NCBI GenBank assembly: GCA_021793235.1
Contig: JAJYTD010000005.1
Location: 1 to 64,000, forward strand
Direction of reading: 5' to 3'
DNA length: 64,000 nt
Source of the DNA: Actinomycetes bacterium
Lineage (GTDB): Bacteria; Actinomycetota; Actinomycetes; Streptosporangiales; Streptosporangiaceae
In this document: positions 1 to 64,000 of the stretch, piece by piece
How the letters are laid out: each line of letters opens with the position of its first letter
Numbering within the stretch: position 1 is the first letter of the stretch
Notes under the pieces: generated by a model
Database searches by the model: none
Told to the model about the DNA's origin: nothing
What the model saw: the letters and a program-made list of their open reading frames with translations, nothing else
Program-made: the position numbers and the translations under genes

Positions 1-2
1 TG

Positions 3-131
3 CTGCTGGTGGATGCCCTCGCCCACCGCTGGGGCCGCTTCGACTCCGAACACGGCCCCGGCATGTTCGCCGAACTGCGCTGGAACACCCAACCCACCCC
101 AACCACAGCAACAGGACACAGCAAACGCTGA
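3..131 (+). CDS. ATP-binding protein, HATPase/anti-sigma type (3' end only)
   Basis: Only the last 42 codons are in the window, read in frame from the first bases to a TGA. The visible residues include LLVDALAHRWG followed by a GMFAELRW-type ending. This is the usual C-terminal signature of small actinomycete RsbW-like ATPases (family knowledge), in which the G2 box is followed by a strand such as G-x-VWAEL. The N-box and the rest of the ATP-binding fold lie upstream of the window, so kinase activity or a partner cannot be judged. The gene is followed at once by a large inverted repeat. Confidence 0.6.
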   Translation: MLVDALAHRWGRFDSEHGPGMFAELRWNTQPTPTTATGHSKR

Positions 132-134
132 CCC

Positions 135-292
135 CCGGGTTGCGGCAATGGGGCGAAGCCGGCTTGCCGCCGAGCAGATGGACACCCCTCCCCCCGAAGC
201 CGGGGTGACGGTGTGGCTGCTAAGCGACCGGCCCGCTCGGCGGCAAGCCGGCCTCCTCGCTGCGCTCGGAATGCCCCATTGCCGCAACCCGG
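135..292. repeat. Large two-segment inverted repeat (cruciform or long hairpin)
   Basis: Bases 135-154 are an exact reverse complement of 273-292 (20 bp, ending in CAATGGGGC / GCCCCATTG). Bases 158-175 are an exact reverse complement of 235-252 (18 bp, GCCGGCTTGCCGCCGAGC). The two stems are collinear, separated by 3 nt on one side and 20 nt on the other, so the region can fold into one long hairpin with an asymmetric internal loop. A weaker C-rich/G-rich pairing exists inside the loop. It starts 4 nt after the stop of the ATPase gene and ends 58 nt before the RBS of the next gene. It could be a terminator, an mRNA-stabilising structure or a mobile-element trace. Confidence 0.85.
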
Positions 293-366
293 AAGGGCAG
301 GCCCGGACACGACAACGGCCCGCCCCACCCAGACACACGCCACCAGCACCGAGGAGGCGAACAGCC

Positions 367-756
367 ATGACCACCCTTTTGACAGCCGAACCCGCACACC
401 CAACGGTCACCCGCACCCTGCACCGGCTGCGCCACACCTACCGGCCCCACGGCTGGACCATCTGGCACGGCCAATCAACCGGCCAGTACTGGGCCGCCCA
501 CACCCACACCATGGTCCTACTCTCCAGCACCAACGAAACCGACCTCGCCCACGCGATCCACCGGTTCGGACCCGCCCCGCGCCCGGCCACCACCCCGGAC
601 CGGCTTGCGAACCCCCGCAGGTACAGCCAGGGGAACTCACCCTCGGCGACGGCACCACCCGACTGGATCTCACCCCTGAAGGCGCCGCGCGCGGCGCCGC
701 ACTCCAGCAAGACAGCGACTGACACGTTTCCCCGATCCAGCGCCCATCGATCGTGA
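367..756 (+). CDS. Small hypothetical protein, possibly frameshifted near 600
   Basis: The ATG follows a strong GAGGAGG at 351-357. The first ~75 residues (TLHRLRHTYRPHGWTIWHG, then YWAAHTHTMVLLSS) show good coding character, with a compact W/H-rich domain. I do not recognise a named family, but its position after an ATPase of the HTH/ATPase type is common in actinomycetes. After about base 600 the frame becomes Pro/Ser-rich and unconvincing. A neighbouring frame, ending in TGA at 720-722, encodes a plausible tail (LTLGDGTTRLDLTPEGAARG) with high GC3. The native gene may therefore end at 722 after an indel. As read here the protein is 129 aa. Confidence 0.5.
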   Translation: MTTLLTAEPAHPTVTRTLHRLRHTYRPHGWTIWHGQSTGQYWAAHTHTMVLLSSTNETDLAHAIHRFGPAPRPATTPDRLANPRRYSQGNSPSATAPPDWISPLKAPRAAPHSSKTATDTFPRSSAHRS

Positions 757-814
757 ACTTTCTGCCAGAGTCCGCGCTCAAAGCGGAAAGCACGGCGGAC
801 GCGCCGAACCCGGC
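744..814 (+). repeat. 71-bp intergenic repeat, copy 1
   Basis: Matches copy 2 (7953-8023) at 66 of 71 positions without gaps, and copy 3 (15069-15138, opposite strand) over most of its length. The conserved core is ATCGTGAACTTTCTGCC, then GCTCAAAGCGGAAA, then GCACGG-GGACGC. It contains a small hairpin (TCCGC, 7-nt loop, GCGGA), and CTTTC upstream can extend the pairing around a bulge. It lies 21 bp after the likely true stop (722) of the preceding gene, on the same strand. Confidence 0.85.
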
Positions 815-862
815 ATACCAGGCAGAACACCGCCCCGCCCCAACCGGCCGGGACCGGGGCGG

Positions 863-1783
863 TTACTCCCGGGCGAGCAGCTCCTGGAAGTGGCCGAGCA
901 TACGTTCGGGGTCGGGCTCGATTCCGGTGATCAGCCTGAAGGCGTGGCTGGCCTGGAAGACCGCCATTCCGCCACCGTTCAGCGTCGGGCAGCCCCGCTT
1001 CTCGGCGTGGCGCAGGAGCTCGGTGCGCACCGGCCGGTACACGATGTCGGCCACCCACATCGGTGGCCGCAGCAGTTCGGCCGGTACGGGCATCCCCGGG
1101 TGGTGCGCCATCCCGATCGGCGTCGCGTTCACCAGGCCGTCGGCTCCGGCGAGGAGCCGGTCCGGTTCCGCGGCGTCTCCGGGGCGGCACTGGCCCTGGG
1201 GGAACCGTTCCTGGGTCCGCGTGGCGAGAGCGGCGGCCCGGTCCGCGGTGACGTCGACGATGACCAGCTCTCCTACTCCGGACACCATCAGCGCGTGCGC
1301 CACGGCGGCCCCGGCGCCCCCGGCGCCCAGCAGCACCACCCGCTCCCTGGGCGCATCCGGGAGCCCGCGGGCCAGCGACTGGGCAAACGCCGACCAGTCG
1401 GTGTTGTGCCCGATGGCGGATCCGCCCTCGAAGACCACCGTGTTCACCGCGCCCAGAGCGGCCGCCTCGGGAGAGAGGCCGTCCAGGGCGGGCAGGACGA
1501 GCTGCTTGCACGGGTGGGTGATGTTCAGCCCGTTGAAGCCGAGCCTGCGCGCGGCGTGCACCAGGTCCCCGACCGATTCCGGCGCCAGGCCGAGCTCGGT
1601 GATATCGATGGTGCGGTAGATCAGGCGCCGCCCGAGCTCGCCGGCCTCGCGTTCATGCATCGGCGGGGTGAGCGACGGGCCGACCCCCGAGCCGATGAGT
1701 CCCACGAGGAAGGACCGGGGGTCGGAATCTATCCCATCACCGGTGGCCTGCACCGTTGCCTCGTTTTGGATCGTGTTGGTCAC
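863..1783 (-). CDS. qsuD: Quinate/shikimate dehydrogenase (AroE family, catabolic QsuD type)
   Basis: A 306-residue AroE-fold enzyme. Visible motifs are SLTPPMHE (about 37-44, substrate site), NITHPCKQ (87-94, with the catalytic Lys at ~93), NTDW (127-130, catalytic Asp), the dinucleotide loop GAGGAG (153-158) and a C-terminal GGGMAVFQA. In the family these oxidise quinate or shikimate with NAD(P)+, or run the reverse biosynthetic step. The start overlaps the stop of the upstream dehydratase gene by 4 bp (ATGA). Genes upstream encode dehydroshikimate dehydratase and a TRAP transporter, which argues for a catabolic QsuD-like role rather than aromatic amino acid biosynthesis. The cofactor (NAD+ versus NADP+) is inferred from context only. 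Confidence 0.85.
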   Translation of the reverse strand: MTNTIQNEATVQATGDGIDSDPRSFLVGLIGSGVGPSLTPPMHEREAGELGRRLIYRTIDITELGLAPESVGDLVHAARRLGFNGLNITHPCKQLVLPALDGLSPEAAALGAVNTVVFEGGSAIGHNTDWSAFAQSLARGLPDAPRERVVLLGAGGAGAAVAHALMVSGVGELVIVDVTADRAAALATRTQERFPQGQCRPGDAAEPDRLLAGADGLVNATPIGMAHHPGMPVPAELLRPPMWVADIVYRPVRTELLRHAEKRGCPTLNGGGMAVFQASHAFRLITGIEPDPERMLGHFQELLARE

Positions 1784-3672
1784 TGGGCCTGCTCCGCTCG
1801 CTGGGCCGCCATCCGGAAGGGGGTGTTGGCGGCTCCGTAGCCGTCGTAGCCGCCCCGCCGTTGCACCACCTCAAAGAACAGCCGGCCGCCCAGCATCGGG
1901 GTGTAGAAGTGGAAGAACTCGCCGTCGCCGGCACGGTCGTAGAGGATCCCGTACTCCCGCATGTGTTCACGGGTGGCGGGGCTCAGATCTGTGCGGCTTG
2001 CGAGGTCGGCGTAGTAGTTGTCCGGGATGCGCAGCGGCGCCACACCCCCCTCGTTCATCGCCTGCGCGGCGGCGAAGATGTCGCTGCAGCCCAGCGCGAT
2101 GTGCTGGGCACCGCCCGCGGCGTCGGCCTGGGGGCCGCGCCCCAGCACCGACACGTTCAGCGCGATGCGCAGTGCGACGTCGGGCCGGGTGAGCGCCCGG
2201 CTGCGCACCAGCCCGTCCGGAGCGGCCAGCTGCAGGCTCTCCGCTGGTTCCAGCCCCAGCACGGAGCGGTAGAACAGCGACGCCTCGTCGAAGTGGTCGA
2301 AGGGTTGGAACAGGCCTACGTGGTCGATCCCGGTCAGCGGAGTGGCGCTCCCTTGCCGGTGCCCCTGTACGGCGGGGGCGGTGAAGTCCCCCAGCCAGGA
2401 GTCCCCCTCCGCGGTGCCGGCGGGGCAGAAGAAGACGGCGGTTCCGTCCGGTGCCGCGACCGCGTGCAGGCGTGACTCCGAGGGGTCGCGCCGCCGCGGC
2501 AATGGGGGTGCGAGCAGCCGCTCGGCCCGGTGCACCGCACCGTCGGGGTCGGTGACCGCGATCCCCAGGGCGGTCGCGGCCGCATCCCCGCTCCAGGTGT
2601 GTCCGAGCCGCGGGTCCGCCGAGTTGAGCAGGATCCGTGTGGTGCCGTGCTCCCACAGCTGGACGGGTTTGGATCGGTGGCCGCGCGTGTGCTCGAAGCC
2701 CAGTGCCGCCAGGGCGGCGCGCACGCGCTCCGCCGAGCTCTCTTCCGCGGCCACTTCGACGAAGGCGTATCCGGTGGGTTCGACGGGGTCGGGCAGCCGG
2801 GTGAGCGCCACCGTGGGCCGCGCACCGGTGGGTGCCGCAGTCTCCCCGGCCCCGTCCTGCTCGCGGCTGAGCGCATCCTCCAGCACCGACAGGGACCGCA
2901 GCGCGTCAGCGGCCGTGCGCTGGGGGTCGGAGGCGCGGAAGACGTCGTTGAAGACCTCCAGGGAGAGCGGTCCGGTGTAGCCGGCCGCCAGCACGTGGCC
3001 GGTGAACGCGGTCAGGTCGAACCCGCCCTGCCCGGGGAAGCACCGGTAGTGGCGGCTCCACTGCAACACGTCCATGGCCATGTGCGGGGCATCGGCGAGC
3101 TGCAGAAAGAAGATCTTCTCCCCGGGGATGTCGCGGATCCCGGCCGGGTCGCTGCCTTTGGAGAGGATGTGGAAGCTGTCCAGGCAGATTCCCAGCAGGG
3201 GGTGGTCGGCCTCGGCGACGATGCGCCACGAGTGCGCGTAGTCGTTGACCTGGCGGCCCCAGGCCAACGCCTCGTAGGCGATGCGCACTCCGAACGGCGC
3301 GGCCGTTTCGGCGAGGCGGTGCAGCTGCGCCGCCGCGCGCGCGTCGTCGCCGATGGCCGACTCTAAGGCGTTGGAGCAGACGAGCAGCGTGTCCACGCCG
3401 AGTTCCAGCATCAGCTCGAATTTGGCTTCGGCCCGTTGCAGGTTGCGTTCCAGCCGGGCGTCATCGACGCCTTCGAAGTCACGGAAAGGCTGGTACAGGT
3501 CGATGCTCAGCCCGAGTGACTCCGCCAGTCCGCGGACCTCCCGCGGTGGCATGGGGGAGGCGATGAGGTCGTTCTCGAAGACCTCGACGCCGTCGAACCC
3601 GGCTGCCGCGGCCGCCCGCAGTTTCTCCTCTAGGGTTCCACTGAGCGACACGGTGGCGATGGAACGCCGCAT
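1780..3672 (-). CDS. qsuB: 3-dehydroshikimate dehydratase, two-domain (TIM barrel + HPPD-like)
   Basis: A 630-aa protein that should convert 3-dehydroshikimate to protocatechuate. The N-terminal half is an AP-endonuclease-2-like TIM barrel. With the ATG at 3672, putative metal ligands fall at Glu134 (AYEALAWG), Asp165 (CLDSFH), Gln191 (FLQLAD) and Glu239 (LSLEVFND), the positions I recall for corynebacterial QsuB. The C-terminal half is a vicinal-oxygen-chelate domain resembling 4-hydroxyphenylpyruvate dioxygenase (GIDHVGLFQPF, HIALGCSDIF, FFEVVQRRGGYDGYG). A GTG 9 bp upstream is possible; ATG was chosen because it matches the family N-terminus and has GGAG about 8 nt upstream. Third functional unit of the quinate/shikimate operon. 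Confidence 0.88.
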   Translation of the reverse strand: MRRSIATVSLSGTLEEKLRAAAAAGFDGVEVFENDLIASPMPPREVRGLAESLGLSIDLYQPFRDFEGVDDARLERNLQRAEAKFELMLELGVDTLLVCSNALESAIGDDARAAAQLHRLAETAAPFGVRIAYEALAWGRQVNDYAHSWRIVAEADHPLLGICLDSFHILSKGSDPAGIRDIPGEKIFFLQLADAPHMAMDVLQWSRHYRCFPGQGGFDLTAFTGHVLAAGYTGPLSLEVFNDVFRASDPQRTAADALRSLSVLEDALSREQDGAGETAAPTGARPTVALTRLPDPVEPTGYAFVEVAAEESSAERVRAALAALGFEHTRGHRSKPVQLWEHGTTRILLNSADPRLGHTWSGDAAATALGIAVTDPDGAVHRAERLLAPPLPRRRDPSESRLHAVAAPDGTAVFFCPAGTAEGDSWLGDFTAPAVQGHRQGSATPLTGIDHVGLFQPFDHFDEASLFYRSVLGLEPAESLQLAAPDGLVRSRALTRPDVALRIALNVSVLGRGPQADAAGGAQHIALGCSDIFAAAQAMNEGGVAPLRIPDNYYADLASRTDLSPATREHMREYGILYDRAGDGEFFHFYTPMLGGRLFFEVVQRRGGYDGYGAANTPFRMAAQRAEQAQ

Positions 3673-3705
3673 GCTCCTCACTCCGCTTCCTGGTGAATGG
3701 ACGGG

Positions 3706-4707
3706 TTACCGGACGTCCTGGAAGGACTCGTAGAGCTCCAGTTCCTCGCCGCTGAGGTGCTCGCGGAAGTACTCCTGGGCCTGGGTGCGGAAGGTGTCCA
3801 CGTCGACGTCGTCGACGACCTCCATGGTCCCGCTGGCCTCCCACTCGTCGAGGATCTCGGCCTCGGCTTCCTCGACGCAGGTGCGGTTCTCGCTGCGGAC
3901 GTCGCTCACCGCCTCTTGGAGGACACCCTGCTGTTCCGCGGAGAGCTTCTCCCAGGTCTGGCCGGAGACGACGATCATCTGCGAACCGATCTGGTGGCTG
4001 GTGAGGCTGATGTGGGTCTGCACCTCCTGGTAGTTGTCGGCGTGGATGGTCGGAATGGGGTTCTCCTGGCCGTCGACGGTCCCCTGCTGCAGGGCGAGGT
4101 ACACCTCTTCGAAGGCGACGGTCGTCGGGTCGGCGCCGAGGGCCTCGGCGTTGGCGAGGTAGATCGGCGAGTCCGGGAACCGCATCCGCAGGCCGCCCAG
4201 GTCGTCGGGGGTACGGATCGGGTCGTTGGCGGTGAAGTGGCGGTCGCCGAAGTACCACACGTCCAGGATCTTGGTGTCGGTGGCCGCTTCGAAGTCCTCC
4301 TTCAGCGTCTTTGACTTTTCGGAGTCGAAGAACTCGAACATGTGGTCGGCGTCCTCGAAGGCGTAGGCCGCGTCGAAGACTCCGATCGGCTCGTAGGCCG
4401 AGCCCAGTGCCGCGGAACCTTGAACGTCCATGTCGATGTCGCCGGACATCACCGAGGTGAAGGTCTCGGTGTTGTCGCCGAGCTGGCTGTTGGGGAAGGT
4501 GTCGATGGCGAAGCCGGCGTCGGCGTCGGCGACCTGTTCTGCCACCAGGTCGATGCCGCACCGGGTGTGCGGGTGGTCGTCGGTGTAGCTGTTGGCGAAC
4601 GAGAGTGTCAGCTCGTCTCCGGCGGAGTCGCCCCCGCTGCCGCTACAGCCGGCAAGGCTCAGGGCGGCCACGGGAACAAGTGCCAGCCAGCGGTAACCAG
4701 TACGCAT
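3706..4707 (-). CDS. dctP: TRAP transporter substrate-binding lipoprotein (DctP type)
   Basis: A 333-aa extracytoplasmic solute receptor. A lipoprotein signal is visible: basic start, hydrophobic core and lipobox LSLAG-Cys21. The mature part shows the DctP-family layout, with FANSYTDDHPH near the N-terminus, the signature around DLGGLRMRFPDSPIYLANAEALGA, and QQGTVDGQENPIPTI. It lies between the large permease and the dehydratase gene in one minus-strand operon, so quinate, shikimate or a related cyclic acid is the likely ligand (inference). A good RBS (AGGAGG) precedes the ATG. A 214-bp gap separates it from dctM, so it may also have its own promoter or a processing site. Confidence 0.88.
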   Translation of the reverse strand: MRTGYRWLALVPVAALSLAGCSGSGGDSAGDELTLSFANSYTDDHPHTRCGIDLVAEQVADADAGFAIDTFPNSQLGDNTETFTSVMSGDIDMDVQGSAALGSAYEPIGVFDAAYAFEDADHMFEFFDSEKSKTLKEDFEAATDTKILDVWYFGDRHFTANDPIRTPDDLGGLRMRFPDSPIYLANAEALGADPTTVAFEEVYLALQQGTVDGQENPIPTIHADNYQEVQTHISLTSHQIGSQMIVVSGQTWEKLSAEQQGVLQEAVSDVRSENRTCVEEAEAEILDEWEASGTMEVVDDVDVDTFRTQAQEYFREHLSGEELELYESFQDVR

Positions 4708-4921
4708 TGAACGCCTCCTATGGGGGAATGTGCCGCGTCGCGGCGGGGTGGGTTAGGAGCTAGACGTGTTTGCCGAATCATTTCGGGCTCGCGGCCACCA
4801 GGCTGCCTCTCGCTGCGCCGATGTCGCTTGCCCAGCCAACCAGGATGATCTGCGCGAATCGTCTTGCGAGAGATTGCCTGGACGGCCGCTCGCTCATCCG
4901 AAAGCCTTCGTCAAACACTCC

Positions 4922-6196
4922 CTAGAGGCCCAGATAACCGGGGAGGAACAGCACCAGGTCCGGCGCCACTGTCAAAAGCGCGAGGACCAGCAGGAGCGGG
5001 ATCAGGAACGGGGCGGTGCCGCGGAACACCTCGTGCATCGGCGTCTTCGTCGCCGAGCCGAGGACGAAGAGCACACCGCCGATGGGCGGGGTGAGCAGGC
5101 CGATCATGAGGTTCACGATCACGATGACGCCGAAGTGCACCGGGTCCACGCCGAACTGCCCGGCGATCGGCAGCAGCACCGGCACGGTGATCACCAGCGC
5201 GGCGATCGGCTCCAGGACCATGCCGATCAGGATCAGGGCGAGGTTCACCAGGATCAGGAACACGATCGGGCTGTCGGTGAAGTCCAGCAGGAACGACGAG
5301 ATGTCCTGGGGCACCCGCTCGCGGGCGAGGATCCAGCCCAGCAGTCCGGAAGCCGCCAGGATGATCGCGATGGAGGCCGCTGTCGTCGTGGTCTCCACCA
5401 TGATGCGCCACAGCGAGCGCAGGGTGAGTCTGCGGTAGCAGAAGCCGAGCACCAGCACGTAGACGGCGCCCACCGCGGCGGCCTCGGTGGGGGTGAAGAC
5501 CCCGCTGAGGATGCCGCCGAGCAGCAGCACCGGCGCGCCGAGCGGGCCGAGGACGCGCAGGGTGGCCTTTCGTGCCTCGCCCGGTGCCGCACGCCGGCCG
5601 GCGAGGTGAGTCTGTTTGCGGCTCCACAGGTACACGGCCAGGGCAAGCCCACCGGCGATGAGGAATGCGGGGACGACCGCGGCGGCGAACAGGGCGGCGG
5701 TGGACACCGCGGCGACGGAGGCGTAGACGATCGCCGGGATGCTGGGCGGCATGACCGGGCCGATCAGGCTGGAGGCCGCGGAGAGGCCCAGCGCGAAGCG
5801 GCGGGGGTAGCCGCGGCTGGTCATCGCCGGAACCGTCATCTTGCCCAGCCCCGCGACGTCGGCCAGCGCGGTCCCGCTCATCCAGGAGAAGCCGACGCTC
5901 ACGCCGATGTTGACATAGCCCAGGCTCGCGCGCACGCGCCCCAGCAGCACCTGCGCGAACGCGAAGATGCGGTCGGCGATGCCGGTGTGGTTGGAGACAA
6001 CGCCGACCAGGATGAACAGGGGGACCGCGAGCAGCGGGAAGCTGTTGATCTCCTGCGCGGCCGTGCGCAGACTCAGCCCCGTGGACTGGTCGGTCGCCGC
6101 CATGTACACCAGGCACGGGCCGAGGATGGCGAAGGCGACGGGGACCCGCAGGGCCAGCAGGACGAGGATGCCCAGGGTCACCAACGCGGCGCTCAT
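4922..6196 (-). CDS. dctM: TRAP transporter large permease (DctM)
   Basis: A 424-aa integral membrane protein with about twelve hydrophobic segments. It has the DctM signatures NSFPLLAVPLFILVG near residue 50-65, a GFSWMSGTALADVAGLG stretch, and a paired region near the C-terminus (NLMIGLLTPPIGGVLFV). It forms the sodium-driven channel with DctQ and receives substrate from DctP. Its start overlaps the dctQ stop by 4 bp. After its stop there is a 214-bp gap before dctP in which I see no gene and no clear promoter. Confidence 0.88.
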   Translation of the reverse strand: MSAALVTLGILVLLALRVPVAFAILGPCLVYMAATDQSTGLSLRTAAQEINSFPLLAVPLFILVGVVSNHTGIADRIFAFAQVLLGRVRASLGYVNIGVSVGFSWMSGTALADVAGLGKMTVPAMTSRGYPRRFALGLSAASSLIGPVMPPSIPAIVYASVAAVSTAALFAAAVVPAFLIAGGLALAVYLWSRKQTHLAGRRAAPGEARKATLRVLGPLGAPVLLLGGILSGVFTPTEAAAVGAVYVLVLGFCYRRLTLRSLWRIMVETTTTAASIAIILAASGLLGWILARERVPQDISSFLLDFTDSPIVFLILVNLALILIGMVLEPIAALVITVPVLLPIAGQFGVDPVHFGVIVIVNLMIGLLTPPIGGVLFVLGSATKTPMHEVFRGTAPFLIPLLLVLALLTVAPDLVLFLPGYLGL

Positions 6197-6750
6197 CGGT
6201 TCGGCTCCTCAAGCTCGGTGTTCTCAGTGGGCGGCGTCTCCGGGTCGGGCGGTCCCTGCAGGAAAGCGTTGGCGATGGCGCGCAGCGCGGCCAGGGCCAG
6301 GCCGACCATGGGGATCACATACGTCCAGGACACGGGGATGTCCAGCGCCGGCGTGGTCTGCGGCGGACCGCTGAAGACCAGCTCGGCGGCCTCGGCGGTG
6401 AAGGCCGCGCACACGGCCGCCACCACGAGGTTCGCGAAGATCCACGCCGCCCGCATGGCCCACCCCCGGGCCACGAAGTCGATCAGCTTCAGGGTGATGT
6501 GCTCATCGCGTCCCATCAGGTAGCCGGCCAGCGAGAACGCCAGCCACACCAGTCCGAACCGGGCCAGCTCCCCGGTCCAGACCCAGCCGTCGACGGACAG
6601 GTGGCGCTGGCTCGCCTGGGTCAGCATCAGCACGAAGATCACGGCGAGTAGCGCCGCACCGACGATCAGCTCGCCGGTCTCCAGCCATCGGACCGGCGCC
6701 GGGCGGGACCGCGGTGGTCCATCGCCGGATGTTTCGGTGGCATCAGTCAT
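6193..6750 (-). CDS. dctQ: TRAP transporter small permease (DctQ)
   Basis: A 185-aa protein with four hydrophobic segments, in the DctQ/YiaM family pattern: GELIVGAALLAVIFVLML, then LARFGLVWLAFSLAGYLMGRDEHI, then two C-terminal helices with SWTYVIPMVGLALAALRA. The conserved W-x-A-F-x-x-A-GY-x-x-RD-x-H motif of TRAP small subunits is present. It is the first gene of the five-gene quinate/shikimate operon and starts 158 bp from the divergent lacI gene. It is expected to act with DctM and DctP. Confidence 0.85.
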   Translation of the reverse strand: MTDATETSGDGPPRSRPAPVRWLETGELIVGAALLAVIFVLMLTQASQRHLSVDGWVWTGELARFGLVWLAFSLAGYLMGRDEHITLKLIDFVARGWAMRAAWIFANLVVAAVCAAFTAEAAELVFSGPPQTTPALDIPVSWTYVIPMVGLALAALRAIANAFLQGPPDPETPPTENTELEEPNR

Positions 6751-6859
6751 CCGGAAGGGCTCCGCTCAACAGACGGGGGATGTGTATGCGCTGCTCAGGA
6801 CCTGCACGAAGCCAAGGCTGCAGAACATGTGTGTGACCTTAGGTTTTCGGATACGGCAA

Positions 6860-6875
6860 TGGCAAGCGATTGCCA
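6860..6875. promoter_or_regulatory. Palindromic LacI-type operator TGGCAAGCGATTGCCA
   Basis: TGGCAA and TTGCCA form a perfect inverted repeat around GCGA. It lies 33 bp upstream of the lacI ATG and 110 bp upstream of dctQ, in the only intergenic region of the divergent pair. This is the expected place and type of site for autoregulation and for repression of the quinate/shikimate operon. Ligand and regulator are inferred from position. Confidence 0.7.
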
Positions 6876-6907
6876 AATGTTGTCATCAGGCGTACAACAT
6901 AGGCACC

Positions 6908-7909
6908 ATGAGTTCGCCCAAGCGCACGACCATCTACGACGTCGCCCGCGAGGCCGGTGTCGCCGCCTCCACGGTCTCCCGCTCCTTCAGCGACCCCCGG
7001 CGGGTCAACGCCACCACCCGCGAGCACGTGCTGGAGGTCGCCGAACGCCTCGGCTACCGGCCCAACCCGCTGGCCACCGCCCTGCAGTCAGGCCGCACGG
7101 CCACGATCGCGCTGCTCGTCCCCGACATCACCAACCCGCACTTCTTCGGCACGATCCGCGGCGCGGAACGCCGGGCGAGCGCGGCGGGGGTCACCTTCAT
7201 CCTCGGCTATACCGAAGAGTCCGCCGACAACGAACGCAACCAGATCGAGCGGCTGGCCCGGTCGGTGGACGGCTTCGTGCTCGCCGCGAGCCGGATGCCG
7301 GACAGCACGACCACCGAGCTCGCCCGGGAGCACAACCTCGCTCTGGTGAACAGGGAGGTGGAGGGCCTGCCCAGCGCGGTATTCGACAATGGGCCGGGAA
7401 GCTGGCAGATCGTGGAGCACCTGGCCTCGTTGGGGCACCGGTCGCTGGTCTACCTGTCCGGACCGCACCAGTCGTGGCTGGCCGGGGAGCGGTGGCGCGC
7501 GCTGCGCTCGGGAGCGGAGCAGCGGGGCATGACGGCGACGCGGTTGGGGCCGTTTCCACCACGGGTCGTCGGCGGCGGCGCGGCCGCGGATGCGGCCCTG
7601 GTCGCCAAAGCGACGGCCATCGTGGCCCACAACGACCTACTGGCGATCGGTGTTCTGCGCCGACTCACTGAACGCGGCGTGCGCGTTCCCCAGGAGATCA
7701 GCGTGGTCGGCTACGACGACATCTTCGGTGCCGACTTCTGCGTACCCGCGCTCACCACCCTCGCCGGCCCGCACGAGGAAGCGGGCAGCGCCGCCGTGGA
7801 ACTACTCCTGGAGAAAGCATCCCCCTCCGCCACGCGGGCGGCCCCCCGCCGCGTCACCCTCCCTTCCCACCTGGTCATCCGCGACTCCACCGGCCCGGCT
7901 CCGGCGTGA
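6908..7909 (+). CDS. LacI-family transcriptional regulator of the quinate/shikimate operon
   Basis: A 333-aa LacI repressor. The DNA-binding head starts TTIYDVAREAGVAASTVSRSF (about 7-28) and has a hinge LGYRPNPLATALQSGRT. The periplasmic-binding-like core follows (VPDITNPHFF, then ISVVGYDDIFGADFCVPALTT). The ATG at 6908 was preferred over upstream in-frame starts because it places the HTH at the usual N-terminal position. It is divergent from dctQ, with a perfect palindrome in between. The effector could be quinate, shikimate or dehydroshikimate (inference). A 71-bp repeat follows 43 bp after the stop. Confidence 0.85.
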   Translation: MSSPKRTTIYDVAREAGVAASTVSRSFSDPRRVNATTREHVLEVAERLGYRPNPLATALQSGRTATIALLVPDITNPHFFGTIRGAERRASAAGVTFILGYTEESADNERNQIERLARSVDGFVLAASRMPDSTTTELAREHNLALVNREVEGLPSAVFDNGPGSWQIVEHLASLGHRSLVYLSGPHQSWLAGERWRALRSGAEQRGMTATRLGPFPPRVVGGGAAADAALVAKATAIVAHNDLLAIGVLRRLTERGVRVPQEISVVGYDDIFGADFCVPALTTLAGPHEEAGSAAVELLLEKASPSATRAAPRRVTLPSHLVIRDSTGPAPA

Positions 7910-7952
7910 GGCCGGTTCAGGCGGTGCCCTTGCGGCCGGCGCGACGGACAGT

Positions 7953-8023
7953 CCATCGATCGTGAACTTTCTGCCAGGATCCGCGCTCAGAGCGGAAAGC
8001 ACGGCGGACGCACCGGACCCGGC
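7953..8023 (+). repeat. 71-bp intergenic repeat, copy 2
   Basis: Gap-free match to copy 1 with five substitutions. It keeps the ATCGTGAACTTTCTGCC core and the GCGGAAAGCACGGCGGACGC block. It lies between the convergent lacI and methyltransferase genes, in the same direction as lacI. It starts 43 bp after the lacI stop and ends 10 bp before the methyltransferase stop. Its hairpin suggests a transcription-termination or 3'-end role, which is not proven. Confidence 0.85.
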
Positions 8024-8033
8024 GCGACGGCCC

Positions 8034-8942
8034 TCACTCCGGGGCGCAGGCGATGACCAGGGCGGTGGTGCGGGCCGGGGTCTCGATCTCCTGGACGTCG
8101 CAGAAGCCCGCCGCGGTCAATTGCTCCACTGCCTCGACCGCGCTCCACGGGGTGATGTTCTTGCGGGCCATCCGCCACCGGATGGCCGCCTCGCGCACGG
8201 CGGGGGCCTGCCGGGCACCGCGCAGCACGGTGGAGCTGATCAGCAGGCCGCCCGGACGCAGGGCGGTGCGCAGGCGCGGCAGGGCCGCGGCCGCGGCCTT
8301 TGGTGCGATGGCGGCCAGTGGCAGCCACGCCAGGTCGTAGACGTCGGTCTCGGCGAGCTCGGCGACGTTTTGCTCCCGCAGGTCGACGCGGTCGCGGACA
8401 CCGAGGCTGCTCAGGTGGTCCGCGGCCAGCTCCAGCGTCGACGGCCGGATGTCCAGGCCCGTGGCACGGGCGTCCGCGGCCGCCCGGCCGATGACCGCGG
8501 CGGCGACGGCGCCGATCCCGGTGCCGACGTCGAGGAAACGCAGACCGTCTTGCTTCACAAGGTCGCCGAAGCCGGGGACGCGTGTCGCGAGCAGGTCCAG
8601 GAACCCGGCCATATCCGCACCGGAGGACATTCCCTCCGCGACGAGGATGTCGTCGTTGTCCTCCTCGCCGATGCCTTCGGCCGCGTCGGCCGCCTCGCGC
8701 AGGACCGCCGCGATCCGGCGCGGAAGGGTATGGGCCTCCGGGTGGTCTGCTGCCCTGCGGTAGGCCGGGCGCAGCCGCCAGCCGCCGGGGGCGCGCTCGG
8801 CGTATCCGGCGGCGCCGAGCAGTGCGCCGTGTTCCTCTGTCAGGTCCCCGCCGCCCGCCGCGGACGCCAGCGCGGCGAGGACCCACGCGCTACCCACGAG
8901 GTCGTCGACGCGGGCCGCGAAGTCCGGTTCCGATGTCGCCAT
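8034..8942 (-). CDS. Class I SAM-dependent methyltransferase
   Basis: A 302-aa protein with a clear SAM-binding motif I, FLDVGTGIGAVAAA (about 137-150), motif II acidic residue in ATGLDIRPSTLELA, and a post-motif ALRPGGLLISSTVL. The N-terminal ~125 residues look like a winged-helix or dimerisation domain (DDLVGSAWVLAALASAA, GWRLRPAYR). The start is the ATG before ATSEPDFAARVDDL; further upstream the frame is low-complexity. It converges with lacI and is divergent from the BNR protein gene. No substrate can be deduced. Confidence 0.75.
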   Translation of the reverse strand: MATSEPDFAARVDDLVGSAWVLAALASAAGGGDLTEEHGALLGAAGYAERAPGGWRLRPAYRRAADHPEAHTLPRRIAAVLREAADAAEGIGEEDNDDILVAEGMSSGADMAGFLDLLATRVPGFGDLVKQDGLRFLDVGTGIGAVAAAVIGRAAADARATGLDIRPSTLELAADHLSSLGVRDRVDLREQNVAELAETDVYDLAWLPLAAIAPKAAAAALPRLRTALRPGGLLISSTVLRGARQAPAVREAAIRWRMARKNITPWSAVEAVEQLTAAGFCDVQEIETPARTTALVIACAPE

Positions 8943-9146
8943 GGCGTGAGTGTGCCACTCGCGAACTGACCGCGCACCCGTTCGCCCCGATTTCTTGGCA
9001 GTTCGTAGTGCTGTCTCGTGGTGGGCCGGATGGCGCCGTGGAAAGCCGACGCCACCGGGTGACCACGGCAGCCCGCGCACCGGCCGCCGGATAAATGTCG
9101 GCACTGCGTGACAGGGTGGCGCCAGTCACTCACTTTGGAGGCCGCC

Positions 9147-10241
9147 ATGGCATTTCTCCTGTTCATCGGGACCCGCAAGGGATTGTTCACCGCACGCAGC
9201 AGCGACCGGCGCACCTGGGAGGTGAGCGGCCCGCACCGCCTTGACGACTTCGCCGACATGGGCGGCGTGTACGCCATCGGCGTGGATCCGCACACGCGCC
9301 GGGTCCTGGTCGGCGCGGAGAGCCAGCACTTCGGACCCAGCGTGTGGTTCAGCGACGACCTGGGCGCGAACTGGCACGAGCCGGAGCGGGCACCGATCGC
9401 CTTCCCCGCCGATATCGATACCGCGTTCACCCGGGTGTGGCAGTTCGCCTTCGGCGACGAACCGGGCACCGTCTATGCCGGGGTCGAACCCACCGCGCTG
9501 TTCTGTTCCACCGACGGCGGGGAGAGTTTCGAGCTGGTCCGCTCGCTGTGGGACCATCCGCACCGGTCCGGGTGGTTCCCCGGCGCCGGGGGCGCCGCCA
9601 TCCACACCGTCCTGCCCGGCAGGGTGCGAGCCGACGGCACCGATTCCCAGACCATGACCGTGGCCATGTCCACCGGCGGCGTGTACCAGACCCACGACGA
9701 CAAAAAGAGCTGGACGCCCGCCAACCGCGGCATCGGGGCCGGATTCCTGCCTGATGAGACCCCGGAGTACGGGCAGTGCGTGCACAAGGTGGCCGTCGCC
9801 GCCGACGGCGTGTTCTACGCGCAGAACCACCACGGGGTCTACCGCAGCGCCGACCCCGCCTCCGGCTGGACCTCCATCGCCGACGGGCTGCCCTCGGACT
9901 TCGGGTTCGCCATGGTCGCCCACCCGCACACCCCCGGGACGGTGCTGAACTTCCCGGTGATCAGCGAGGCGCGCCACCTGCCGCCGGACTACCGGCTGCA
10001 GGCGCAGCGCACCGACGACGGCGGCGCCACCTGGCGGCCGCTGACCCAGGGGCTGCCGGCAGACCCGTACTACAGCATCGTGCTGCGCGACGGCGCCTGC
10101 ACCGACGGCGCGGACGTGCCCGGGTTCTACTTCGGCACCCGCGCCGGGGACGTCTATGCCACCACCGACGGCAGCGCCGGATGGCACCAGGTCGCGGCGC
10201 ACCTGCCCGACGTGCTCTGCGTACGCGCGGTGGAGGTGTAG
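9147..10241 (+). CDS. BNR/Asp-box beta-propeller protein (sialidase/sortilin-like)
   Basis: A 364-aa soluble protein with no signal peptide visible. It contains repeated Asp-box-type turns: SDDLGANWHE, STDGGESFE, THDDKKSWTP, TDDGGATWRP and a last degenerate TDGSAGWHQ. These mark blades of a six- to seven-bladed propeller. The start MAFLLFIGTRKGLFT, preceded by TTGGAGG, is typical of a cytosolic actinobacterial family often called exo-alpha-sialidase-like. No sialidase catalytic Arg triad or Tyr is evident, so enzyme activity is doubtful. A ThiS/MoaD-like gene begins 5 nt after its stop and is very likely co-transcribed. Confidence 0.78.
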   Translation: MAFLLFIGTRKGLFTARSSDRRTWEVSGPHRLDDFADMGGVYAIGVDPHTRRVLVGAESQHFGPSVWFSDDLGANWHEPERAPIAFPADIDTAFTRVWQFAFGDEPGTVYAGVEPTALFCSTDGGESFELVRSLWDHPHRSGWFPGAGGAAIHTVLPGRVRADGTDSQTMTVAMSTGGVYQTHDDKKSWTPANRGIGAGFLPDETPEYGQCVHKVAVAADGVFYAQNHHGVYRSADPASGWTSIADGLPSDFGFAMVAHPHTPGTVLNFPVISEARHLPPDYRLQAQRTDDGGATWRPLTQGLPADPYYSIVLRDGACTDGADVPGFYFGTRAGDVYATTDGSAGWHQVAAHLPDVLCVRAVEV

Positions 10242-10245
10242 CGCG

Positions 10246-10536
10246 GTGAGCGTGACGGTGGTGATCCCCCAGGTGCTCCGCGCCGACTGCGACGGGCAGG
10301 CCAGGGTCGACCTGCCGCTGGCGGCCGAGGGCCGGGTGCCGCTGCACAGCGTGCTCGACGAACTCGTGCTCCGCCATCCCCGGTTGGCCCAGCGGCTGCG
10401 CGATGAGCGGGGCCGGCTGCGGCGCTACGTCAACGTCTTCGTCGACGCCGACGAGTGCCGTTCGGTGGCCGGGCTGGACACGCTGGTCGCCGACGGAGCA
10501 GAAGTCCGGGTGCTCCCTTCGGTCGCCGGAGGGTGA
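10246..10536 (+). CDS. MoaD/ThiS-family small sulfur-carrier-like protein
   Basis: A 96-aa beta-grasp protein starting with GTG. The N-terminal strand VTVVIPQVLRADCDGQ, the central VLDELVLRHPRLAQRLRD helix, the YVNVFVDADECR strand and the C-terminal LPSVAGG with a terminal Gly-Gly all fit ThiS/MoaD/ubiquitin-like carriers. Gly-Gly is the residue pair activated by MoeB/ThiF-type enzymes in this family. The gene follows the BNR protein by 4 nt, a pairing that suggests joint function unrelated to known thiamine or molybdopterin operons. No activating E1-like or JAMM protease gene is adjacent. Confidence 0.78.
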   Translation: MSVTVVIPQVLRADCDGQARVDLPLAAEGRVPLHSVLDELVLRHPRLAQRLRDERGRLRRYVNVFVDADECRSVAGLDTLVADGAEVRVLPSVAGG

Positions 10537-10551
10537 GGGCCCGCCGGCGTC

Positions 10552-11802
10552 TCAATGACCATTGGCTTGTTTGACCCGGTCCAGGTACGCCCATGCACCG
10601 TCCGGGTCATAAAGCCATTCGTGGTAGTCCGACGGGTCGTCCCAGCCCCGCATCCAGCGGTCTCCGATCTCCGGATACACGGTTGCCGCCTCAAGGACCG
10701 CCTGAATATGCGGGGCCGGTTCGGCCTCCCAGAAGGTGGCGATCACCTCGGACCACTGCTCCGCGTCCTTGCCGTACTCCCAGAACCGCTCGAACATCTC
10801 GGTCATGAACGCTTCGTCGAAGGGGCGGTCCCCGTGGGCCAGAATGCTCTCCAGGTAGCTCTTCGCGCACCGGCTGGAGTTGTTCCACCCCTGCCCCGCG
10901 AAGGGGTCCGACGTGATCACGACATCGGAGATGCCCAGGACCCGTCCGCCCGAGGGCAGAACGCCCACCGGCTTGCGCACCTGCGGCGTGAACCGGGAGA
11001 GCAGCGTGCTGCTGTCGTCGACCAGCTCGGCTTCGGCCACCCGCTCGTAGTAGTTCGGGACATACTTCCGCAGCAGGTCTTGCATCCGGCCCCACTGCTC
11101 CTTCGGGGGCAGGCGGGCAGGCCAGTCGTCCATCACCCCGCCCTGCCGGTTCACCACGAACAGCGAGTGGCACGGTCCTTGCGCGGTGAGGACCGGCATG
11201 ATCCAGATGTTGCCGGCGTCCGCGGACGACGCCGCCCAGCCGATCGCCTCGTCCTCCCCCGGATCAGGAGCGACATCGTAGATGTGGGCCTGCGCGACGG
11301 TGCGCCTGCGCGCACCGCTGAAGCGGTCCCGGTCGGTGTCGAAGAGGGCCCCCAGTTCGCCGTGGCCCACGGCGACCACCACAAGGTCGAACATCCGCGA
11401 GAAGTAGTCGATGTCGCTCAGGGTGACGCCGTGGATGACGACCTTGCCCCCGCAGTCCTCGAAGTATTCGAGCCAGTCCGCCATCTTGACGCGGCGGTCC
11501 ACTGACACGGTGTACCCGTCGAACCGGCCGGGGACCGTCAGGGGTTCAAAGCTCCTCGAGGGGAACGCGTGGAGCTTCATCTTCTCGACCTGGGGCGCCT
11601 GCGCACTCCAGAAGTCCAGGCGGAGTTCGCGTTCGTATTCGAGCACGGTCGGATAGGTCAACTGCGTGATGGACGGGCGTCCGGTGCGGATCTCGCCGGA
11701 GGTCTGCCCGGTTATCACCGTGACGTCGTATCCGTGGTTCAGTAGGCCGTGAGCCAGGTGCAGACCTGATTGGCCGGCGCCGACGATAAGGATCTTGCGC
11801 AT
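10552..11802 (-). CDS. Styrene/indole monooxygenase-family FAD monooxygenase (StyA-like)
   Basis: A 416-aa group E flavoprotein-like enzyme. FAD-binding GAGQSG lies at residues 8-13 (KILIVGAGQSGLHLAHGLL). Further motifs are SITQLTYPTVLEYE, VVAVGHGELGALF and a C-terminal DPFAGQGWNNSSRCAKSY, where the flavin isoalloxazine would sit. Such enzymes need a separate reductase (StyB), which is absent here. It lies 100 bp after the conservon genes cvnA-D on the same strand and may be co-transcribed with them. In streptomycete conservons the equivalent place is often a cytochrome P450, so this is a different redox partner. Substrate unknown. Confidence 0.78.
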   Translation of the reverse strand: MRKILIVGAGQSGLHLAHGLLNHGYDVTVITGQTSGEIRTGRPSITQLTYPTVLEYERELRLDFWSAQAPQVEKMKLHAFPSRSFEPLTVPGRFDGYTVSVDRRVKMADWLEYFEDCGGKVVIHGVTLSDIDYFSRMFDLVVVAVGHGELGALFDTDRDRFSGARRRTVAQAHIYDVAPDPGEDEAIGWAASSADAGNIWIMPVLTAQGPCHSLFVVNRQGGVMDDWPARLPPKEQWGRMQDLLRKYVPNYYERVAEAELVDDSSTLLSRFTPQVRKPVGVLPSGGRVLGISDVVITSDPFAGQGWNNSSRCAKSYLESILAHGDRPFDEAFMTEMFERFWEYGKDAEQWSEVIATFWEAEPAPHIQAVLEAATVYPEIGDRWMRGWDDPSDYHEWLYDPDGAWAYLDRVKQANGH

Positions 11803-11902
11803 GTGCCTTCCCGGAGCGGTCGAATGGGGCGTCGAAAAGGCGGCGGGCCGCCCTGGAGACCGCGCGAAGCCGGTACGGTCCCGGTGTGGTCCCGCACGTC
11901 CC

Positions 11903-12499
11903 TCACGCGACAGGTGCGGCGGCCGCATTGGTCGCCAGGGCGTAGCGGAGCAGTGTCGTGAGCACCGTGCCGCCGGATGAGCGGTTGCGCGCGTCGAAGT
12001 CGACGATCGGAACGTCGCCGCTGACCTCCAACGCCTCGCGGACCTGGCCGATCGTGTACTCAAGGCGGTCGTCGAATCTGTTCAGCGCGACGATGTAGGG
12101 AATGCGCCGGTTCGTTTCGAAGTAGTCGACCGCGTCGAAGCTGTCGGCGAGCCTGCGGCAGTCCACCACCACGACGGCGCCGACCGCGCCCCGGACGAGG
12201 TCGTCCCACATGAACCAGAACCGCGCCTGCCCTGGTGTACCGAACATGTACATGACCAACTGCTGGTCCACCGTGATGCGGCCGAAATCCATGGCCACCG
12301 TCGTGGTCGCCTTGTCCGGAGTCGAGGCCGTGTCGTCGAAGCCGATGCTGGCTTCGGTCATCACCGCCTCGGTGGTCACCGTGGGGATCTCAGAGACCGA
12401 GCCCACGAGCGTGGTCTTACCTGCTCCGAATCCTCCGGCGATGACGATCTTGGCCGACATCTTGTTCTGGAAATCACTGGAAAAGTCGTTCGAGACCAC
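11903..12499 (-). CDS. cvnD: Conservon small GTPase-like ATP/GTP-binding protein (CvnD)
   Basis: A 198-aa P-loop protein with Walker A GGFGAGKTT at about 22-30 (KIVIAGGFGAGKTTLVGSVSEI). A DxxG-like segment follows (FGTPGQARFWFMWDDLVRGAVGAVVVVDCRRL), then the base-recognition motif NRFD (VALNRFDD), which replaces NKxD. The GTG start overlaps the end of cvnC by 26 bp with GAGG 7 nt upstream. A later ATG would give a shorter protein beginning at SAKIVIAGG. In the family it works with CvnA-C as a membrane-associated G-protein-like signalling complex. Confidence 0.88.
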   Translation of the reverse strand: MVSNDFSSDFQNKMSAKIVIAGGFGAGKTTLVGSVSEIPTVTTEAVMTEASIGFDDTASTPDKATTTVAMDFGRITVDQQLVMYMFGTPGQARFWFMWDDLVRGAVGAVVVVDCRRLADSFDAVDYFETNRRIPYIVALNRFDDRLEYTIGQVREALEVSGDVPIVDFDARNRSSGGTVLTTLLRYALATNAAAAPVA

Positions 12500-12833
12500 G
12501 GAGCGCCCTCTCGAGAACCTGGTTTTCCGACGGGCTGATGCCCGTGATGGTGGGGTGGATGTAGACGAGGCCCAGCTCTGCGAGATCGCTCAGCAGAACC
12601 TGGGTGACACCGAGCGGGATGTCCAGCTCGGCCGAGACCTCGGCGACCGAACGCGTCTCCCGGCAGAGGCGGTAGATGCTCTGCGATTCGGGCATCAGGT
12701 TCGTCGGGGGCTCGGTGCTCGGATCCGCCGTGGACACGAGCGTCTGCACCATGAGCGGGTGCCGTGATCGGGTCCGCCCGCCCGTAAAGGTGTACGGGCG
12801 GATTCGCGTGCTCCTGCGCCTGCGGTAGCTCAT
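12474..12833 (-). CDS. cvnC: Conservon DUF742 protein (CvnC)
   Basis: A 119-aa DUF742 protein. It has the basic N-terminus with RPYTFTGGRTRS, then a winged-helix-like part (SIYRLCRETRSVAEVSAELDIPLG, VLLSDLAELGLV) ending in LERALRGLERL. Length and motif order match CvnC proteins of actinomycete conservons. It overlaps cvnD and follows cvnB by 51 bp. Confidence 0.88.
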   Translation of the reverse strand: MSYRRRRSTRIRPYTFTGGRTRSRHPLMVQTLVSTADPSTEPPTNLMPESQSIYRLCRETRSVAEVSAELDIPLGVTQVLLSDLAELGLVYIHPTITGISPSENQVLERALRGLERLFQ

Positions 12834-12884
12834 AACTGTGGCAACCTCTTCATGAGTCAGGTTCGGTCGTCCCCGGCTACCGGC

Positions 12885-13310
12885 TCAGCTTCCGATCACT
12901 TCGCGGAGTTCGGAGCGCAACTGCGGTGTGAGCGCGTGGGCGACGTTCTCCACCAGCCGCGTCATCTGGTATGCGACGATCTTCATGTCGGCCGAGGGAG
13001 AGCTCAGCACAGCGAGGCAGGAGCCGTCGCTGATGGACATCACGAACAGGTGCCCGTGCCGCATGCGGACGATGAGCTGCTCGCAGTTCCCCTTGGCGAA
13101 CATCTTCGCGCCACCGAGCGCGAGGCTGTGCAGCCCGCTGGCGATGGCGGCGAGCTGCTCCGCGTGCTCCTCGGGGAAGTCCCGCGACGCGGTCAGCAGC
13201 AGCCCGTCGGAGGAGACCACGATGGCGTGCTCCACCCCGTGCACATCGTTGACGAAGTTGGAGATGAGCCAGGCGAAGTTCTCCGCGGTGACATTCAGTT
13301 GGTCGTTCAT
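12885..13310 (-). CDS. cvnB: Conservon roadblock/LC7 protein (CvnB)
   Basis: A 141-aa roadblock/LC7-domain protein: NFAWLISNFVNDVHGVEHAIVVSSDGLLL at the N-terminus, then HAEQLAAIASGLHSLALGGAKMF and a C-terminal amphipathic helix (MTRLVENVAHALTPQLRSELR). These small scaffolds bind the CvnD GTPase and the CvnA kinase-like protein in the family. A good RBS (GGGAG) precedes the ATG. Second gene of the conservon. Confidence 0.9.
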   Translation of the reverse strand: MNDQLNVTAENFAWLISNFVNDVHGVEHAIVVSSDGLLLTASRDFPEEHAEQLAAIASGLHSLALGGAKMFAKGNCEQLIVRMRHGHLFVMSISDGSCLAVLSSPSADMKIVAYQMTRLVENVAHALTPQLRSELREVIGS

Positions 13311-13409
13311 GGGTGCTCCCGCCTCTTGCTAGCCGTCTGGGGGTGGCGCCGAACCGGTCCGGGGGCTCGGGCGCCAATGCGCGTGCATGTTTCGGCATGC
13401 CCGTTCCGC

Positions 13410-14624
13410 CTACTCGTTCTCGCTGGCGGCCGCCCGCTCGCCCGCGATGAAGCCGTCGAGGTCGGCGCGGATCCGCTCGGCCCGATCGCCTGAGTCGTCG
13501 GGGGTGAGCGGGTAGGCCTCCGGTCCGGGCGTCGGCATCTGCAGCGGGGAGGCGGCCCGCCTCGCGCTGCGGCGGGGCAGGCCCGCGTCCGTGACCGCCG
13601 ATTCGGGCGGTCCGTTCCGCACTGGGGCCGCCGCAGTACGCGCATGGGCGGGGGGAGGCGGCGCCACGGACGGCATCGCGCGGACCGGCCCCGGTCCGAT
13701 CGGTTCCGGCCGTGGCCCGCGGGCGCTCAGCAGCGACGGGGGAACAACGGTGTAGGCGCTCATCCCGCGGAAGGCGCGGGCCTCAAGCTGGACTTTGAGC
13801 CCGTGCCGGTGCGCGATGCGGCTGGCGACGTAGAGGCCCATGTGCCGGATGACCCGTTCGTCCAGGACGGGACTGCCGTCCAGGCGCCGGTTGAGGTCGG
13901 CGAGCTGGTCCTGGGGGATGCCGATGCCCTCGTCCTCTACGACCAGCAGCAGCCCGCCGTCGGCCATGGGGCTGCCGCTGATGACGACCTGTGTGTGGTC
14001 GGGCGAGTGGACGGTGGCGTTGTCGAGCAGTTCGGCCAGGAGGTGGCTGATGTCGTCGGCCGCACGGCCGGTCAGAAACGTGTCCGGCAGGCGGCCGAGG
14101 TGCACCCGGCGGTAGTCCCTGATCTCGGAGGTGGCCGCACGCGCCACATCGAGTAGGGAGACGGGCTCGACGTTCGCATCGCCGGTCTCCTGGTCGGCGA
14201 GGACCAGCAGGTTCTCACCGTTGCGCCGCATCCGGGTGGCCAGGTTGTCGATCTCGAACAGCTTGTCCAGGAGGTCGGGGTCCTCCGCCATGTCCTCCAG
14301 CTTCTCGACGATGGCGAGCAGCGAGTCGACCAGCGTGAGGTCGCGCATCGCCAGCCCGGCCAGCGCATCGGTCAGCAGGGGCTGGTGCACAAGGGACCCG
14401 CCCTGCTGGAGTGGTGCCGGGGCGGGTGGCCGATCCGGCACGGCGGCGGGGTCCGCCACGGGAGCGGCACCCGGAGCGGCACCCGGGTCCGGGCGCTGAG
14501 CGGGGCCGGGAGGGAGCGCCGGGCGCGCCTGATGGCTCACGGGTGTCTTTCGGGTCAGTCCCACCCGGGACAGCAGCCGCTGAAACCGGCTTTTCCCGGG
14601 TGGCCGTTGATTTTCATTCGTCAT
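13410..14624 (-). CDS. cvnA: Conservon sensor-kinase-like ATPase, short form without membrane sensor (CvnA)
   Basis: A 404-aa protein with the CvnA core. This comprises the dimerisation-like region with RMRRNGENLLVLAD (133-144), an N-box AELLDNATVHS (197-207), a G1 box EDEGIGI (230-236) and HMGLYVASRIAHRHG (261-275). Typical CvnA proteins carry two transmembrane helices, an extracellular sensor and HAMP before this core. Here the N-terminus is only ~80 Pro/Ala-rich residues with no hydrophobic helix. The chosen ATG lacks a strong RBS; an alternative start up to 14750 adds more low-complexity sequence but no membrane span. Confidence 0.82.
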   Translation of the reverse strand: MTNENQRPPGKSRFQRLLSRVGLTRKTPVSHQARPALPPGPAQRPDPGAAPGAAPVADPAAVPDRPPAPAPLQQGGSLVHQPLLTDALAGLAMRDLTLVDSLLAIVEKLEDMAEDPDLLDKLFEIDNLATRMRRNGENLLVLADQETGDANVEPVSLLDVARAATSEIRDYRRVHLGRLPDTFLTGRAADDISHLLAELLDNATVHSPDHTQVVISGSPMADGGLLLVVEDEGIGIPQDQLADLNRRLDGSPVLDERVIRHMGLYVASRIAHRHGLKVQLEARAFRGMSAYTVVPPSLLSARGPRPEPIGPGPVRAMPSVAPPPPAHARTAAAPVRNGPPESAVTDAGLPRRSARRAASPLQMPTPGPEAYPLTPDDSGDRAERIRADLDGFIAGERAAASENE

Positions 14625-15068
14625 TTGCGCCAGGGGACGGCTATCGCGCCCTGGCGGTGGCGGCGGCTGTGCCACAACACGCCTCCTCGAATCGGGGGGA
14701 ACAAATGAGAGCGGACCCTGGCGCGTCGGCGGACCGGCGGCCGGGAACATAGGCGCATCGAACTCATGCGGGCGCCGGTAAAACGGCGGACATACCTCGT
14801 GGCCAGGCAGGACAAGGGGAATTCAGGCCCGATGCGCGTTCAGCGGACGGGCGCCCACCGCACCAAAGAAGATCATTTCTACTAGAAGAGGTGTTCGTGC
14901 GGACAATATGCGGTTCTCGGTAATAAGTGTTCGTGATTCACCGAACAGCCGCGAGCCTAGCAAAGCCGGTCCGAGCCCTCAGGAAATTCTAAAAATTCCG
15001 CTAATTGATCCTCATTTACGCGAATGACCAGGAAGGACGCACATGACGACCGATTCACCACGCTTGGA
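14625..15068. other. Intergenic region upstream of the conservon, unusually AT-rich
   Basis: About 440 bp with no convincing conserved gene. The stretch around 14870-15030 is much richer in A/T than its surroundings and should hold the conservon promoter on the minus strand. I cannot assign -35/-10 boxes with confidence. A 32-codon reading frame with a good RBS starts at 15043 on the plus strand. Confidence 0.5.
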
Positions 15069-15141
15069 GGGTTCGATGCGTCCACCGTGCTCTTATTTCC
15101 GCTTTGAGCATGGGTTCCGGCAGAAAGTTCACGATCGGTAG
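15043..15141 (+). CDS. Possible 32-aa peptide running into repeat copy 3
   Basis: The ATG is 6 nt after AGGAAGG (15030-15036), a strong RBS. The frame (starting MTTDSPRLEG) runs antisense through repeat copy 3 and stops at TAG 15139-15141. The second half is therefore repeat sequence and may be meaningless. No family is recognised. The frame could equally be a chance reading frame. Confidence 0.2.
   Translation: MTTDSPRLEGSMRPPCSYFRFEHGFRQKVHDR
15069..15138 (-). repeat. 70-bp intergenic repeat, copy 3
   Basis: On the minus strand this reads ATCGTGAACTTTCTGCC, then GCTCAAAGCGGAAA, a 5-nt insertion, then GCACGGTGGACGC, matching copies 1 and 2. It begins 13 bp after the stop of the minus-strand LacI gene, in the same direction as that gene. 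It is the most diverged copy. Confidence 0.8.
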
Positions 15142-15151
15142 GCTGAATCCC

Positions 15152-16198
15152 CTACTGGCGGCGGGCCGCAGTGGATCCGCGGACGACCAGCTCCGGCGCG
15201 AAGCGCACCCGCTCGTGCTGGTGGCCGCTGCCGTTGAGTTCGGACAGCAGCAGCCGCATCGCGGCCCTGCCGAGTTCGTACTTGGGCTGGGCGACCGTGG
15301 TGAGCCCGGGGTGCACCAGAGCGGAGAAGTGGACGTCGTCATAGCCCACGACCGAAAGGTCGCCGGGTGCGCTGAGCCCGCGCTCCCCGAGCCCTTTGAG
15401 GACGCCGAGGGCGAGCTGGTCATTGGTGCAGAACACCGCCTGGGGACGCCGTTTGGGCCCGCCGGCCAGGACCTCTTCGACGGCCTTCTCCCCGTATTCG
15501 GCGTTCAGCTGCTCGGTCTCGATGACCCGGATGTTCTCGTCGGGGTCGATCCCCGCCTCCTCCAGAGCGGCACGCAGCCCGCCCAGGCGGGTGCGGCACT
15601 GCTCCATGTCCGCGGGGCCGCTGAGGTAGGTCACGCGTTCATGTCCGAGGCTGATCAGGTGCCGCCCCGCCGCCATACCGCCGGCGTGGTTGTCCACCGC
15701 GACACTGCAGGCGATGTCGGCGCCGACGTCGCCCCGGTCCAGCAGCACCCAGGGGACGCTCTGCTTGCGCAGCCAGAGCAGGTCGGTCATGTCACCGTCG
15801 ACGGGCATGACGACCGCGCCTGCGGCGCGCTGCTCGGCGAGCAGCCGCAGCGACCGCTGCTGCCGGGCCGAGCGCTCGGCGGAGTTCAGCAGGACGACGG
15901 CCAGCCCCTCCTCTCCGGCGACGTCCTCCACCCCGCGGGCGACCTCGGTGAAGAAGGAGTTGGTGATGTCGAGGACGAGCAGGCCCACTGAGTCGCTCCG
16001 GCCGGCGCGCAGGCTGCGGCCCGAGGAGTTGCGCACGTAGTCGAGGTCGCGGATGGCCTCCTCGACCCGTCGCCGCGTCGACTCGGCAACGCGTTCGGGG
16101 CGGTTCAAGACGTTGGACACCGTTCCGGGGGACACCCCGGCACGCGCCGCGACATCGTTGATGCCAACAGGCCGATGGACGTCTTCAGTCGAGGACAA
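15152..16198 (-). CDS. LacI-family regulator of L-rhamnose utilisation
   Basis: A 348-aa LacI repressor. The head is GINDVAARAGVSPGTVSNVLNRP with hinge YVRNSSGRSLRAGRSDSVGLL. The sugar-binding core has DITNSFFTEVARGVEDVA, SVAVDNHAGG and VVGYDDVHFSALVHPGLTTV. No ATG is suitably placed. TTG at 16198 has GGAG about 7 nt upstream and puts the HTH at about residue 11; GTG at 16294 (AGGA upstream) would add 32 residues. It is divergent from the rhamnose ABC operon, which it presumably represses (inference from position). Confidence 0.82.
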   Translation of the reverse strand: MSSTEDVHRPVGINDVAARAGVSPGTVSNVLNRPERVAESTRRRVEEAIRDLDYVRNSSGRSLRAGRSDSVGLLVLDITNSFFTEVARGVEDVAGEEGLAVVLLNSAERSARQQRSLRLLAEQRAAGAVVMPVDGDMTDLLWLRKQSVPWVLLDRGDVGADIACSVAVDNHAGGMAAGRHLISLGHERVTYLSGPADMEQCRTRLGGLRAALEEAGIDPDENIRVIETEQLNAEYGEKAVEEVLAGGPKRRPQAVFCTNDQLALGVLKGLGERGLSAPGDLSVVGYDDVHFSALVHPGLTTVAQPKYELGRAAMRLLLSELNGSGHQHERVRFAPELVVRGSTAARRQ

Positions 16199-16326
16199 CG
16201 CTGCTCCGGGGCTCGGTGGATGTAGGGCCTGCCGGGAAAGCGGCTGTGGGCCCGCCTGCGCCGGGACAGCGCACCAGCCCAAGAGCCCTTCCACGCGGTT
16301 CCTGGCGGCTTATGTTCACAGGTGAA

Positions 16327-16340
16327 TTAAAACGTGTCAA
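16327..16340. promoter_or_regulatory. Candidate LacI-type operator TTAAAACGTGTCAA
   Basis: An imperfect palindrome (five of seven base pairs symmetric) centred on CG, as in LacI-family sites. It is in the divergent rhamnose promoter region. A related TTGAAACG half-site sits at about 16479-16486, just downstream of the promoter-like boxes. Confidence 0.4.
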
Positions 16341-16439
16341 TCCTGTCCCCGATCTGTCCGCACCCAACAGCACCGTAGCGACCCTCGGCAGCCGTATCGA
16401 CCATGGCGATTACCGTCAGTTAATGTCGCGATACCCCCC

Positions 16440-16469
16440 TTGACGCATCCCCCGTGACCAACTTAACGT
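16440..16469 (+). promoter_or_regulatory. Candidate promoter of the rhamnose operon (TTGACG / TAACGT, 18-nt spacer)
   Basis: TTGACG (16440-16445) and TAACGT (16464-16469) resemble housekeeping -35 and -10 elements of actinomycetes and lie 65 bp before the first rha start codon. Together with the operator-like sequences this covers the ~335-bp divergent region, in which I see no gene. Confidence 0.4.
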
Positions 16470-16533
16470 CCCTCTCCATTGAAACGATTTTTCCGCCGCG
16501 CCCACGTGGCCACTCGACGCGAAGGAGGACGCC

Positions 16534-18051
16534 GTGACCGATCGGCCCCCTGCGGCACCTCCGCCCTTGTCCCTGGTCGGTGTTGCCAAGTCCTTCGGGA
16601 TGGTCAACGCCCTTCAAGGCGTCTCTCTGGAGCTGCGTGCGGGGGAGATCCACGCGCTCTGCGGTGAGAATGGGGCGGGCAAATCCACTCTGGTGAAAAC
16701 GATCGCTGGCGTGCACCGCCCCGACGAAGGACGCATCGAGGTCGACGGGGCCCCCACGGAGTTCGCCTCCCCCGCCGACGCGCAGCGGGCCGGCGTCGCC
16801 GTGATCTACCAGGAGCCCACCCTTTTCCCCGACCTCTCGGTGGCCGAGAACATCTTCATGGGGCGCCAGCCGCTCTCCCGGGGGCGGCGCATCGACCGCA
16901 CGGCCATGTACGCCGCGACCGACCGGCTGTTCGCCCGCCTGGGCGTGCGCATCGCACCGGAGCGTCCCGCCCGGGGCCTGTCGATCGCCGATCAGCAGCT
17001 CGTCGAGATCGCGAAGGCGATGTCGTTCGACGCGCGCGTGCTGATCATGGACGAGCCCACCGCGGCACTGTCCGGCACCGAGGTCGAGCGGCTGTTCTCC
17101 GTGGCGCGGTCGCTGCGCGACCAGGGTGCGGCGGTGCTGTTCATCTCCCACCGCTTCGACGAGGTGTTCGCGCTGTGCGACCGCATCACGGTGATGCGGG
17201 ACGGCCGCTACATCTCCACCGATCCCGTTGCCGAACTCACCGTGGACACCGTGGTGCGCCGCATGGTGGGCCGCGAGGTGAACACCCTGTTCCCCAAGCA
17301 GGACACCGAGCGGGGAGAGGTACTCCTGGAGGTCGACGGGCTCACCCGCGCCGGGGTCTTCTCCGATGTGGGGTTCGATGTCCGGGCGGGCGAGATCGTC
17401 GCTCTGGCCGGCCTTGTCGGGGCCGGTCGCAGCGAAGTGGTGCGCGCTGTCTTCGGCATCGACCGCTACGACTTCGGCACCGTGCGGGTGGCCGGTGCCG
17501 CACTGCCGCAGGGCCGGCCGGCGGCCGCCATGGCCGCCGGTATCGCGCTGGTTCCCGAGGACCGCCGCCAGCAGGGGCTGGTCATGGAGATGTCCATCGA
17601 GCGCAACGCGACACTGACCCGCCGCAGCGCACTGAGCCGCTTCGGGTTGCTCAGCCGCCGCTCAGAGGAGAAGGCCGCCGAAGTCTGGGCCGACCGGCTG
17701 CAACTCAAGGCCGGGCACCTGACCGACGCGGTGTCGACCCTGTCCGGCGGCAACCAGCAGAAGGTCGTCCTGGCCAAGTGGCTGGCCACCCGACCGCGCG
17801 TGCTCATCGTCGACGAGCCGACCCGCGGTATCGACGTCGGGACCAAGGCGGAGGTGCACCGGCTGCTGTCGCACCTGGCGGGCGAGGGCCTGGCCGTCCT
17901 CATGGTCTCCAGCGAACTGCCCGAGGTCCTGGGCATGGCCGACCGCGTCCTGGTCATGCACGAGGGCCGGATCACCGCCGAACTCCCCCGCGGCGAGGCG
18001 ACCGAAGAGTCCGTCATGTACGCCGCGACAGGCCACAAGGAGGTGGCATGA
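16534..18051 (+). CDS. rhaT: L-rhamnose ABC transporter ATP-binding protein (duplicated ATPase)
   Basis: A 505-aa CUT2-family sugar ABC ATPase with two fused nucleotide-binding domains. The first has Walker A GENGAGKS (44-51), signature [15 protein letters not shown] and Walker [13 protein letters not shown]. The second has a degenerate P-loop [10 protein letters not shown], signature [14 protein letters not shown] and [12 protein letters not shown]. Such asymmetric second P-loops are normal in RbsA-like proteins. First gene of the rha operon; the stop overlaps the next ATG by 4 bp. The rhamnose specificity is taken from the isomerase, aldolase and kinase genes downstream. Confidence 0.9.
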
Positions 18052-19094
18052 CCGGGGTTTCCGCCACACAGGCACCGGTGGCCGAGCACGGCGGGAACGG
18101 TGCCGTCCGGACGGGGCGGCGGATCCGCCAGGTCCGCGAACTCGGCATCCTGCTGGCGCTGGTGCTGCTGGTCGCCATCACCACGCTGACCAACCCGAAC
18201 TTCCTGTCGTCGCAGAGCGTCCGCGATCTGCTGCTCGGCGCGACTCTGCTGACCATCCTCGCTGTCGGCCAGTCGATGGTGATCATCACCCGCAACGTGG
18301 ACCTGTCGGTCGGCTCCACTCTGGGCCTGTCCGCGTTCGCCACCGGCACCCTGTTCGTGTCCCTGCCCGCCCTGCCGATCCCGGTGGTCGCGCTGGCCGG
18401 TGTCCTGGTGGGGACGGTGTGCGGGGCCGTCAACGGAGCGCTGGTCGCCGCTGCCCGCGTCCCGGCCCTGGTGGTCACTCTCGGTACGCTGTACGCCTTC
18501 CGCGGCATCGGCCACTGGTGGGCCGCAGGCGAGCAGATCAACGCCGCGGACATGCCCGACACGTTCCTCGGGCTGGGGCGCGTGGCGGTCCTCAACATCC
18601 CGGCTCCCGCGCTCATCGCGCTCGCGGTGGTCCTGACCGCCGGGTGGTACCTGGGCTCCTACCGCAGCGGGCGCGAACTGTACGCCGTGGGTTCGGACCC
18701 GCAGGCGGCGCGCCTGGTCGGTATCCCGGTGGACCGGCGGGTCTTTTTCCCGTTCGTGGTCAACGGTTCGCTCGCCGGGCTGGCGGGCGTGCTCTACGCG
18801 GCCCGGTTCGGCACGCTCGACGCGACGGTCGGCACCGGGCTCGAACTGGAGGTCGTGGCCGCGGCCGTCGTGGGCGGCGTGGCGATCTTCGGCGGCAGCG
18901 GCACCGTGTACGGCGCGGCGCTGGGGGCGATGCTGCTCACCACCATCGGCGCCGCCCTGCCCATGCTGCGCGTCGACCCGTTCTGGCAGCAGGCGGTGGT
19001 CGGCCTGCTCATCATCGTCGCGATCGGTCTGGACCGGCTGCTGGTGCTGCGCGCCGCACGTCGGCTTCGAGGAGGTGAATCCCGTGGCGCCTGA
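18048..19094 (+). CDS. rhaP: L-rhamnose ABC transporter permease 1
   Basis: A 348-aa CUT2 permease with about ten hydrophobic helices. The family motif region is present ([66 protein letters not shown]). It overlaps rhaT (ATGA) and the following permease gene by 11 bp, so expression is translationally coupled. It should form a heterodimeric channel with the second permease. Confidence 0.88.
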
Positions 19095-20127
19095 CGTCAC
19101 CACGCCGCCCGCCGGCGGGACCGCTCTGCCCCCGCGTCCGGCCGGGCAGCGGTCGGTACTCCAAAGAGTGCTGGCCACCCGGGAGAGCTCCGTCATCGGC
19201 GCGCTCCTGGTGTCGATCCTCGCGGCGTCGCTGCTCGTCGACGGCTTCGCCAGCGGTCGCAACAGCGGGTTCCTCATACTGGACATCGCGGCGATCGCGC
19301 TGATCGCCCTGCCGATGACCCTTGTCATCGTCACCGGTGAGATCGACCTGAGCGTGGCCAGCACGCTCGGCCTGACCAGTGCCGTCATGGGGCAGCTGTG
19401 GGTCATCGGCCTCCCGCTGGAGACCATCGCCGTGCTCTGCCTGGTGCTGGGCGCCCTGCTCGGGGCGGTCAACGGGCTGCTGGTGACGGTGGCCGGCCTG
19501 CCGTCGCTGGCGGTGACGATCGGCACCATGGCGATGTACCGGGGTCTGGCGTATGTGATCCTGGGCGACCAGGCCGTGGCCGACTTCCCCTTTTCCTGGA
19601 CCGGCGGGGCGACCGCCCGCCTCTCGGGAACGCCGATCCCCTGGATCGCCCTGCTGATCATCGTGCTCGCGGTGGTGTTCGGCCTGCTGCTGCACGCCAC
19701 CCCGTTCGGGCGGTCGCTCTATGCCATCGGCAGCAACGACGAAGCCGCCCGGTTCTCCGGGATCCCGGTGCTGCGCACCAAGCTGGTGCTGTTCATCGCC
19801 TCCGGAACGGTGGCGTCGCTGGCCGGAGTCTTTTGGACGCTGCAGTACGGCAGCGCACGGGCCGACAACGCCTTCGGGCTGGAACTGTCGGTCGTGGCCG
19901 CCGTGCTGCTCGGAGGGGTGTCGATCTTCGGCGGCAAGGGCGCCCTGCTCGGTGTGCTCGGCGGTGTACTGCTGCTGGGCACGATCCGCAACGCGCTGCA
20001 GCTCGCCGATGTCTCCTCCGACATGTTGTCCATCGTCACCGGAACGCTGCTGGTGGTCTCGGTGGTCCTGCCCAACGCCATCGAGCGGGTCAGGGCGCGC
20101 CGCCGCACCGCGGAGCCGCCGTCATGA
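19084..20127 (+). CDS. rhaQ: L-rhamnose ABC transporter permease 2
   Basis: A 347-aa CUT2 permease (VTGEIDLSVASTLGLTSAVMG; LYAIGSNDEAARFSGIPVLRTK; SVVAAVLLGGVSIFGGKGALLG) with the same fold as the preceding permease. The GTG at 19084 is chosen because GGAGG lies 8 nt upstream; a GTG 9 bp earlier would sit almost on the RBS. It starts inside the end of the first permease gene. Confidence 0.88.
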   Translation: MAPDVTTPPAGGTALPPRPAGQRSVLQRVLATRESSVIGALLVSILAASLLVDGFASGRNSGFLILDIAAIALIALPMTLVIVTGEIDLSVASTLGLTSAVMGQLWVIGLPLETIAVLCLVLGALLGAVNGLLVTVAGLPSLAVTIGTMAMYRGLAYVILGDQAVADFPFSWTGGATARLSGTPIPWIALLIIVLAVVFGLLLHATPFGRSLYAIGSNDEAARFSGIPVLRTKLVLFIASGTVASLAGVFWTLQYGSARADNAFGLELSVVAAVLLGGVSIFGGKGALLGVLGGVLLLGTIRNALQLADVSSDMLSIVTGTLLVVSVVLPNAIERVRARRRTAEPPS

Positions 20128-20230
20128 CGGCGCCGCTCCCCTGTCCTCTCCCGTCCTTTGCCCCCTCCATCCCCCCACCCGATCACTGCGGCGCGAAACC
20201 GCGCGCAGACGGCACCGAGAGGTGAGTCCC

Positions 20231-21304
20231 ATGCTGCGAACCCGGACCCACTATGGCCTGACCGCCGCGACACTGGCCGGACTGATGCTGGTCACTGCGG
20301 CCTGTGGCGGTACGACCCGGGGCGACGCCGACGACTCCGGCGGCGCCGAGGCGGCCGGCGAAGCCGACCCCAACGCCGAGATCCCCGAAGGACTGGCGAT
20401 CAGCTACCTGCCCAAGCAGCTCAACAACCCCTACTTCACCTACGCCAACACCGGCGGCGAGGAGGCCGCCGAAGAGCTCAAGGGAGAGTACAAGGAGGTC
20501 GGCCCCTCTGAGGCGAACGCGTCATCGCAGGTCAGCTACATCAACACGCTGAGCCAGCAGGGCAGCGACGTCATCGTGATCGCCGCCAACGACCCCGACG
20601 CGGTGTGCTCCTCGCTGCAGCAGGCCCAGCAGGCCGGGTCGGTCATCGTCACCTACGACTCCGACACCGGCAAGGACTGCCGCGACGTCTTCATCAACCA
20701 GGCGACGGCCGAAGACATCGCCACGACCCAGGTCGAGATGATCGCCGAGCAGATCGGCGGGGAGGGTGAGATCGCCTTCCTGTCGGCCACGCCCAACGCC
20801 ACCAACCAGAACGCCTGGCTGGAGCTGATGGAGGAGGAGCTCGCCAAGGACGAATACGCCGATATCGAGGTGGTCGACACCGTCTACGGTAACGACGACG
20901 ACCAGAAGTCCTTCAACGAGATGCAGGGGCTGCTGCAGACCCACCCTGATCTCAAGGGTGTCGTCTCGCCCACAACCGTGGGCCTGGCCGCCGCGGCGCG
21001 CTACCTCAGCAGCTCTGATTACAAGGGCGATGTCACGCTGACCGGACTGGGCACGCCGAACCAGATGAAGGAGTACGTCGAGGACGGCACCGTCGAGGAG
21101 TTCGCGCTGTGGGACCCCAAGAACATGGCCTACCTGGCGGGCTATGCCGGAGCGTCGCTGTCGGCGGGGCGGATCACCGGTGCTGAGGGCGAGACCTTCG
21201 AGGCCGGACGGCTCGGCGAGTACGAGGTCGGCGCGGACGGTGAGATCGTCCTCGGCCCGCCCACGGTCTTCAACGAGGACAACATCGACGACTACGACTT
21301 CTGA
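20231..21304 (+). CDS. rhaS: L-rhamnose ABC transporter substrate-binding lipoprotein
   Basis: A 357-aa periplasmic-binding protein-like 1 lipoprotein, with lipobox VTAA-Cys25. The mature protein begins with an acidic, low-complexity linker, then ISYLPKQLNNPYFTYANTGGEEAA, typical of rhamnose/autoinducer-2 binding proteins of the RhaS/LsrB group. AANDPDAV and GLGTPNQMKEYV follow. It is anchored outside the membrane and feeds the two permeases. A 103-bp gap precedes it, with no separate promoter that I can identify. Confidence 0.88.
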   Translation: MLRTRTHYGLTAATLAGLMLVTAACGGTTRGDADDSGGAEAAGEADPNAEIPEGLAISYLPKQLNNPYFTYANTGGEEAAEELKGEYKEVGPSEANASSQVSYINTLSQQGSDVIVIAANDPDAVCSSLQQAQQAGSVIVTYDSDTGKDCRDVFINQATAEDIATTQVEMIAEQIGGEGEIAFLSATPNATNQNAWLELMEEELAKDEYADIEVVDTVYGNDDDQKSFNEMQGLLQTHPDLKGVVSPTTVGLAAAARYLSSSDYKGDVTLTGLGTPNQMKEYVEDGTVEEFALWDPKNMAYLAGYAGASLSAGRITGAEGETFEAGRLGEYEVGADGEIVLGPPTVFNEDNIDDYDF

Positions 21305-21381
21305 GACCGGTCGGCGGACGACCCCCGTCCCCCTCCCGCGGAAGCCGTCCGCCGACCACCACACACGGAAGAAGGGTGCAC

Positions 21382-21699
21382 ATGCAACGCGTCTGCTTCC
21401 TGTTGAAGGTCCGGCAGGACCGGCTGGCCGAGTACCGCGAGCGGCACGCGGCCGTGTGGCCACAGATGCAGGAGGCCCTGCGGGCCTCCGGTTGGCACAA
21501 CTACTCGCTGTTCTGCCGCGACGACGGGCTCCTGGTCGGCTACCTGGAGACCGAGGATTTCGCCGCGGCGCAGGAGGCGATGGCGCGCACCGACGTCAAC
21601 GCCCGTTGGCAGGCCGAAATGGCGCCGTTCTTCGAAGGGCTCGACGGCCGGCCCGACGAGGGGATGCTGCCGCTCACCGAGGTCTTCCACCTCGACTGA
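21382..21699 (+). CDS. rhaM: L-rhamnose mutarotase
   Basis: A 105-aa dimeric alpha/beta-barrel mutarotase that interconverts alpha- and beta-L-rhamnopyranose. The sequence shows the family hallmark RVCFLLKVRQDRLAEYRERHAAVWPQM with His22 as the catalytic base, then NYSLFCRDDGLLVGYLE. The ATG at 21382 is preferred to a GTG 6 bp upstream because of its spacing from GAAGG. Confidence 0.92.
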   Translation: MQRVCFLLKVRQDRLAEYRERHAAVWPQMQEALRASGWHNYSLFCRDDGLLVGYLETEDFAAAQEAMARTDVNARWQAEMAPFFEGLDGRPDEGMLPLTEVFHLD

Positions 21700-21815
21700 C
21701 ACCCCCGCAAGCCCCGTGGCGCCCCCCACCAGCGCGCCGCGGGGTTCGCCCGGACCGCCATCGGACCGGTGACCGACGCATCGTCTTGCATTGAAGCGCA
21801 GAAGGAGTCTCGACC

Positions 21816-22982
21816 ATGACCGACCTCGGCGCCGTGACGGCCGGACTCCGACAGCAGGCCATCGAGCTTCCGTCTTGGGCGTTCGGCAACAGCGGCACCC
21901 GGTTCAAAGTGTTCCCCCAGCCCGGTGTGCCCCGCACACCGGAGGAGAAGATCGCCGACGCCGCGCAGGTGCACCGCTACACCGGTATCGCCCCGAGCGT
22001 GGCCCTGCACATCCCCTGGGACCGGGTCGACGACTATGCCGCACTCGCGGAACATGCTCGTGGCCTGGGTGTACGCATCGGAACGATCAACGCCAACGTC
22101 TTCCAGGACAACGATTACCGGCTCGGCAGCATCACCAATCCCGACCCGCGTATCCGCCGCAAGGCCGTGGACCACCTGCTGGCCTGTGTTGACGTCATGG
22201 ACGCGACCGGCTCGGCCGACCTGAAGCTGTGGTTCGCCGACGGCACCAACTACCCGGGCCAGGACGATATCCGCGCCCGGCAGGACCGGCTCGCCGAAGC
22301 GCTGGCGACCGTGCGCGACCGGCTCGGCGGCGGGCAGCGCATGCTGCTGGAGTACAAGCTGTTCGAACCGGCCTTCTACACCACCGACGTCCCCGACTGG
22401 GGCACCGCCTACGCCCACTGCCGCGAACTCGGCGAGAAAGCGCAGGTCGTGGTCGACACCGGGCACCACGCTCCCGGGACCAACATCGAGTTCATCGTCG
22501 CGTTCCTGCTGCGCGAGGGCAAGCTCGGCGGATTCGACTTCAACTCCCGCTTCTACGCCGACGACGACCTCATGGTGGGCGCCGCCGACCCGTTCCAACT
22601 GTTCCGGATCATGTACGAGGTGGTCCGCGGCGGCGGCCACGATCCCTCGGCGGGAATCGCCTTCATGCTGGACCAGTGCCACAACATCGAGCCGAAGATC
22701 CCCGGGCAGATCCGCTCCGTGCTCAACGCGCAAGAGGCCACCGCCAAGGCACTGCTCGTGGACGCGGACGCACTGGCCGCAGCCCAGCGTGAAGGGGATG
22801 TCCTGGGAGCCAACGCGGTGCTGATGGACGCCTACAACACCGATGTGCGCCCGTTGCTGGCCGACCTCCGCGCCGAGCAGGGCCTGGACCCGGACCCCAT
22901 GGCCGCGTTCTCTCGTTCGGGGTACCTGCAAAAGATCGCCGACGAACGTGTCGGCGGCCGGCAGGCCGGATGGGGCGCCTGA
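21816..22982 (+). CDS. rhaI: L-rhamnose isomerase
   Basis: A 388-aa TIM-barrel isomerase converting L-rhamnose to L-rhamnulose. Metal/substrate-site motifs are LLEYKLFEPAFYTTDVPDWG (Glu179, Lys181), VVVDTGHHAPGTNIEF (Asp214, His217) and GGFDFNSRFYADDDLMVGA (Asp and Asn ligands). This is the short actinobacterial/rhizobial RhaI type rather than the enterobacterial RhaA. The next gene begins within about 55 bp of its stop, in the same operon. Confidence 0.93.
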   Translation: MTDLGAVTAGLRQQAIELPSWAFGNSGTRFKVFPQPGVPRTPEEKIADAAQVHRYTGIAPSVALHIPWDRVDDYAALAEHARGLGVRIGTINANVFQDNDYRLGSITNPDPRIRRKAVDHLLACVDVMDATGSADLKLWFADGTNYPGQDDIRARQDRLAEALATVRDRLGGGQRMLLEYKLFEPAFYTTDVPDWGTAYAHCRELGEKAQVVVDTGHHAPGTNIEFIVAFLLREGKLGGFDFNSRFYADDDLMVGAADPFQLFRIMYEVVRGGGHDPSAGIAFMLDQCHNIEPKIPGQIRSVLNAQEATAKALLVDADALAAAQREGDVLGANAVLMDAYNTDVRPLLADLRAEQGLDPDPMAAFSRSGYLQKIADERVGGRQAGWGA

Positions 22983-23038
22983 ACCGCGGCCGTTTCCTTC
23001 CGCCCGGACCACACCGAAACACGACGCAAGGGTTGATG

Positions 23039-25090
23039 ATGACCGACCAGACCCATCCCGAGGTCGAGGCGCTTCTCGGCCGGTCCCGCCGGCTGGGGGC
23101 GGATCCGCGCAACACCAACTACGCCGGCGGCAACGCCTCCGCGAAAGGCACGGCCACCGATCCGGTCACGGGCGAGCCCGTCGACCTGATGTGGGTGAAG
23201 GGCTCCGGCGGGGACCTGGGCACGCTGACGGAGTCGGGGCTGGCGATACTCCGGCTGGACCGGCTGCGCGCGCTCACGGGGGTGTACCCGGGTGTCGACC
23301 GCGAGGACGAGATGGTGGCGGCGTTCGACTACTGCGCCCACGGCAAGGGCGGGGCGGCGCCATCGATCGATACGGCCATGCACGGCCTGGTCGAGGCCGC
23401 GCACGTCGACCACCTCCACCCCGATTCCGGCATCGCGCTCGCCTGCGCCGCCGATGGCGAGCGGCTCACCGCTGAGTGCTTCGGCGACCGGGTCGCGTGG
23501 GTGCCCTGGCGGCGCCCCGGATTCCAACTCGGCCTGGACATCGCCGCGATCAGGCGGGACCGCCCGGAGGCCATCGGGGTGATCCTGGGCGGGCACGGGA
23601 TCACCGCCTGGGGTGCTTCCAGCGAGGAGTGCGAGCGCAACTCTTTGGAGATCATCCGCACCGCCGAGCGGTTCATCGCCGAACGCGCGGAAGGGCGGCC
23701 GCACGCCTTCGGCGAGGTGATCGAGGAGTACGCCCCGCTGCCCGAGCGGCAGCGGCACGCGCGTGCAGCGGCTCTGCTGCCGACCGTGCGCGGCCTGGCC
23801 TCCGCCGACCGCCCGCAGGTGGGCCACTACACCGACAGCGACGCCGTACTGGATTTCCTCTCCCGTGCCGGGCACCCCCGCCTCGCCGCCCTGGGCACCT
23901 CGTGCCCGGACCACTTCCTCCGGACCAAGGTGGCGCCCCTGGTGCTCGATGTGGCGCCGGACGCACCTGTGGAGGAGGCGATCGCGCGGCTGAAGGAGCT
24001 GCACGCCGCCTACCGCGAGGAGTACCGGAGCTACTACGAGCGCCACGCCGACGCGGACTCCCCCGCCATGCGCGGCGCCGACCCGGCGATCGTGCTGGTG
24101 CCCGGCGTAGGCATGTTCTCCTTCGGCGCGGACAAGCAGACAGCGCGTGTGGCGGGCGAGTTCTACGTGAACGCCATCAACGTCATGCGCGGCGCGGAGA
24201 CCCTGTCCGCCTACACCCCCATTCCCGAATCGGAGAAGTTCCGCATCGAGTACTGGGCGCTGGAGGAGGCCAAGCTGCAGCGCAGGCCCGAACCCAAGGC
24301 CCTGGCCGCCCGGGTCGCCCTGGTGACCGGCGGCGGATCGGGCATCGGCCGCGCCACCGCCCGCAGGCTCTTTGCTGAAGGCGCCTGCGTGGTGGTGGCC
24401 GACCGCGACAGCGACAGCGCGGCCCGAGTCGCCGAGGAGATCGGCGGCCCGGACGCGGCCGTCCCGGTCGCCGTGGACGTCACCGATCCCGACCAGATCC
24501 GCCGGGCGATCGGCGCGGCCGTGCTCGCTTTCGGCGGGGTGGACCTGGTCGTGAACAACGCCGGCCTGTCGATCTCCAAACCGCTGCTGGAGACCACCGA
24601 GGCCGACTGGGACACCCAGCACGGGGTCATGGCGCGCGGCTCCTTCCTGGTGGCCCGCGAGGCGGCCCGAGTCCTCATCGACCAGGGCATGGGCGGCGAC
24701 ATCGTCTACATCTCCAGCAAGAACGGGGTCTTCGCCGGCCCCGACAACATCGCCTACGGCGCGGCAAAGGCCGACCAGGCCCACCAGGTGCGGCTGCTCG
24801 CCGCCGAACTGGGCGAGCACGGCATCCGGGTCAACGGCATCAACCCCGACGGGGTGGTGCGCGGCTCCGGCATCTTCGCGGGCGGCTGGGGCGCCCAGCG
24901 CGCCGCCGTCTACGGGGTGCCGGAGGAGGAGCTGGGCGCGTTCTACGCCCAGCGCACCCTGCTCAAACGCGAAGTGCTGCCAGAGCATGTGGCCAACGCC
25001 GTCTATGCCCTGACCTGCGGCGAACTCAGCCGCACCACCGGCCTGCACATCCCCGTCGACGCGGGCGTGGCCGCGGCGTTTCTGCGATGA
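23039..25090 (+). CDS. rhaD: Bifunctional L-rhamnulose-1-phosphate aldolase / short-chain dehydrogenase
   Basis: A 683-aa fusion. Residues ~1-415 are a class II (zinc) aldolase of the RhaD/FucA group (NTNYAGGNASAKG, then VDHLHPDSGIALA and ILGGHGITAWG with the His ligands). Residues ~425-683 are an SDR with TGGGSGIG (~428), NNAGLS, the catalytic Tyr-x3-Lys in AYGAAK (~572) and a terminal TTGLHIPVDAG. In this family the aldolase splits rhamnulose-1-phosphate to DHAP and L-lactaldehyde, and the SDR oxidises lactaldehyde. Two adjacent ATGs exist; the second has better spacing from AAGGG. Confidence 0.9.
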   Translation: MTDQTHPEVEALLGRSRRLGADPRNTNYAGGNASAKGTATDPVTGEPVDLMWVKGSGGDLGTLTESGLAILRLDRLRALTGVYPGVDREDEMVAAFDYCAHGKGGAAPSIDTAMHGLVEAAHVDHLHPDSGIALACAADGERLTAECFGDRVAWVPWRRPGFQLGLDIAAIRRDRPEAIGVILGGHGITAWGASSEECERNSLEIIRTAERFIAERAEGRPHAFGEVIEEYAPLPERQRHARAAALLPTVRGLASADRPQVGHYTDSDAVLDFLSRAGHPRLAALGTSCPDHFLRTKVAPLVLDVAPDAPVEEAIARLKELHAAYREEYRSYYERHADADSPAMRGADPAIVLVPGVGMFSFGADKQTARVAGEFYVNAINVMRGAETLSAYTPIPESEKFRIEYWALEEAKLQRRPEPKALAARVALVTGGGSGIGRATARRLFAEGACVVVADRDSDSAARVAEEIGGPDAAVPVAVDVTDPDQIRRAIGAAVLAFGGVDLVVNNAGLSISKPLLETTEADWDTQHGVMARGSFLVAREAARVLIDQGMGGDIVYISSKNGVFAGPDNIAYGAAKADQAHQVRLLAAELGEHGIRVNGINPDGVVRGSGIFAGGWGAQRAAVYGVPEEELGAFYAQRTLLKREVLPEHVANAVYALTCGELSRTTGLHIPVDAGVAAAFLR

Positions 25091-25112
25091 CCATCCGGTA
25101 CCGGCCGGGTCG

Positions 25113-25153
25113 CGGGGCGCCCCGTGCGGGGGCTGCGGCAGCGGGGCGCCCCG
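25113..25153. repeat. Pair of GC palindromes between rhaD and rhaB
   Basis: CGGGGCGCCCCG occurs at 25113-25124 and again at 25142-25153, 17 nt apart. Each is self-complementary, so either two small hairpins or one larger stem can form. It may reduce read-through into rhaB or act in mRNA processing. The 190-bp spacer otherwise holds nothing recognisable. Confidence 0.6.
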
Positions 25154-25281
25154 ATCGCAGCCGGAAACGCCGGCCCGCCGCCGAACACACCGGCCGCGTG
25201 CGGGAGCGGGCGCGACCACGGCGGCCGCCACCCGGCACGGATGCCCCTGCCCCACCGAACCGTCCCTAGGGAGGCCCTGCC

Positions 25282-26736
25282 TTGTCCCACCTCGACACTT
25301 TCGCCGCGGTCGACCTCGGTGCCTCCAGCGGGCGTGTAGTGGTCGGCCGGGTCGGGCGCGGCACACTGGAGCTGGCGGAGGTGCACCGCTTCGCCAACCG
25401 CCCGGTCCGGCTGCCCAGCGGACTGCACTGGAACGCCGTGGGCCTCTACCGGGAAATCCTCGACGGCCTGCGCGCCGCAGCCGACCACCGGCCGTTGTCC
25501 GTCGGCATCGACTCCTGGGCGGTCGACTACGGACTGCTGGACACCAACGGCGCGCTTCTTGGCACACCGCACCACTACCGGGACGGCCGCACCGATGACG
25601 CGGCCGGCGCGTTCGTCGCCGACTTCGGCGCCGACGCCCTCTACGCGGCCAACGGACTGCAGTTCTTGAAGTTCAACACGGTCTTCCAGCTCGCAGCGGC
25701 CCGGCACGACCCGCAACTGCGGGCCGCCGACACACTTCTGCTCATCCCCGACCTCATCACCTACTGGCTCACCGGGGACCGCGGGGCCGAGATCACCAAC
25801 GCCTCCACCACCGGCCTCCTTGATGTCTCCACCCGGCAGTGGTCGGACCGGCTGGCCGAGGCGGCGGGCGTGCGGCCGTCCCTGCTCCCCCCGCTGCGGC
25901 ACCCCGGACAGCGGGTCGGCCCGCTCCTTCCGGAGGCCGCCGCGGAAACGGGGCTGGCGAAAACCGTGGTGACGGCCGTGGCCTCTCACGACACCGCCTC
26001 GGCCGTGGCGGGGGTGCCCGCGCTGACCGACCGGTTCGGCTACATCTCCTGCGGCACGTGGTCGCTGGCCGGGCTAGAGCTCACCGAGCCCGTCACCACA
26101 GAGGCCGCCCGCACCGCCAACTTCACCAATGAACTGGGCGTTGACGGTAGAACCCGGTTCCTGCGCAACATCATGGGCCTGTGGCTGGTCCAGGAGTGCC
26201 TGCGTGTCTGGAACCTGGACGACCGTGCGCTGCCCGGGCTGTTGGCGGAGGCCGCGAAGGCCGAACCGTTCACGGCGCTGATCGACGCCGGCGATGCCCG
26301 GTTCCTGCCCCCCGGCGACATGCCCGCGCGCATCGCCGAGCACTTGCGAGCTGACGGCCTGCCGGTACCGGAGGGGCGCGGTGCGCTGCTGCGCTGCATC
26401 CTGGAGAGCCTGGCGCTGGCGCATCGGGACACCCTGCGCCGGGCCGCCGCCCTGGCCGACACCGAGCTGGACGTGGTGCACCTGGTGGGCGGGGGGTCCC
26501 GCAACGAACTGCTGTGCCAGTGGACGGCCGACGCCCTGGGTCTGCCGGTGGTGGCGGGCCCGGTGGAGGCCACGGCGATCGGCAACATCGTCGTGCAGGC
26601 CCGTGCGGCGGGGGCGGTCGACGACCTCGCCGGGGCGCGCCGCCTCATCGCCGCGGCCCAGGAGCCGCGGCGCTACACCCCTCAAGGCGGCAGAGCGGCC
26701 TGGGATGCCGCAGCCGCCCGCCTCGGCCTGGATTAA
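25282..26736 (+). CDS. rhaB: Rhamnulokinase
   Basis: A 484-aa FGGY-family sugar kinase that phosphorylates L-rhamnulose. The phosphate-1 loop AAVDLGASSGRVVVG is at the N-terminus. SVGIDSWAVDYGLLD contains the catalytic Asp region. GYISCGTWSLAGLEL and VHLVGGGSRNELLCQWTADALGLPV follow. The start is TTG, with AGGGAGG 7 nt upstream. Last gene of the rha operon; a GC hairpin follows immediately. Confidence 0.92.
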   Translation: MSHLDTFAAVDLGASSGRVVVGRVGRGTLELAEVHRFANRPVRLPSGLHWNAVGLYREILDGLRAAADHRPLSVGIDSWAVDYGLLDTNGALLGTPHHYRDGRTDDAAGAFVADFGADALYAANGLQFLKFNTVFQLAAARHDPQLRAADTLLLIPDLITYWLTGDRGAEITNASTTGLLDVSTRQWSDRLAEAAGVRPSLLPPLRHPGQRVGPLLPEAAAETGLAKTVVTAVASHDTASAVAGVPALTDRFGYISCGTWSLAGLELTEPVTTEAARTANFTNELGVDGRTRFLRNIMGLWLVQECLRVWNLDDRALPGLLAEAAKAEPFTALIDAGDARFLPPGDMPARIAEHLRADGLPVPEGRGALLRCILESLALAHRDTLRRAAALADTELDVVHLVGGGSRNELLCQWTADALGLPVVAGPVEATAIGNIVVQARAAGAVDDLAGARRLIAAAQEPRRYTPQGGRAAWDAAAARLGLD

Positions 26737-26739
26737 GAG

Positions 26740-26754
26740 CCGGGGCCGCCCCGG
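26740..26754. terminator. GC hairpin between convergent rhaB and the decarboxylase-like gene
   Basis: CCGGGG, a 3-nt loop and CCCCGG pair perfectly, directly after the rhaB stop and 20 bp from the stop of the minus-strand gene. There is no U-tract, as is usual for actinomycete terminators. Confidence 0.45.
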
Positions 26755-26773
26755 CCGGGGGTTGGGGCGGTCC

Positions 26774-27451
26774 TCACCCGATCGTCTCCGCCTCGTGGAA
26801 GGTCATGGCCACGTGCCGCATGGTGGTGACCGCGGCGGCGCTTCCGGGCAGGCCCAGGCCGCGGAGTTCCGCGGCGATCGGATGGTCGCCGAGGCGCAGG
26901 AGCGCGCCGCCGGGGCGGCCCCGGATGCCGTACGGTGCCATATCCCAGCGGATGCGCCGCGTCGCACCGTTGAGATGGGAGAAGGCGGTCAGCGGCACCC
27001 GTGCTCCGGGCGCAGGGACCGGGAGTCCCGGCTTGAGCAGCATGTCGATGACGAGCCGGCCCTCCTGGTGCACGATGCAGCGCTGGTAGGGCGTGGATCG
27101 GCGCAGGTCGATGTCAGCCATGGTCTTGGGAAAGCCCCAGATCCGCCGCCCGGCCGCCAAGGTGCGGGAGCCGTCGACGGGCAGCCGGTGGATGTGGACG
27201 CCCGGCCTGCGCCCGCCCGGTGACCGGGCCAGGAAGCCGACCCCGAACTCGTGGTAGCGCCCGAGGACACCACCCAGGTAGTCGACGAAGAACAGGGCGC
27301 AGGCCGCCCTGCCTCCGGGCAGCTCGACGATGTCCAGCCCGCTGTAGGCGATGGTGTCCTGCGCGTCCGCGGCGCCCACCAGGAACACTGCCGCCCCGGC
27401 CGCGCCGCTGACGCGCACCGGGGGCTCGATCTCTTGGCCCCGGTAGCTCAT
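26774..27451 (-). CDS. Acetoacetate decarboxylase-family protein
   Basis: A 225-aa protein of the acetoacetate decarboxylase-like fold. Family features seen are SGLDIVELPGGRAACALFFVDYLGG and GRRIWGFPKTMADIDL, where Lys109 lies in the WGFPK motif that corresponds to the conserved WG(Y/F)PK region. RWDMAPYGIRG follows near the C-terminus. Many actinobacterial members are not true decarboxylases, so the substrate is unknown. It is on the same strand as, and 85 bp downstream of, the TetR gene, which may control it. Confidence 0.7.
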   Translation of the reverse strand: MSYRGQEIEPPVRVSGAAGAAVFLVGAADAQDTIAYSGLDIVELPGGRAACALFFVDYLGGVLGRYHEFGVGFLARSPGGRRPGVHIHRLPVDGSRTLAAGRRIWGFPKTMADIDLRRSTPYQRCIVHQEGRLVIDMLLKPGLPVPAPGARVPLTAFSHLNGATRRIRWDMAPYGIRGRPGGALLRLGDHPIAAELRGLGLPGSAAAVTTMRHVAMTFHEAETIG

Positions 27452-27490
27452 GCGGTTCCCGCTACCACCGTTGGCCGCGGTCTAGCGGTC

Positions 27491-27528
27491 CCGGCCGCGC
27501 GTTTCCCTCCCGCTGGGGCCGCGGCCGG
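27491..27528. terminator. Hairpin after the TetR gene
   Basis: CCGGCCGCG (27491-27499) pairs perfectly with CGCGGCCGG (27520-27528), forming a 9-bp stem with a 20-nt loop just downstream of the minus-strand TetR stop. It may terminate or attenuate transcription into the decarboxylase-like gene. Confidence 0.4.
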
Positions 27529-27536
27529 TGTCGCGG

Positions 27537-28169
27537 TCACCGCGCGCACACGTTCGCGTAGAGCTGGGACAGGCCGTCGAGGAAGGCCGACAGTGCGAGC
27601 TCGAAGCTGTCGTGGTCGATCTCTGCCGCGTGCTCGGCGAGCCGGTGGGCCTGGGACAGGTTGGGGTACCGGTCGCGGTAGACCTGGACGTCATCGGCGA
27701 ATCCTTGACTGAAGGAGTTGATCGCCGCCCCCACCACCAGGTACTTGGTGGAGGCCCCGATCATCGTGGCGTGGCGGGCCGGCCAGCCGGCCGAGACCAG
27801 CCCTCCGTGGACGGCGTCTGCGCGGCGCAGCGCCTCCTCTCGGCGTCCGGGCCCTGCCGCGAGTACCGGGACCAGGTTGGGGTGGGCGGCCAGGGCCGCA
27901 CGGTAGGAGCGCGCCCAGACGGTCAACCCGTGCCGCCAATCGCCCGAAGCAAAGCCCGAGACGTCGACGTCGGCCATGATCTCGTTGGCGATGTCGGTGA
28001 GCAGCTCCTCCTTGGTGCGGTAGTGGCTGTACAGCGATGCGGCCTGGACGTCCAGCTCCTGCGCGAGTTTGCGCATGGACAGCCCTTCGAGCCCGTTCCG
28101 ATCGACCAGAGAGAGCGCGGCCGCGCGGATCCCCTGTGTGCTCAGGATCGGCGTCTTCGGTCTGGCCAC
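27537..28169 (-). CDS. TetR-family transcriptional regulator
   Basis: A 210-aa regulator beginning at GTG (ARPKTPILSTQGIRAAALSLVDRNG). The TetR HTH reads LSMRKLAQELDVQAASLYSHYRTKEELL (about 30-58), and the ligand domain follows with KYLVVGAAINSF. The upstream extension of the frame is low-complexity, so the GTG start is preferred. It is divergent from an acyl-CoA dehydrogenase gene; a CGAAC-N8-GTTCG repeat between them is a candidate operator. Likely ligand: an acyl-CoA or fatty acid (inference). Confidence 0.8.
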   Translation of the reverse strand: MARPKTPILSTQGIRAAALSLVDRNGLEGLSMRKLAQELDVQAASLYSHYRTKEELLTDIANEIMADVDVSGFASGDWRHGLTVWARSYRAALAAHPNLVPVLAAGPGRREEALRRADAVHGGLVSAGWPARHATMIGASTKYLVVGAAINSFSQGFADDVQVYRDRYPNLSQAHRLAEHAAEIDHDSFELALSAFLDGLSQLYANVCAR

Positions 28170-28285
28170 CAGTGTTCCCCCGTCCTCGTTCGCCGCACGA
28201 CCAAACGATGGAATCCTGCCATGCCCGCGTCTTCGGCCGCAGGCGCCCCTTGCGATGAGCGGCACGAACACCCTACCCTCGAAAC

Positions 28286-28303
28286 CGAACACTGTTAGGT
28301 TCG
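28286..28303. promoter_or_regulatory. Inverted repeat CGAAC-N8-GTTCG, candidate TetR operator
   Basis: Perfect 5-bp arms in the 161-bp region between the TetR and acyl-CoA dehydrogenase genes, 28 bp upstream of the dehydrogenase ATG. Confidence 0.4.
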
Positions 28304-28330
28304 TATCGGGTGCGCGAAAGGCTGAAGAAC

Positions 28331-29506
28331 ATGGTCGACTTCGGATTGACCGACGAGCAGAGAGAGATCCGCGCCTGGGTGCGCACCTTCGTCGAGCGGG
28401 AGATCATGCCGCTGGAGAACGAGGTGCTGCGGCGGGAACGCGAGGGGGCCGCCCCCGGGCTGAACGCCGACGAGGTGCGGGAACTCCGGGCGATCGCCCG
28501 CAAGTCCGACTTCTGGGGCGTACAGACACCCCCCGAGTACGGCGGGATGGGCCTGGACTCCGTCACCGCCGCCCTCATCGAGACCGAGCTCGGCCGCACG
28601 TTTCTGACCTTCAAGTTCGGCGGCGAGGCCGACAACATCCTCTACCACGCCAACGAGGAGCAGAAGAAGCGCTACCTGCTGCCCACCATCGCCGGCGACC
28701 GCACGTCCTGCTTCGCCATCACCGAGCCGGGGGCCGGATCCGACGCCAAGGCCATCCGCACCCGCGCCGAAAAGGACGGTTCGGAGTGGGTCATCAACGG
28801 TGAGAAGACCTTTATCACCGGCGGCAACGAGGCCGACTTCGCCATGGTCTTCGCGGTCACCGACCAGCAGCTGGGCGCCGACGGCGGGGTGACCTGCTTC
28901 CTGGTCGACCGCGACGCCGGATGGCGCTCCGAGCCCATCGACACCATGGGCGAACGCCGCCCTGCCGCGCTGATCTTCGAGGACGTGCGCGTCCCGGCGG
29001 CCAACGTCCTGGGCGAGATCGGCCACGGCTTCACGCTGGCCATGCAGTGGATCGGCAAAGGCCGCTACCTGCTGCCCGCCCGCGCCCTCGGCGGCTGCGA
29101 GCGGCTGCTGGGCATGGCCATCGAGTACGCCAAGACGCGGGAGACCTTCGGCGCGCCCATCGCCGACCGCCAGGCCATCCAGTGGATGATCGCCGACTCC
29201 CAGACCGAGATCGAGGCGCTGCGGCTGCTCGTCCTGCAGGCGGCCTGGCAGGTCGACTCCAGCCGCGACTCCCGGCACGCCCAGTCCATCGCCAAGCTCT
29301 ACGGCGGTGTGAAGGCCAACGAGATCGTCGACCGGGTGATGCAGATCCACGGGGGCATGGGCTACACCCGCGAACTGCCCATCGAACGCTGGTACCGGGA
29401 CCTCCGCCTGCTGCGGATCTTCGAGGGCACCGACGAGATCCAGCGCCGCACCATCGCCCGCGACCTGCTCAAGGGGCACGTGAAGGTCGGCGAAACGCTG
29501 AGGTGA
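28331..29506 (+). CDS. Acyl-CoA dehydrogenase
   Basis: A 391-aa FAD-dependent acyl-CoA dehydrogenase. Visible are the flavin/substrate signature CFAITEPGAGSDAKAIRT, GEKTFITGG, the arginine-rich RETFGAPIADRQAIQ, and the C-terminal QIHGGMGYTRELPIERWYRDLRLLRIFEGTDEIQ with the Glu region that supplies the base in many family members. The ATG at 28331 has GAAAGG upstream; a GTG 21 bp earlier is possible. It is divergent from TetR. Confidence 0.88.
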   Translation: MVDFGLTDEQREIRAWVRTFVEREIMPLENEVLRREREGAAPGLNADEVRELRAIARKSDFWGVQTPPEYGGMGLDSVTAALIETELGRTFLTFKFGGEADNILYHANEEQKKRYLLPTIAGDRTSCFAITEPGAGSDAKAIRTRAEKDGSEWVINGEKTFITGGNEADFAMVFAVTDQQLGADGGVTCFLVDRDAGWRSEPIDTMGERRPAALIFEDVRVPAANVLGEIGHGFTLAMQWIGKGRYLLPARALGGCERLLGMAIEYAKTRETFGAPIADRQAIQWMIADSQTEIEALRLLVLQAAWQVDSSRDSRHAQSIAKLYGGVKANEIVDRVMQIHGGMGYTRELPIERWYRDLRLLRIFEGTDEIQRRTIARDLLKGHVKVGETLR

Positions 29507-29510
29507 CCGG

Positions 29511-29525
29511 CCGGCGAAAAGCCGG
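29511..29525. terminator. Small hairpin between convergent acyl-CoA dehydrogenase and manA
   Basis: CCGGC-GAAAA-GCCGG, a 5-bp stem with a GAAA-type loop, lies 5 nt after the dehydrogenase stop. It is short, so its role is uncertain. Confidence 0.35.
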
Positions 29526-29569
29526 ACCCGCCACGCCCGCCTGCGGTGCACCGCCCCGGGCCGCTCCTT

Positions 29570-30748
29570 TCAGTCCCCCACCGTGGCGGCCACCAGGTGG
29601 CCGCGGCCCTGGATGTCGACTCTGCCGGTGCAGGCCGGAACGAACACCGACTCCCCGCGGCACAGCGCCAGCCTCTCACCGCTTTCCGACCGCAGGTCGG
29701 CGCTCCCCTCGAGAACGAGCAGGATCGAGGGGGCGCCGCCGGGCAGGTGGGAGTCAAAGGGACCGGGGCCGATCACCGTCAACGCGAATTCGGGGACACC
29801 GGGGCGGAACTCGCTGCGCCCGCCGATACCGGCCGACCGGGTGTAGGGAATGGGAAGCACGGAGAAGTCCACGACATCGAGGAGCTCTTCGGTGTCCACG
29901 TGCTTGCCCGTCAGTCCGGCGCGCAGCACGTTGTCCGAGTTCGCCATGACCTCGACGGCGGTACCGCGCAGGTAGGCGTGCACGTTGCCGGCCGGCAGGA
30001 ACAGCGCCTCGCCCGGGGGCACCGTGATCCGGTTGAGCAGCAGGGCCGCCACCGCGCCCGCGTCGCCCGGGTAGCGTTCCGCCAGCTCCACAACGGTGCC
30101 GTGGTGGGCCCCTTGGCCTGCGTCCGCCCACTCTTTGACGAAGTCCGCCAGCGACCGCTCGCGCTCGGCGCCCTCCAGCGTGAGCAGCCGGGTCAGCGCG
30201 GTACGCAGCGCGGTGTGCGGGTCCAGCGCCGCCAGGTCCGCACGGAGCGTCCGGGCCAGATCGCAGGTCAGCCCGTCCAGGTCGGCGCGGGCGTCGGCGG
30301 GGTCGCGGAATCCGCAGAGCGCCTCGAACGGCTCCAGCGCGAGCACGAGCTCCGGCTTGTGGTAGGGGTCCCGGTAGTTGCGGTGCGCGGCGTCAACGGG
30401 GATGCCCGCGGCTTCCTCGGCGATATAGCCGGCGCGGGCCCGCACGGCATCGGGGTGCACCTGGAGGGACAGCGGCGCCTCGGCCGCCAGGACTTTCAGC
30501 AGGAACGGCAGGCGCTCACCGAACCGGCCGATCGCGTCCTCTCCGAGGAACTCCTTCGGCGAGGCGGCGATGGCCTGCTCGAAGGAGACCGCACCGTCCT
30601 GGGTGATGACGCTGCTCGGCGCACCCGGGTGGGCGCCGAGCCACAGCTCCGCCTGGGGGCGGCCGTCGGGCTCCTTGCCGAGAAGCCGCGGGATGGCGTC
30701 CCTGGCCCCCCACGCGTACGGGCGTACCTGGTTGATCAGCCTGTGCAT
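29570..30748 (-). CDS. manA: Mannose-6-phosphate isomerase, class I
   Basis: A 392-aa cupin-type phosphomannose isomerase interconverting mannose-6-P and fructose-6-P. Zinc-ligand motifs are visible: LSLQVHPDA (Gln and His), KPELVLALEPFEALCGF (Glu) and LPAGNVHAYLRGTAVEVMANSDNVLRAG (His). The start is the ATG of MHRLINQVRPYAWG, as in the family; the open frame upstream is not coding-like. It supports GDP-mannose or mannose metabolism. No functional link to its neighbours is evident. Confidence 0.9.
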   Translation of the reverse strand: MHRLINQVRPYAWGARDAIPRLLGKEPDGRPQAELWLGAHPGAPSSVITQDGAVSFEQAIAASPKEFLGEDAIGRFGERLPFLLKVLAAEAPLSLQVHPDAVRARAGYIAEEAAGIPVDAAHRNYRDPYHKPELVLALEPFEALCGFRDPADARADLDGLTCDLARTLRADLAALDPHTALRTALTRLLTLEGAERERSLADFVKEWADAGQGAHHGTVVELAERYPGDAGAVAALLLNRITVPPGEALFLPAGNVHAYLRGTAVEVMANSDNVLRAGLTGKHVDTEELLDVVDFSVLPIPYTRSAGIGGRSEFRPGVPEFALTVIGPGPFDSHLPGGAPSILLVLEGSADLRSESGERLALCRGESVFVPACTGRVDIQGRGHLVAATVGD

Positions 30749-31167
30749 CGCCCTGCTCTTCCCGTTCGGCGTCCCGCCGGTTCCGCTGTCGGCCTCAGTC
30801 TCCCGGATCGAGTTCTGCTGTGTCTGCCGGGCCAACGCCACCCCTGCCGGTGGTGCGATCCCTACCTTGCGCCCGCGTCGGGCGATCTCCACGAAGTTAC
30901 CGACTGGTTTACCTGTCATCTCGATGTTCTGTCCAGTGCCGTGGCAGAGCAGCGCCTCGGCCGGGTCCCGGGCGAGCGGATCCAGACATCGGCGTATGCC
31001 GGATCGGCCCCGATAGAGCGGTGGGACGCGGTCGGCACTGGCGCGTCGGAACCCTGCCTGGAGCGCCTTCCGCCCCTTCCCCTTGGCCGCACCGCCGTGG
31101 CCCGTCCGCGGACAGGTGTCCGGCACCGCATAACAATTCCAAACATCAGGGGTCACACAGGACCACA
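30749..31167. other. Long intergenic region between divergent manA and gntP
   Basis: About 420 bp without a recognisable gene on either strand; open frames here lack coding character. The promoters for manA and gntP should lie here and in the next 80 bp. The gntP side carries a GntR-type operator and a 12-bp palindrome (GTGTCATGACAC, 31189-31200). Confidence 0.5.
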
Positions 31168-31182
31168 AATGGTATTACCATT
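31168..31182. promoter_or_regulatory. GntR-type operator upstream of gntP: AATGGTATTACCATT
   Basis: A perfect 15-bp palindrome (centre T) with the GGT-N3-ACC core favoured by FCD-type GntR regulators. It matches at 11 of 15 positions the site between gntR and gntK (33402-33416). It lies 65 bp upstream of the gntP start. Confidence 0.65.
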
Positions 31183-31247
31183 CCGCCAGTGTCATGACAC
31201 GCACGTCATCGGCGTGCGCGTCACCATCCCCTGCCACGGAGGCCCCG

Positions 31248-32632
31248 TTGGAAGCCATCGAACCCGCCTACGGGACGGGACCGTTGCTGCTCATCGCAGC
31301 GGCCTCGATCGCCGTTCTGCTCTTTCTTGTGATGAAGGTGCGGCTGCACGCCTTCGTTTCACTCACCCTGGTCAGCCTGCTGGTCGCGCTGGCCACCCGG
31401 ATCCCGCTGGCCGATGTGGTCCCGACTCTGCTCGACGGCTTCGGCTCCACTCTGGCCAGCGTCGCACTGCTCGTCGGACTGGGGGTGATGATCGGCCGGA
31501 TGCTGGAGGCCACCGGCGGTGCGGCCGTTCTTGCGAACACCCTGGTCAGGGCCTTCGGTGAGAAGCGGGCGCCCTTGGCTTTGGGCGTCGCCTCGCTGCT
31601 CTTCGGCTTCCCGATCTTCTTCGACGCCGGTCTGATCGTCATGCTGCCGGTCATCTTCAGCGTGGCCCGCCGCGTCGGCGGGTCCGTGCTGCTGTACGCG
31701 CTGCCAGCCGCGGGCGCCTTCGCCGTCATGCACGCGTTCGTGCCGCCGCACCCGGGCCCGGTCGCGGCCGCCGACCTGCTCGGCGCCGACATGGGTGTCA
31801 CGCTCATCGTCGGCCTGGTCCTGGCCGTCCCCACCTGGTATCTGGCGAGCTACCTGTACTCGCGCTATGCCGGGCGCAGGTTCGAACTCCCCGTCCCCGA
31901 CGACGTCATCCCCGCCAACGGCAGCGACCGTGCCGAGCACGACCACCTGCCGCGGCTGGGCACCGTGCTCGGAATCCTGCTGCTGCCCATGCTGCTGATC
32001 TTCTGCAACACCGGGGTCACCACACTCGCGACCACGGGCGCGATCAACGGCGAGGCGGCCTGGGCACAGGCGCTGGTACTGATCGGCCAGACCCCGGTCG
32101 CCCTGCTCACCACAGCGCTCGTCGCGATGGCGGCCCTCGGGCGCCGGGGTATTCGCGCGCGGGGGTCGAGCAGCTCGTCAACGACGCGCTCGGCCCGGTA
32201 TGCGCGATCATCCTGATCACCGGTGCGGGCGGCATGTTCGGCGGCGTGCTGCGGGCGAGCGGCATCGGCGAAGCGCTCTCCTCCAGCCTGGAGTCGACCG
32301 GCCTGCCGGTGATCGTCGCCGCGTTCATCATCGCGACCGCCCTGCGTGTCGCCCAGGGCTCGGCCACAGTGGCGCTGACCACCGCCGCCGCGCTCATCGC
32401 CCCCACGGTCGAGGCGACCTCAGGCCTGTCCGTCATCGACCTGTCGTTGATCGTCATCGCGATCGCGTGTGGCTCCACGGTGCTCTCGCACGTCAACGAT
32501 TCGGGGTTCTGGCTGGTCGGACGCTTCCTGAAGATGGACACCGCGACCACGCTGCGCACCTGGACGGTCATGGAGACGCTGATCGGTGTGATCGGCTTCG
32601 CCTTCGCCCTCGTGCTCAGCCTGGTGCTGTAG
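31248..32632 (+). pseudogene. gntP: Gluconate permease with a single frameshift
   Basis: GntP-family gluconate:proton symporter of about 460 codons. The start is TTG with GGAGG 5 nt upstream (EAIEPAYGTGPLLLIAAASI). The first frame is intact to residue ~300 (ASLLFGFPIFFDAGLIVMLPVIF, AFAVMHAFVPPHPGPVAAADLLGADMG). At about 32149-32152 (GCCGGGGTATT) the reading frame breaks and reaches an early stop at 32216. The correct continuation (SRAGVEQLVNDALGPVCAII, then GAGGMFGGVLRASGIG and GSTVLSHVNDSGFWLVGRF) resumes in the +1 frame to TAG at 32632. One missing base explains everything. It is a true mutation or a sequencing error in a G run. The neighbouring gntR and gntK are intact. Confidence 0.85.
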
Positions 32633-33340
32633 CACCGCCCCGGCCTGGTCGAGCGCTGCCACGACCTCGCCGACGATCGCATTCATGGCGGCCTCCGCCA
32701 CTTCGGGGAGGCCGCCATGGACCGCCGTGGCGACGTGGGTGTGCAGGCGCAGCGCCTCGGGCCGGGGATAGTGCGGCATCAGGTGGTACTCGGTGCGGCC
32801 GGCGAGGACTTCGGCGACGACCCCCGACAGCCCGGCGAACATCTCGTTGCCGGAGAGGAAGAGGATGCGCCGGTGGAACTCGATGTCCAGCCGCAGGAAC
32901 TCCGCCAGGTCCCCCTTCTCGCCGATGGCGACCATACGGGTGCAGAGGTCGGCCAGTTCGGCGCGTTCCTCCGCGGGAGCGCGCCGGGCCGCCGCGGCGG
33001 CGGCCAGTGGTTCGATCGCCGCGCGCAGCTCGGTCAGGGAGCGCAGTTGTGCGATGCGGCCGGGGCCTTCCAGCCGCCAGCGGATGAGCTGAGGGTCGTA
33101 GACGCTCCACTCCTGCGGGGGGCGTACGCGGACGCCGGTACGGGGCCGGCTCACGACGAGCCGCATCGACTCCAGCACCCGTACGGCTTCGCGCGCCACA
33201 GTGCGGGAGACCCCGTAGTGCTGCACCAGGCGATCGAGGGTGAAGACGTACCCGGGACCGTATTCACCGGCCGCGATCGCCGGGCCTAGCTCCGCGAGCA
33301 CACGGTTGTGCAGGGTTCGGTGGTCGGTGTCTACGCTCAA
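32420..33340 (-). CDS. gntR: FCD-domain GntR-family regulator of the gluconate genes
   Basis: A 306-aa GntR/FadR-type regulator starting at TTG with AAGGAG upstream. The winged HTH is GYVFTLDRLVQHYGVSRTVAREAVRVLESMRLV. The FCD domain shows the helical metal-binding pattern (LRLDIEFHRRILFLSGNEM, then HTHVATAVHGG). The usual end of the FCD domain is reached near AALDQAGAVL. The frame then continues ~65 low-complexity residues antisense to the gntP 3' end. That 213-bp antisense overlap suggests the true C-terminus was lost through an indel, possibly in a GGGG run near 32640, or that the extension is real but functionless. Confidence 0.8.
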   Translation of the reverse strand: MSVDTDHRTLHNRVLAELGPAIAAGEYGPGYVFTLDRLVQHYGVSRTVAREAVRVLESMRLVVSRPRTGVRVRPPQEWSVYDPQLIRWRLEGPGRIAQLRSLTELRAAIEPLAAAAAARRAPAEERAELADLCTRMVAIGEKGDLAEFLRLDIEFHRRILFLSGNEMFAGLSGVVAEVLAGRTEYHLMPHYPRPEALRLHTHVATAVHGGLPEVAEAAMNAIVGEVVAALDQAGAVLQHQAEHEGEGEADHTDQRLHDRPGAQRGRGVHLQEASDQPEPRIVDVREHRGATRDRDDDQRQVDDGQA

Positions 33341-33401
33341 CTGGGGCTCCTTCTGCCGACCACTGCACCACCAGGGGCACCCGATATGGCCGGGACACGT
33401 T

Positions 33402-33416
33402 ATTGGTAACACTATT
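33402..33416. promoter_or_regulatory. GntR-type operator in the gntR-gntK region: ATTGGTAACACTATT
   Basis: Near-palindrome related to the perfect site upstream of gntP. It lies 62 bp upstream of the gntR start and 57 bp upstream of the gntK ATG, so it can serve both divergent genes. Confidence 0.6.
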
Positions 33417-33472
33417 AAGGCGCAGCGCGCACGCCACACTGTATTCACGCGCTCGACAGGGAGAGACAGAAC

Positions 33473-33991
33473 ATGCACGTCGTCTTCATGGGTGTCTCCG
33501 GCACCGGGAAGAGCACCATCGCTCTGCGCGTCGCCGAGCGCCTGGACCTGCCCTTCGCGGAGGCGGACCAGTTCCACCCCGAGGCCAACATCGCCAAGAT
33601 GTCGGAGGGGGTGCCGCTGACCGACGAGGACCGCCTCCCGTGGCTGTCCTTGCTCGCGGAGTGGATCGGCGACCATGAAGAGAGGGGGAAATCGACCATC
33701 ATGGCCTGTTCGGCGCTGAAGCGCGGCTACCGCGACATCCTGCGCGCGGGGGCGCCCGATGTATGTTTCCTGCACCTCGACGGTCCGGCCTCCCTCATCG
33801 CAGACCGGCTCCGCGAGCGTTCCGACCACTTCATGCCGCCCGGCCTGCTCGACTCCCAGCAGGCCGCCCTGGAGCGGCTCGGCCCCGACGAGAGCGGCGC
33901 CACGCTCGACATCTCTCCCCCCATTGAGGAGACCGCCGAGCGTGCCACCGGTATCGTGGCCGCGGCACTCGGCCGCGTTGACGGGGGCTGA
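33473..33991 (+). CDS. gntK: Gluconokinase
   Basis: A 172-aa GntK-type P-loop kinase making 6-phosphogluconate. Walker A is MGVSGTGKST (6-15). The gluconate-binding region is EADQFHPEANIAKMSEGVPLTDEDRLPWL. ACSALKRGYRDILR and the lid-region DHFMPPGLLDSQQAALE follow. Divergent from gntR. With gntP it provides uptake and activation of gluconate for the pentose phosphate pathway. Confidence 0.93.
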   Translation: MHVVFMGVSGTGKSTIALRVAERLDLPFAEADQFHPEANIAKMSEGVPLTDEDRLPWLSLLAEWIGDHEERGKSTIMACSALKRGYRDILRAGAPDVCFLHLDGPASLIADRLRERSDHFMPPGLLDSQQAALERLGPDESGATLDISPPIEETAERATGIVAAALGRVDGG

Positions 33992-34012
33992 CTCGATTCC
34001 GCTGTGGAGGGG

Positions 34013-34885
34013 TCAGCGGGGCGTCATGTGCCCCATCCGGGTGGAGATCTCCACCGCCGCCTTGTGGACTATCTCGCCGATCGACTCGAGTTTGTCCTCC
34101 TCCATACGGTAGGACGGCCCTGAGGCGCTGAGTGCCGCGATGACCTCGCCGGTGAGGCCGCGGATGGGGGCTGCGACGGCGTTGAGGCCGACCTCGAGCT
34201 CCTCGACCGCGGTGGCGTACCCGCGATCCAGGGTCTCCTCGAGTTCGGCGCGCAGGGTTTCGGGGTCGGTGATCGTGCGGGGGGTGAGCTCCTCCAGCCG
34301 TCCGCGCAGCACCCGGCGCTGGTCGGGTTGGCGCATGTGGGCCAGTAGTACCTTGCCGCTGGAGGTGGAATGGAGGGGGGTCTGTCGACCGATCCAGTTC
34401 TGGCTGACAACGGCCGAGGAGCCGCGCACCTGGTCGATGTTGACGACCATGTCCCCGCTGGGGATGGCGATGTTCACGGTTTCGCCGAGTTCGGCGGCGA
34501 GATCCTCGCACACCCGGCGGCTCTGCTGGGTGAGGTCCAGCCCCGCCGCCATCGTCCCGGCCAGGCGGATGATGCCGAAACCCAACTGGTACTTGCCGCG
34601 CAGTCCCGGCTGTTCGACCAGGCCGCGTCGCTCCAACGCCCCGACCAAGCGAAAGGCCGTCGATTTGTGCACACCCAGCTCGACCGCGATTTCTGTGACA
34701 CCGGCCTCGCCGTGCTGCGCGAGAATCTCCAGCACCGTGATCGCCCGGTCAACTGATTGGACGGGCGCACCATCCTTACCAGGGGCTGTTCGCCCCTGCT
34801 CGGCCTCACCACCCGACCCCCGCTCGATTCGTTCGTAATCCGACGTACTCTGACTCTTTCCTGTGCGGTGGTCGTTGGAAACCAT
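34013..34885 (-). CDS. IclR-family transcriptional regulator
   Basis: A 290-aa IclR protein. The winged HTH is VQSVDRAITVLEILAQHGEAGVTEIAVELGVHKSTAFRLVGALERRGLV. The effector domain has GKYQLGFGIIRLAGTM, STSSGKVLLAHM and a C-terminal GLNAVAAPIRGLTGEVIAALSASGPSYRM. The ATG is chosen over a GTG 9 bp upstream; no clear RBS is present. It follows soxG by 94 bp on the same strand, so it may be the last gene of the sarcosine/dimethylglycine operon or have its own promoter. A perfect 9+9 inverted repeat straddles its start codon. Confidence 0.83.
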   Translation of the reverse strand: MVSNDHRTGKSQSTSDYERIERGSGGEAEQGRTAPGKDGAPVQSVDRAITVLEILAQHGEAGVTEIAVELGVHKSTAFRLVGALERRGLVEQPGLRGKYQLGFGIIRLAGTMAAGLDLTQQSRRVCEDLAAELGETVNIAIPSGDMVVNIDQVRGSSAVVSQNWIGRQTPLHSTSSGKVLLAHMRQPDQRRVLRGRLEELTPRTITDPETLRAELEETLDRGYATAVEELEVGLNAVAAPIRGLTGEVIAALSASGPSYRMEEDKLESIGEIVHKAAVEISTRMGHMTPR

Positions 34886-34894
34886 AACGACCAC
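34868..34894. promoter_or_regulatory. Perfect inverted repeat over the iclR start: GTGGTCGTT-N9-AACGACCAC
   Basis: Two exact 9-bp arms separated by 9 bp, centred within a few bases of the iclR start codon. The position suggests autorepression or a translational hairpin. It differs from the GTTGC-N7-GCAAC palindrome found at the other promoters of this locus. Confidence 0.6.
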
Positions 34895-34979
34895 GATAGT
34901 AGGCGCACCTTAGTGTTCCCTGGACAGGAGGCATCTCTGCGTGATCACCGCAGGTGAGGCGCGCGCATGCGGCCGAAGA

Positions 34980-35618
34980 TCAGTTCTGGTCGGCCGCCTC
35001 TGCCGCCACCGCGTCCAGCAGCCAGCGGACCAGGTGGTCGGCGTAGGAGGCCCGGACCAGGATCCGGTAGGCCGGGCCGTCCGCGGCCTCTCCCGCCCGG
35101 TGGATGCCGACAGCGGCCCCGGCGAGCACGGTCTGGGCGTAGTCTCCCGGGCTGAAGACCCGGGGGTGCAGGTCGAGGACACACCCCCGGGCGAGCACGG
35201 CACCGGCCCGCGGGCCGCGCAGCTCCAGTACGGTCCGCTGCGCGGAGACGTCGACGACACTGCCGCACAACGCACCGTACTCACCGCCGAGGGCCGCGGT
35301 CAGTCCGGCGGTGAGGCCGTGCCCGGTGGCGGCCGCGTCCACGACCAGGTACCAGCCCGGCCCGCACCACAGCGTGTACGGGTGGCCGTCGCCGCTCGCG
35401 CGCCCGGGGCCGGGCAGTGCGCAGCCGAGGAATTCCGCGGCCATCCGCGAGGCGGCCTGTGCCTCCTCCGCGTCCACGCGCAGCTCCACCTGCGCCAGGA
35501 GCGGCAGTTCGCGCAGTGCCGCGCAGTCCGCCGAACCGGCCGCTGCGCACTGGTCGGCGAGGTGGGCGACCGGGCTGCGCGGTAGCGGGATCGCGCCCGT
35601 GCGCATCTCATCCGTCAC
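34980..35618 (-). CDS. soxG: Sarcosine oxidase gamma subunit
   Basis: A 212-aa SoxG-like protein. PLPRSPVAHLADQC opens the domain. ELPLLAQVELRV, LPGPGRASG, LWCGPGWYLVVD and VDVSAQRTVLELRGPRAGAVLARGCVLDLHPRVFSPG are typical of heterotetrameric sarcosine oxidase gamma chains, which resemble the GcvT fold. It overlaps the preceding gene by 11 bp. It completes the SoxB-(D)A-G set. Confidence 0.85.
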   Translation of the reverse strand: MTDEMRTGAIPLPRSPVAHLADQCAAAGSADCAALRELPLLAQVELRVDAEEAQAASRMAAEFLGCALPGPGRASGDGHPYTLWCGPGWYLVVDAAATGHGLTAGLTAALGGEYGALCGSVVDVSAQRTVLELRGPRAGAVLARGCVLDLHPRVFSPGDYAQTVLAGAAVGIHRAGEAADGPAYRILVRASYADHLVRWLLDAVAAEAADQN

Positions 35619-38600
35619 GGCGGGCCCCCTCCTTGTCGTAGAACACCGGGTCCGTCACGAGCACCGGAACGGCCTGATCGAGATGGACCGCATACAGCCG
35701 CTCGCCGTGTCGGCCGCGCCCGCCGCGCAGCAGGGCGAGGGCGAAGGAGCGCCCCAGCGCCGCGCTTTCATAGGAGGAGGTGACACGGCCCAGCATCGGT
35801 ACGGGCGCCCGGGAGCGCACCGCTGACGGGCCATCGCCGTCAGGGCGGTGGACGGCCGGCGGGTCGGCCACGATCTGCGCGCCTTCGGCGAGTACGTGGC
35901 CGGTGTCCTCGGGCAGCAGCCCCACCAGCTGCTCCCGGTCCTGGCGCGCGGTATCGGCGCGCCGCAGCGACCGCTTGCCGACGAAGTCCGTGCGCGCGGA
36001 GAACGCCCATTCCAGGCCGACGTCGGCCGGGGTGACACTGCCGTCGGTCTCGTGGCCGACCACGATGAAGCCCTTCTCCGCACGCAGGACGTGCATGGCC
36101 TCGGTGCCGTAGGGGGTGATGCCGAAGGGGCGTCCGGCCTCCAGGACCGCCGTCCACACGTCCGGGCCGTACCAGGCGGGAACATTGATCTCGAAGGTGA
36201 GTTCGCCGGTGAAGCTCACCCTGAGGACGCGCGCCGGCGCTCCGGCCACGGTCGCCTCGCGCGCGGACATGAACGTGAACCCCTCCGCCGACACGTCCAG
36301 CCCAGGGGCGATCCGCTCCATGATGGCGCGGGAACGGGGGCCGACCACGCTGACGGTCGCCCAGTGGTCGGTGACATCGGTGATGTGCACGCACAGGTCC
36401 GGCCACTCCGTCTGCGCCCACTCCTCCAACCAGGCCCGCACCGTTTCGGCATTGCCCGTTGTGGTGGTGACCAGGTACCGGTCGTCGGACAGCCGCACTC
36501 CCACGCCATCGTCGAGGACCATGCCCTCCGCGGTGCACATGACCCCGTAGCGGCATCGGCCGGGTCTGAGGGTGGAGAAGGTCCCGGTGTAGACGCGGTC
36601 CAGGAACGCCCCCGCGTCGCGGCCCGCCACGATCAGTTTGCCGAGCGTGGAAGCGTCCAGCACACCGGCGCTCTCCCGGGCGGCGCGGCACTCGCGCAGC
36701 ACGGCCGCGCGCATGTCCTCGCCGTCGCCGGGGTAGTAGCGGGGCCGTTTCCACTGCCCGACGTCCTCGAACACCGCGCCGTTGGCCGTGTGCCACTCGT
36801 GCATGGGGGTGCGCCGCACCGGATCGAACAGGGAGCCGCGCTCCCGCCCGGCCAGGGCGCTGAACGGGATCGGGGTGCAGGGCGGGCGCGCGGTGGTCGT
36901 GCCGACCTCGTCCATGCCGCGGCCGAGCAGCCCGGCCGTGATTCCGGTGGCCAGTGTTGCGCAGGTACGGCCCTGGTCGGGCCCGGTGCCGATCGTGGTG
37001 TAGCGCTTGATGTGCTCGATGGAGGCCATCCCGGTGTCAAGGGCCGCGCGGATGTCGGCGAGGGTGGCGTCGCGCTGCGGGTCGACGAAGGCCGCCGCTG
37101 TATCGGTGGCGGGGCCGGTGACCGTCCACAGCACCATGGGCGGGGCCGGGTCGTGGAGCCCTCCGCCCGCCGGTGCTCCGTCCCGGTCTGCTGCCGTCCG
37201 CTCAGCGGCACCGCGGGCCTCGTGGCGGGCACCGTCCCCGGTCCCCAGCGCCTCTGCCGCCGCCGCGCGGCCCGCCCGAAGGCCCTCGGTCCGGGCGGCC
37301 TGCGGGTCGCGGGTGCCGGCCGCGGCTCCGACGCACCGGGTGCCCTCGGGCAGCGCGGCGGGCAGGAACGCGGCGTGCTCCGGCGACCACCGCTGCCGCG
37401 CCCCGGCGTGCAGGGCCAGGTCCATTGCCGGGTCGTGCCCACCGGAGACGGCGAGCAGGTCGCATTCGAAGACGCGCTCCGGCCCGGTGGTGCGCCCCCA
37501 CTTGTCGATCGGGGCGGCGGCGACCCCGCTCAACCGCCCGTCCGCCCCGGCTGCGGTGCGGACGATGCCGTATCCACAGAGCACGTCGATGCCGCGTTCG
37601 CGCAGCGCGGCCGCGGGGGCCGTTCCTGCCGTGGGGCGGGCGTCGACCGCAGCCGCGATCGTGACCCCGGCATCGTGCAGGTCCACGGCCGACCACAGCG
37701 CCTCGTCGCCGCAGCCGAACACCGCGGCGCGCCGCCCCGGAAGGACACCGTGGCGCCAGGTGTAGCGCACGGCCGCGCCGGCGGACATGACGCCGGGCCG
37801 GTCGTTTCCCTCGAACGCGATCGGCCGCTCGACCGCGCCCGTCGCCACGATGACGCCGCGGGCCCGGATGTGCCAGAGGCGGTGCGCGGCGGCGCCGCGG
37901 CGTCCGGCGGCGGGGCGGCGCTCCAGGGCGATGAGTTCACCGTGGTCGTAGTGCCCGGTGACGGTGGTGCGCATCAGGACGCGCACGTCCGGTGTTCCGG
38001 CGAGCGCCGCGGCGGTGTCGGACGCCCATTGCCCCGCGGGCCGGCCGTCGATCCGGCGCCGCGCGCCGGGAAGGCGGCCGCCCGGGCCGGGCCGGTCGTC
38101 GGCGAGGATGACGCGCGCCCCGGCTTCTGCCGCGGCCTGTGCCGCCGCGAGTCCGGCGGGCCCGGCTCCGGCGACGAGCACGTCGCAGTGCGCCCACATC
38201 GTGTCGCCGGTGGGCGCCTCGCGCGCCTCGGGAAGCGCCGCGAACCCGGCGAGGCCCGCGGCGCGCAGGCCGTCGTGCACCTCCACGCGTGTGGCCTGCA
38301 CCATGGCCTCGCCGGGGGGCGAGTCCACCCGCACGTACGCGCAGGGCTCCTCCGCGCCGTCGCTGAAGACCCCGCGGGGCCGCCCCGTGTAGGTGCCGGC
38401 CGCGATCGTGTGCACACCGTTGGCGAGCAGTGCCGCGGACAGCGGTTCGCCCTCGTAGGCGGGAAGTTCTCGGCCGTCGAAGAGGATCGTGACCCGTCTG
38501 CCCCGCGCGGCGCCGTGCCGTCGGCCCGCTTCCTCGGCGCTTTCGTCGGGTCCCGTGCCCAGGGCCCCGTTGTCGTCGGGGCGGGCGGGGTCCGGCTCGG

Positions 38601-39027
38601 GGGGGACGACCCCTCGTTCAATTCCACCCGCTCCGGCATCCGCGCGGCCATTGCGCCCGTCCGCCTGTGGAGGGCCGGTCCGGGATGCGGTAGCGGCGTC
38701 CTGGGGCGGTGCTGGATCTGCGAAGGGCCCGGCCTCTGCGGAGGCGCCGTTTCCCTCTTCTGCGGTGAGGCCGCCGGGCGGGGCCGATGCCGTGATGCGG
38801 TTGTCGACCGTGTTCCGCCGGACGTCGCACCAGCGCCGGCAACCGAAGGTATGGAACCAGCGCTCGGCGAAGGGGCCTTCGGGGTTGTCCCGGACGAACA
38901 GGTACCGGGCCCAGTCGGTGTCCGCCAGCGCCCACGGGTCCTCCGGGTGGGCGATCCCGGCCTGGCCACCGTAGCGGAACTCGGCTTCGTCGCGGGGTCC
39001 GCACCACGGGCAGGGGATGAGCAGCAC
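35608..39027 (-). CDS. soxA: Fused sarcosine oxidase delta-alpha subunit (SoxD-SoxA)
   Basis: A 1139-aa fusion. Residues 1-80 are a complete SoxD: zinc ligands Cys6 and Cys9 (CPWCG), His59 and Cys63 (FHTFGC). An Ala/Pro/Gly-rich linker of ~95 residues follows. From ~175 on it is SoxA, with a ferredoxin-like strand region (VTILFDGRELPAYEGEPLSAALLANG), a dinucleotide fold (VAGAGPAGLAAA, ~286-297), TFSTLRPG, and a C-terminal THF-binding GcvT-like domain (~750-1139, with GVLDASTLGKLIVAGRDA). Subunits are normally encoded separately in the order B-D-A-G; here D and A are one chain in the expected gene order. The product should oxidise sarcosine to glycine with methylene-THF and H2O2. Confidence 0.9.
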   Translation of the reverse strand: MLLIPCPWCGPRDEAEFRYGGQAGIAHPEDPWALADTDWARYLFVRDNPEGPFAERWFHTFGCRRWCDVRRNTVDNRITASAPPGGLTAEEGNGASAEAGPFADPAPPQDAATASRTGPPQADGRNGRADAGAGGIERGVVPPEPDPARPDDNGALGTGPDESAEEAGRRHGAARGRRVTILFDGRELPAYEGEPLSAALLANGVHTIAAGTYTGRPRGVFSDGAEEPCAYVRVDSPPGEAMVQATRVEVHDGLRAAGLAGFAALPEAREAPTGDTMWAHCDVLVAGAGPAGLAAAQAAAEAGARVILADDRPGPGGRLPGARRRIDGRPAGQWASDTAAALAGTPDVRVLMRTTVTGHYDHGELIALERRPAAGRRGAAAHRLWHIRARGVIVATGAVERPIAFEGNDRPGVMSAGAAVRYTWRHGVLPGRRAAVFGCGDEALWSAVDLHDAGVTIAAAVDARPTAGTAPAAALRERGIDVLCGYGIVRTAAGADGRLSGVAAAPIDKWGRTTGPERVFECDLLAVSGGHDPAMDLALHAGARQRWSPEHAAFLPAALPEGTRCVGAAAGTRDPQAARTEGLRAGRAAAAEALGTGDGARHEARGAAERTAADRDGAPAGGGLHDPAPPMVLWTVTGPATDTAAAFVDPQRDATLADIRAALDTGMASIEHIKRYTTIGTGPDQGRTCATLATGITAGLLGRGMDEVGTTTARPPCTPIPFSALAGRERGSLFDPVRRTPMHEWHTANGAVFEDVGQWKRPRYYPGDGEDMRAAVLRECRAARESAGVLDASTLGKLIVAGRDAGAFLDRVYTGTFSTLRPGRCRYGVMCTAEGMVLDDGVGVRLSDDRYLVTTTTGNAETVRAWLEEWAQTEWPDLCVHITDVTDHWATVSVVGPRSRAIMERIAPGLDVSAEGFTFMSAREATVAGAPARVLRVSFTGELTFEINVPAWYGPDVWTAVLEAGRPFGITPYGTEAMHVLRAEKGFIVVGHETDGSVTPADVGLEWAFSARTDFVGKRSLRRADTARQDREQLVGLLPEDTGHVLAEGAQIVADPPAVHRPDGDGPSAVRSRAPVPMLGRVTSSYESAALGRSFALALLRGGRGRHGERLYAVHLDQAVPVLVTDPVFYDKEGARRDG

Positions 39028-39047
39028 GGTTCACGTCCTCCCTGGAA

Positions 39048-40247
39048 TCAGTGCGCGACCGCCGCCGCGCCGTGCTCGTCGACCAGCGCCCCGCTGGTGA
39101 AGCGGTCGAGCCCGAACGGCGCCGCCAGCGGGTGCGGCCGGTCGTGGGCGATGGTGTGGGCGAAGACGTGGCCGGCGCCGGGTGTGGCCTTGAACCCTCC
39201 GGTCCCCCAGCCGCAGTTGATGTAGAGCCCGGGAAACGGGGTGAGTCCGATGATCGGTGAGGCGTCGGGAGTGACGTCGACGATCCCGCCCCAGCTCCGC
39301 AGCAGGTGGGCGTGGGCGAAGATCGGGAACAGGGCGACGCCCGCGGCGATCTGGTGCTCGATCGTACGGAAGGATCCGCGCCGCCCGTACCCGTTGTAGG
39401 CGTCGATCCCGGCGCCCATGACGAGTTCGCCCTTGTCCGCCTGGCTCACGTACACGTGCACGGTGTTGGACATGACGACGGTGTCGATCACCGGTTCCAA
39501 GAGTTCGGTCACCAGTGCCTGCAAGGGGTGGCTCTGCAGCGGGAGGCGCAGGCCGAGGGTGTCGGCGAGCACCGAGGTGTGGCCCGCGGCGCACAGCGCG
39601 ACCCGCCCCGCTGCGATGGGGCCGCGTGTGGTGTGCACGCCGACGACGGTGTCGCCGCGCATGTGGAAGCCGGTGACCTCGCAGTTCTCCACGAGGTGCA
39701 CGCCGAGCCGGTCGGCGGCCGACGCGAAGCCCCACGCCACCCTGTTGTGCTCGGCGATCCCGGCCCGCGGTTGGTAGGTGGCGCCCATGACCGGGTAGCG
39801 CAGGCCGGGCCCGGTGTCGAGGATCGGGACGAGCTTGCCGACCTCCTCGGGGCCGAGCCACTCGGCGTCGATGCCGTTGAGCCGGTCGGCGTTGACCCGG
39901 CGCACGGATTCGCGTACGTCGTGGGTGGTGTGGGCGAGGTTGAGCACCCCTCGCTGGCTGAACCGCAGGTCGCGTTCGAGTTCGTCCTCCAGCCCCTCCC
40001 ACAGCCGCAGGGCGTGCTCGTAGATGCCCGCGCTGGCGTCCCACAGGTAGTTGGAGCGGATGATGGCGGTGTTGCGCGCCATGTTCCCGCCGGCCAACCA
40101 GCCGCGCTCCAGGACCGCGACGTCGGTGATGCCGTGCTCGCGGGCGAGGTAGTAGGCGGTGGCCAGCCCGTGTCCGCCGGAGCCGACGATGACGGTGTCG
40201 TAGTGGCTCCGCGGCTCCCGAGAGCGCCATCCCTGGGCGGCGGTCAT
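39048..40247 (-). CDS. soxB: Sarcosine oxidase beta subunit
   Basis: A 399-aa DAO-family flavoprotein. The FAD Rossmann motif is [17 protein letters not shown] (19-35). [24 protein letters not shown] (48-70) and [15 protein letters not shown] follow; His167 there is a candidate for the covalent FMN link known in SoxB. The C-terminus [18 protein letters not shown] is the usual flavin-site ending. It overlaps the upstream dimethylglycine oxidase gene by 4 bp (ATGA) and is 20 bp before the soxD-soxA fusion. Confidence 0.92.
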
Positions 40248-42718
40248 GTGCGCACCCTCTTCATCTCCGGGTCGTACAGGGGGTCGGTGGCGGCGGTGGC
40301 GGGGACGCGGCGGCCGAAGTAGCCGATCTCCAGCGCGGTACCCGGGTCGCCGAGGTCGGCGGGCAGCCAGGCGTAAGCGATCCCGGTGCCGATCGTGTAG
40401 CCGTATCCGGCGCTGGTGACATAGCCCGCGGCGGAGGCGGAGCCGGGGGCGTACACGGGTTCGCCGCCCATGACCGTCCCGTCGGGGTCGGCGACGGTCA
40501 GGCAGGTGAGCCGGTGCCGCACCGTGTCGGGGTCGTGGGCTTCGAGCGCGCCGCGCCCGATGAAGTCGTCCTTGTCGAACCGGACCGCGAAATCGAGTCC
40601 GGCTTCGTAGGGGCCGTGCTCATCGGTCATGTCCGTGCCGAACGCCCGGTAGCCCTTCTCCAGCCGGAGGCTGTTGAACGCGCCCCGCCCGGCCGCGATC
40701 GCGCCCAGGGGGCGCCCGGCCTGCCAGAGCGTGTCCCACAAGCACAATCCCAGGTCGGGGGTGGTGTAGAGCTCCCAGCCGAGTTCGCCGACGTAGGAGA
40801 CCCGCAGGGCCAGTACTGGAACGTCGCCGACGTGCATGCGGGCGCAGCGGAAGTAGCGCAGCCCGTCGTTGGTCAGGTCGTGGTCGGCCAGCGGCTGCAC
40901 GAGGTCTCTGGCGAGCGGCCCCCACACCCCGATGCAGGTGGTCTGCGGTGTGATGTCGCGGACCTGGACCGTTGCGTCGGCCGGCAGGTGGCGGCGGAGC
41001 CAGTCGAGGTCGAGAGGGCTGTTCACGCCGACCTGGAAGTAGTCGTCGTGTACTCGGGCGACGGTGATGTCGCCGCGCAGCCGGCCGCGTTCGTCGAGCA
41101 TCAGGCAGTAGCTCACGGCTCCGGGCGGCCGGTGGGCGCGGCCGGTGGTCATGCGGTCCAAGAACGCCGCGGCGCCGGGGCCGGTCACCTCCAGCCGCAT
41201 CAGCGACGACATGTCGTACAGCGCGACGCATTCCCGGGTGATCTGGGCCTCGGCTCCGATGGTCGTCGACCAGTACCGTGCGGCCCAGGGGCCCGGCGCG
41301 GGGATGTCGCGTCCTTCGGCCAGCCCGGCGTTGGTCTCGTACCAGTGCGGCCGCTCCCAGCCGGACGCCTCCAAGTGGAAGGCGCCCAGTTCCTGCTGGC
41401 GCTGGTAGAAGGGGGCGACGCGCAGCGGCCGGGGTTTCTCCATCGGCTGCAGCGGGTGCAGTGCGTCGTAGACCTCGACGAAGTTCTGGCAGTCGCGCTC
41501 CAGCAGGTAGCCGGGTGCGAGCTGGTGCGGGTGGAACCGGTTGATGTCGCACCCGGTCAGATCGAACGTCGATGCCCCGTCCACGATCCATTCGGCAACG
41601 GCCCGCGCCACCCCGGCCGAGTGCGTGATCCACACGGCCTCGGCCGCCCAGAAGCCCTCCACCTGGTCGGACTCTCCCAGCAGCGGCATGTTGTCCGGGG
41701 TGAAGGAGAACAGTCCGTTGAAGCCCTCCGCGATGTCGGCCGCTCCCAGGCCCGGGAGCAGGCGGATGCTGTCCTCCCATGCCGGTGCGAAATCGTCCGG
41801 GGTGAAGGGCAGCATCGACGGCATCGGCCGGTCGGTCGTGCTGTCGGGGGTGCCGATGTCGGCGGCGTCGATCGGCATGGGGCGGTGGCCGTAGTAGCCC
41901 ACACCAATGCGGTCGCCGCGTTCGCGGTAGTAGAGGTCGCGCTCCTGGTAGCGCAGGATCGGGTGGCGTACCAGTGCGTCCGCCCCGGCAAGAGCGGGGA
42001 CGGGTCCGGTCCAGGCGAACTGGTGCGCGAGCGGGGTGAGCGGGAGCGTCATCCCGACCATCGCGGCGATGCGCGGCCCCCACATCCCGGCGCAGGAGAC
42101 CACGATGTCGGCGCCGATCCGTCCCTGGTCGGTGACGATCCCGGTGACGCGGCCGCCGCGGGTTTCGATGTCGAGCACCTCGTGCCGCGGCAGAAAGCGC
42201 GCGCCGCGCCTGATGGCCGCTTCGGCCTGGGCACGGGCCGCGCGCAGGGCGTCGGCCAGTCCGTCGGTGGGGGTGTGCAGCCCGCCGAGGATTCGGTCTG
42301 CCTCGACAAGAGGGTGCGCCGCGGCGCACTCCTGCGGTCCGATCACGTGGGCGGGGATGCCCCATGAGTGCGCCCAGCCGCACCTACGGTGCAGCTCGTC
42401 GAGGTGTTCGGGGGTGGCGGCGAGTTCCAGGCCGCCCACTGGGGAGAAACAGAACCGGCCGCCCGACCGCAGTTCGTTGTATTTGCGCACGGTGTAGCGG
42501 GCGAAGTCGGACATGACCTTGGTGGCGTTGGTCTGGAATACGAGTCCGGGCGCGTGGGAGGTCGAACCTCCGGTGCGGTACAGGTCCCCTTGGTCGACCA
42601 CGGTGACGTCGGTGTACCCGCGCGCTGTGAGCTCGTCGGCCAGCGCGCAGCCGACGATGCCGGCACCGATCAGCACGATTTCGGGGACGGTCACAGGAGC
42701 GGAACGGGGAGCAGCCAT
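40244..42718 (-). CDS. dmgO: Dimethylglycine oxidase (FAD + THF domains)
   Basis: An 824-aa two-domain enzyme closely resembling Arthrobacter dimethylglycine oxidase. The N-terminal DAO domain has [17 protein letters not shown] (14-30), [15 protein letters not shown] (50-64) and [18 protein letters not shown]. The C-terminal GcvT-like domain carries [33 protein letters not shown] and the ending [12 protein letters not shown]. It demethylates dimethylglycine to sarcosine, trapping the methylene group on THF. First gene of the minus-strand operon dmgO-soxB-soxDA-soxG, whose promoter lies next to palindromes shared with purU. Confidence 0.92.
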
Positions 42719-42742
42719 GGCACTCCTAGCTTCGCCGTCGAT

Positions 42743-42778
42743 GTTTCTGCAAGCGCAACAAACCGCGAGTTACGCAAC
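42743..42778. promoter_or_regulatory. Two GCAAC half-sites in the dmgO leader
   Basis: GCGCAAC (42753-42759) and TTACGCAAC (42770-42778) are imperfect copies of the GTTGC-N7-GCAAC palindrome found at purU and the demethylase/MTHFR promoters. They sit 35-60 bp upstream of the dmgO start, so they would overlap or follow its promoter. Confidence 0.5.
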
Positions 42779-42891
42779 AGGATCCGTCGCATGGGAGGCG
42801 GCGTCAAGGAGCCGCGCGGATCTGATTCAGACGGGTCCGGCATCTTGACGAACCATCAATCTTCGCCGCACTGTTTCACATAGAAGGACTT

Positions 42892-42908
42892 GTTGCCCAT
42901 AGCGCAAC
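42892..42908. promoter_or_regulatory. Palindrome GTTGCCCATAGCGCAAC upstream of purU
   Basis: Perfect GTTGC/GCAAC arms with a 7-bp spacer, 14 bp before the purU start codon and overlapping its leader. Same pattern as at 45226-45242 and 45317-45333. A TTGACG at 42845-42850 is a possible -35, without a convincing -10. Confidence 0.65.
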
Positions 42909-42922
42909 TACCAGGAGGCGAC

Positions 42923-43804
42923 ATGGCCGACACCAGCACCGCACCGAATCCCGGACGTGACTACATCCTCACGCTCGACTGCCCGGACCGGCCCGGCACC
43001 GTGCACGCGGTGACGGAGTTCCTGCTCCTCCACCGCGTGCACATCGTGCACAGCCAGCAGTTCAACGACCGTGAGCGCGGGCGCTTCTTCATGCGGCTGC
43101 ACATGGAAGCGCTGGATCCCGCCTACGGACTGGGCGAGCTGACCCAGGCCTTCGGGCCGCTCGCCGAGGCCTACGCGATGTCCTGGCACCTGTTGGACGC
43201 CGCGACCCGCACCCGCACCCTGATCCTGACGTCCCGGTACGAGCACTGCCTCAACGACCTGCTGTTCCGCCGCCGACTGAGCATGATGCCCATCGACGTC
43301 CCGCTGGTCGTCGCCAACCATCCGGACACCGCCGAACTGGTCGCCTCCTACGGGGTGGAGTTCCGCCATATTCCGGTGACGCCGGAGACCAAAGCCGACG
43401 CCGAGGCCGAACTGCTGAAGCTGATCGAGGACTTCCAGATCGACCTGGTGGTACTCGCCCGCTACATGCAGATCCTCTCGCCCGAATTGTGCAAGCGCCT
43501 GGAAGGCCGGGCGATCAACATCCACCACTCGTTCCTGCCCGGCTTCAAGGGCGCGAGCCCGTACCGGCAGGCGCACACGCGCGGTGTCAAACTCATCGGC
43601 GCGACCGCCCACTATGTGACCCCGGATCTGGACGAGGGGCCCATCATCGAACAGGACGTGGTGCGGGTCGACCATTCCATGGACCCCGCGCGCTTGGCTG
43701 CCATCGGCCGGGACGTGGAGGCCCAGGTGCTGGCCCGCGCGGTGCGCTGGCACAGCGAGCACCGGATCCTGCTCAACGACGGCCGCACGGTGGTGTTCAC
43801 CTGA
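42923..43804 (+). CDS. purU: Formyltetrahydrofolate deformylase
   Basis: A 293-aa PurU. The N-terminal ACT domain (ILTLDCPDRPGTVHAVTEFLL) is followed by a formyltransferase-fold domain. Its catalytic set is INIHHSFLPGFKGASPY (Asn/His near 199-202) and DLDEGPIIEQDV (Asp near 237). It hydrolyses 10-formyl-THF to formate and THF. AGGAGG precedes the ATG; an in-frame ATG 33 bp upstream lacks this. Next to THF-dependent demethylases its role is probably to recycle THF when C1 units are in excess. Confidence 0.92.
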   Translation: MADTSTAPNPGRDYILTLDCPDRPGTVHAVTEFLLLHRVHIVHSQQFNDRERGRFFMRLHMEALDPAYGLGELTQAFGPLAEAYAMSWHLLDAATRTRTLILTSRYEHCLNDLLFRRRLSMMPIDVPLVVANHPDTAELVASYGVEFRHIPVTPETKADAEAELLKLIEDFQIDLVVLARYMQILSPELCKRLEGRAINIHHSFLPGFKGASPYRQAHTRGVKLIGATAHYVTPDLDEGPIIEQDVVRVDHSMDPARLAAIGRDVEAQVLARAVRWHSEHRILLNDGRTVVFT

Positions 43805-43811
43805 ACGCGAA

Positions 43812-43844
43812 AAGGCGGAGGCGGCCGATTGCCGCCTCCGCCTT
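43812..43844. terminator. Strong bidirectional terminator hairpin
   Basis: AAGGCGGAGGCGGC pairs perfectly with its complement (14-bp stem, 5-nt loop) in the 45 bp between the convergent purU and demethylase genes. A-rich and T-rich flanks favour termination in both directions. Confidence 0.85.
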
Positions 43845-43849
43845 CGGCC

Positions 43850-45130
43850 TCACCCGGTGGTCAGACTGTCGGCGGCCAGGCCGTCGGTGGCCAGGCCGTC
43901 GGTGGCCAGGCCGTCGGCAGCCAGGCTCTCGGCGGCCAGGCCCCGCAGGTCCTGCTTGGGCACGGCCTTCTGGGGATCGACGAACGGCTTTTCCACGACC
44001 GTCCCCGTCACCACGCCGTCGGGGCGCTCCACGGCGAACTCGGTCCCCAGTGCGGCCAGTTCGATCGGCACCATCGCGAACCCGACGTTCTTCTCCAGCT
44101 TCGGGGAGAAGCACGCCGACGTGACCTTGCCGACCGCTGCTTCCTCATCCGGCAGCCGGACCGGGAAGAAGTCGATCATCGACCCGTCGTTGTAGCTTCC
44201 CAACGGCGTCCCGCCGATCTCCAGGCCGACGAGCTTGCGGTCGATACCCGTGTCGCGGATCCGCGTGAGCGCCTCCTTGCCGACGAAGTCGGCCTCCTGC
44301 TCCAGGTCGACCATCCAGCTCACCTCGTAGCCGTAGCCGACCTCGAAGGGGTTGGTGTCCAGCCCGATGTCGCAGCCCCAGGCCAGGATGCCCCCCTCGA
44401 TCCTGCGGATGTGGCAGGGTCCGATGACCTCGATCCCGTGCGGGGTCCCGGCCTCGATCACCCTGTCCCACAGCTTGACGCCGTCGCGGGAGGCGTTGCG
44501 CAGGTAGATCTCGAAGCCGAGTTCCGAGGTGTAGCCGGTACGCGAGACGACCACGTCCATACCGTCCAGCTCGTACTCGGCGCAGTAGTAGTAGGGGATG
44601 TCCAGGACGCGCTCGCCGAACAGGTCGACCATGACATCGCGCGACTTGGGCCCCTGCACCTGCACCGGGCCGACGTCGGCCTCGCGGATCGTCACGTCCA
44701 GACCGCTGTTGTAGGCCAGGCCCTGGGCCCACAGCAGGACATCGCTGTCGGCCAGCGACAGCCAGAAGTGGTTCTCGCCCAGGCGCAGCAGCACCGGGTC
44801 GTTGATGATGCCGCCGTCAGGCGCGGTGATGAACACGTACTTGCACTGCCCGACCTTGCATTTGTTGAGGTCGCGCGGCACCAGCATGTTGGTGAAGGTG
44901 AACGCGTCAGGTCCGGTGATCTCGACCTGGCGCTCCACTCCGACGTCCCACAGGGTCACACCGTTGAGCAGGTGCCAGTATTCGGCCACCGGATCGCCGT
45001 AGTGCCGCGGGTGGTAGGTGTGGTTGTACACGCTGTACTTGGCCACGCCGTGTCGGCGCGAGGCGTAGAAGTACGGGGATTTCCGGATCCGCGAGTAGAG
45101 CAGGATCTCTGGGTTCTCGATGACGGCCAT
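43850..45130 (-). CDS. DmdA/GcvT-like tetrahydrofolate-dependent demethylase
   Basis: A 426-aa aminomethyltransferase-fold protein. Its N-terminal half (RIRKSPYFYASRRHG, YSVYNHTYHP, LWDVGVERQVEI, LVPRDLNKCKVGQCKYV, WLSLADSDVLLWAQGL) follows DMSP demethylase DmdA and the LigM-type O-demethylases much more closely than GcvT of the glycine cleavage system. Such enzymes move a methyl group from a methylated substrate to THF, giving 5-methyl-THF. The start is the ATG preceded by GGAGG; ATG/TTG codons up to 45154 are alternatives. The last ~30 residues are a degenerate (A/T)DGLA pentapeptide repeat. The divergent methylene-THF reductase genes would reoxidise methyl-THF. Substrate unproven: glycine betaine, another methylated amine, DMSP or a methoxy-aromatic. 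Confidence 0.78.
   Translation of the reverse strand: MAVIENPEILLYSRIRKSPYFYASRRHGVAKYSVYNHTYHPRHYGDPVAEYWHLLNGVTLWDVGVERQVEITGPDAFTFTNMLVPRDLNKCKVGQCKYVFITAPDGGIINDPVLLRLGENHFWLSLADSDVLLWAQGLAYNSGLDVTIREADVGPVQVQGPKSRDVMVDLFGERVLDIPYYYCAEYELDGMDVVVSRTGYTSELGFEIYLRNASRDGVKLWDRVIEAGTPHGIEVIGPCHIRRIEGGILAWGCDIGLDTNPFEVGYGYEVSWMVDLEQEADFVGKEALTRIRDTGIDRKLVGLEIGGTPLGSYNDGSMIDFFPVRLPDEEAAVGKVTSACFSPKLEKNVGFAMVPIELAALGTEFAVERPDGVVTGTVVEKPFVDPQKAVPKQDLRGLAAESLAADGLATDGLATDGLAADSLTTG
43868..43942. repeat. 15-bp minisatellite in the demethylase C-terminus (5 units)
   Basis: Five tandem 15-bp units of GTCGGYGGCCAGGCC; two are identical and the others have 1-3 changes. Read on the minus strand they encode a pentapeptide of the form LA(T/A)DG. 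The array sits just inside the stop codon, so unit number could vary without affecting the catalytic domain. Confidence 0.85.
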
Positions 45131-45225
45131 CTGGTCCTCCATCACTTGGTGCAACGAGGATCGCCATACGCAACAGAGCGTCCCTTTTCCATGAGGGCGC
45201 TGTCAAGGGACGAGACGGCACGTTG

Positions 45226-45242
45226 GTTGCTTCTTACGCAAC
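45226..45242. promoter_or_regulatory. Palindrome GTTGCTTCTTACGCAAC in the divergent demethylase/MTHFR region
   Basis: Perfect GTTGC/GCAAC arms with N7, lying between the presumed promoters of both divergent genes. Extra GCAAC half-sites occur at 45151-45155, 45170-45174 and 45257-45261. A TTGACA on the minus strand (45206-45201) may be the -35 for the demethylase. Confidence 0.65.
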
Positions 45243-45251
45243 ATGAATCTA

Positions 45252-45281
45252 TTGACGCAACGAATTCGCCGGTTCTAGCCT
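45252..45281 (+). promoter_or_regulatory. Candidate promoter of the split MTHFR genes (TTGACG / TAGCCT, 18-nt spacer)
   Basis: TTGACG at 45252-45257 and TAGCCT at 45276-45281. A GCAAC half-site overlaps the -35 edge, and full palindromes lie on both sides, as expected for a repressed promoter. The whole 350-bp divergent region otherwise contains no gene. Confidence 0.4.
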
Positions 45282-45316
45282 GTTGTTACGCGGGAAAGTT
45301 TCTCGATACGAACAAC

Positions 45317-45333
45317 GTTGCATATCCAGCAAC
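45317..45333. promoter_or_regulatory. Palindrome GTTGCATATCCAGCAAC downstream of the MTHFR promoter
   Basis: Third perfect GTTGC-N7-GCAAC copy of the locus. It lies 36 bp after the candidate -10 and 147 bp before the first start codon, so a bound protein would block elongation or initiation. Confidence 0.65.
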
Positions 45334-45480
45334 CTGCGAGACAGGGGTGGCTGCGGCCGCCCAGCCACCTTCCAGGTCCCAGTTCGCGCCGCGGCCGCAT
45401 GCCGCACCTCACCCACGCCGATCGCCGTGGCCGCCCGGACCGTCCGACCGGGCGGCCGCCGAAGAGAACGGGGCGGACCC

Positions 45481-45843
45481 ATGGCCCGACTGCTCGCCAC
45501 CATCGAACACGTCGTCAAGAAACCCATCTGGGACTGCCGCATGTGCGGCCAGTGCGTCCTCCACTCGACCGGGCTCACCTGCCCCATGACCTGCCCGAAA
45601 CAGCTGCGCAACGGCCCCTGCGGCGGAGTGCGCGAAGACGGGGCCTGCGAGGTCGATCCGAGCATGACCTGCGTGTGGCTCAAGGCCCACAACCGGTCGG
45701 AACGGATGCCGCGCACGCTGCGCAAGGAGTTCGACGACCTCCGCCCGCCCGTCGACAACCGGCTCCAAGACACATCCTCGTGGGCCAACCTGCTGTCCGG
45801 CCGCGACCGGGTCGTGCCCGACGGCTGGCAGCCGGACGCGTGA
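45481..45843 (+). CDS. Methylenetetrahydrofolate reductase C-terminal-domain protein (MetV-like)
   Basis: A 120-aa cysteine-rich protein of the MTHFR_C family, known as MetV in acetogens where it pairs with MetF. Cysteines fall at 19, 22, 25, 34, 38, 47, 56 and 64 (WDCRMCGQC, CPMTCPKQLRNGPCGG, ACEVD, TCVW), enough for a metal or Fe-S site. It is followed after 13 bp by the MTHFR catalytic subunit. A free-standing copy in an aerobic actinomycete next to a demethylase is unusual relative to standard biosynthetic MetF. Confidence 0.82.
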   Translation: MARLLATIEHVVKKPIWDCRMCGQCVLHSTGLTCPMTCPKQLRNGPCGGVREDGACEVDPSMTCVWLKAHNRSERMPRTLRKEFDDLRPPVDNRLQDTSSWANLLSGRDRVVPDGWQPDA

Positions 45844-45856
45844 GAAAGGAGCCGCC

Positions 45857-46849
45857 GTGTCCTACCCGTCCCGCCCGCCTGCCGACGCCGCGCCCGTCAC
45901 CGGATCTCCGCGCGGCGACCTGGCGGACCTGCTCGCCGATCCGGCTGCGCACGGCCCCGTCATCACCGCGGAGTGCCCCGCGGTCGACAGTGGCGGGATC
46001 TCCGCCGTCGCCGCGCATGTGGCCCGCCTCGCGCCCCACGCCGACGCGATCAACGCCACCGACAACCCGGCCGCGCGTGCCCACGTCTCCAACGTGGCCA
46101 TGGCCATCGCCATCAAGCAGCTCGGCGCCCAGCCGATCCTGCAAGTGGCCTGCCGCGACAAGAACCGCCTCGCGCTGGAGGCCGACATCGTCGGCGCCGC
46201 GCTCCACGGCATCACCGCCGTCTGCTGCATGACCGGCGACGACGTGACGGCCGGCGACGAACCCGAGGCGCGCCGGGTGTTCGACCTCGACTCACCGCAA
46301 CTGATCCGCGCCGCCTCGTCGCTGGCCAAGGGCTGCTACCTGTCCGGACGCGCGCTCGATCCCGCTCCCCCGCTGTTCATCGGGGCGGTGGAGAACCCGG
46401 CGGCGCCGCCGTTCGCCTACCGGGTGCGCCGCGGGCTGAAGAAGGCCGCGGCGGGGGCGCGCTTTCTGCAACTGCAGATCTGCTACCACCCCGACCGGCT
46501 CGCCGAGTTCGCCGAACTGGCCCGCGACTCCGGACTGACGCCCCGGGTGGCCCTGCTGCCGACCATCGCCCTGCTGAAAGGCTCCCGGGCGCTGCGTTAC
46601 ATGACCGCCAACGTCCCCGGCATCCATATCCCCGAACCGGTGATCGAGCGGGTGGAGAACGCCGCCGACCCGGGCGAGGCCGCCTATCGGCTGGCCCTGG
46701 AGCAGGCCGAGCACGCACTGTCCCTGCCCGGGGTGCGCGGCCTGCACATCGCCGACTTCCGGCACGACGACACCATCGCCCGCCTGCGCTCCGATCTGGG
46801 GCTGCCCGCCGCACACAGCGCACCGGACACCGACGCGCTCACCGTTTGA
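45857..46849 (+). CDS. Methylenetetrahydrofolate reductase, catalytic subunit (MetF-like)
   Basis: A 330-aa TIM-barrel MTHFR. GPVITAECPAVDSGG opens the barrel. ADAINATDNPAARAHVSNVAMA, QVACRDKNRLALEADIVGAALHGI, CCMTGDD and RFLQLQICYHPDRLAEF are typical of the divergent MetF forms that occur with MetV. GTG start with AAGGAG upstream. In this setting it probably runs in the oxidative direction, 5-methyl-THF to methylene-THF, coupled to the demethylase (inference). Confidence 0.82.
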   Translation: MSYPSRPPADAAPVTGSPRGDLADLLADPAAHGPVITAECPAVDSGGISAVAAHVARLAPHADAINATDNPAARAHVSNVAMAIAIKQLGAQPILQVACRDKNRLALEADIVGAALHGITAVCCMTGDDVTAGDEPEARRVFDLDSPQLIRAASSLAKGCYLSGRALDPAPPLFIGAVENPAAPPFAYRVRRGLKKAAAGARFLQLQICYHPDRLAEFAELARDSGLTPRVALLPTIALLKGSRALRYMTANVPGIHIPEPVIERVENAADPGEAAYRLALEQAEHALSLPGVRGLHIADFRHDDTIARLRSDLGLPAAHSAPDTDALTV

Positions 46850-46873
46850 GCACCGGGCCGCGGCAGAGGGAAC

Positions 46874-47875
46874 TCATTCTTGTCCCGGTGCGGTCGCGGG
46901 GTGCCGGCGCGGCCGCCACCGCTCCAACGCCGCCGTTCCGGCGACGAGTACCGCCAGTACCAGCGTGGCGGGAAGCCCTTCGAACAGTCCGGCGAACCCC
47001 GCCCCACCGGTGTAGTAGCCGGGTTCTTCGATGAGGAACACCAGGAAGCCCATCGCCTGCTCGGCCTGCCCGGCGGGAAAGACGCCGAGTAGGAAACCCG
47101 GCAGGATCAGCGCGGCCGCGTGGAACCCCGTCGCCGCCCACAGGGAACCCGTGCGCAGCGTCACCAGGGCCGCGAAGACCGCCCACAAGGTGATGTTGAG
47201 CATGAGCACCCAGTGCGGCTCGTGGCTGCGTCCGTCCGGCAGCAGATAGGTGCCGATGAAGAAGAAGTGCATCAGGGCGAAGAAGACGGAGGAGACCAGG
47301 ACGCCGGCCGCCCTGCCCCAGCGCAGCCCCACTGCCTGCAGCATCCAGCCGCGGTAGAGCTGCTCCTCGATACCGATCATGACGATCCGCAGCAGCAGCA
47401 TGAGCATGCCGCCGACCAGGATCCACACCATGCCGGCGCCGCCGGAGGCCAGGGCGCCCTCGAAGACGACGGTGCCGGCCGCTAGGGAAATGCCGATCCA
47501 GGCCGCCACGAATACCAGGGCCAGGCCGCACCCGGCGAGCAGCCCGGTGAGCGCTCTCCGGTTGAAGGCGAAACCGGTCGAGGAGAAGAAGGTGCGGCGC
47601 TCGACATAGCGCAGCCACAGCCACAGCGCGACATAGGGGAAGACGTAGTTCAGCAGCATGGCCGCGATTTCGATCACCGCCGTCGCCGCCCCGGGCCCCG
47701 AAGCCTCGCGGAGGCGCTCCGCCAGCGGCATGAGCAGCAGCATGCCGGGCAGCACGCCGACGAGGTAGAGGAGCTGGGCGAGCACGATGACCAGCACGGG
47801 GTGCGTCACCCGGGCGCCGCTCGCGCCCTGTCTGATGAACGGGTGGTCGGTTCTGTCCACGGAGGTTGTCGCCAT
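46874..47875 (-). CDS. CPBP-family intramembrane metalloprotease
   Basis: A 333-aa membrane protein with eight or so hydrophobic segments. The CPBP (CAAX protease/bacteriocin-processing) motifs are EEQLYRGW (Glu170, Glu171, Arg175), FFALMHFFF (His203) and ATGFHAAALI (His near 250). The start is the ATG before ATTSVDRTD. It is divergent from a histidine kinase/response regulator pair, with CATGAC repeats between, so it is a likely target of that system. Confidence 0.82.
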   Translation of the reverse strand: MATTSVDRTDHPFIRQGASGARVTHPVLVIVLAQLLYLVGVLPGMLLLMPLAERLREASGPGAATAVIEIAAMLLNYVFPYVALWLWLRYVERRTFFSSTGFAFNRRALTGLLAGCGLALVFVAAWIGISLAAGTVVFEGALASGGAGMVWILVGGMLMLLLRIVMIGIEEQLYRGWMLQAVGLRWGRAAGVLVSSVFFALMHFFFIGTYLLPDGRSHEPHWVLMLNITLWAVFAALVTLRTGSLWAATGFHAAALILPGFLLGVFPAGQAEQAMGFLVFLIEEPGYYTGGAGFAGLFEGLPATLVLAVLVAGTAALERWRPRRHPATAPGQE

Positions 47876-47977
47876 GATGCGGACCGTACGGAGGCCGCGG
47901 CCGCCCGGGCATCGAGCCTCAGGCACATGACGGTCACCTTCTGCTCGTCCCCATGCCGACGGCGGCCGCCATCCGGC

Positions 47978-47993
47978 CATGACTTCGGTCATG
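47978..47993. promoter_or_regulatory. Inverted repeat CATGACTTCGGTCATG, candidate response-regulator site
   Basis: Perfect 6-bp arms around TTCG. Further CATGAC half-sites occur nearby (about 47926 and 48003) within the 178-bp divergent region between the CPBP protease and the kinase gene, 60 bp upstream of the kinase ATG. Confidence 0.5.
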
Positions 47994-48053
47994 TGCCGCG
48001 CCCATGACCCCCGGCCCCGTCCGCGCCGCTTCCTGCGGTGCTAGCTTCACACC

Positions 48054-49391
48054 ATGGGCGCCGAGGACCACAGGGGCACAGCAGGCAACGAACACGGCAG
48101 GACCGACGCGACCGGTACGGACATGCGGCGAACACGCCGCGATCCCGGACGGTGGGTCGCCTTCGACGGCGCCCACCCGCCACGGGTGCTCACCATCCTC
48201 TTCTGGACCGCCGCAGCGACCAACTCCATCACCATCCTGCACGGCCTGCAGACCCTCTCCTTCCTGGCCGACCCGGTCGTCGGCCTGTTCTACCTCACCT
48301 CCGGCGCAGCACTTCCCGCGGCGTGTCTGCTGTGGCCATTGCTGGTCTGGCAGGCGCCGGCCCCCCGGCCGCGCAAAGCCGCGACCGTCCTGTTCCTGGT
48401 GTGCGCGGCGTTTCTGGTGGTGGGCGGCGGCGGAGCACCGGTATTCGTGCTGACCAGTCTGGCCGTGGGCAACGCGGTCACGGTCCTGGGGCCGCGGGCC
48501 GCGATCACATTCGCCGCCGTGATCAGCGCGGCAGGCTTCGTACTGCACGCATTCGACCACACGCACACGGCATGGCAGGGGCTTTTCGAAGCCGCAACAC
48601 TCCTCTCCCTCTGCCTGGGGGTGACGGTGGCCTTCCGGGCGCTGCTCGCCGCCCGGGACCAGGCCGCGGCCACCCGGCGCCTGCTGGCCGCCCTGGAGGA
48701 CGCCCATGAGGAGCTGCGGCGCTACGCCGACCAGGCCCGCGAGCTGGCCGTGGCACACGAACGTGCGCGCATGGCCCGCGAGATGCACGACTCGGTGGGC
48801 CACTACCTGACCGTGATCAACATGGACCTGGCCAACGCCCAGCGTTTCCGGACCGCGCGCCCCGAGGCGGCGTGGGAGGAAGTGCGCGACGCCCAGCGGC
48901 TCACCCGGGAGGCGCTGGCCGACACCCGGCGGTGGGTGCGCGCGCTCAAACCGCTGCGCCTGGAAGGGCGCGCCGGTATCGCCGCCATGCGGGCACTGGC
49001 GGAATCGTTCGCCGGAACCGGCACGGATGTCGGCTTCACCGCGGAAGGCACCTGGCCGGACACCGGCGAGGAGACCGAACTCGTCTGCTACCGGGCACTG
49101 CAGGAGGGACTGACCAACGCCCTGCGCCACTCCGCTGCCGGACGCGTCGAGGCCGCCGTGGTCTGCACCGGCGAAAGCATCACCGTATATGTGGCCGATG
49201 ACGGCCGGGGCTGCGGCCCCGACGCCGTCGGCACGGGCTTCGGGCTGCGCGGACTGCGCGAGCGGGTCGAGGCGGCGGGCGGAACCCTGCTCGCCGGACC
49301 GCGCGAGGAGGGTGGTTTCGAACTTCGCGTGTGCGTCCCGTGGCGCTCCGCTCACCCGGCCGCGCCGACCGCGGAACCGGTGGCACTGTGA
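48054..49391 (+). CDS. Two-component sensor histidine kinase (HisKA_3/NarX-like)
   Basis: A 445-aa kinase. The N-terminal ~200 residues contain five to six hydrophobic helices. A short coiled-coil (about 205-235) follows, then the H-box RARMAREMHDSVGHYLT with His245. The N-box ALQEGLTNALRHS and the G-box DDGRGCG with GTGFGLRGLRERV come next. Its stop overlaps the response regulator start by 1 bp (TGATG). Partner and likely membrane-signal role are clear; the signal is not. Confidence 0.88.
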   Translation: MGAEDHRGTAGNEHGRTDATGTDMRRTRRDPGRWVAFDGAHPPRVLTILFWTAAATNSITILHGLQTLSFLADPVVGLFYLTSGAALPAACLLWPLLVWQAPAPRPRKAATVLFLVCAAFLVVGGGGAPVFVLTSLAVGNAVTVLGPRAAITFAAVISAAGFVLHAFDHTHTAWQGLFEAATLLSLCLGVTVAFRALLAARDQAAATRRLLAALEDAHEELRRYADQARELAVAHERARMAREMHDSVGHYLTVINMDLANAQRFRTARPEAAWEEVRDAQRLTREALADTRRWVRALKPLRLEGRAGIAAMRALAESFAGTGTDVGFTAEGTWPDTGEETELVCYRALQEGLTNALRHSAAGRVEAAVVCTGESITVYVADDGRGCGPDAVGTGFGLRGLRERVEAAGGTLLAGPREEGGFELRVCVPWRSAHPAAPTAEPVAL

Positions 49392-50080
49392 TGGGCGGCG
49401 CAGACGGGGCGGCCGGCTCTGTGCGCGTGCTCATCGTCGATGACCAGGTGCTGCTCCGGCACGGCCTGCGCAAACTGCTAGAGATCGAAGAGGGGATCGA
49501 GATCGTCGGCGACGCCGCCGACGGTATGGAGGCGCTGGAGCGCTTGGCCGCGGCTGGACCCGACCTGATGCCTGATGTGGCGCTGGTCGACGCCCGCATG
49601 CCCCGCATGGACGGTGTCGCGCTGATCTCCCGGCTCGCGGCGCAGTATCCGCGGATCGCCGCGGTCGTGCTCACCACGTTCGACGATGACGACTACATCT
49701 TCGGCGGGCTGCGCGCGGGCGCAAAGGGCTACCTGCTCAAGGACACACCGCCCGACGAACTGGTATCAGCGATCCGGCGGGCCGCGCGGGGCGAGACGGT
49801 CCTGGGCGGCCCCGCGGCGGAGCGCGTCGTCGCGGCACTGCGCTCGCCCGAGCGCGTCCCGCAGGCGCCGGTGGCCGGCGCCCCCGCTCCCCCGGCCCCG
49901 TTGTCGGAGCGCGAGATGGAGGTGGCCCGGCTGGTCGGCCGCGGCGACTCCAACCGCGAGATCGCCCGCCGATTGTTCATCACCGAAGGCACCGTCAAGA
50001 ACCACATCTCCAGCATCCTGCGCAAACTGGAGCTGCGGGACCGTACGCAACTGGCGCTGTGGGTGGACCGCTCCGGGTGA
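49391..50080 (+). CDS. LuxR/NarL-family response regulator
   Basis: A 229-aa regulator. The receiver has acidic residues VDD (~17-18), phospho-acceptor Asp67 (VDARMPRMDG), Thr in VVLTTFDDDDY and Lys117 (GYLLKDTPP). The LuxR HTH is LSEREMEVARLVGRGDSNREIARRLFITEGTVKNH near the C-terminus. Translationally coupled to the kinase gene. Likely targets are its own operon and the divergent CPBP protease gene. Confidence 0.9.
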   Translation: MGGADGAAGSVRVLIVDDQVLLRHGLRKLLEIEEGIEIVGDAADGMEALERLAAAGPDLMPDVALVDARMPRMDGVALISRLAAQYPRIAAVVLTTFDDDDYIFGGLRAGAKGYLLKDTPPDELVSAIRRAARGETVLGGPAAERVVAALRSPERVPQAPVAGAPAPPAPLSEREMEVARLVGRGDSNREIARRLFITEGTVKNHISSILRKLELRDRTQLALWVDRSG

Positions 50081-50105
50081 GGACCGATCGCCCGGCAGAG
50101 AAGGC

Positions 50106-50147
50106 GGGCCGCCGCGGGCGCGGACCCGCCGACGGCTGCGGCGGCCC
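50106..50147. terminator. GC hairpin between convergent response regulator and TetR genes
   Basis: GGGCCGCCGC (50106-50115) pairs perfectly with GCGGCGGCCC (50138-50147), with a further internal GC pairing in the loop. It lies in the 90 bp between two convergent stops. Confidence 0.55.
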
Positions 50148-50170
50148 GGTGCCGTTGCGGTTGCCGGGGC

Positions 50171-50722
50171 TCAGCCCTTTCGGCGAGCGGCGTCCACCTC
50201 GGCGATGAGGCGATCCATGATCTGGCGCACGATCTCCGGGTCGGGCCGGGGCAGCCCGGCGATGCTCGTTAGGTAGAGGCCGTCGCCGACCAGCCGGATC
50301 ATCTCCGCGAGCACGGGGTCGCCGACCTCCTGGTGCAGCAGCCGGGACCACTCGGCGAAGAATTCGCCTATCAGCTCCTCGGCTTCGGGCGGCATGCCCT
50401 CCTTGCTGCGCAGTGCCGCGATGATCGACCAGTAGAGCTCGGCCTCCTCGGATGATTCGGGAAGGGACGTCCGCAGGAACACCCGGACGACCCCCTCGGG
50501 CCCCTCGGCCGCTTCGCGGAACTCGTCCTCGACCCGATCCGCCAGTCGGCGGATCAGCCCGATCATCAGGGCCGCCTTCGAGGGGTAGTGGTAGAGCAGC
50601 CCGCCTTTGGACACACCGGCGGCCGCGGCCACGGCCTCCAGCGTCACGGCTGATGCGCCGTCCTCGATCACGATGTCCTGCAGCGCGTCCAGAATCCGGT
50701 CGCGCGTTGTCGAAGCGCCCAC
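50171..50722 (-). CDS. TetR-family repressor of the adjacent MFS exporter
   Basis: A 183-aa TetR protein. TTRDRILDALQDIVIEDGASAVTLEAVAAAAGVSKGGLLYHYPSKAALM is the canonical N-terminal HTH, followed by a helical ligand domain. GTG start (VGASTTRD); the upstream frame is not coding-like. It is divergent from an MFS transporter, with a perfect operator-like palindrome 11 bp upstream of its start. Confidence 0.88.
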   Translation of the reverse strand: MGASTTRDRILDALQDIVIEDGASAVTLEAVAAAAGVSKGGLLYHYPSKAALMIGLIRRLADRVEDEFREAAEGPEGVVRVFLRTSLPESSEEAELYWSIIAALRSKEGMPPEAEELIGEFFAEWSRLLHQEVGDPVLAEMIRLVGDGLYLTSIAGLPRPDPEIVRQIMDRLIAEVDAARRKG

Positions 50723-50732
50723 ATTGGTACTA

Positions 50733-50748
50733 TACCGTCTGGACGGTA
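50733..50748. promoter_or_regulatory. TetR operator TACCGTCTGGACGGTA
   Basis: Perfect 7-bp arms around TG, between the divergent TetR and MFS genes and next to a TATA-like -10 context. CTGGACGGTACAG from this site recurs at 56091-56103 upstream of the hydrolase gene. Confidence 0.75.
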
Positions 50749-50829
50749 CAGAAGGAGTCGCCGCGAAAGGTTCGCTGCCCCCTGCCCGACTCCGCCGCCC
50801 CACCGACCACCGACCCTCGGCAGGCAGAC

Positions 50830-52431
50830 ATGAATTCCGCAGCAACCGGGTCCGCTGCGACCCGGAACAGCGGCGCGCCCACGGCCGGACCACGCGCCTG
50901 GGCCGCCCTCGCCGTTCTGACCCTCCCGGTCCTGCTGATCTCCATCGATATGACGGTGCTCGGCTTCGCCGCCCCCCACCTCAGCTCGGACCTGGCGCCC
51001 ACCGGCGGTCAGCTCCTGTGGATCATCGACATCTACTCGTTCATCCTGGCGGGGCTGCTGATCACCATGGGCGCCATCGGCGACCGCATCGGCCGGCGCC
51101 GGCTCCTGCTGATGGGCTCGGCCGGATTCGGTGCGGCATCGCTGATCGCCGCCTACTCCCCCACCCCCGAGGTGCTGATCGCGGCGCGCGCCCTGCTCGG
51201 GTTGGCCGGAGCGACGCTGATGCCGTCAACGCTCTCGCTGCTCCGCAACATCTTCCTCAACGATCGGCAGCGCCTGCTCGCGATCGCGGTCTGGGGATCG
51301 GGGTTCTCCGCGGGCGCCGCGCTCGGCCCGATCCTCGGCGGCTGGCTGCTGGAATACTTCCACTGGGGCTCCGTCTTCCTCATCAACGTCCCGGTCGTGG
51401 CACTGCTCCTGGTACTGACCCCGCTGCTGATCCGGGAGTCGCGCACCCCCGACCCCGGCCGGCTGGACATGCTCAGCGTCGTACTGTCCCTGGGCGCGCT
51501 GCTGCCGGCCGTCTACGGGGTGAAGAGACTCGCCGAGGCCGGGCCCGCTCTGCTCCCCCTCCTCACCATCGCGGTGGGCACAGTGCTGGGCTGGGTCTTC
51601 ATCCGCCGCCAACTGCGGTTGGCCGACCCGATGATCGACGTCCGCCTGTTCGCGGTCCGCCGGTTCAGCGTGGCCGTCCTCACCAACCTGATGATCGTCT
51701 TCGCGATGGTCTCATCCCTGTTCTTCCTCACCCAGTACCTCCAGATCGTGCAGGGCATCAACCCGCTGCGCGCCGGACTCGTCCTCGTCCCCGGGCTGGT
51801 GCTGGCCGTGGCCGCGGGTTTTGCGGCGGTTCCGGTATCGCGCCGGCTCAGCCTGGGCACGGTCATCGTCATCGGCCTGGTCCTGGTCGCCCTCGGGTTC
51901 CTGCTCATGACGCGGGCACCGCTGGACGGCGGCGCCCCGCTGGTGGCGGTGGCGTTCTCCCTGATCGGTATCGGCATGGGGCTGGCCGAGACGGTGACCA
52001 ACGACGCCATCCTCACCGCGGCGCCCCCTTCACGCGCCGGTGCCGCCTCGGCGATCTCCGAGACCGCCTACGAGCTGGGCGGCGCGCTGGGTGTCGCACT
52101 ACTGGGCAGCGTGCTGACCATCATCTACCGGCTCCGGATCGACGATGTGCCCGGCGTGGCAGAGCACACCATGGAGGCCGCCCGCGACACGCTGGGCGGC
52201 GCGGTGACCGCATCGGCCGGGCTCGACCCGGCCACGGGTACGGCGCTGATGGACGCCGCCCGGTCCGCCTTCACCGACGGGATACACCTCACCAGCGCCA
52301 TCGCCGCGGTGATCGTCATCGCCGCCGCGGTCCAGGCCGGGGTGCTGCTGCGCAGGGCAGGCCGCCCGAACGATCCGCCCGGAACGACCGGGAGCACCGA
52401 GGCGGGGCCGCCGGGCCGGACCCAGGGGTAG
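50830..52431 (+). CDS. MFS multidrug exporter, DHA2 (14-TM) type
   Basis: A 533-aa transporter with about fourteen hydrophobic segments. DHA2/QacA-like motifs are LLISIDMTVLGFAAPHLSSDL in TM1, GAIGDRIGRRRLLL (motif A), ALLGLAGATLMPSTLSLLRNIF, and the antiporter motif C region GSGFSAGAALGPILGG. The ATG is preceded by a weak RBS (GGCAGAC). Repressed, by analogy with QacR/QacA systems, by the divergent TetR protein. Confidence 0.88.
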   Translation: MNSAATGSAATRNSGAPTAGPRAWAALAVLTLPVLLISIDMTVLGFAAPHLSSDLAPTGGQLLWIIDIYSFILAGLLITMGAIGDRIGRRRLLLMGSAGFGAASLIAAYSPTPEVLIAARALLGLAGATLMPSTLSLLRNIFLNDRQRLLAIAVWGSGFSAGAALGPILGGWLLEYFHWGSVFLINVPVVALLLVLTPLLIRESRTPDPGRLDMLSVVLSLGALLPAVYGVKRLAEAGPALLPLLTIAVGTVLGWVFIRRQLRLADPMIDVRLFAVRRFSVAVLTNLMIVFAMVSSLFFLTQYLQIVQGINPLRAGLVLVPGLVLAVAAGFAAVPVSRRLSLGTVIVIGLVLVALGFLLMTRAPLDGGAPLVAVAFSLIGIGMGLAETVTNDAILTAAPPSRAGAASAISETAYELGGALGVALLGSVLTIIYRLRIDDVPGVAEHTMEAARDTLGGAVTASAGLDPATGTALMDAARSAFTDGIHLTSAIAAVIVIAAAVQAGVLLRRAGRPNDPPGTTGSTEAGPPGRTQG

Positions 52432-52500
52432 TCCGGCTCCGGCGGCGGTGATCGCAGTCGCTACCGGGCGTCGGCCGTGCCCGGCGCGGCACCCGCCATC

Positions 52501-52523
52501 ACCGGCCTCAACGAGAGGCCGGT
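52501..52523. terminator. Hairpin between convergent MFS and GntR genes
   Basis: ACCGGCCTC-AACGA-GAGGCCGGT, a perfect 9-bp stem with 5-nt loop. It is the only structured element in the 181-bp gap between the two convergent genes. Confidence 0.7.
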
Positions 52524-52612
52524 CACATATTCTGGTGTCTGTCACCACATCCGCGCCAGTCTTTGGCGAATATTCAGCGGATTTCCCGTCCGCGGGCACG
52601 CCATCCCGCAGA

Positions 52613-53317
52613 TCACGCCTGCTCGCCGCGCTCCGCGCCCTCAGCGGCACGCTCGTGGTACAAGCGCCGTGTCGTGTCGGTGTGCTCGCGCATCAGGCGT
52701 GCGGCCTCGTCCGCGTCGCCGGCCTCGATGGCGTCGATGATCCGGGCATGCTCGTCCCAGGACTCCTTGCCGCGCTGCTGCACGACCAGCCCGTGGTACC
52801 AGCGCACACGGCGTGCGACCTGCCCGGCGAGGTCGGCGAGCACGGCGTTGCCCGACAGCTCGGTGATACAGCGGTGCAGGTCCGCGTTGAGATCCACCAT
52901 CGCTTCGGGGTCCTCGCGCTCCAGCCCGGCGGCCCCCTCGCGGCACAGCTCGCGCAGTCGCTTGATCCCTTCGGGGCTCGCCGCGGTCGCCGCCAGCCTG
53001 GCCGACTCGGTCTCCAGCAGGGTGCGCACAGCGAGGAGCTGATCGGCCTCGTTCTCGCTCGGCTGGTGCACGAAGGCCCCAAAACCCGGCCGCAGGTCCA
53101 CCCATCCCTCGTTGCTGAGCCGCTGCAGCGCCTCGCGGACAGGCTGCCGGGACACACCGAGCTGCTCGGCGAGCTCGTTCTCAACCAGGTGCCGTCCGGG
53201 CGGCAGCCTTCTGCGGGTGATGAGTTCCAGCAGGGTCTCATACACGCTGTCACGCAGAGGGGCGGGGCGCTGGACCGGATTCGCCAGCACACCCTTGTCG
53301 AGCCGGGGTGGAGTCAT
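52613..53317 (-). CDS. FCD-domain GntR-family regulator
   Basis: A 234-aa GntR/FadR-type protein. The winged HTH is LRDSVYETLLELITRRRLPPGRHLVENELAEQLGVSRQPVREALQRLSNEG. The FCD metal-site pattern includes MVDLNADLHRCITELSGN and WDEHARIIDAIEAGDADEAARLMREH. The ATG (TPPRLDKG) was selected for family fit. It lies between an MFS gene and moeA without a clear functional partner, and the target is unknown. Confidence 0.85.
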   Translation of the reverse strand: MTPPRLDKGVLANPVQRPAPLRDSVYETLLELITRRRLPPGRHLVENELAEQLGVSRQPVREALQRLSNEGWVDLRPGFGAFVHQPSENEADQLLAVRTLLETESARLAATAASPEGIKRLRELCREGAAGLEREDPEAMVDLNADLHRCITELSGNAVLADLAGQVARRVRWYHGLVVQQRGKESWDEHARIIDAIEAGDADEAARLMREHTDTTRRLYHERAAEGAERGEQA

Positions 53318-53426
53318 CAAGCACGGCTTTCGTCGTCGGCGCGGCAGAGCGGCCACGGTCACCGGGGTTTCCGTCCGCAGTCTAGGCCAGGCGGCGCAAC
53401 AGGAAGGCGGCGCAGCGCCGCCGGGC

Positions 53427-54626
53427 TCAGCGGGGCAGCCAGACCAGCTCGGCATCGGGGCCGCTCCAGTCCGGGGGGATGACCGCATAGGCATCGGCCA
53501 TGGCGGCTCCGCGCAGGATGCCGGGCCGGTCGTAGCCGACCGGCTCGGCCCGCTCCTTTGCGACGCGCACCGCGACCAGCCGGGTATCGCGGTGGTGCGG
53601 GCGGACATCGCCGAGGACCGGCAGGGTGCGCGGAAGCACGGCAGCAGAGTCAACGCGCCCGGCCATCGCGCCCAATACCGGGACGAGCAGTGTCATGGCC
53701 GATACGAGGGCGGCGTTGGGGTTGCCGGGCAGACCCACGACCACGGTCTCGGGCGCCTGCGCCGACCCCGAATGGGCGAGCAGCTGGGGGTGGCCGGGAC
53801 GGCAGGCGACACCGTCGACCGCCACCGTGGCGCCCAAATCGGAAAGGGCCGCGCGCAGGTGGTCGGCCGGCCCCTGGGAGGAAGCGCCGCAGACCACGAT
53901 GACATCGGTGGCGGGCCGGTCGATCGCCGAACGCAGGGTGTCGAGCACCGCGCGGTAGCCGTCGCCGAGGTGGTGGACCGCCTCCACGGCAGCGCCGCTC
54001 CAGGCCGCCAGGCCGGGCAGCATCGGCCCGATCGCGTCGCGCACCTGCCCCAGTCCGGGACGGCCGGAATGTGCGAGCTCGTCTCCGGTGACGAAGGCGG
54101 CGATGCGCGGGCGGCGCACCGCGAGCGTGTCGTGCCCCAGGCTCGTGGCCAGCCCGAGCACGGCCGGGGTGACCGCCGTCCCCGCCGGCAGCACCGAAGA
54201 CCCGGCACTGGTGTCCTCGCCGCTGCGGCGCACGTGCCGTCCCGGCTCGATGTGCCCGCTGACCCGGCCGTCTTCGACCCGGGCGTGCTCGTAGGGCAGC
54301 ACTGACACGGTTCCCGCGGGAACCCGTGCCCCCGTGGCGATCTCCACGGCCTCTCCCGGCCGCAGTTCGGCCACTGAGGCGGCCGAACCGGCGAGGATCC
54401 GGCCGCGCACCCGCCACGGCCCGGGGCCGGCGACCGCGTACCCGTCCATGGCGGAGGCGTCGTAGGACGGGACACCGACCAGAGCGGTCAGCTCCGCGCC
54501 GAGTGTCGCACCGAGGGCCGCAGAGATGGGGACGTGGGCTGCCACCGTTGTACGGCGAGCGCCCAGTTCGCGCGCGGTATCACGCGCCCGCGCCCATGGC
54601 ATGGCCGCGTTCCCGCAGTGGGCCAT
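53427..54626 (-). CDS. moeA: Molybdopterin molybdenumtransferase MoeA
   Basis: A 399-aa MoeA inserting molybdenum into molybdopterin. PSYDASAMDGYAV near the N-terminus, the substrate loop IATGARVPAGTVSVLPYE, ITGDEL-like FVTGDELAHSGRPGLGQVRDAIGPML and the late GLPGNPNAALVSAMTLLVPVL are diagnostic. The ATG is preceded by GAGGAG. It is the only cofactor-biosynthesis gene near the molybdopterin oxidoreductase 2.5 kb away and may serve it. Confidence 0.9.
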   Translation of the reverse strand: MAHCGNAAMPWARARDTARELGARRTTVAAHVPISAALGATLGAELTALVGVPSYDASAMDGYAVAGPGPWRVRGRILAGSAASVAELRPGEAVEIATGARVPAGTVSVLPYEHARVEDGRVSGHIEPGRHVRRSGEDTSAGSSVLPAGTAVTPAVLGLATSLGHDTLAVRRPRIAAFVTGDELAHSGRPGLGQVRDAIGPMLPGLAAWSGAAVEAVHHLGDGYRAVLDTLRSAIDRPATDVIVVCGASSQGPADHLRAALSDLGATVAVDGVACRPGHPQLLAHSGSAQAPETVVVGLPGNPNAALVSAMTLLVPVLGAMAGRVDSAAVLPRTLPVLGDVRPHHRDTRLVAVRVAKERAEPVGYDRPGILRGAAMADAYAVIPPDWSGPDAELVWLPR

Positions 54627-54725
54627 CGCACTCCTCACGCTCTGCACCGGGGTCCCGGTGGAACCGCACCTCTTCCTGTATACCGTCGGATACCCTCTCA
54701 GCCGCGGCCGCCACTACGATCGGAT

Positions 54726-54753
54726 TTGCCGTCTGCTGACTTTCCGCTAAAGT
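54726..54753 (+). promoter_or_regulatory. Candidate tRNA-cluster promoter (TTGCCG / TAAAGT, 16-nt spacer)
   Basis: TTGCCG at 54726-54731 and TAAAGT at 54748-54753, 55 bp upstream of tRNA-Gly and in a locally AT-richer stretch. Confidence 0.45.
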
Positions 54754-54807
54754 TCTTACGTGTGGGACGGCACGGAGCGAGGACACGCTACCGTCGCCGG
54801 ATAGCAC

Positions 54808-54880
54808 GCGGACGTGGCTCAGCTGGTAGAGCATCACCTTGCCAAGGTGAGGGTCGCGGGTTCGAATCCCGTCGTCCGCT
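54808..54880 (+). tRNA. tRNA-Gly (GCC)
   Basis: A 73-nt cloverleaf. Acceptor GCGGACG pairs with CGTCCGC, the D-loop has AGCTGGTAGAGC, the anticodon stem/loop is CACCTTGCCAAGGTG with anticodon GCC, and the T-arm is CGGGTTCGAATCCCG. No encoded CCA. Confidence 0.95.
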
Positions 54881-54912
54881 CGGAGACAGATGGCGCATCA
54901 CTCCTTGAATCC

Positions 54913-54983
54913 GGTGGAGTGGCCGAGAGGCGAGGCAGCGGCCTGCAAAGCCGTCGACACGGGTTCAAATCCCGTCTCCACCT
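54913..54983 (+). tRNA. tRNA-Cys (GCA)
   Basis: A 71-nt cloverleaf. Acceptor GGTGGAG/CTCCACC, anticodon loop CCTGCAAAG with anticodon GCA, T-loop GGGTTCAAATCCC, and a short D-arm typical of tRNA-Cys. It follows tRNA-Gly by 32 nt. Confidence 0.95.
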
Positions 54984-54997
54984 CCAGCAGTATCTAC

Positions 54998-55074
54998 GGG
55001 CGGTTAGCTCAGTTGGTTAGAGCGCTACCTTGACACGGTAGAGGTCACTGGTTCGAATCCAGTATCGCCCACCA
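54998..55074 (+). tRNA. tRNA-Val (GAC), with encoded CCA
   Basis: Acceptor GGGCGGT/ATCGCCC (one G-U pair), D-arm AGCTCAGTTGGTTAGAGC, anticodon loop CCTTGACACGG with GAC, T-loop GGTTCGAATCC, and encoded CCA at the end. Gly-Cys-Val order is common in actinomycetes. The DNA just downstream carries mobile-element debris. Confidence 0.95.
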
Positions 55075-55130
55075 GTAACACCGCAGATCAGAGGCTGTCT
55101 ATCGGTCTTGTTCAGTTATCGCGAGCTTCG

Positions 55131-55175
55131 GTGATGGAGCCGATCTTGCTCCGACTCCATCACGGAGCCTCCTTT
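55131..55175 (+). terminator. Hairpin with T-rich tail after the tRNA cluster
   Basis: GTGATGGAG (55131-55139) pairs perfectly with CTCCATCAC (55155-55163), followed by GGAGCCTCCTTTTCTT. It is positioned to end the tRNA transcript, although part of it may belong to mobile-element DNA. Confidence 0.5.
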
Positions 55176-55193
55176 TCTTGTCGACGGTCAGCA

Positions 55194-55371
55194 GTGTCTC
55201 GTGCCGGGTGTGATGGAGGCTCTCAAACCTGGGAAGGATGAGAGTCATGGCAGCACCGAGGAAGTACCCCGATGAGCTGCGTGAACGAGCCACTCGCATG
55301 GCAGCACAATCCCGCATCAACATCCGTTGATGCGTTGGTTCCGAGCCTCTAAAGAACCCGGCACGAGACAC
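55194..55371 (+). mobile_element. 178-bp mini-IS / IS3-family remnant with intact terminal repeats
   Basis: Exact 16-bp terminal inverted repeats GTGTCTCGTGCCGGGT lie at 55194-55209 and, inverted, at 55356-55371. Similarity extends inward over GAGGCTC. Inside, at 55247-55330, is the start of an IS3-type orfA (MAAPRKYPDELRERATRMA, RBS-like GGAAGG upstream) that stops after 27 codons. The element is therefore an internally deleted, non-autonomous IS3 derivative. No clear target duplication flanks it, and the hydrolase sequence resumes only on its right side. This suggests a deletion next to the insertion. Confidence 0.8.
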
Positions 55372-56064
55372 GCCCAGCGCCCGCGCCCCGCTGTGGAAGA
55401 ACGGTTCGCTGTTCCCGCCGGCCATCACGAGCGTGGGCGCCGTGACCGTGACCCACCGGTCGCGGGGCAGCGGTCTGCCGGACATGGTCTCGCCCATGAC
55501 AGCGCCGTCGTAGGCCAGGGTGTGTGCGACCTTCTCCATCCCCGCCCATGACGGGTCCTGGCGCATCGGCCCGATGTACTCGGCGGGCACGCCCGCCGCG
55601 GCGGTCATGAACAGCTCGACCGCATCGCCCCGGCGTCCCGCGGCGACCAGCTCGTTCAGCCGGTCCACGTAGTCCTCCGGCAGAGGGGCGCGGCTGTCGT
55701 CGGTGATGAACGGCGGCTCGTACAGCGCCAGCCGGGTGATGCCGGACAGCCGTTCGGCCGCCTCCAGGGCCAGCACCGCCCCGGAGGAGATGCCGTAGAC
55801 GCAGGCCTCCCCACCGGATTCCGCGATGAGGGCCGCGATGTCCTCCACTTCGCGCTCCACCTCATAAGGCGGGGTGTCGCCGCTGTCGCCCCGGCCGCGC
55901 CGATCGTAGGTGAACACGGTGAACCGCTCCGCCAGCAGTGGCGCCGGTGACAGCGGGTCGAACCCCCGGGTGCCGAGCGCACCTGCTACCAGGATGACCG
56001 CCGGCCCCTCCCCGACCCGGTCGAAGGCGATGGCGGTGCCGTCACTGGAACGCACGGTGTTCAT
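55372..56064 (-). pseudogene. Alpha/beta-hydrolase truncated by the mini-IS element
   Basis: An alpha/beta-hydrolase starting MNTVRSSDGTAIAFDRVGEG. Conserved parts are VFTYDRRGRGDSGDTPPYEVEREVEDIAALI, nucleophile elbow YGISSGAVLALE (Ser in G-x-S-x-G), LALYEPPF and the Asp-region VTAPTLVMAGGNSEPFFHSGARAL. There the homologous sequence stops. The expected C-terminus with the catalytic His is replaced by element DNA, and the frame runs on through unrelated sequence to a stop at 55099. It is likely non-functional. Upstream lies the 13-mer CTGGACGGTACAG shared with the TetR operator. Confidence 0.82.
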
Positions 56065-56090
56065 GGGCTTTCCCTTTTCCCTCGCTAAAA

Positions 56091-56103
56091 CTGGACGGTA
56101 CAG
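56091..56103. promoter_or_regulatory. TetR-operator-like CTGGACGGTACAG with AGTACT repeats
   Basis: Identical over 13 bp to part of the palindromic operator at 50733-50750. Three AGTACT hexamers follow within 35 bp (about 56102, 56114, 56129). It lies 27 bp upstream of the hydrolase start, within its promoter region. Confidence 0.5.
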
Positions 56104-56567
56104 TACTCTACTAAGTACTAGACTGCCCAGTACTAATCTGTGCACGGCGAAGGGGTAGCGACAGCAGCGCCGGCCGCACAAAATACGAACCCCCTGACCT
56201 GCGCCGGGCCCGGCCTGACTCCCGCGCAGCCAGGCGGCCGACATGGCGGGCGATCATCGGAGCAGTCGCCGCCGGGTCCGCCAGTCAGGTGGCGCGGGAA
56301 CCTGGAAGGGACCTGCTCACCGGCCCGCCCCATTGCCGCACCCCAGGAAGGTCGCCCCCACGCTCCGGCAAGAACTTCTCACCTACCGACGTATTGTTTC
56401 CGGCTGAATCCATCGGGTAACATCCCCCAGCATGGGAGCGCTCCCATTGCCGGGCCCCGACCCGAGGCCGGGAGGCCGCACAATGCCTCACACCCAAAGG
56501 CCGCGCACCTGGACCAGACCTACTACCTGTGCGGTGACGTGAACTTCACCTGAACCGGGTGAACCAG
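56104..56567. other. Gene-poor region between the hydrolase and the terminator
   Basis: No recognisable gene. The last ~25 codons before a TGA at 56551-56553 (plus strand, AHLDQTYYLCGDVNFT) show strong GC3 bias and are followed by a terminator. No start codon or RBS lies in a sensible place, so this may be the tail of a degraded gene or a small-peptide gene. GCCCCATTGCCGCA at 56327-56340 is identical to part of the inverted repeat at 273-286. Confidence 0.4.
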
Positions 56568-56597
56568 CCCCGCCGGATGCGGCGGCATCCGGCGGGG
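56568..56597. terminator. Strong intrinsic-type hairpin
   Basis: CCCCGCCGGATGC, a 4-nt loop GGCG and its exact complement give a 13-bp stem, 14 bp after the TGA at 56551-56553. It may also serve the minus-strand genes that end at 56700. Confidence 0.75.
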
Positions 56598-56699
56598 CCT
56601 CCCGTACCGAGCCGCACTCCTCAGCGCTGCCCCAGCGGCGGCGCCGCTTTTCCCGGATCGGCTATCCCGTGGTCCGCCGTCAGCCGGGTCTCCCACCAC

Positions 56700-57155
56700 T
56701 CACGAGACCACCAGTGCCTGGGGCGCGGCCTGCTTCATGCGGGTGCGCAGCCACGCGGCCTGCGTCGAGGTCTCGACGCCGCACCGGGTGGCCACCTCGT
56801 ACAGTTCGGAGTCGCGGGCGCCCTGCGCGGCCTGACCCATCATCACCCAGCAGATATCGCACTCGGCGGTCATGAGGTAGAGATCCTGCAGGTCGCGCAG
56901 CAGGCCGAGCCCGCCGCTGCGGGACCCCTGGAACAGTTCGGAGTGCAGCCGCTCGGGTTCATCGGGCGCCTGCTCCGAGTATCGCTGAACAAAAGGACGC
57001 AGGGATTCGGCGTGCTCGTCGCACTGGCGCACCAGCTTCTGGCAGATGAAGTACACATCCGCCTCTGCCGCGTGGGCTCTGCCGACCTCCTGGAACGCGT
57101 CGCTGAGGCTGTGCTCGGCCTGGAGCAGGAGCCCGAGGTAATGGGCGAGCTGCAC
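56700..57155 (-). CDS. Helical protein of unknown function, coupled to the molybdopterin oxidoreductase
   Basis: A 151-aa mostly helical protein (LAHYLGLLLQAEHSLSDAFQEVGRAHAAEADVY, CQKLVRQCDEHAESLRPFVQRY, then RDLQDLYLMTAECDICWVMMGQAAQGARDSELYEVATRCGVETSTQAAWLR). His/Glu/Cys spacing recalls ferritin- or DUF-type four-helix bundles, but no family can be named with confidence. The GTG at 57155 has GGAGG 7 nt upstream; a GTG at 57161 would overlap the upstream stop. Its position directly after the oxidoreductase suggests a dedicated accessory or maturation role. Confidence 0.65.
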   Translation of the reverse strand: MQLAHYLGLLLQAEHSLSDAFQEVGRAHAAEADVYFICQKLVRQCDEHAESLRPFVQRYSEQAPDEPERLHSELFQGSRSGGLGLLRDLQDLYLMTAECDICWVMMGQAAQGARDSELYEVATRCGVETSTQAAWLRTRMKQAAPQALVVS

Positions 57156-57157
57156 GG

Positions 57158-59623
57158 TCACTCCTCCACTCGCGATGACGCCACGGCCGTCGGACCGCCG
57201 CGGGTCCGGGCGCTACCGTCCGGTGGCGCGGAGGCACCGATCACGGGCGCGGGGGCATAGGTTCCGTTCGCGTTGGCGGCCTTGGCCACACGAACGGCGG
57301 CGACCTTGAACAGCGGCTGCTTGGAGACGGGGTCCCAGTCGGTGAGGGTCAGTTCGTTGGCCGCACGCTCCGGTTCCTGTGGTGCCGCCGCCTCGCCTTT
57401 GTCCCAGTAGCCGTAGTGGAAGGGCACGAAGACGGTCCCCTGGCGGGTTCCGCAAACGCGCGCCCTGGCCTTCAGCGCTCCTCTCGGCGAGGTGATGCGC
57501 AGCACGTCGCCTTCTGCCACGCCCAGCGCCTGCGCGTCCAAGGGGTGCAGCTCCGCCCAGACCTCCGGGGCCGCGTCCTGCAGTTGCGGTGCCCGACCGG
57601 TCTTGGTCCGGGTGTGGAACTGGTAGACCGTCCGCCCGGTCGTCAACGTGAACGGATACCGCTCATTGGGGACCTCCGGTGAGGGCTGGTACTCCGCGGA
57701 GTGCAGGAAGGCCCGGCCCGCGGGGGCCTTGGCCCGGTAGTCCGCCTCGGTGTGGACCGCTCCGGTGACCATGTCGTGGCCGAAGGTCTCGCAGTAGTCG
57801 GGGTCGGTGTTGAAAACCCCGTCGGAATAGAGGCGCTCCAGGCCATCGGGGTGCCGGTCATTGCACGGCCACTGGATGCCGCTCCCGCCGCGCAGGCGCT
57901 CGTAGGTGATCCCCGTGTAGTCGCAGGGCCGTCCCCGCGTGCATTCCTTCCATGCCTCGAACGCCGATTCGGGGTCGTCCCAGGTGATCAGCGGTGCCCC
58001 GTCCTTGTTCCGGAAGTCCATACGCCGCGCGTAGTCGAGGAAGATGTCCAGGTCCGAGCGCGCCTCACCGGGTGGTTCCACGGCCTTATCGGAGATGTGC
58101 ACGGTGCGGTCGACACAGGTGAAGGTACCGAGCTTCTCGCCCCACGTCGCGGCGGGAAGGACCACGTCGGCCAGGCGCGCCGTCTCGGTTAGGAACAGGT
58201 CCTGGACGACGAGGAAGAGGCCCTCCTTGGCGAGGATGTCGCGGATGCGGGACAGCTCCGGCAGGGACACCGCCGGGTTGGTCGCCGAGACCCACAGGAG
58301 TTTGATCGACCCCTGCTCCGCGTAGCGAAAGATCTGCATGGCGTGGGTCGGGGCCGCCCAGTGCGGGATCTTCTGCCGGTCCACGTTCCACAACCGGGCG
58401 AGTTCTTCGATGTGGTCGGGGTTCTCCCAGTTCCGCAGGCCGGGCAGGTCTCCATCGGCCCCGGTCTCCCGGGTGTTCTGCGCCGTGGGCTGCCCGTTCA
58501 TCTGGTAGATGCCGGCCCCCGGACGTCCGATCATGCCGCGGATGAGGTGCAGGTTGTTCACCATGCACGCGGCCACCGTGGCCTGGTTCGACTGGTAGAA
58601 GCCCTGCAGGACCGTTGAGACGAGCCGCTGCGCGGTGCCCAGGATCCGCGCGGCCTCCTGGATGTCCTCCACCGAGACGTCGCAGATGTCGGCGACCAGC
58701 TCGGGCGGGTAGGCCTCGACCACAGAGCGCAATTCGTCGAATCCGAGGGTGTGGTCGCGCACGTAGTCGGCGTCGTACCAGCCGTTGACGATCAGCTCCC
58801 GCAGCAGGCCGTTCATCAGCGCCTGGTTGGTGCCCGGGCGCACCGCGAGGTGCACGTCGGCCTCATCGGCCACAGGTGTACGGCGCGGGTCGACCACGAC
58901 CATCTTCGGCGGCTCAGGGCCGCGGCGGCGGTCGAGCATGCGCATCCACAGCACCGTCTGGGTTTCGGCGACGTTGTGGCCGAACAGCGCCAGGGCATCG
59001 CAGTGATCGATGTCGATGTAGGATCCCGGCTGCCCGTCGGTGCCGAAGCTGGCCTTGAGGGACGCCGCCGCCGTGGCCGTGCACAGGCGGGTGTTGCCGT
59101 CCATGTGCGGGGTGCCGATCCCGGCTTTTCCGATGACGCCCAGCGTGTAGTACTCCTCCAGGAACAACTGGCCGGTGGTGTAGAAGCCGAAGTGCCCCCA
59201 TCCGCCCGGACCCTCGCCGAGCAGGTCCTGGGATCGGGACACGATCCGGTCCATCGCCGTGTCCCAGTCGGTTTCGACGAGTTCGCTGCCCTCGCGCACG
59301 AGAGGCCGGGTCAGCCGGTCGGGGCTGTTGACGGCCTGCCATCCGTAGAGGTCCTTGGGGTCGAGCCGCCCGTGGTTGATGCGGTCGACCGCCCGGCCGC
59401 GGACGCCGACGATCCGACCGTCCTTGACGCCGATGTCCATGGCGTCGCCGTTGGAGTGCAGGATGGAGGCGGACCGGAACCACGCGTCCACCTCCTCCTC
59501 GCCGATGGAGTCGTCCAGGAAGGCGTCCACGCGCACGGGCCACGGATCGCCCGGGCCGTAGGGGGTCCGCTCGCCCCATACATCCGCGATGCGGTCGGAA
59601 AGGTGTCGGGATGCAGCGCACAT
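57158..59623 (-). CDS. Molybdopterin oxidoreductase lacking the N-terminal [4Fe-4S] cysteines
   Basis: An 821-aa enzyme of the DMSO reductase superfamily. The Mo-bisPGD domains are clear: DWDTAMDRIVSRSQDLL, GFYTTGQLFLEEYYTLG, DGNTRLCTATAAASLKASFGTDG, HCDALALFGHNVAETQTVLWMRM, VDPRRTPVADEADVHLAVRPGTNQALMNGLL, and a C-terminal molydopterin-binding domain (FTLTTGRTVYQFHTRTKTGRAPQL, RITSPRGALKARARV). Where formate/nitrate enzymes have C-x2-C-x3-C, this protein reads RSASILHSNGDAMDIGVKDGRIVGVRGRAVDR, with no cysteine. Electron transfer therefore differs from the norm. Substrate unknown. The start has no strong RBS. Confidence 0.82.
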   Translation of the reverse strand: MCAASRHLSDRIADVWGERTPYGPGDPWPVRVDAFLDDSIGEEEVDAWFRSASILHSNGDAMDIGVKDGRIVGVRGRAVDRINHGRLDPKDLYGWQAVNSPDRLTRPLVREGSELVETDWDTAMDRIVSRSQDLLGEGPGGWGHFGFYTTGQLFLEEYYTLGVIGKAGIGTPHMDGNTRLCTATAAASLKASFGTDGQPGSYIDIDHCDALALFGHNVAETQTVLWMRMLDRRRGPEPPKMVVVDPRRTPVADEADVHLAVRPGTNQALMNGLLRELIVNGWYDADYVRDHTLGFDELRSVVEAYPPELVADICDVSVEDIQEAARILGTAQRLVSTVLQGFYQSNQATVAACMVNNLHLIRGMIGRPGAGIYQMNGQPTAQNTRETGADGDLPGLRNWENPDHIEELARLWNVDRQKIPHWAAPTHAMQIFRYAEQGSIKLLWVSATNPAVSLPELSRIRDILAKEGLFLVVQDLFLTETARLADVVLPAATWGEKLGTFTCVDRTVHISDKAVEPPGEARSDLDIFLDYARRMDFRNKDGAPLITWDDPESAFEAWKECTRGRPCDYTGITYERLRGGSGIQWPCNDRHPDGLERLYSDGVFNTDPDYCETFGHDMVTGAVHTEADYRAKAPAGRAFLHSAEYQPSPEVPNERYPFTLTTGRTVYQFHTRTKTGRAPQLQDAAPEVWAELHPLDAQALGVAEGDVLRITSPRGALKARARVCGTRQGTVFVPFHYGYWDKGEAAAPQEPERAANELTLTDWDPVSKQPLFKVAAVRVAKAANANGTYAPAPVIGASAPPDGSARTRGGPTAVASSRVEE

Positions 59624-59812
59624 GGCGCCGCCGCTGCCCGGATCGACCGAAGATATGCGTGGGGCGGGGCATCGCTCACCGCGGATCCCACCGGGAAGGA
59701 GGCGAAGGAGCCGCCCGGTCCGGAATCCGGTCCGGAGTCCGCCCGGGACCGTGGACGCTGTTGCCTGTGGAGCGGCCGTTGGGGCCGCCCCGATGCGAGA
59801 GGAGAGCGGTAC

Positions 59813-60535
59813 ATGCCGATCGAGAACGGGATCGAACGGGCGCTGGTCGTCATGGCCCACCCGGACGACGTCGACTTCGGCTGCGCGGGGACGGTCGCGC
59901 TGTGGACCGACGCCGGAGTCGACGTCACCTACCTTCTGGTCACCGACGGTGAAGCGGGAGGCGGCAATGGGGCGGTTCCGGCAGGCCCGGAGCTGGCCGA
60001 AGTTCGGCGTACCGAGCAGCGGGAGGCGGCCGCCGCCGTCGGCGTGCACGATGTCCGCTTCCTCGGCCGCCCGGACGGCCGCCTGGCAGCGGATATGGGA
60101 CTGCGCCGCGACATCGCGCGGGTCATCCGCCAGGTCCGCCCACAGCGCATGCTCATTCCCAGCCCGGAACGCGACTGGACGGCGATCGCCGCGAGCCACC
60201 CCGACCATCTGGCAACGGGCGAGGCCGCGATCAACGCGGTCTACCCCGATGCGCGCAATCCCTATGCCCACCCGGAGCTTCTCGCGGAGGAAGGCCTGGA
60301 GCCCTGGACCGTGCGGGAGGTGTGGCTGACACACGGGCGCTTTCCCGACCACTACTCCGATGTCACCGATGTGGTCGACCGCAAGCTGACCGCCCTTGCC
60401 GCGCACGCCAGCCAGATCGGCGATGTCGGTGAACTGGGCGCCATGGTGCGCGGCTGGCTGGCGGCCAACGCCGAAAAGGGCGGTCTTGCTCAGGGGCGAC
60501 TCGCCGAGGTGTTCCAGGTCGTCGACACGCGTTGA
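59813..60535 (+). CDS. PIG-L/MshB-family zinc deacetylase
   Basis: A 240-aa LmbE-like amidase. Zinc motif AHPDD (15-19, VVMAHPDDVDFGCAGTVALW), LLVTDGEAGGGNG, REAAAAVGVHDVRFLGRPDG and the second His motif SHPDHLATGEAA are all present. The C-terminal HASQIGDVGELG is typical of actinobacterial members acting on GlcNAc-linked substrates. Divergent from the oxidoreductase; AGGAGAG precedes the ATG. Confidence 0.85.
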   Translation: MPIENGIERALVVMAHPDDVDFGCAGTVALWTDAGVDVTYLLVTDGEAGGGNGAVPAGPELAEVRRTEQREAAAAVGVHDVRFLGRPDGRLAADMGLRRDIARVIRQVRPQRMLIPSPERDWTAIAASHPDHLATGEAAINAVYPDARNPYAHPELLAEEGLEPWTVREVWLTHGRFPDHYSDVTDVVDRKLTALAAHASQIGDVGELGAMVRGWLAANAEKGGLAQGRLAEVFQVVDTR

Positions 60536-60670
60536 GGCCTGCCGATCCGCGGACCAGCGTGTTCCCGCGCGATCATCGGTGGCGAGAAGCAGCGCCGTCC
60601 GATAATCGTGGGGTAGCGGGGAGGAGATCCCCGATACCGCCGATGACACCGACGACACCAGGAGGACCGC

Positions 60671-61207
60671 GTGGCCCAGCCGCCATCTCCCTACGATTTT
60701 CTGCCCGAGGTCGCGTCGTTCAGCGTGACCAGCAACGACGTGGCCGATGCCCAGACGCTTCCCCTAGCCCAGGTCAGCGGCATCATGGGCGCCGGCGGCG
60801 AGGATGTGTCGCCGCACCTCGCGTGGAGCGGTTTCCCTGAGGGCACCCGGGGATTCGCGGTCACCTGCTTCGATCCGGACGCGCCCACGGCCAGCGGGTT
60901 CTGGCACTGGGCCGTGTGCGACATCCCGGCGTCTGTGACCGAGCTGGCATCGGGTGCGGGTGACGAGAACGGATCCGGGCTGCCCTCCGGCGCGATCACG
61001 CTCCGCAACGACGCCGGGAGCAAGCGCTACATCGGCGCCGCACCGCCCCAGGGCCACGGCCCGCACCGGTACATGTTCGCGGTACACGCCCTGGACGTGG
61101 AGACCCTGGGAATCGACGACTCCGCAAGCCCGGCGTTCCTCGGCTTCAACCTGTTCTTCCACGCGATCGGCCGCGCGATCATCGCCCCGGTCTACGAGCA
61201 GAAGTGA
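60671..61207 (+). CDS. YbhB/YbcL-family PEBP-like protein
   Basis: A 178-aa phosphatidylethanolamine-binding-protein homologue of the bacterial YbhB type. Motifs are [57 protein letters not shown] (the D-P-D-A-P and H-W ligand pocket) and [18 protein letters not shown] start after GGAGGACC. Ligand unknown in bacteria. Confidence 0.88.
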
Positions 61208-61320
61208 GCGTGCGCGGTGGTGCCGTATCCGAGAGGGCGGCGCCACCGCTTTCCCCATCACCTTCGCATAGCATCTGTCCGAAAAACGCCGGTTCGAACA
61301 CGGGTGAGGTGTGAACGCGC

Positions 61321-61944
61321 ATGGGATCTGCTGGAGCCTCCATCACCACGGTCATCTTCGACTACGGAGAGGTCCTCTCCCTGCCTCCCTCCACCGAAGC
61401 TCGGGCCACCCTGGAGCGCCTCGCCGGCGTGCCCGCAACGGACTTCTGGTCCGTGTTCTGGGATGAGCGCCGCGAATACGACCGCGGCTGCACAGCGGCG
61501 CAGTACTGGGGCCGCGTAGCCAGGCGCCTCGGTGCAGACTGGGACCCCGCGCTGCGGCAATGGCTCTGGGCCACCGATGTGGGATCCTGGCTGGCCACCT
61601 CTGACGAGAGCGCACACCTCCTCGACCGGCTCGCCGCACGGGGCGTGCGATTGGCACTGCTCTCCAACGCACCGCACGACATCGCCGGCGCGCTGCGGCA
61701 CTCGCCGGCGCTGGCCTCCTTCGACTCCCTGTTCTTCAGCTGCGACCTGGGGATCTGCAAACCCGACCCCGCCGTCTACACCCATGTCCTCCGCGAACTC
61801 GGCGCCACGCCCGAGGAGACCGTGTTCGTCGACGACCGCGAAGAGAACGTCCTCGCCGCCGAACAGTTGGGGATCGATGCCCACCACTACTGCGGGCACA
61901 GCGAGCTGGAGGCCTTCCTGACTGACCGGATCGGCCCGGTCTGA
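61321..61944 (+). CDS. HAD-superfamily hydrolase
   Basis: A 207-aa HAD phosphatase-like protein. Motif I VIFDYGEVLS (nucleophile Asp14; the second Asp is replaced by Gly as in the YihX/epoxide-hydrolase-N subgroup). Motif II LALLSNAP, motif III Lys in DLGICKPDPAVYTHVL and motif IV VFVDDREENVLAAEQLG follow. The cap is helical. Substrate not predictable. Confidence 0.85.
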   Translation: MGSAGASITTVIFDYGEVLSLPPSTEARATLERLAGVPATDFWSVFWDERREYDRGCTAAQYWGRVARRLGADWDPALRQWLWATDVGSWLATSDESAHLLDRLAARGVRLALLSNAPHDIAGALRHSPALASFDSLFFSCDLGICKPDPAVYTHVLRELGATPEETVFVDDREENVLAAEQLGIDAHHYCGHSELEAFLTDRIGPV

Positions 61945-62144
61945 CCGGGTTTCAGCGGAGAGAGGTCCGGCGGGACACGCCTGAGACGCCTGACCGGTTG
62001 TCCTGGGAACCGGAATCGGCCATCATCACCTGCCTAATGGGTCACCCGGTCTAGGCTCAGAGGCAACGGATCGACATCGCTGCGTGACCGGTTCACTACG
62101 CAGTGCCGGGCCGGTCCGGTCGACTTCAAAGGAAAGGGCCATCG

Positions 62145-63185
62145 GTGTCTGCTGAACAGCCAACTGATCGACCGACCGTCGTGGTCACGACCGCGGGCTC
62201 GGCTCAGACCTCCGGAACGATCCTGCACCTGCAACGGCAGGGATACCGTGTCGTCGCGACCGACATCGACACCACCGCTCCCGGCCTCTACCTGGCCGAC
62301 CGCAGCTATCTGGTCCCTCCCGGCGACAGCGCCGGCTACCTTCCCCGGATCCGCGGAATCTGCCGGCGGGAGAACGCCATCGCGCTCATCCCGCTGGTCG
62401 ACGAGGAGCTGGTCCCCGTGAGCACGCTCACCGGAGACGGAGTGGTGGTGCTGCTGCCACGCCCCGAATTCGTCGCCGCCTGCCTGGACAAGCATCTCCT
62501 GATGCGGCGGCTCGCCGAGGTCGGCGTCCCCGTCCCCGCCACCGGTCTCGTCTCCGAGTGGAACGGCTCCTCCGCGGCGCCGCTGGTGGTCAAACCGCGG
62601 TCGGGCCGCGGCAGCCGCGGCGTGGCCCTCTCCGTGGCCCCCGAGGACCTGGGCGAGCTGATCGCCACCAGCCCTTATTCCGCCGACGAGTTGATCGTCC
62701 AAGAACAGATGGCGGGCACCGAGTTCACCGTGTCCGTTGTGGTCTGGCGCGACGGCGAGGTCCAGGCGGTCGTGCCCAAGGAGGTCATCCTCAAGCGCGG
62801 CGTCACCAAGTTCGCGGTCACCCGGCGCCAGGTGCGGGTGGCCGAGGTGTGCCGTACCATCCAGCGGGAGCTGCGGGCCGACGGCCCCTTCAACGTCCAG
62901 CTCGCCCTCGACTCCAAGGGCGAGCCCCGCGTCTTCGAGATCAATCCGCGTTTCTCCTCGACCGCGCCCCTGACGGCCGCCGCGGGCGTGGACGAGGTCA
63001 CCGGTCTGCTGCGGCAGGCGACGAGCGGCGGCCCCCGGATGTCCGACGAGTGGCGTGAGGGTGTGGTCATGGTCCGGCGCTGGGCCGACGAGTTCATGGA
63101 CGAGGCGCGCTTCACCGCGGTCGGCGTCACTCCCGACGCTCCCCTCAGCGACGAGGTTTCGCATACCGCCCAGGTGCTCCGATGA
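62145..63185 (+). CDS. ATP-grasp carboxylate-amine/thiol ligase-like enzyme
   Basis: A 346-aa ATP-grasp protein. The N-terminal pre-ATP domain is TVVVTTAGSAQTSGTILHLQRQGYRVVATDID. The ATP site has APLVVKPRSGRGSRGVALSV, ELIVQEQMAGTEFTVSVVV and the metal-binding FNVQLALDSKGEPRVFEINPRFSST. It resembles the CarB/PylC-like group. GTG start at 62145 with AAAGGAAAGG upstream. Overlaps the following gene by 4 bp. The reaction presumably joins two metabolites through an acyl phosphate; the substrates are unknown. Confidence 0.82.
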   Translation: MSAEQPTDRPTVVVTTAGSAQTSGTILHLQRQGYRVVATDIDTTAPGLYLADRSYLVPPGDSAGYLPRIRGICRRENAIALIPLVDEELVPVSTLTGDGVVVLLPRPEFVAACLDKHLLMRRLAEVGVPVPATGLVSEWNGSSAAPLVVKPRSGRGSRGVALSVAPEDLGELIATSPYSADELIVQEQMAGTEFTVSVVVWRDGEVQAVVPKEVILKRGVTKFAVTRRQVRVAEVCRTIQRELRADGPFNVQLALDSKGEPRVFEINPRFSSTAPLTAAAGVDEVTGLLRQATSGGPRMSDEWREGVVMVRRWADEFMDEARFTAVGVTPDAPLSDEVSHTAQVLR

Positions 63186-64000
63186 GCGGGCGCTCGCTCG
63201 ACCCACGGCCGGAGTCCCTCGTCGATGCGGCGGCGAAGGCGGTGCTGGAGGTGGGCGGGCTGCTGCGCGAGTGGCGCTGTGACACGTCCGCGACCAGCGG
63301 TGTGTGGGAGGGCGACCAGTTCAAGGCCCGCGCCGACGCGATGGCCCATGACGTGCTGAGCACCCGGCTGCGGGCGATCGACCCGGGACTCCCGGTGCTC
63401 AGTGAGGAGGATCCCGATTCCCTGGTCGATGAGCGGCCCGACCGGTACTGGCTGATCGATCCGATCGACGGCACCGCGAGCTATGCGCACGGCTTCGCGG
63501 GATACGTCACCCAGGCCGCGCTGATGGTCGGTGCGCGACCCGCGGCCGCAGCGGTCTACGCCCCCGAACCCGACGTGCTGTACACGGCCGTCCGCGGAAC
63601 CGGCGCGGCGAGCAACGGCCGCCGCCTCCCGACCACGGCGCCCGCCCCGCCGGGGAAGGGAGCCCTCATCGACAACACGCCCCGGCCGCACGGCATCGCC
63701 CGTGCCGCCTACGAACATTTCGGCTACACCGAGTACGTGGAGAGCGGGAGCCTCGCGCTGAAACTGTGCAGGATCGCCGACGGGTCGGCGCACCTTTTCA
63801 TCAAGGACGTACCGGTGCGGGACTGGGATGTCGCAGCCCCGGATCTGGTGCTGGAGGAGACCGGGGCCGCCCTGGCCCAGCCGGACGGGACCGCGTTCGG
63901 CTACTCAGGCGGGTTCGAGCACCCTGGTCTGGTCGCGGCCGCCGACCCGGCCACCCTGGCCTCGGTCGTCGCCTGGCACCGGTCGCGGCCGCACGGTGGG
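63182..64000 (+). CDS. Inositol monophosphatase-family phosphatase (3' end beyond window)
   Basis: The first 273 codons are visible and the frame is open to the window end. Motifs are the metal ligands PVLSEEDPDS (Glu-Glu-Asp, 75-77) and LIDPIDGTASYAHGF (Asp93, Asp96, Gly97-Thr98), and late WDVAAPDLVLEETG. This is the Li+-sensitive Mg2+ phosphatase fold (IMPase, CysQ, FBPase-like). ATGA overlap with the ATP-grasp gene implies a joint pathway, possibly phospho-sugar or nucleotide-linked. Confidence 0.85.
   Translation, partial: MSGRSLDPRPESLVDAAAKAVLEVGGLLREWRCDTSATSGVWEGDQFKARADAMAHDVLSTRLRAIDPGLPVLSEEDPDSLVDERPDRYWLIDPIDGTASYAHGFAGYVTQAALMVGARPAAAAVYAPEPDVLYTAVRGTGAASNGRRLPTTAPAPPGKGALIDNTPRPHGIARAAYEHFGYTEYVESGSLALKLCRIADGSAHLFIKDVPVRDWDVAAPDLVLEETGAALAQPDGTAFGYSGGFEHPGLVAAADPATLASVVAWHRSRPHGG

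What the first reader, a model, noticed from the sequence alone, without database searches (positions are those of the whole stretch)
35608..39027. SoxD fused to SoxA through a long flexible linker
Residues 1-80 contain the complete delta-subunit zinc set (Cys6, Cys9, His59, Cys63), followed by ~95 Ala/Pro/Gly-rich residues and then a full-length SoxA. Heterotetrameric sarcosine oxidases normally have four separate chains. This would make a three-chain enzyme with an alpha-delta fusion in the usual gene order.
Basis: seen in the sequence. Interest (0 to 1): 0.6.

Follow-up and report, generated by a model that had tools for sequence, protein, structure and literature searches.

The report
Two sarcosine-oxidase subunits fused together
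In this actinobacterium the small zinc-binding piece and the largest piece of a four-piece enzyme that breaks down sarcosine are encoded as one long protein joined by a floppy linker, a merger that has arisen more than once in related bacteria and is therefore real but not extraordinary.

Summary
Window 39027..35608 (-) is one 1,139-aa reading frame: SoxD (aa 1-82, zinc-ligand set intact), 94 Ala/Gly/Pro-rich residues, then full-length SoxA. No in-frame ATG/GTG/TTG lies between codons 1 and 205, so SoxA has no ordinary start of its own. No single substitution in the linker region (0 of 927) would hide a normal stop/start pair; 135 of 1,545 single-base indels, all bases missing from the assembly, could, but giving an unusually long SoxD and SoxA N-terminus.

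The fusion is not unique. Of 123 soxD-soxA places read (117 distinct SoxA), 36 are fused: 32 in Streptomycetaceae or in that tree clade, Gordonia tangerina, a SoxD-SoxA-SoxG triple fusion, one ambiguous case, and the window. A single origin is rejected (p = 4e-7). In the window's own order fusion is rare, and its 13 clade neighbours on the tree have separate genes. AlphaFold leaves the linker unstructured.

Best reading: a TSOX-type sarcosine oxidase made as three chains (beta, delta-alpha, gamma). A new variant of a known enzyme; modest interest.

The parts
35608..39027 (-). soxDA fusion gene, 1,139 aa, GTG start
38782..39027 (-). SoxD (delta) domain, aa 1-82, with Cys6/Cys9/His59/Cys63
   Evidence: Pfam PF04267 105.5 bits; aligned with 1vrq_D and 2gag_D
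38500..38781 (-). linker, aa 83-176, Ala/Gly/Pro-rich, predicted disordered, no in-frame ATG/GTG/TTG
   Evidence: pLDDT under 50 for aa 88-169; no tandem array, only weak short matches elsewhere in the genome
35608..38499 (-). SoxA (alpha) part, aa 177-1139: Fer2_4, Pyr_redox_2, A3, GCV_T, GCV_T_C
   Evidence: 1vrq_A E 1.6e-249
39048..40247 (-). soxB (beta subunit, flavoprotein), upstream partner
   Evidence: TIGR01373 607 bits, cut-off 529; 3ada_B E 1.1e-193
34980..35618 (-). soxG (gamma subunit); as listed its start overlaps the end of soxDA by 11 bases
   Evidence: PF04268 42.9 bits, cut-off 21
40244..42718 (-). dimethylglycine/sarcosine dehydrogenase-like protein (DAO, FAO_M, GCV_T, GCV_T_C), overlaps soxB by 4 bases
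34013..34894 (-). IclR-type regulator downstream of soxG
42890..43804 (+). PurU-like formyl-tetrahydrofolate deformylase (Formyl_trans_N over its cut-off; ACT 26.7 bits, just under 27)

Best explanation
The gene encodes a working alpha subunit of a heterotetramer-type sarcosine oxidase with the delta subunit fused to its N-terminus by a 94-residue flexible leash; with SoxB and SoxG it forms a complex built from three chains instead of four. Chemistry is expected to be the ordinary one (recalled from the TSOX literature): SoxB oxidises the N-methyl amine at FAD, electrons pass to FMN and oxygen, and the C-terminal folate domain of SoxA takes the one-carbon unit as methylene-tetrahydrofolate. 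SoxD is expected to sit where the free delta subunit sits, the leash fixing a 1:1 ratio without taking part in catalysis. Shown: one frame, intact domains and zinc ligands, no separate SoxA start, recurrence in other lineages, predicted disorder of the linker. Inferred: assembly, activity, substrate, and that no protease cuts the leash. The fusion probably arose in this lineage after the split from its nearest sampled relatives, by loss of the soxD stop in frame with soxA and lengthening of the spacer.
For: Single frame and domains; zinc ligands; no start codon between codons 1 and 205; 36 of 123 soxD-soxA places fused, 14 of the 36 with no start codon anywhere in the linker; at least 6 changes of state on a 117-row tree and 5 on a 29-row tree, and rejection of a single fused clade, p-AU 4.4e-7; linker aa 88-169 at pLDDT under 50, 520 of 1,139 residues at 90 or more, in the SoxA part by the block means; complete soxB-DA-G set with PurU-like, GcvT-like and dimethylglycine-dehydrogenase-like neighbours.
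Against: NCBIfam scores of SoxA (1,063 of 1,164 needed), SoxD (100.1 of 116.5) and SoxG (91.6 of 143.95) lie below the curated cut-offs, so substrate identity is unsure. Linker codon usage is weak: the reading frame scores -0.03 per codon against 0.26-0.31 in the flanking domains, and one reverse frame scores slightly higher, 0.05. The SoxD part of the model has only middling confidence (block means 52-77). The window's genus holds one genome only, so the fusion could not be seen in a second strain. Among 129 genomes of the order with SoxD, only the window and G221 proved fused of the three with a frame over 1,000 codons. A single base missing from the assembly is not excluded. No protein evidence.
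Confidence: 0.83

Rival explanations
1. Assembly error: one base is missing from the linker, and soxD and soxA are really two overlapping genes.
For: 135 of 1,545 simulated single-base indels in codons 76-178, all insertions, give both a soxD stop and a soxA start. The 13 other rows of the window's clade on the tree have separate genes.
Against: 0 of 927 substitutions do so. In 123 of the 135 cases soxD would be 136 aa (129-176 in the other 12), against 79-126 aa in 86 of 87 separate soxD genes (the 87th, L128, has an in-frame stop at its Cys9 codon), and the nearest soxA start would lie 42 or more aa before the Fer2 domain, against 6-23 aa for the nearest upstream ATG in 61 of the 69 separate genes that have one. 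Fusions recur elsewhere.
Confidence: 0.06
2. The fusion is made but cut in the linker after translation, so that the enzyme is still a four-chain complex.
For: An exposed, unstructured stretch of about 80 residues is an easy target for proteases (inference).
Against: No positive evidence; the linker has few large hydrophobic residues. No processing signal was looked for.
Confidence: 0.08
3. A decaying gene: the stop was lost by drift and the complex no longer works.
For: Low third-position G+C in the linker; three subunits score below NCBIfam cut-offs.
Against: All domains are full-length and open; SoxB aligns over nearly its whole length with solved beta subunits; the window's clade as a whole is divergent, and fused Streptomyces genes show a similar drop in the linker.
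Confidence: 0.03

Closest known systems
Heterotetrameric sarcosine oxidase (TSOX), PDB 1vrq/1x31/3ad7-3ada and 2gag/2gah
   Same: SoxB, SoxA and SoxD recognisable by sequence against solved chains, SoxG by Pfam; SoxA domain order; zinc ligands
   Different: Delta and alpha are separate chains there (99 and 964-965 aa); here one chain with a 94-residue linker
SoxD-SoxA fusions of Streptomyces, Streptantibioticus, Actinacidiphila and Gordonia tangerina (loci L058, L080-L095, L112, L115, L121, L129, L136, L154, L180-L189)
   Same: Same domain order, linker of 49-152 residues, often no start codon for SoxA
   Different: Different linker sequences and different places in the SoxA tree; independent origin likely
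Separate soxD and soxA of the nearest relatives (G154, G020, G006, G108, G017, G197, G007 and Nocardiopsis loci)
   Same: Same clade of the SoxA tree, up to 73% identity over its columns
   Different: soxD ends with its own stop; soxA in another frame except in L163

Membership tests
Heterotetrameric sarcosine oxidase | SoxB flavoprotein subunit with the conserved histidine that carries FMN (role of the residue recalled) | tested here: met
   TIGR01373 607 bits over cut-off 529; His in GIAEHN aligns with His in GIAKHD of 3ada_B/1vrq_B
Heterotetrameric sarcosine oxidase | SoxA domain order Fer2_4, Pyr_redox, A3, GCV_T, GCV_T_C | tested here: met
   but TIGR01372 score 1,063 is under its cut-off 1,164
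Heterotetrameric sarcosine oxidase | SoxD with Cys6, Cys9, His59, Cys63 (zinc role recalled) | tested here: met
   but TIGR01374 score 100.1 is under its cut-off 116.5
Heterotetrameric sarcosine oxidase | SoxG subunit beside soxA | tested here: met
   PF04268 over cut-off; but TIGR01375 91.6 is under its cut-off 143.95
Heterotetrameric sarcosine oxidase | Gene order soxB-D-A-G | tested here: met
   order SoxBDAG named in PMC3691474 (passages seen)
Heterotetrameric sarcosine oxidase | Four separate chains | tested here: not met
   At the gene level delta and alpha are one reading frame without a start for SoxA; so it belongs to the enzyme family by homology but is not a literal heterotetramer
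Heterotetrameric sarcosine oxidase | Oxidation of sarcosine with H2O2 or methylene-THF formed | not testable with these tools
   needs the purified enzyme

The most novel reading that the evidence does not exclude
Subunit boundaries of sarcosine oxidase have dissolved again and again in Actinomycetota: delta-alpha fusions arose at least four times, alpha-gamma fusions exist as well, and in one relative (G221, locus L057) delta, alpha and gamma are all one 1,306-aa chain, leaving a two-chain enzyme. The window is one step on that path, and the disordered leash is kept because delta must stay bound to alpha for assembly.
Probability: 0.6. Interest if true: 0.4.

Novelty: new variant of a known kind. 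Interest (0 to 1): 0.3.

Why it matters
Natural fusions show which subunits of this enzyme tolerate being joined and give ready-made constructs for a simpler sarcosine oxidase, an enzyme type used in creatinine and sarcosine assays (use recalled). Several fusions with unlike linkers, and a triple fusion in L057, make it testable whether the delta subunit acts only as a tethered structural part. It also warns that counting SoxD and SoxA as separate genes can miss a subunit that is present but fused.

Tried and rejected
Linker as a repeat: no tandem array; in its own genome only the place itself plus three weak matches of about 30-45 bases. Rejected.

Linker related to the small gene that lies between soxD and soxA in some Nocardiopsis: the DNA alignment over the spacer with L078 and L079 is weak and the window's translations show nothing like it by eye. 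Not pursued.

Open-frame length as a proxy for fusion: G228 has a 1,140-codon frame, but its soxD ends at 92 aa and soxA is in another frame, so only places whose DNA I read are counted as fused. G1036 (L171), with 1,643, is separate too. L063 and L067 (G501, G512), with long frames, were held too short to judge.

G361 (L069) is counted as fused by frame, but its linker is Arg-rich, repetitive and holds in-frame ATG codons before SoxA, so it may be two genes in one frame.

Plasmid records: 884 records match; among the 25 listed, none of the annotated ones shows a fused product name, alpha and delta being listed apart. The other 859 were not seen.

Literature: searches listed no paper whose title or abstract start points to a SoxD-SoxA fusion; the library is open-access only and the papers were not read through, so this does not show it is unpublished. 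Seen: passages of PMC3691474 and PMC13188914 (unrelated); all others as search listings only.

Rows dropped: of 84 loci, L120 and L124 gave no usable soxD-soxA pair; rows with identical SoxA went in the tree once (117 of 123); the second tree used 29 of the 117 rows, chosen by me, without the ambiguous L069. Not done: a structure search with the model.
Full report
What is there. The minus-strand frame 39027..35608 starts with GTG, has a stop two codons upstream and runs 1,139 codons. hmmscan places SoxD at aa 3-80, Fer2_4 at 177-256, Pyr_redox_2 at 282-542, the A3 domain at 646-728, GCV_T at 742-1008 and GCV_T_C at 1033-1131. The SoxD part aligns with solved delta subunits 1vrq_D and 2gag_D with Cys6, Cys9, His59 and Cys63 kept; the SoxA part aligns with 1vrq_A from residue 9 to its end. 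Between them are 94 residues, 51 of them Ala, Gly or Pro.

Is SoxA made separately? Between codon 1 and codon 205 there is no in-frame ATG, GTG or TTG; codon 205 lies inside the Fer2 domain. A separate full-length SoxA therefore has no ordinary start.

Could it be a sequencing error? I changed every base of codons 76-178 in turn. None of 927 substitutions restores both a soxD stop and a soxA start (18 give a stop only, 21 a start only). Of 1,545 single-base indels, 135 do, all of them insertions, that is, a base missing from the assembly. In 123 of these soxD would have 136 residues, longer than in any separate gene read (79-126 aa in 86 of 87; the other, L128, has an in-frame stop at its Cys9 codon), and SoxA would start 42 or more residues before Fer2, whereas the nearest upstream ATG lies 6-23 residues before it in 61 of the 69 separate genes that have one. 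The error is possible but would leave an odd pair of genes. An open frame of this length is itself not surprising in this DNA: 59% of simulated 94-codon stretches stay open. Linker codon usage is weak and its third-position G+C low, as in other fused linkers.

Is it seen elsewhere? SoxD (PF04267) was sought in the window's own genome, 60 relatives, 297 genomes of the order, 396 of the phylum, 295 of the genus of G057 (Streptomyces, judged by its place in the tree among named Streptomyces) and 11 of the genus of G221, and the window's first 261 residues in 341 genomes of the family. In the order 129 of 297 genomes have SoxD, but only three places have frames over 1,000 codons: the window, G221 (fused) and G228 (not fused). 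In the Streptomyces genus 51 of 99 SoxD matches lie in frames of 1,070 codons or more. I read 11 of these in full and all 11 are fused; of the places with frames under 600 I read 7 and none is fused. In all, 123 soxD-soxA places were read, 117 with distinct SoxA, since some genomes appear under two locus numbers: 36 fused (34 distinct proteins), 87 separate. These places were picked partly because they looked fused, so 36 of 123 is not a frequency. In 14 of the 36 the linker has no start codon at all. Fused linkers are 49-152 residues long.

One origin or several? On a FastTree tree of 117 SoxA rows (34 fused) the fewest changes of state are 6. The window sits with 13 other rows, all separate, in a clade at support 100 that includes Nocardiopsis. 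On a 29-row tree with a mixture model (5 changes), holding all 8 fused rows together is rejected (p-AU 4.4e-7). Within Streptomycetaceae a clade of the 5 fused rows tested is also disfavoured (p 0.0165), so there may be further gains or losses. Counted cautiously, the window, G221 (L057), Gordonia tangerina (L121) and Streptomycetaceae are separate cases; G361 (L069) is ambiguous.

Other junctions. L057 carries SoxD, SoxA and SoxG in one 1,306-residue frame, confirmed by Pfam. SoxA-SoxG fusions with soxD separate were confirmed by Pfam in L102, L127, L140 and L156 (in L127 the SoxG score, 21.1 bits, is just over the cut-off of 21) and look the same by eye in L118, L155 and L178.

Structure. 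AlphaFold2 on a 42-row alignment gives mean pLDDT 79.5 and pTM 0.76. Residues 88-169 are under 50; 520 residues are at 90 or more; the SoxD part has block means of only 52-77, so where SoxD docks is not settled. No structure search was run, because sequence already identifies the family.

Surroundings. Upstream are soxB and, overlapping it by 4 bases, a dimethylglycine-dehydrogenase-like gene; downstream are soxG (11-base overlap as listed) and an IclR regulator. Beyond lie PurU-like, GcvT-like and MTHFR-like genes and, further on, a molybdopterin oxidoreductase. This fits demethylation of betaine-type compounds with handling of the one-carbon units (inference); PMC3691474 (passages) describes TSOX genes packed with glyA and purU in Corynebacterium and the SoxBDAG operon in Colwellia. 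The scores of SoxA, SoxD and SoxG under NCBI's cut-offs mean that sarcosine itself as substrate is likely but not shown.

Verdict. The observation and the interpretation stand. The arrangement is a recurrent variant of a known enzyme rather than a one-off. The searches of the open-access library listed no paper on it, which is not proof that none exists.

Noticed in passing
L057:2270-6190: SoxD, SoxA and SoxG are one 1,306-aa frame in G221, so this relative may make sarcosine oxidase from two chains.
   Followed up: partly
L102:4747-8082, L127:5246-8500, L140:5284-8805, L156:5240-8557 (also L118, L155, L178): SoxA fused to SoxG with soxD separate, in Nonomuraea, other actinobacteria and a gammaproteobacterial MAG (for the first four; by eye for the rest).
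   Followed up: partly
L078:5342-5551, L163:1683-1886, L175:1654-1878, and L079: Four Nocardiopsis-type loci carry a small gene (67-74 aa where measured) between soxD and soxA, its ATG overlapping the soxD stop, with conserved stretches like ARREWCGxPDL and PAQRIRDRRRR; their SoxD has extra C-terminal cysteines. Possibly a further small subunit.
   Followed up: no
L128:91-150: soxD of an Actinomycetes MAG has an in-frame TGA where the zinc ligand Cys9 stands in the others; a sequencing error, a broken gene or a recoded codon.
   Followed up: no
linkers of L080, L083, L085, L087, L092, L094, L129, L154 and others: Many Streptomyces linkers share a recurring stretch like ARPAFEDEA or PGVPPLGEFEDEA of unknown meaning.
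   Followed up: no
L069:2784-6152: G361 has SoxD and SoxA in one frame through an Arg-rich repetitive stretch; SoxA could start at an internal ATG.
   Followed up: partly
window 43850-45154 (-), 45857-46849 (+), 57158-60658 (-): GcvT-like, MTHFR-like and molybdopterin-oxidoreductase genes near the operon, consistent with one-carbon metabolism.
   Followed up: no
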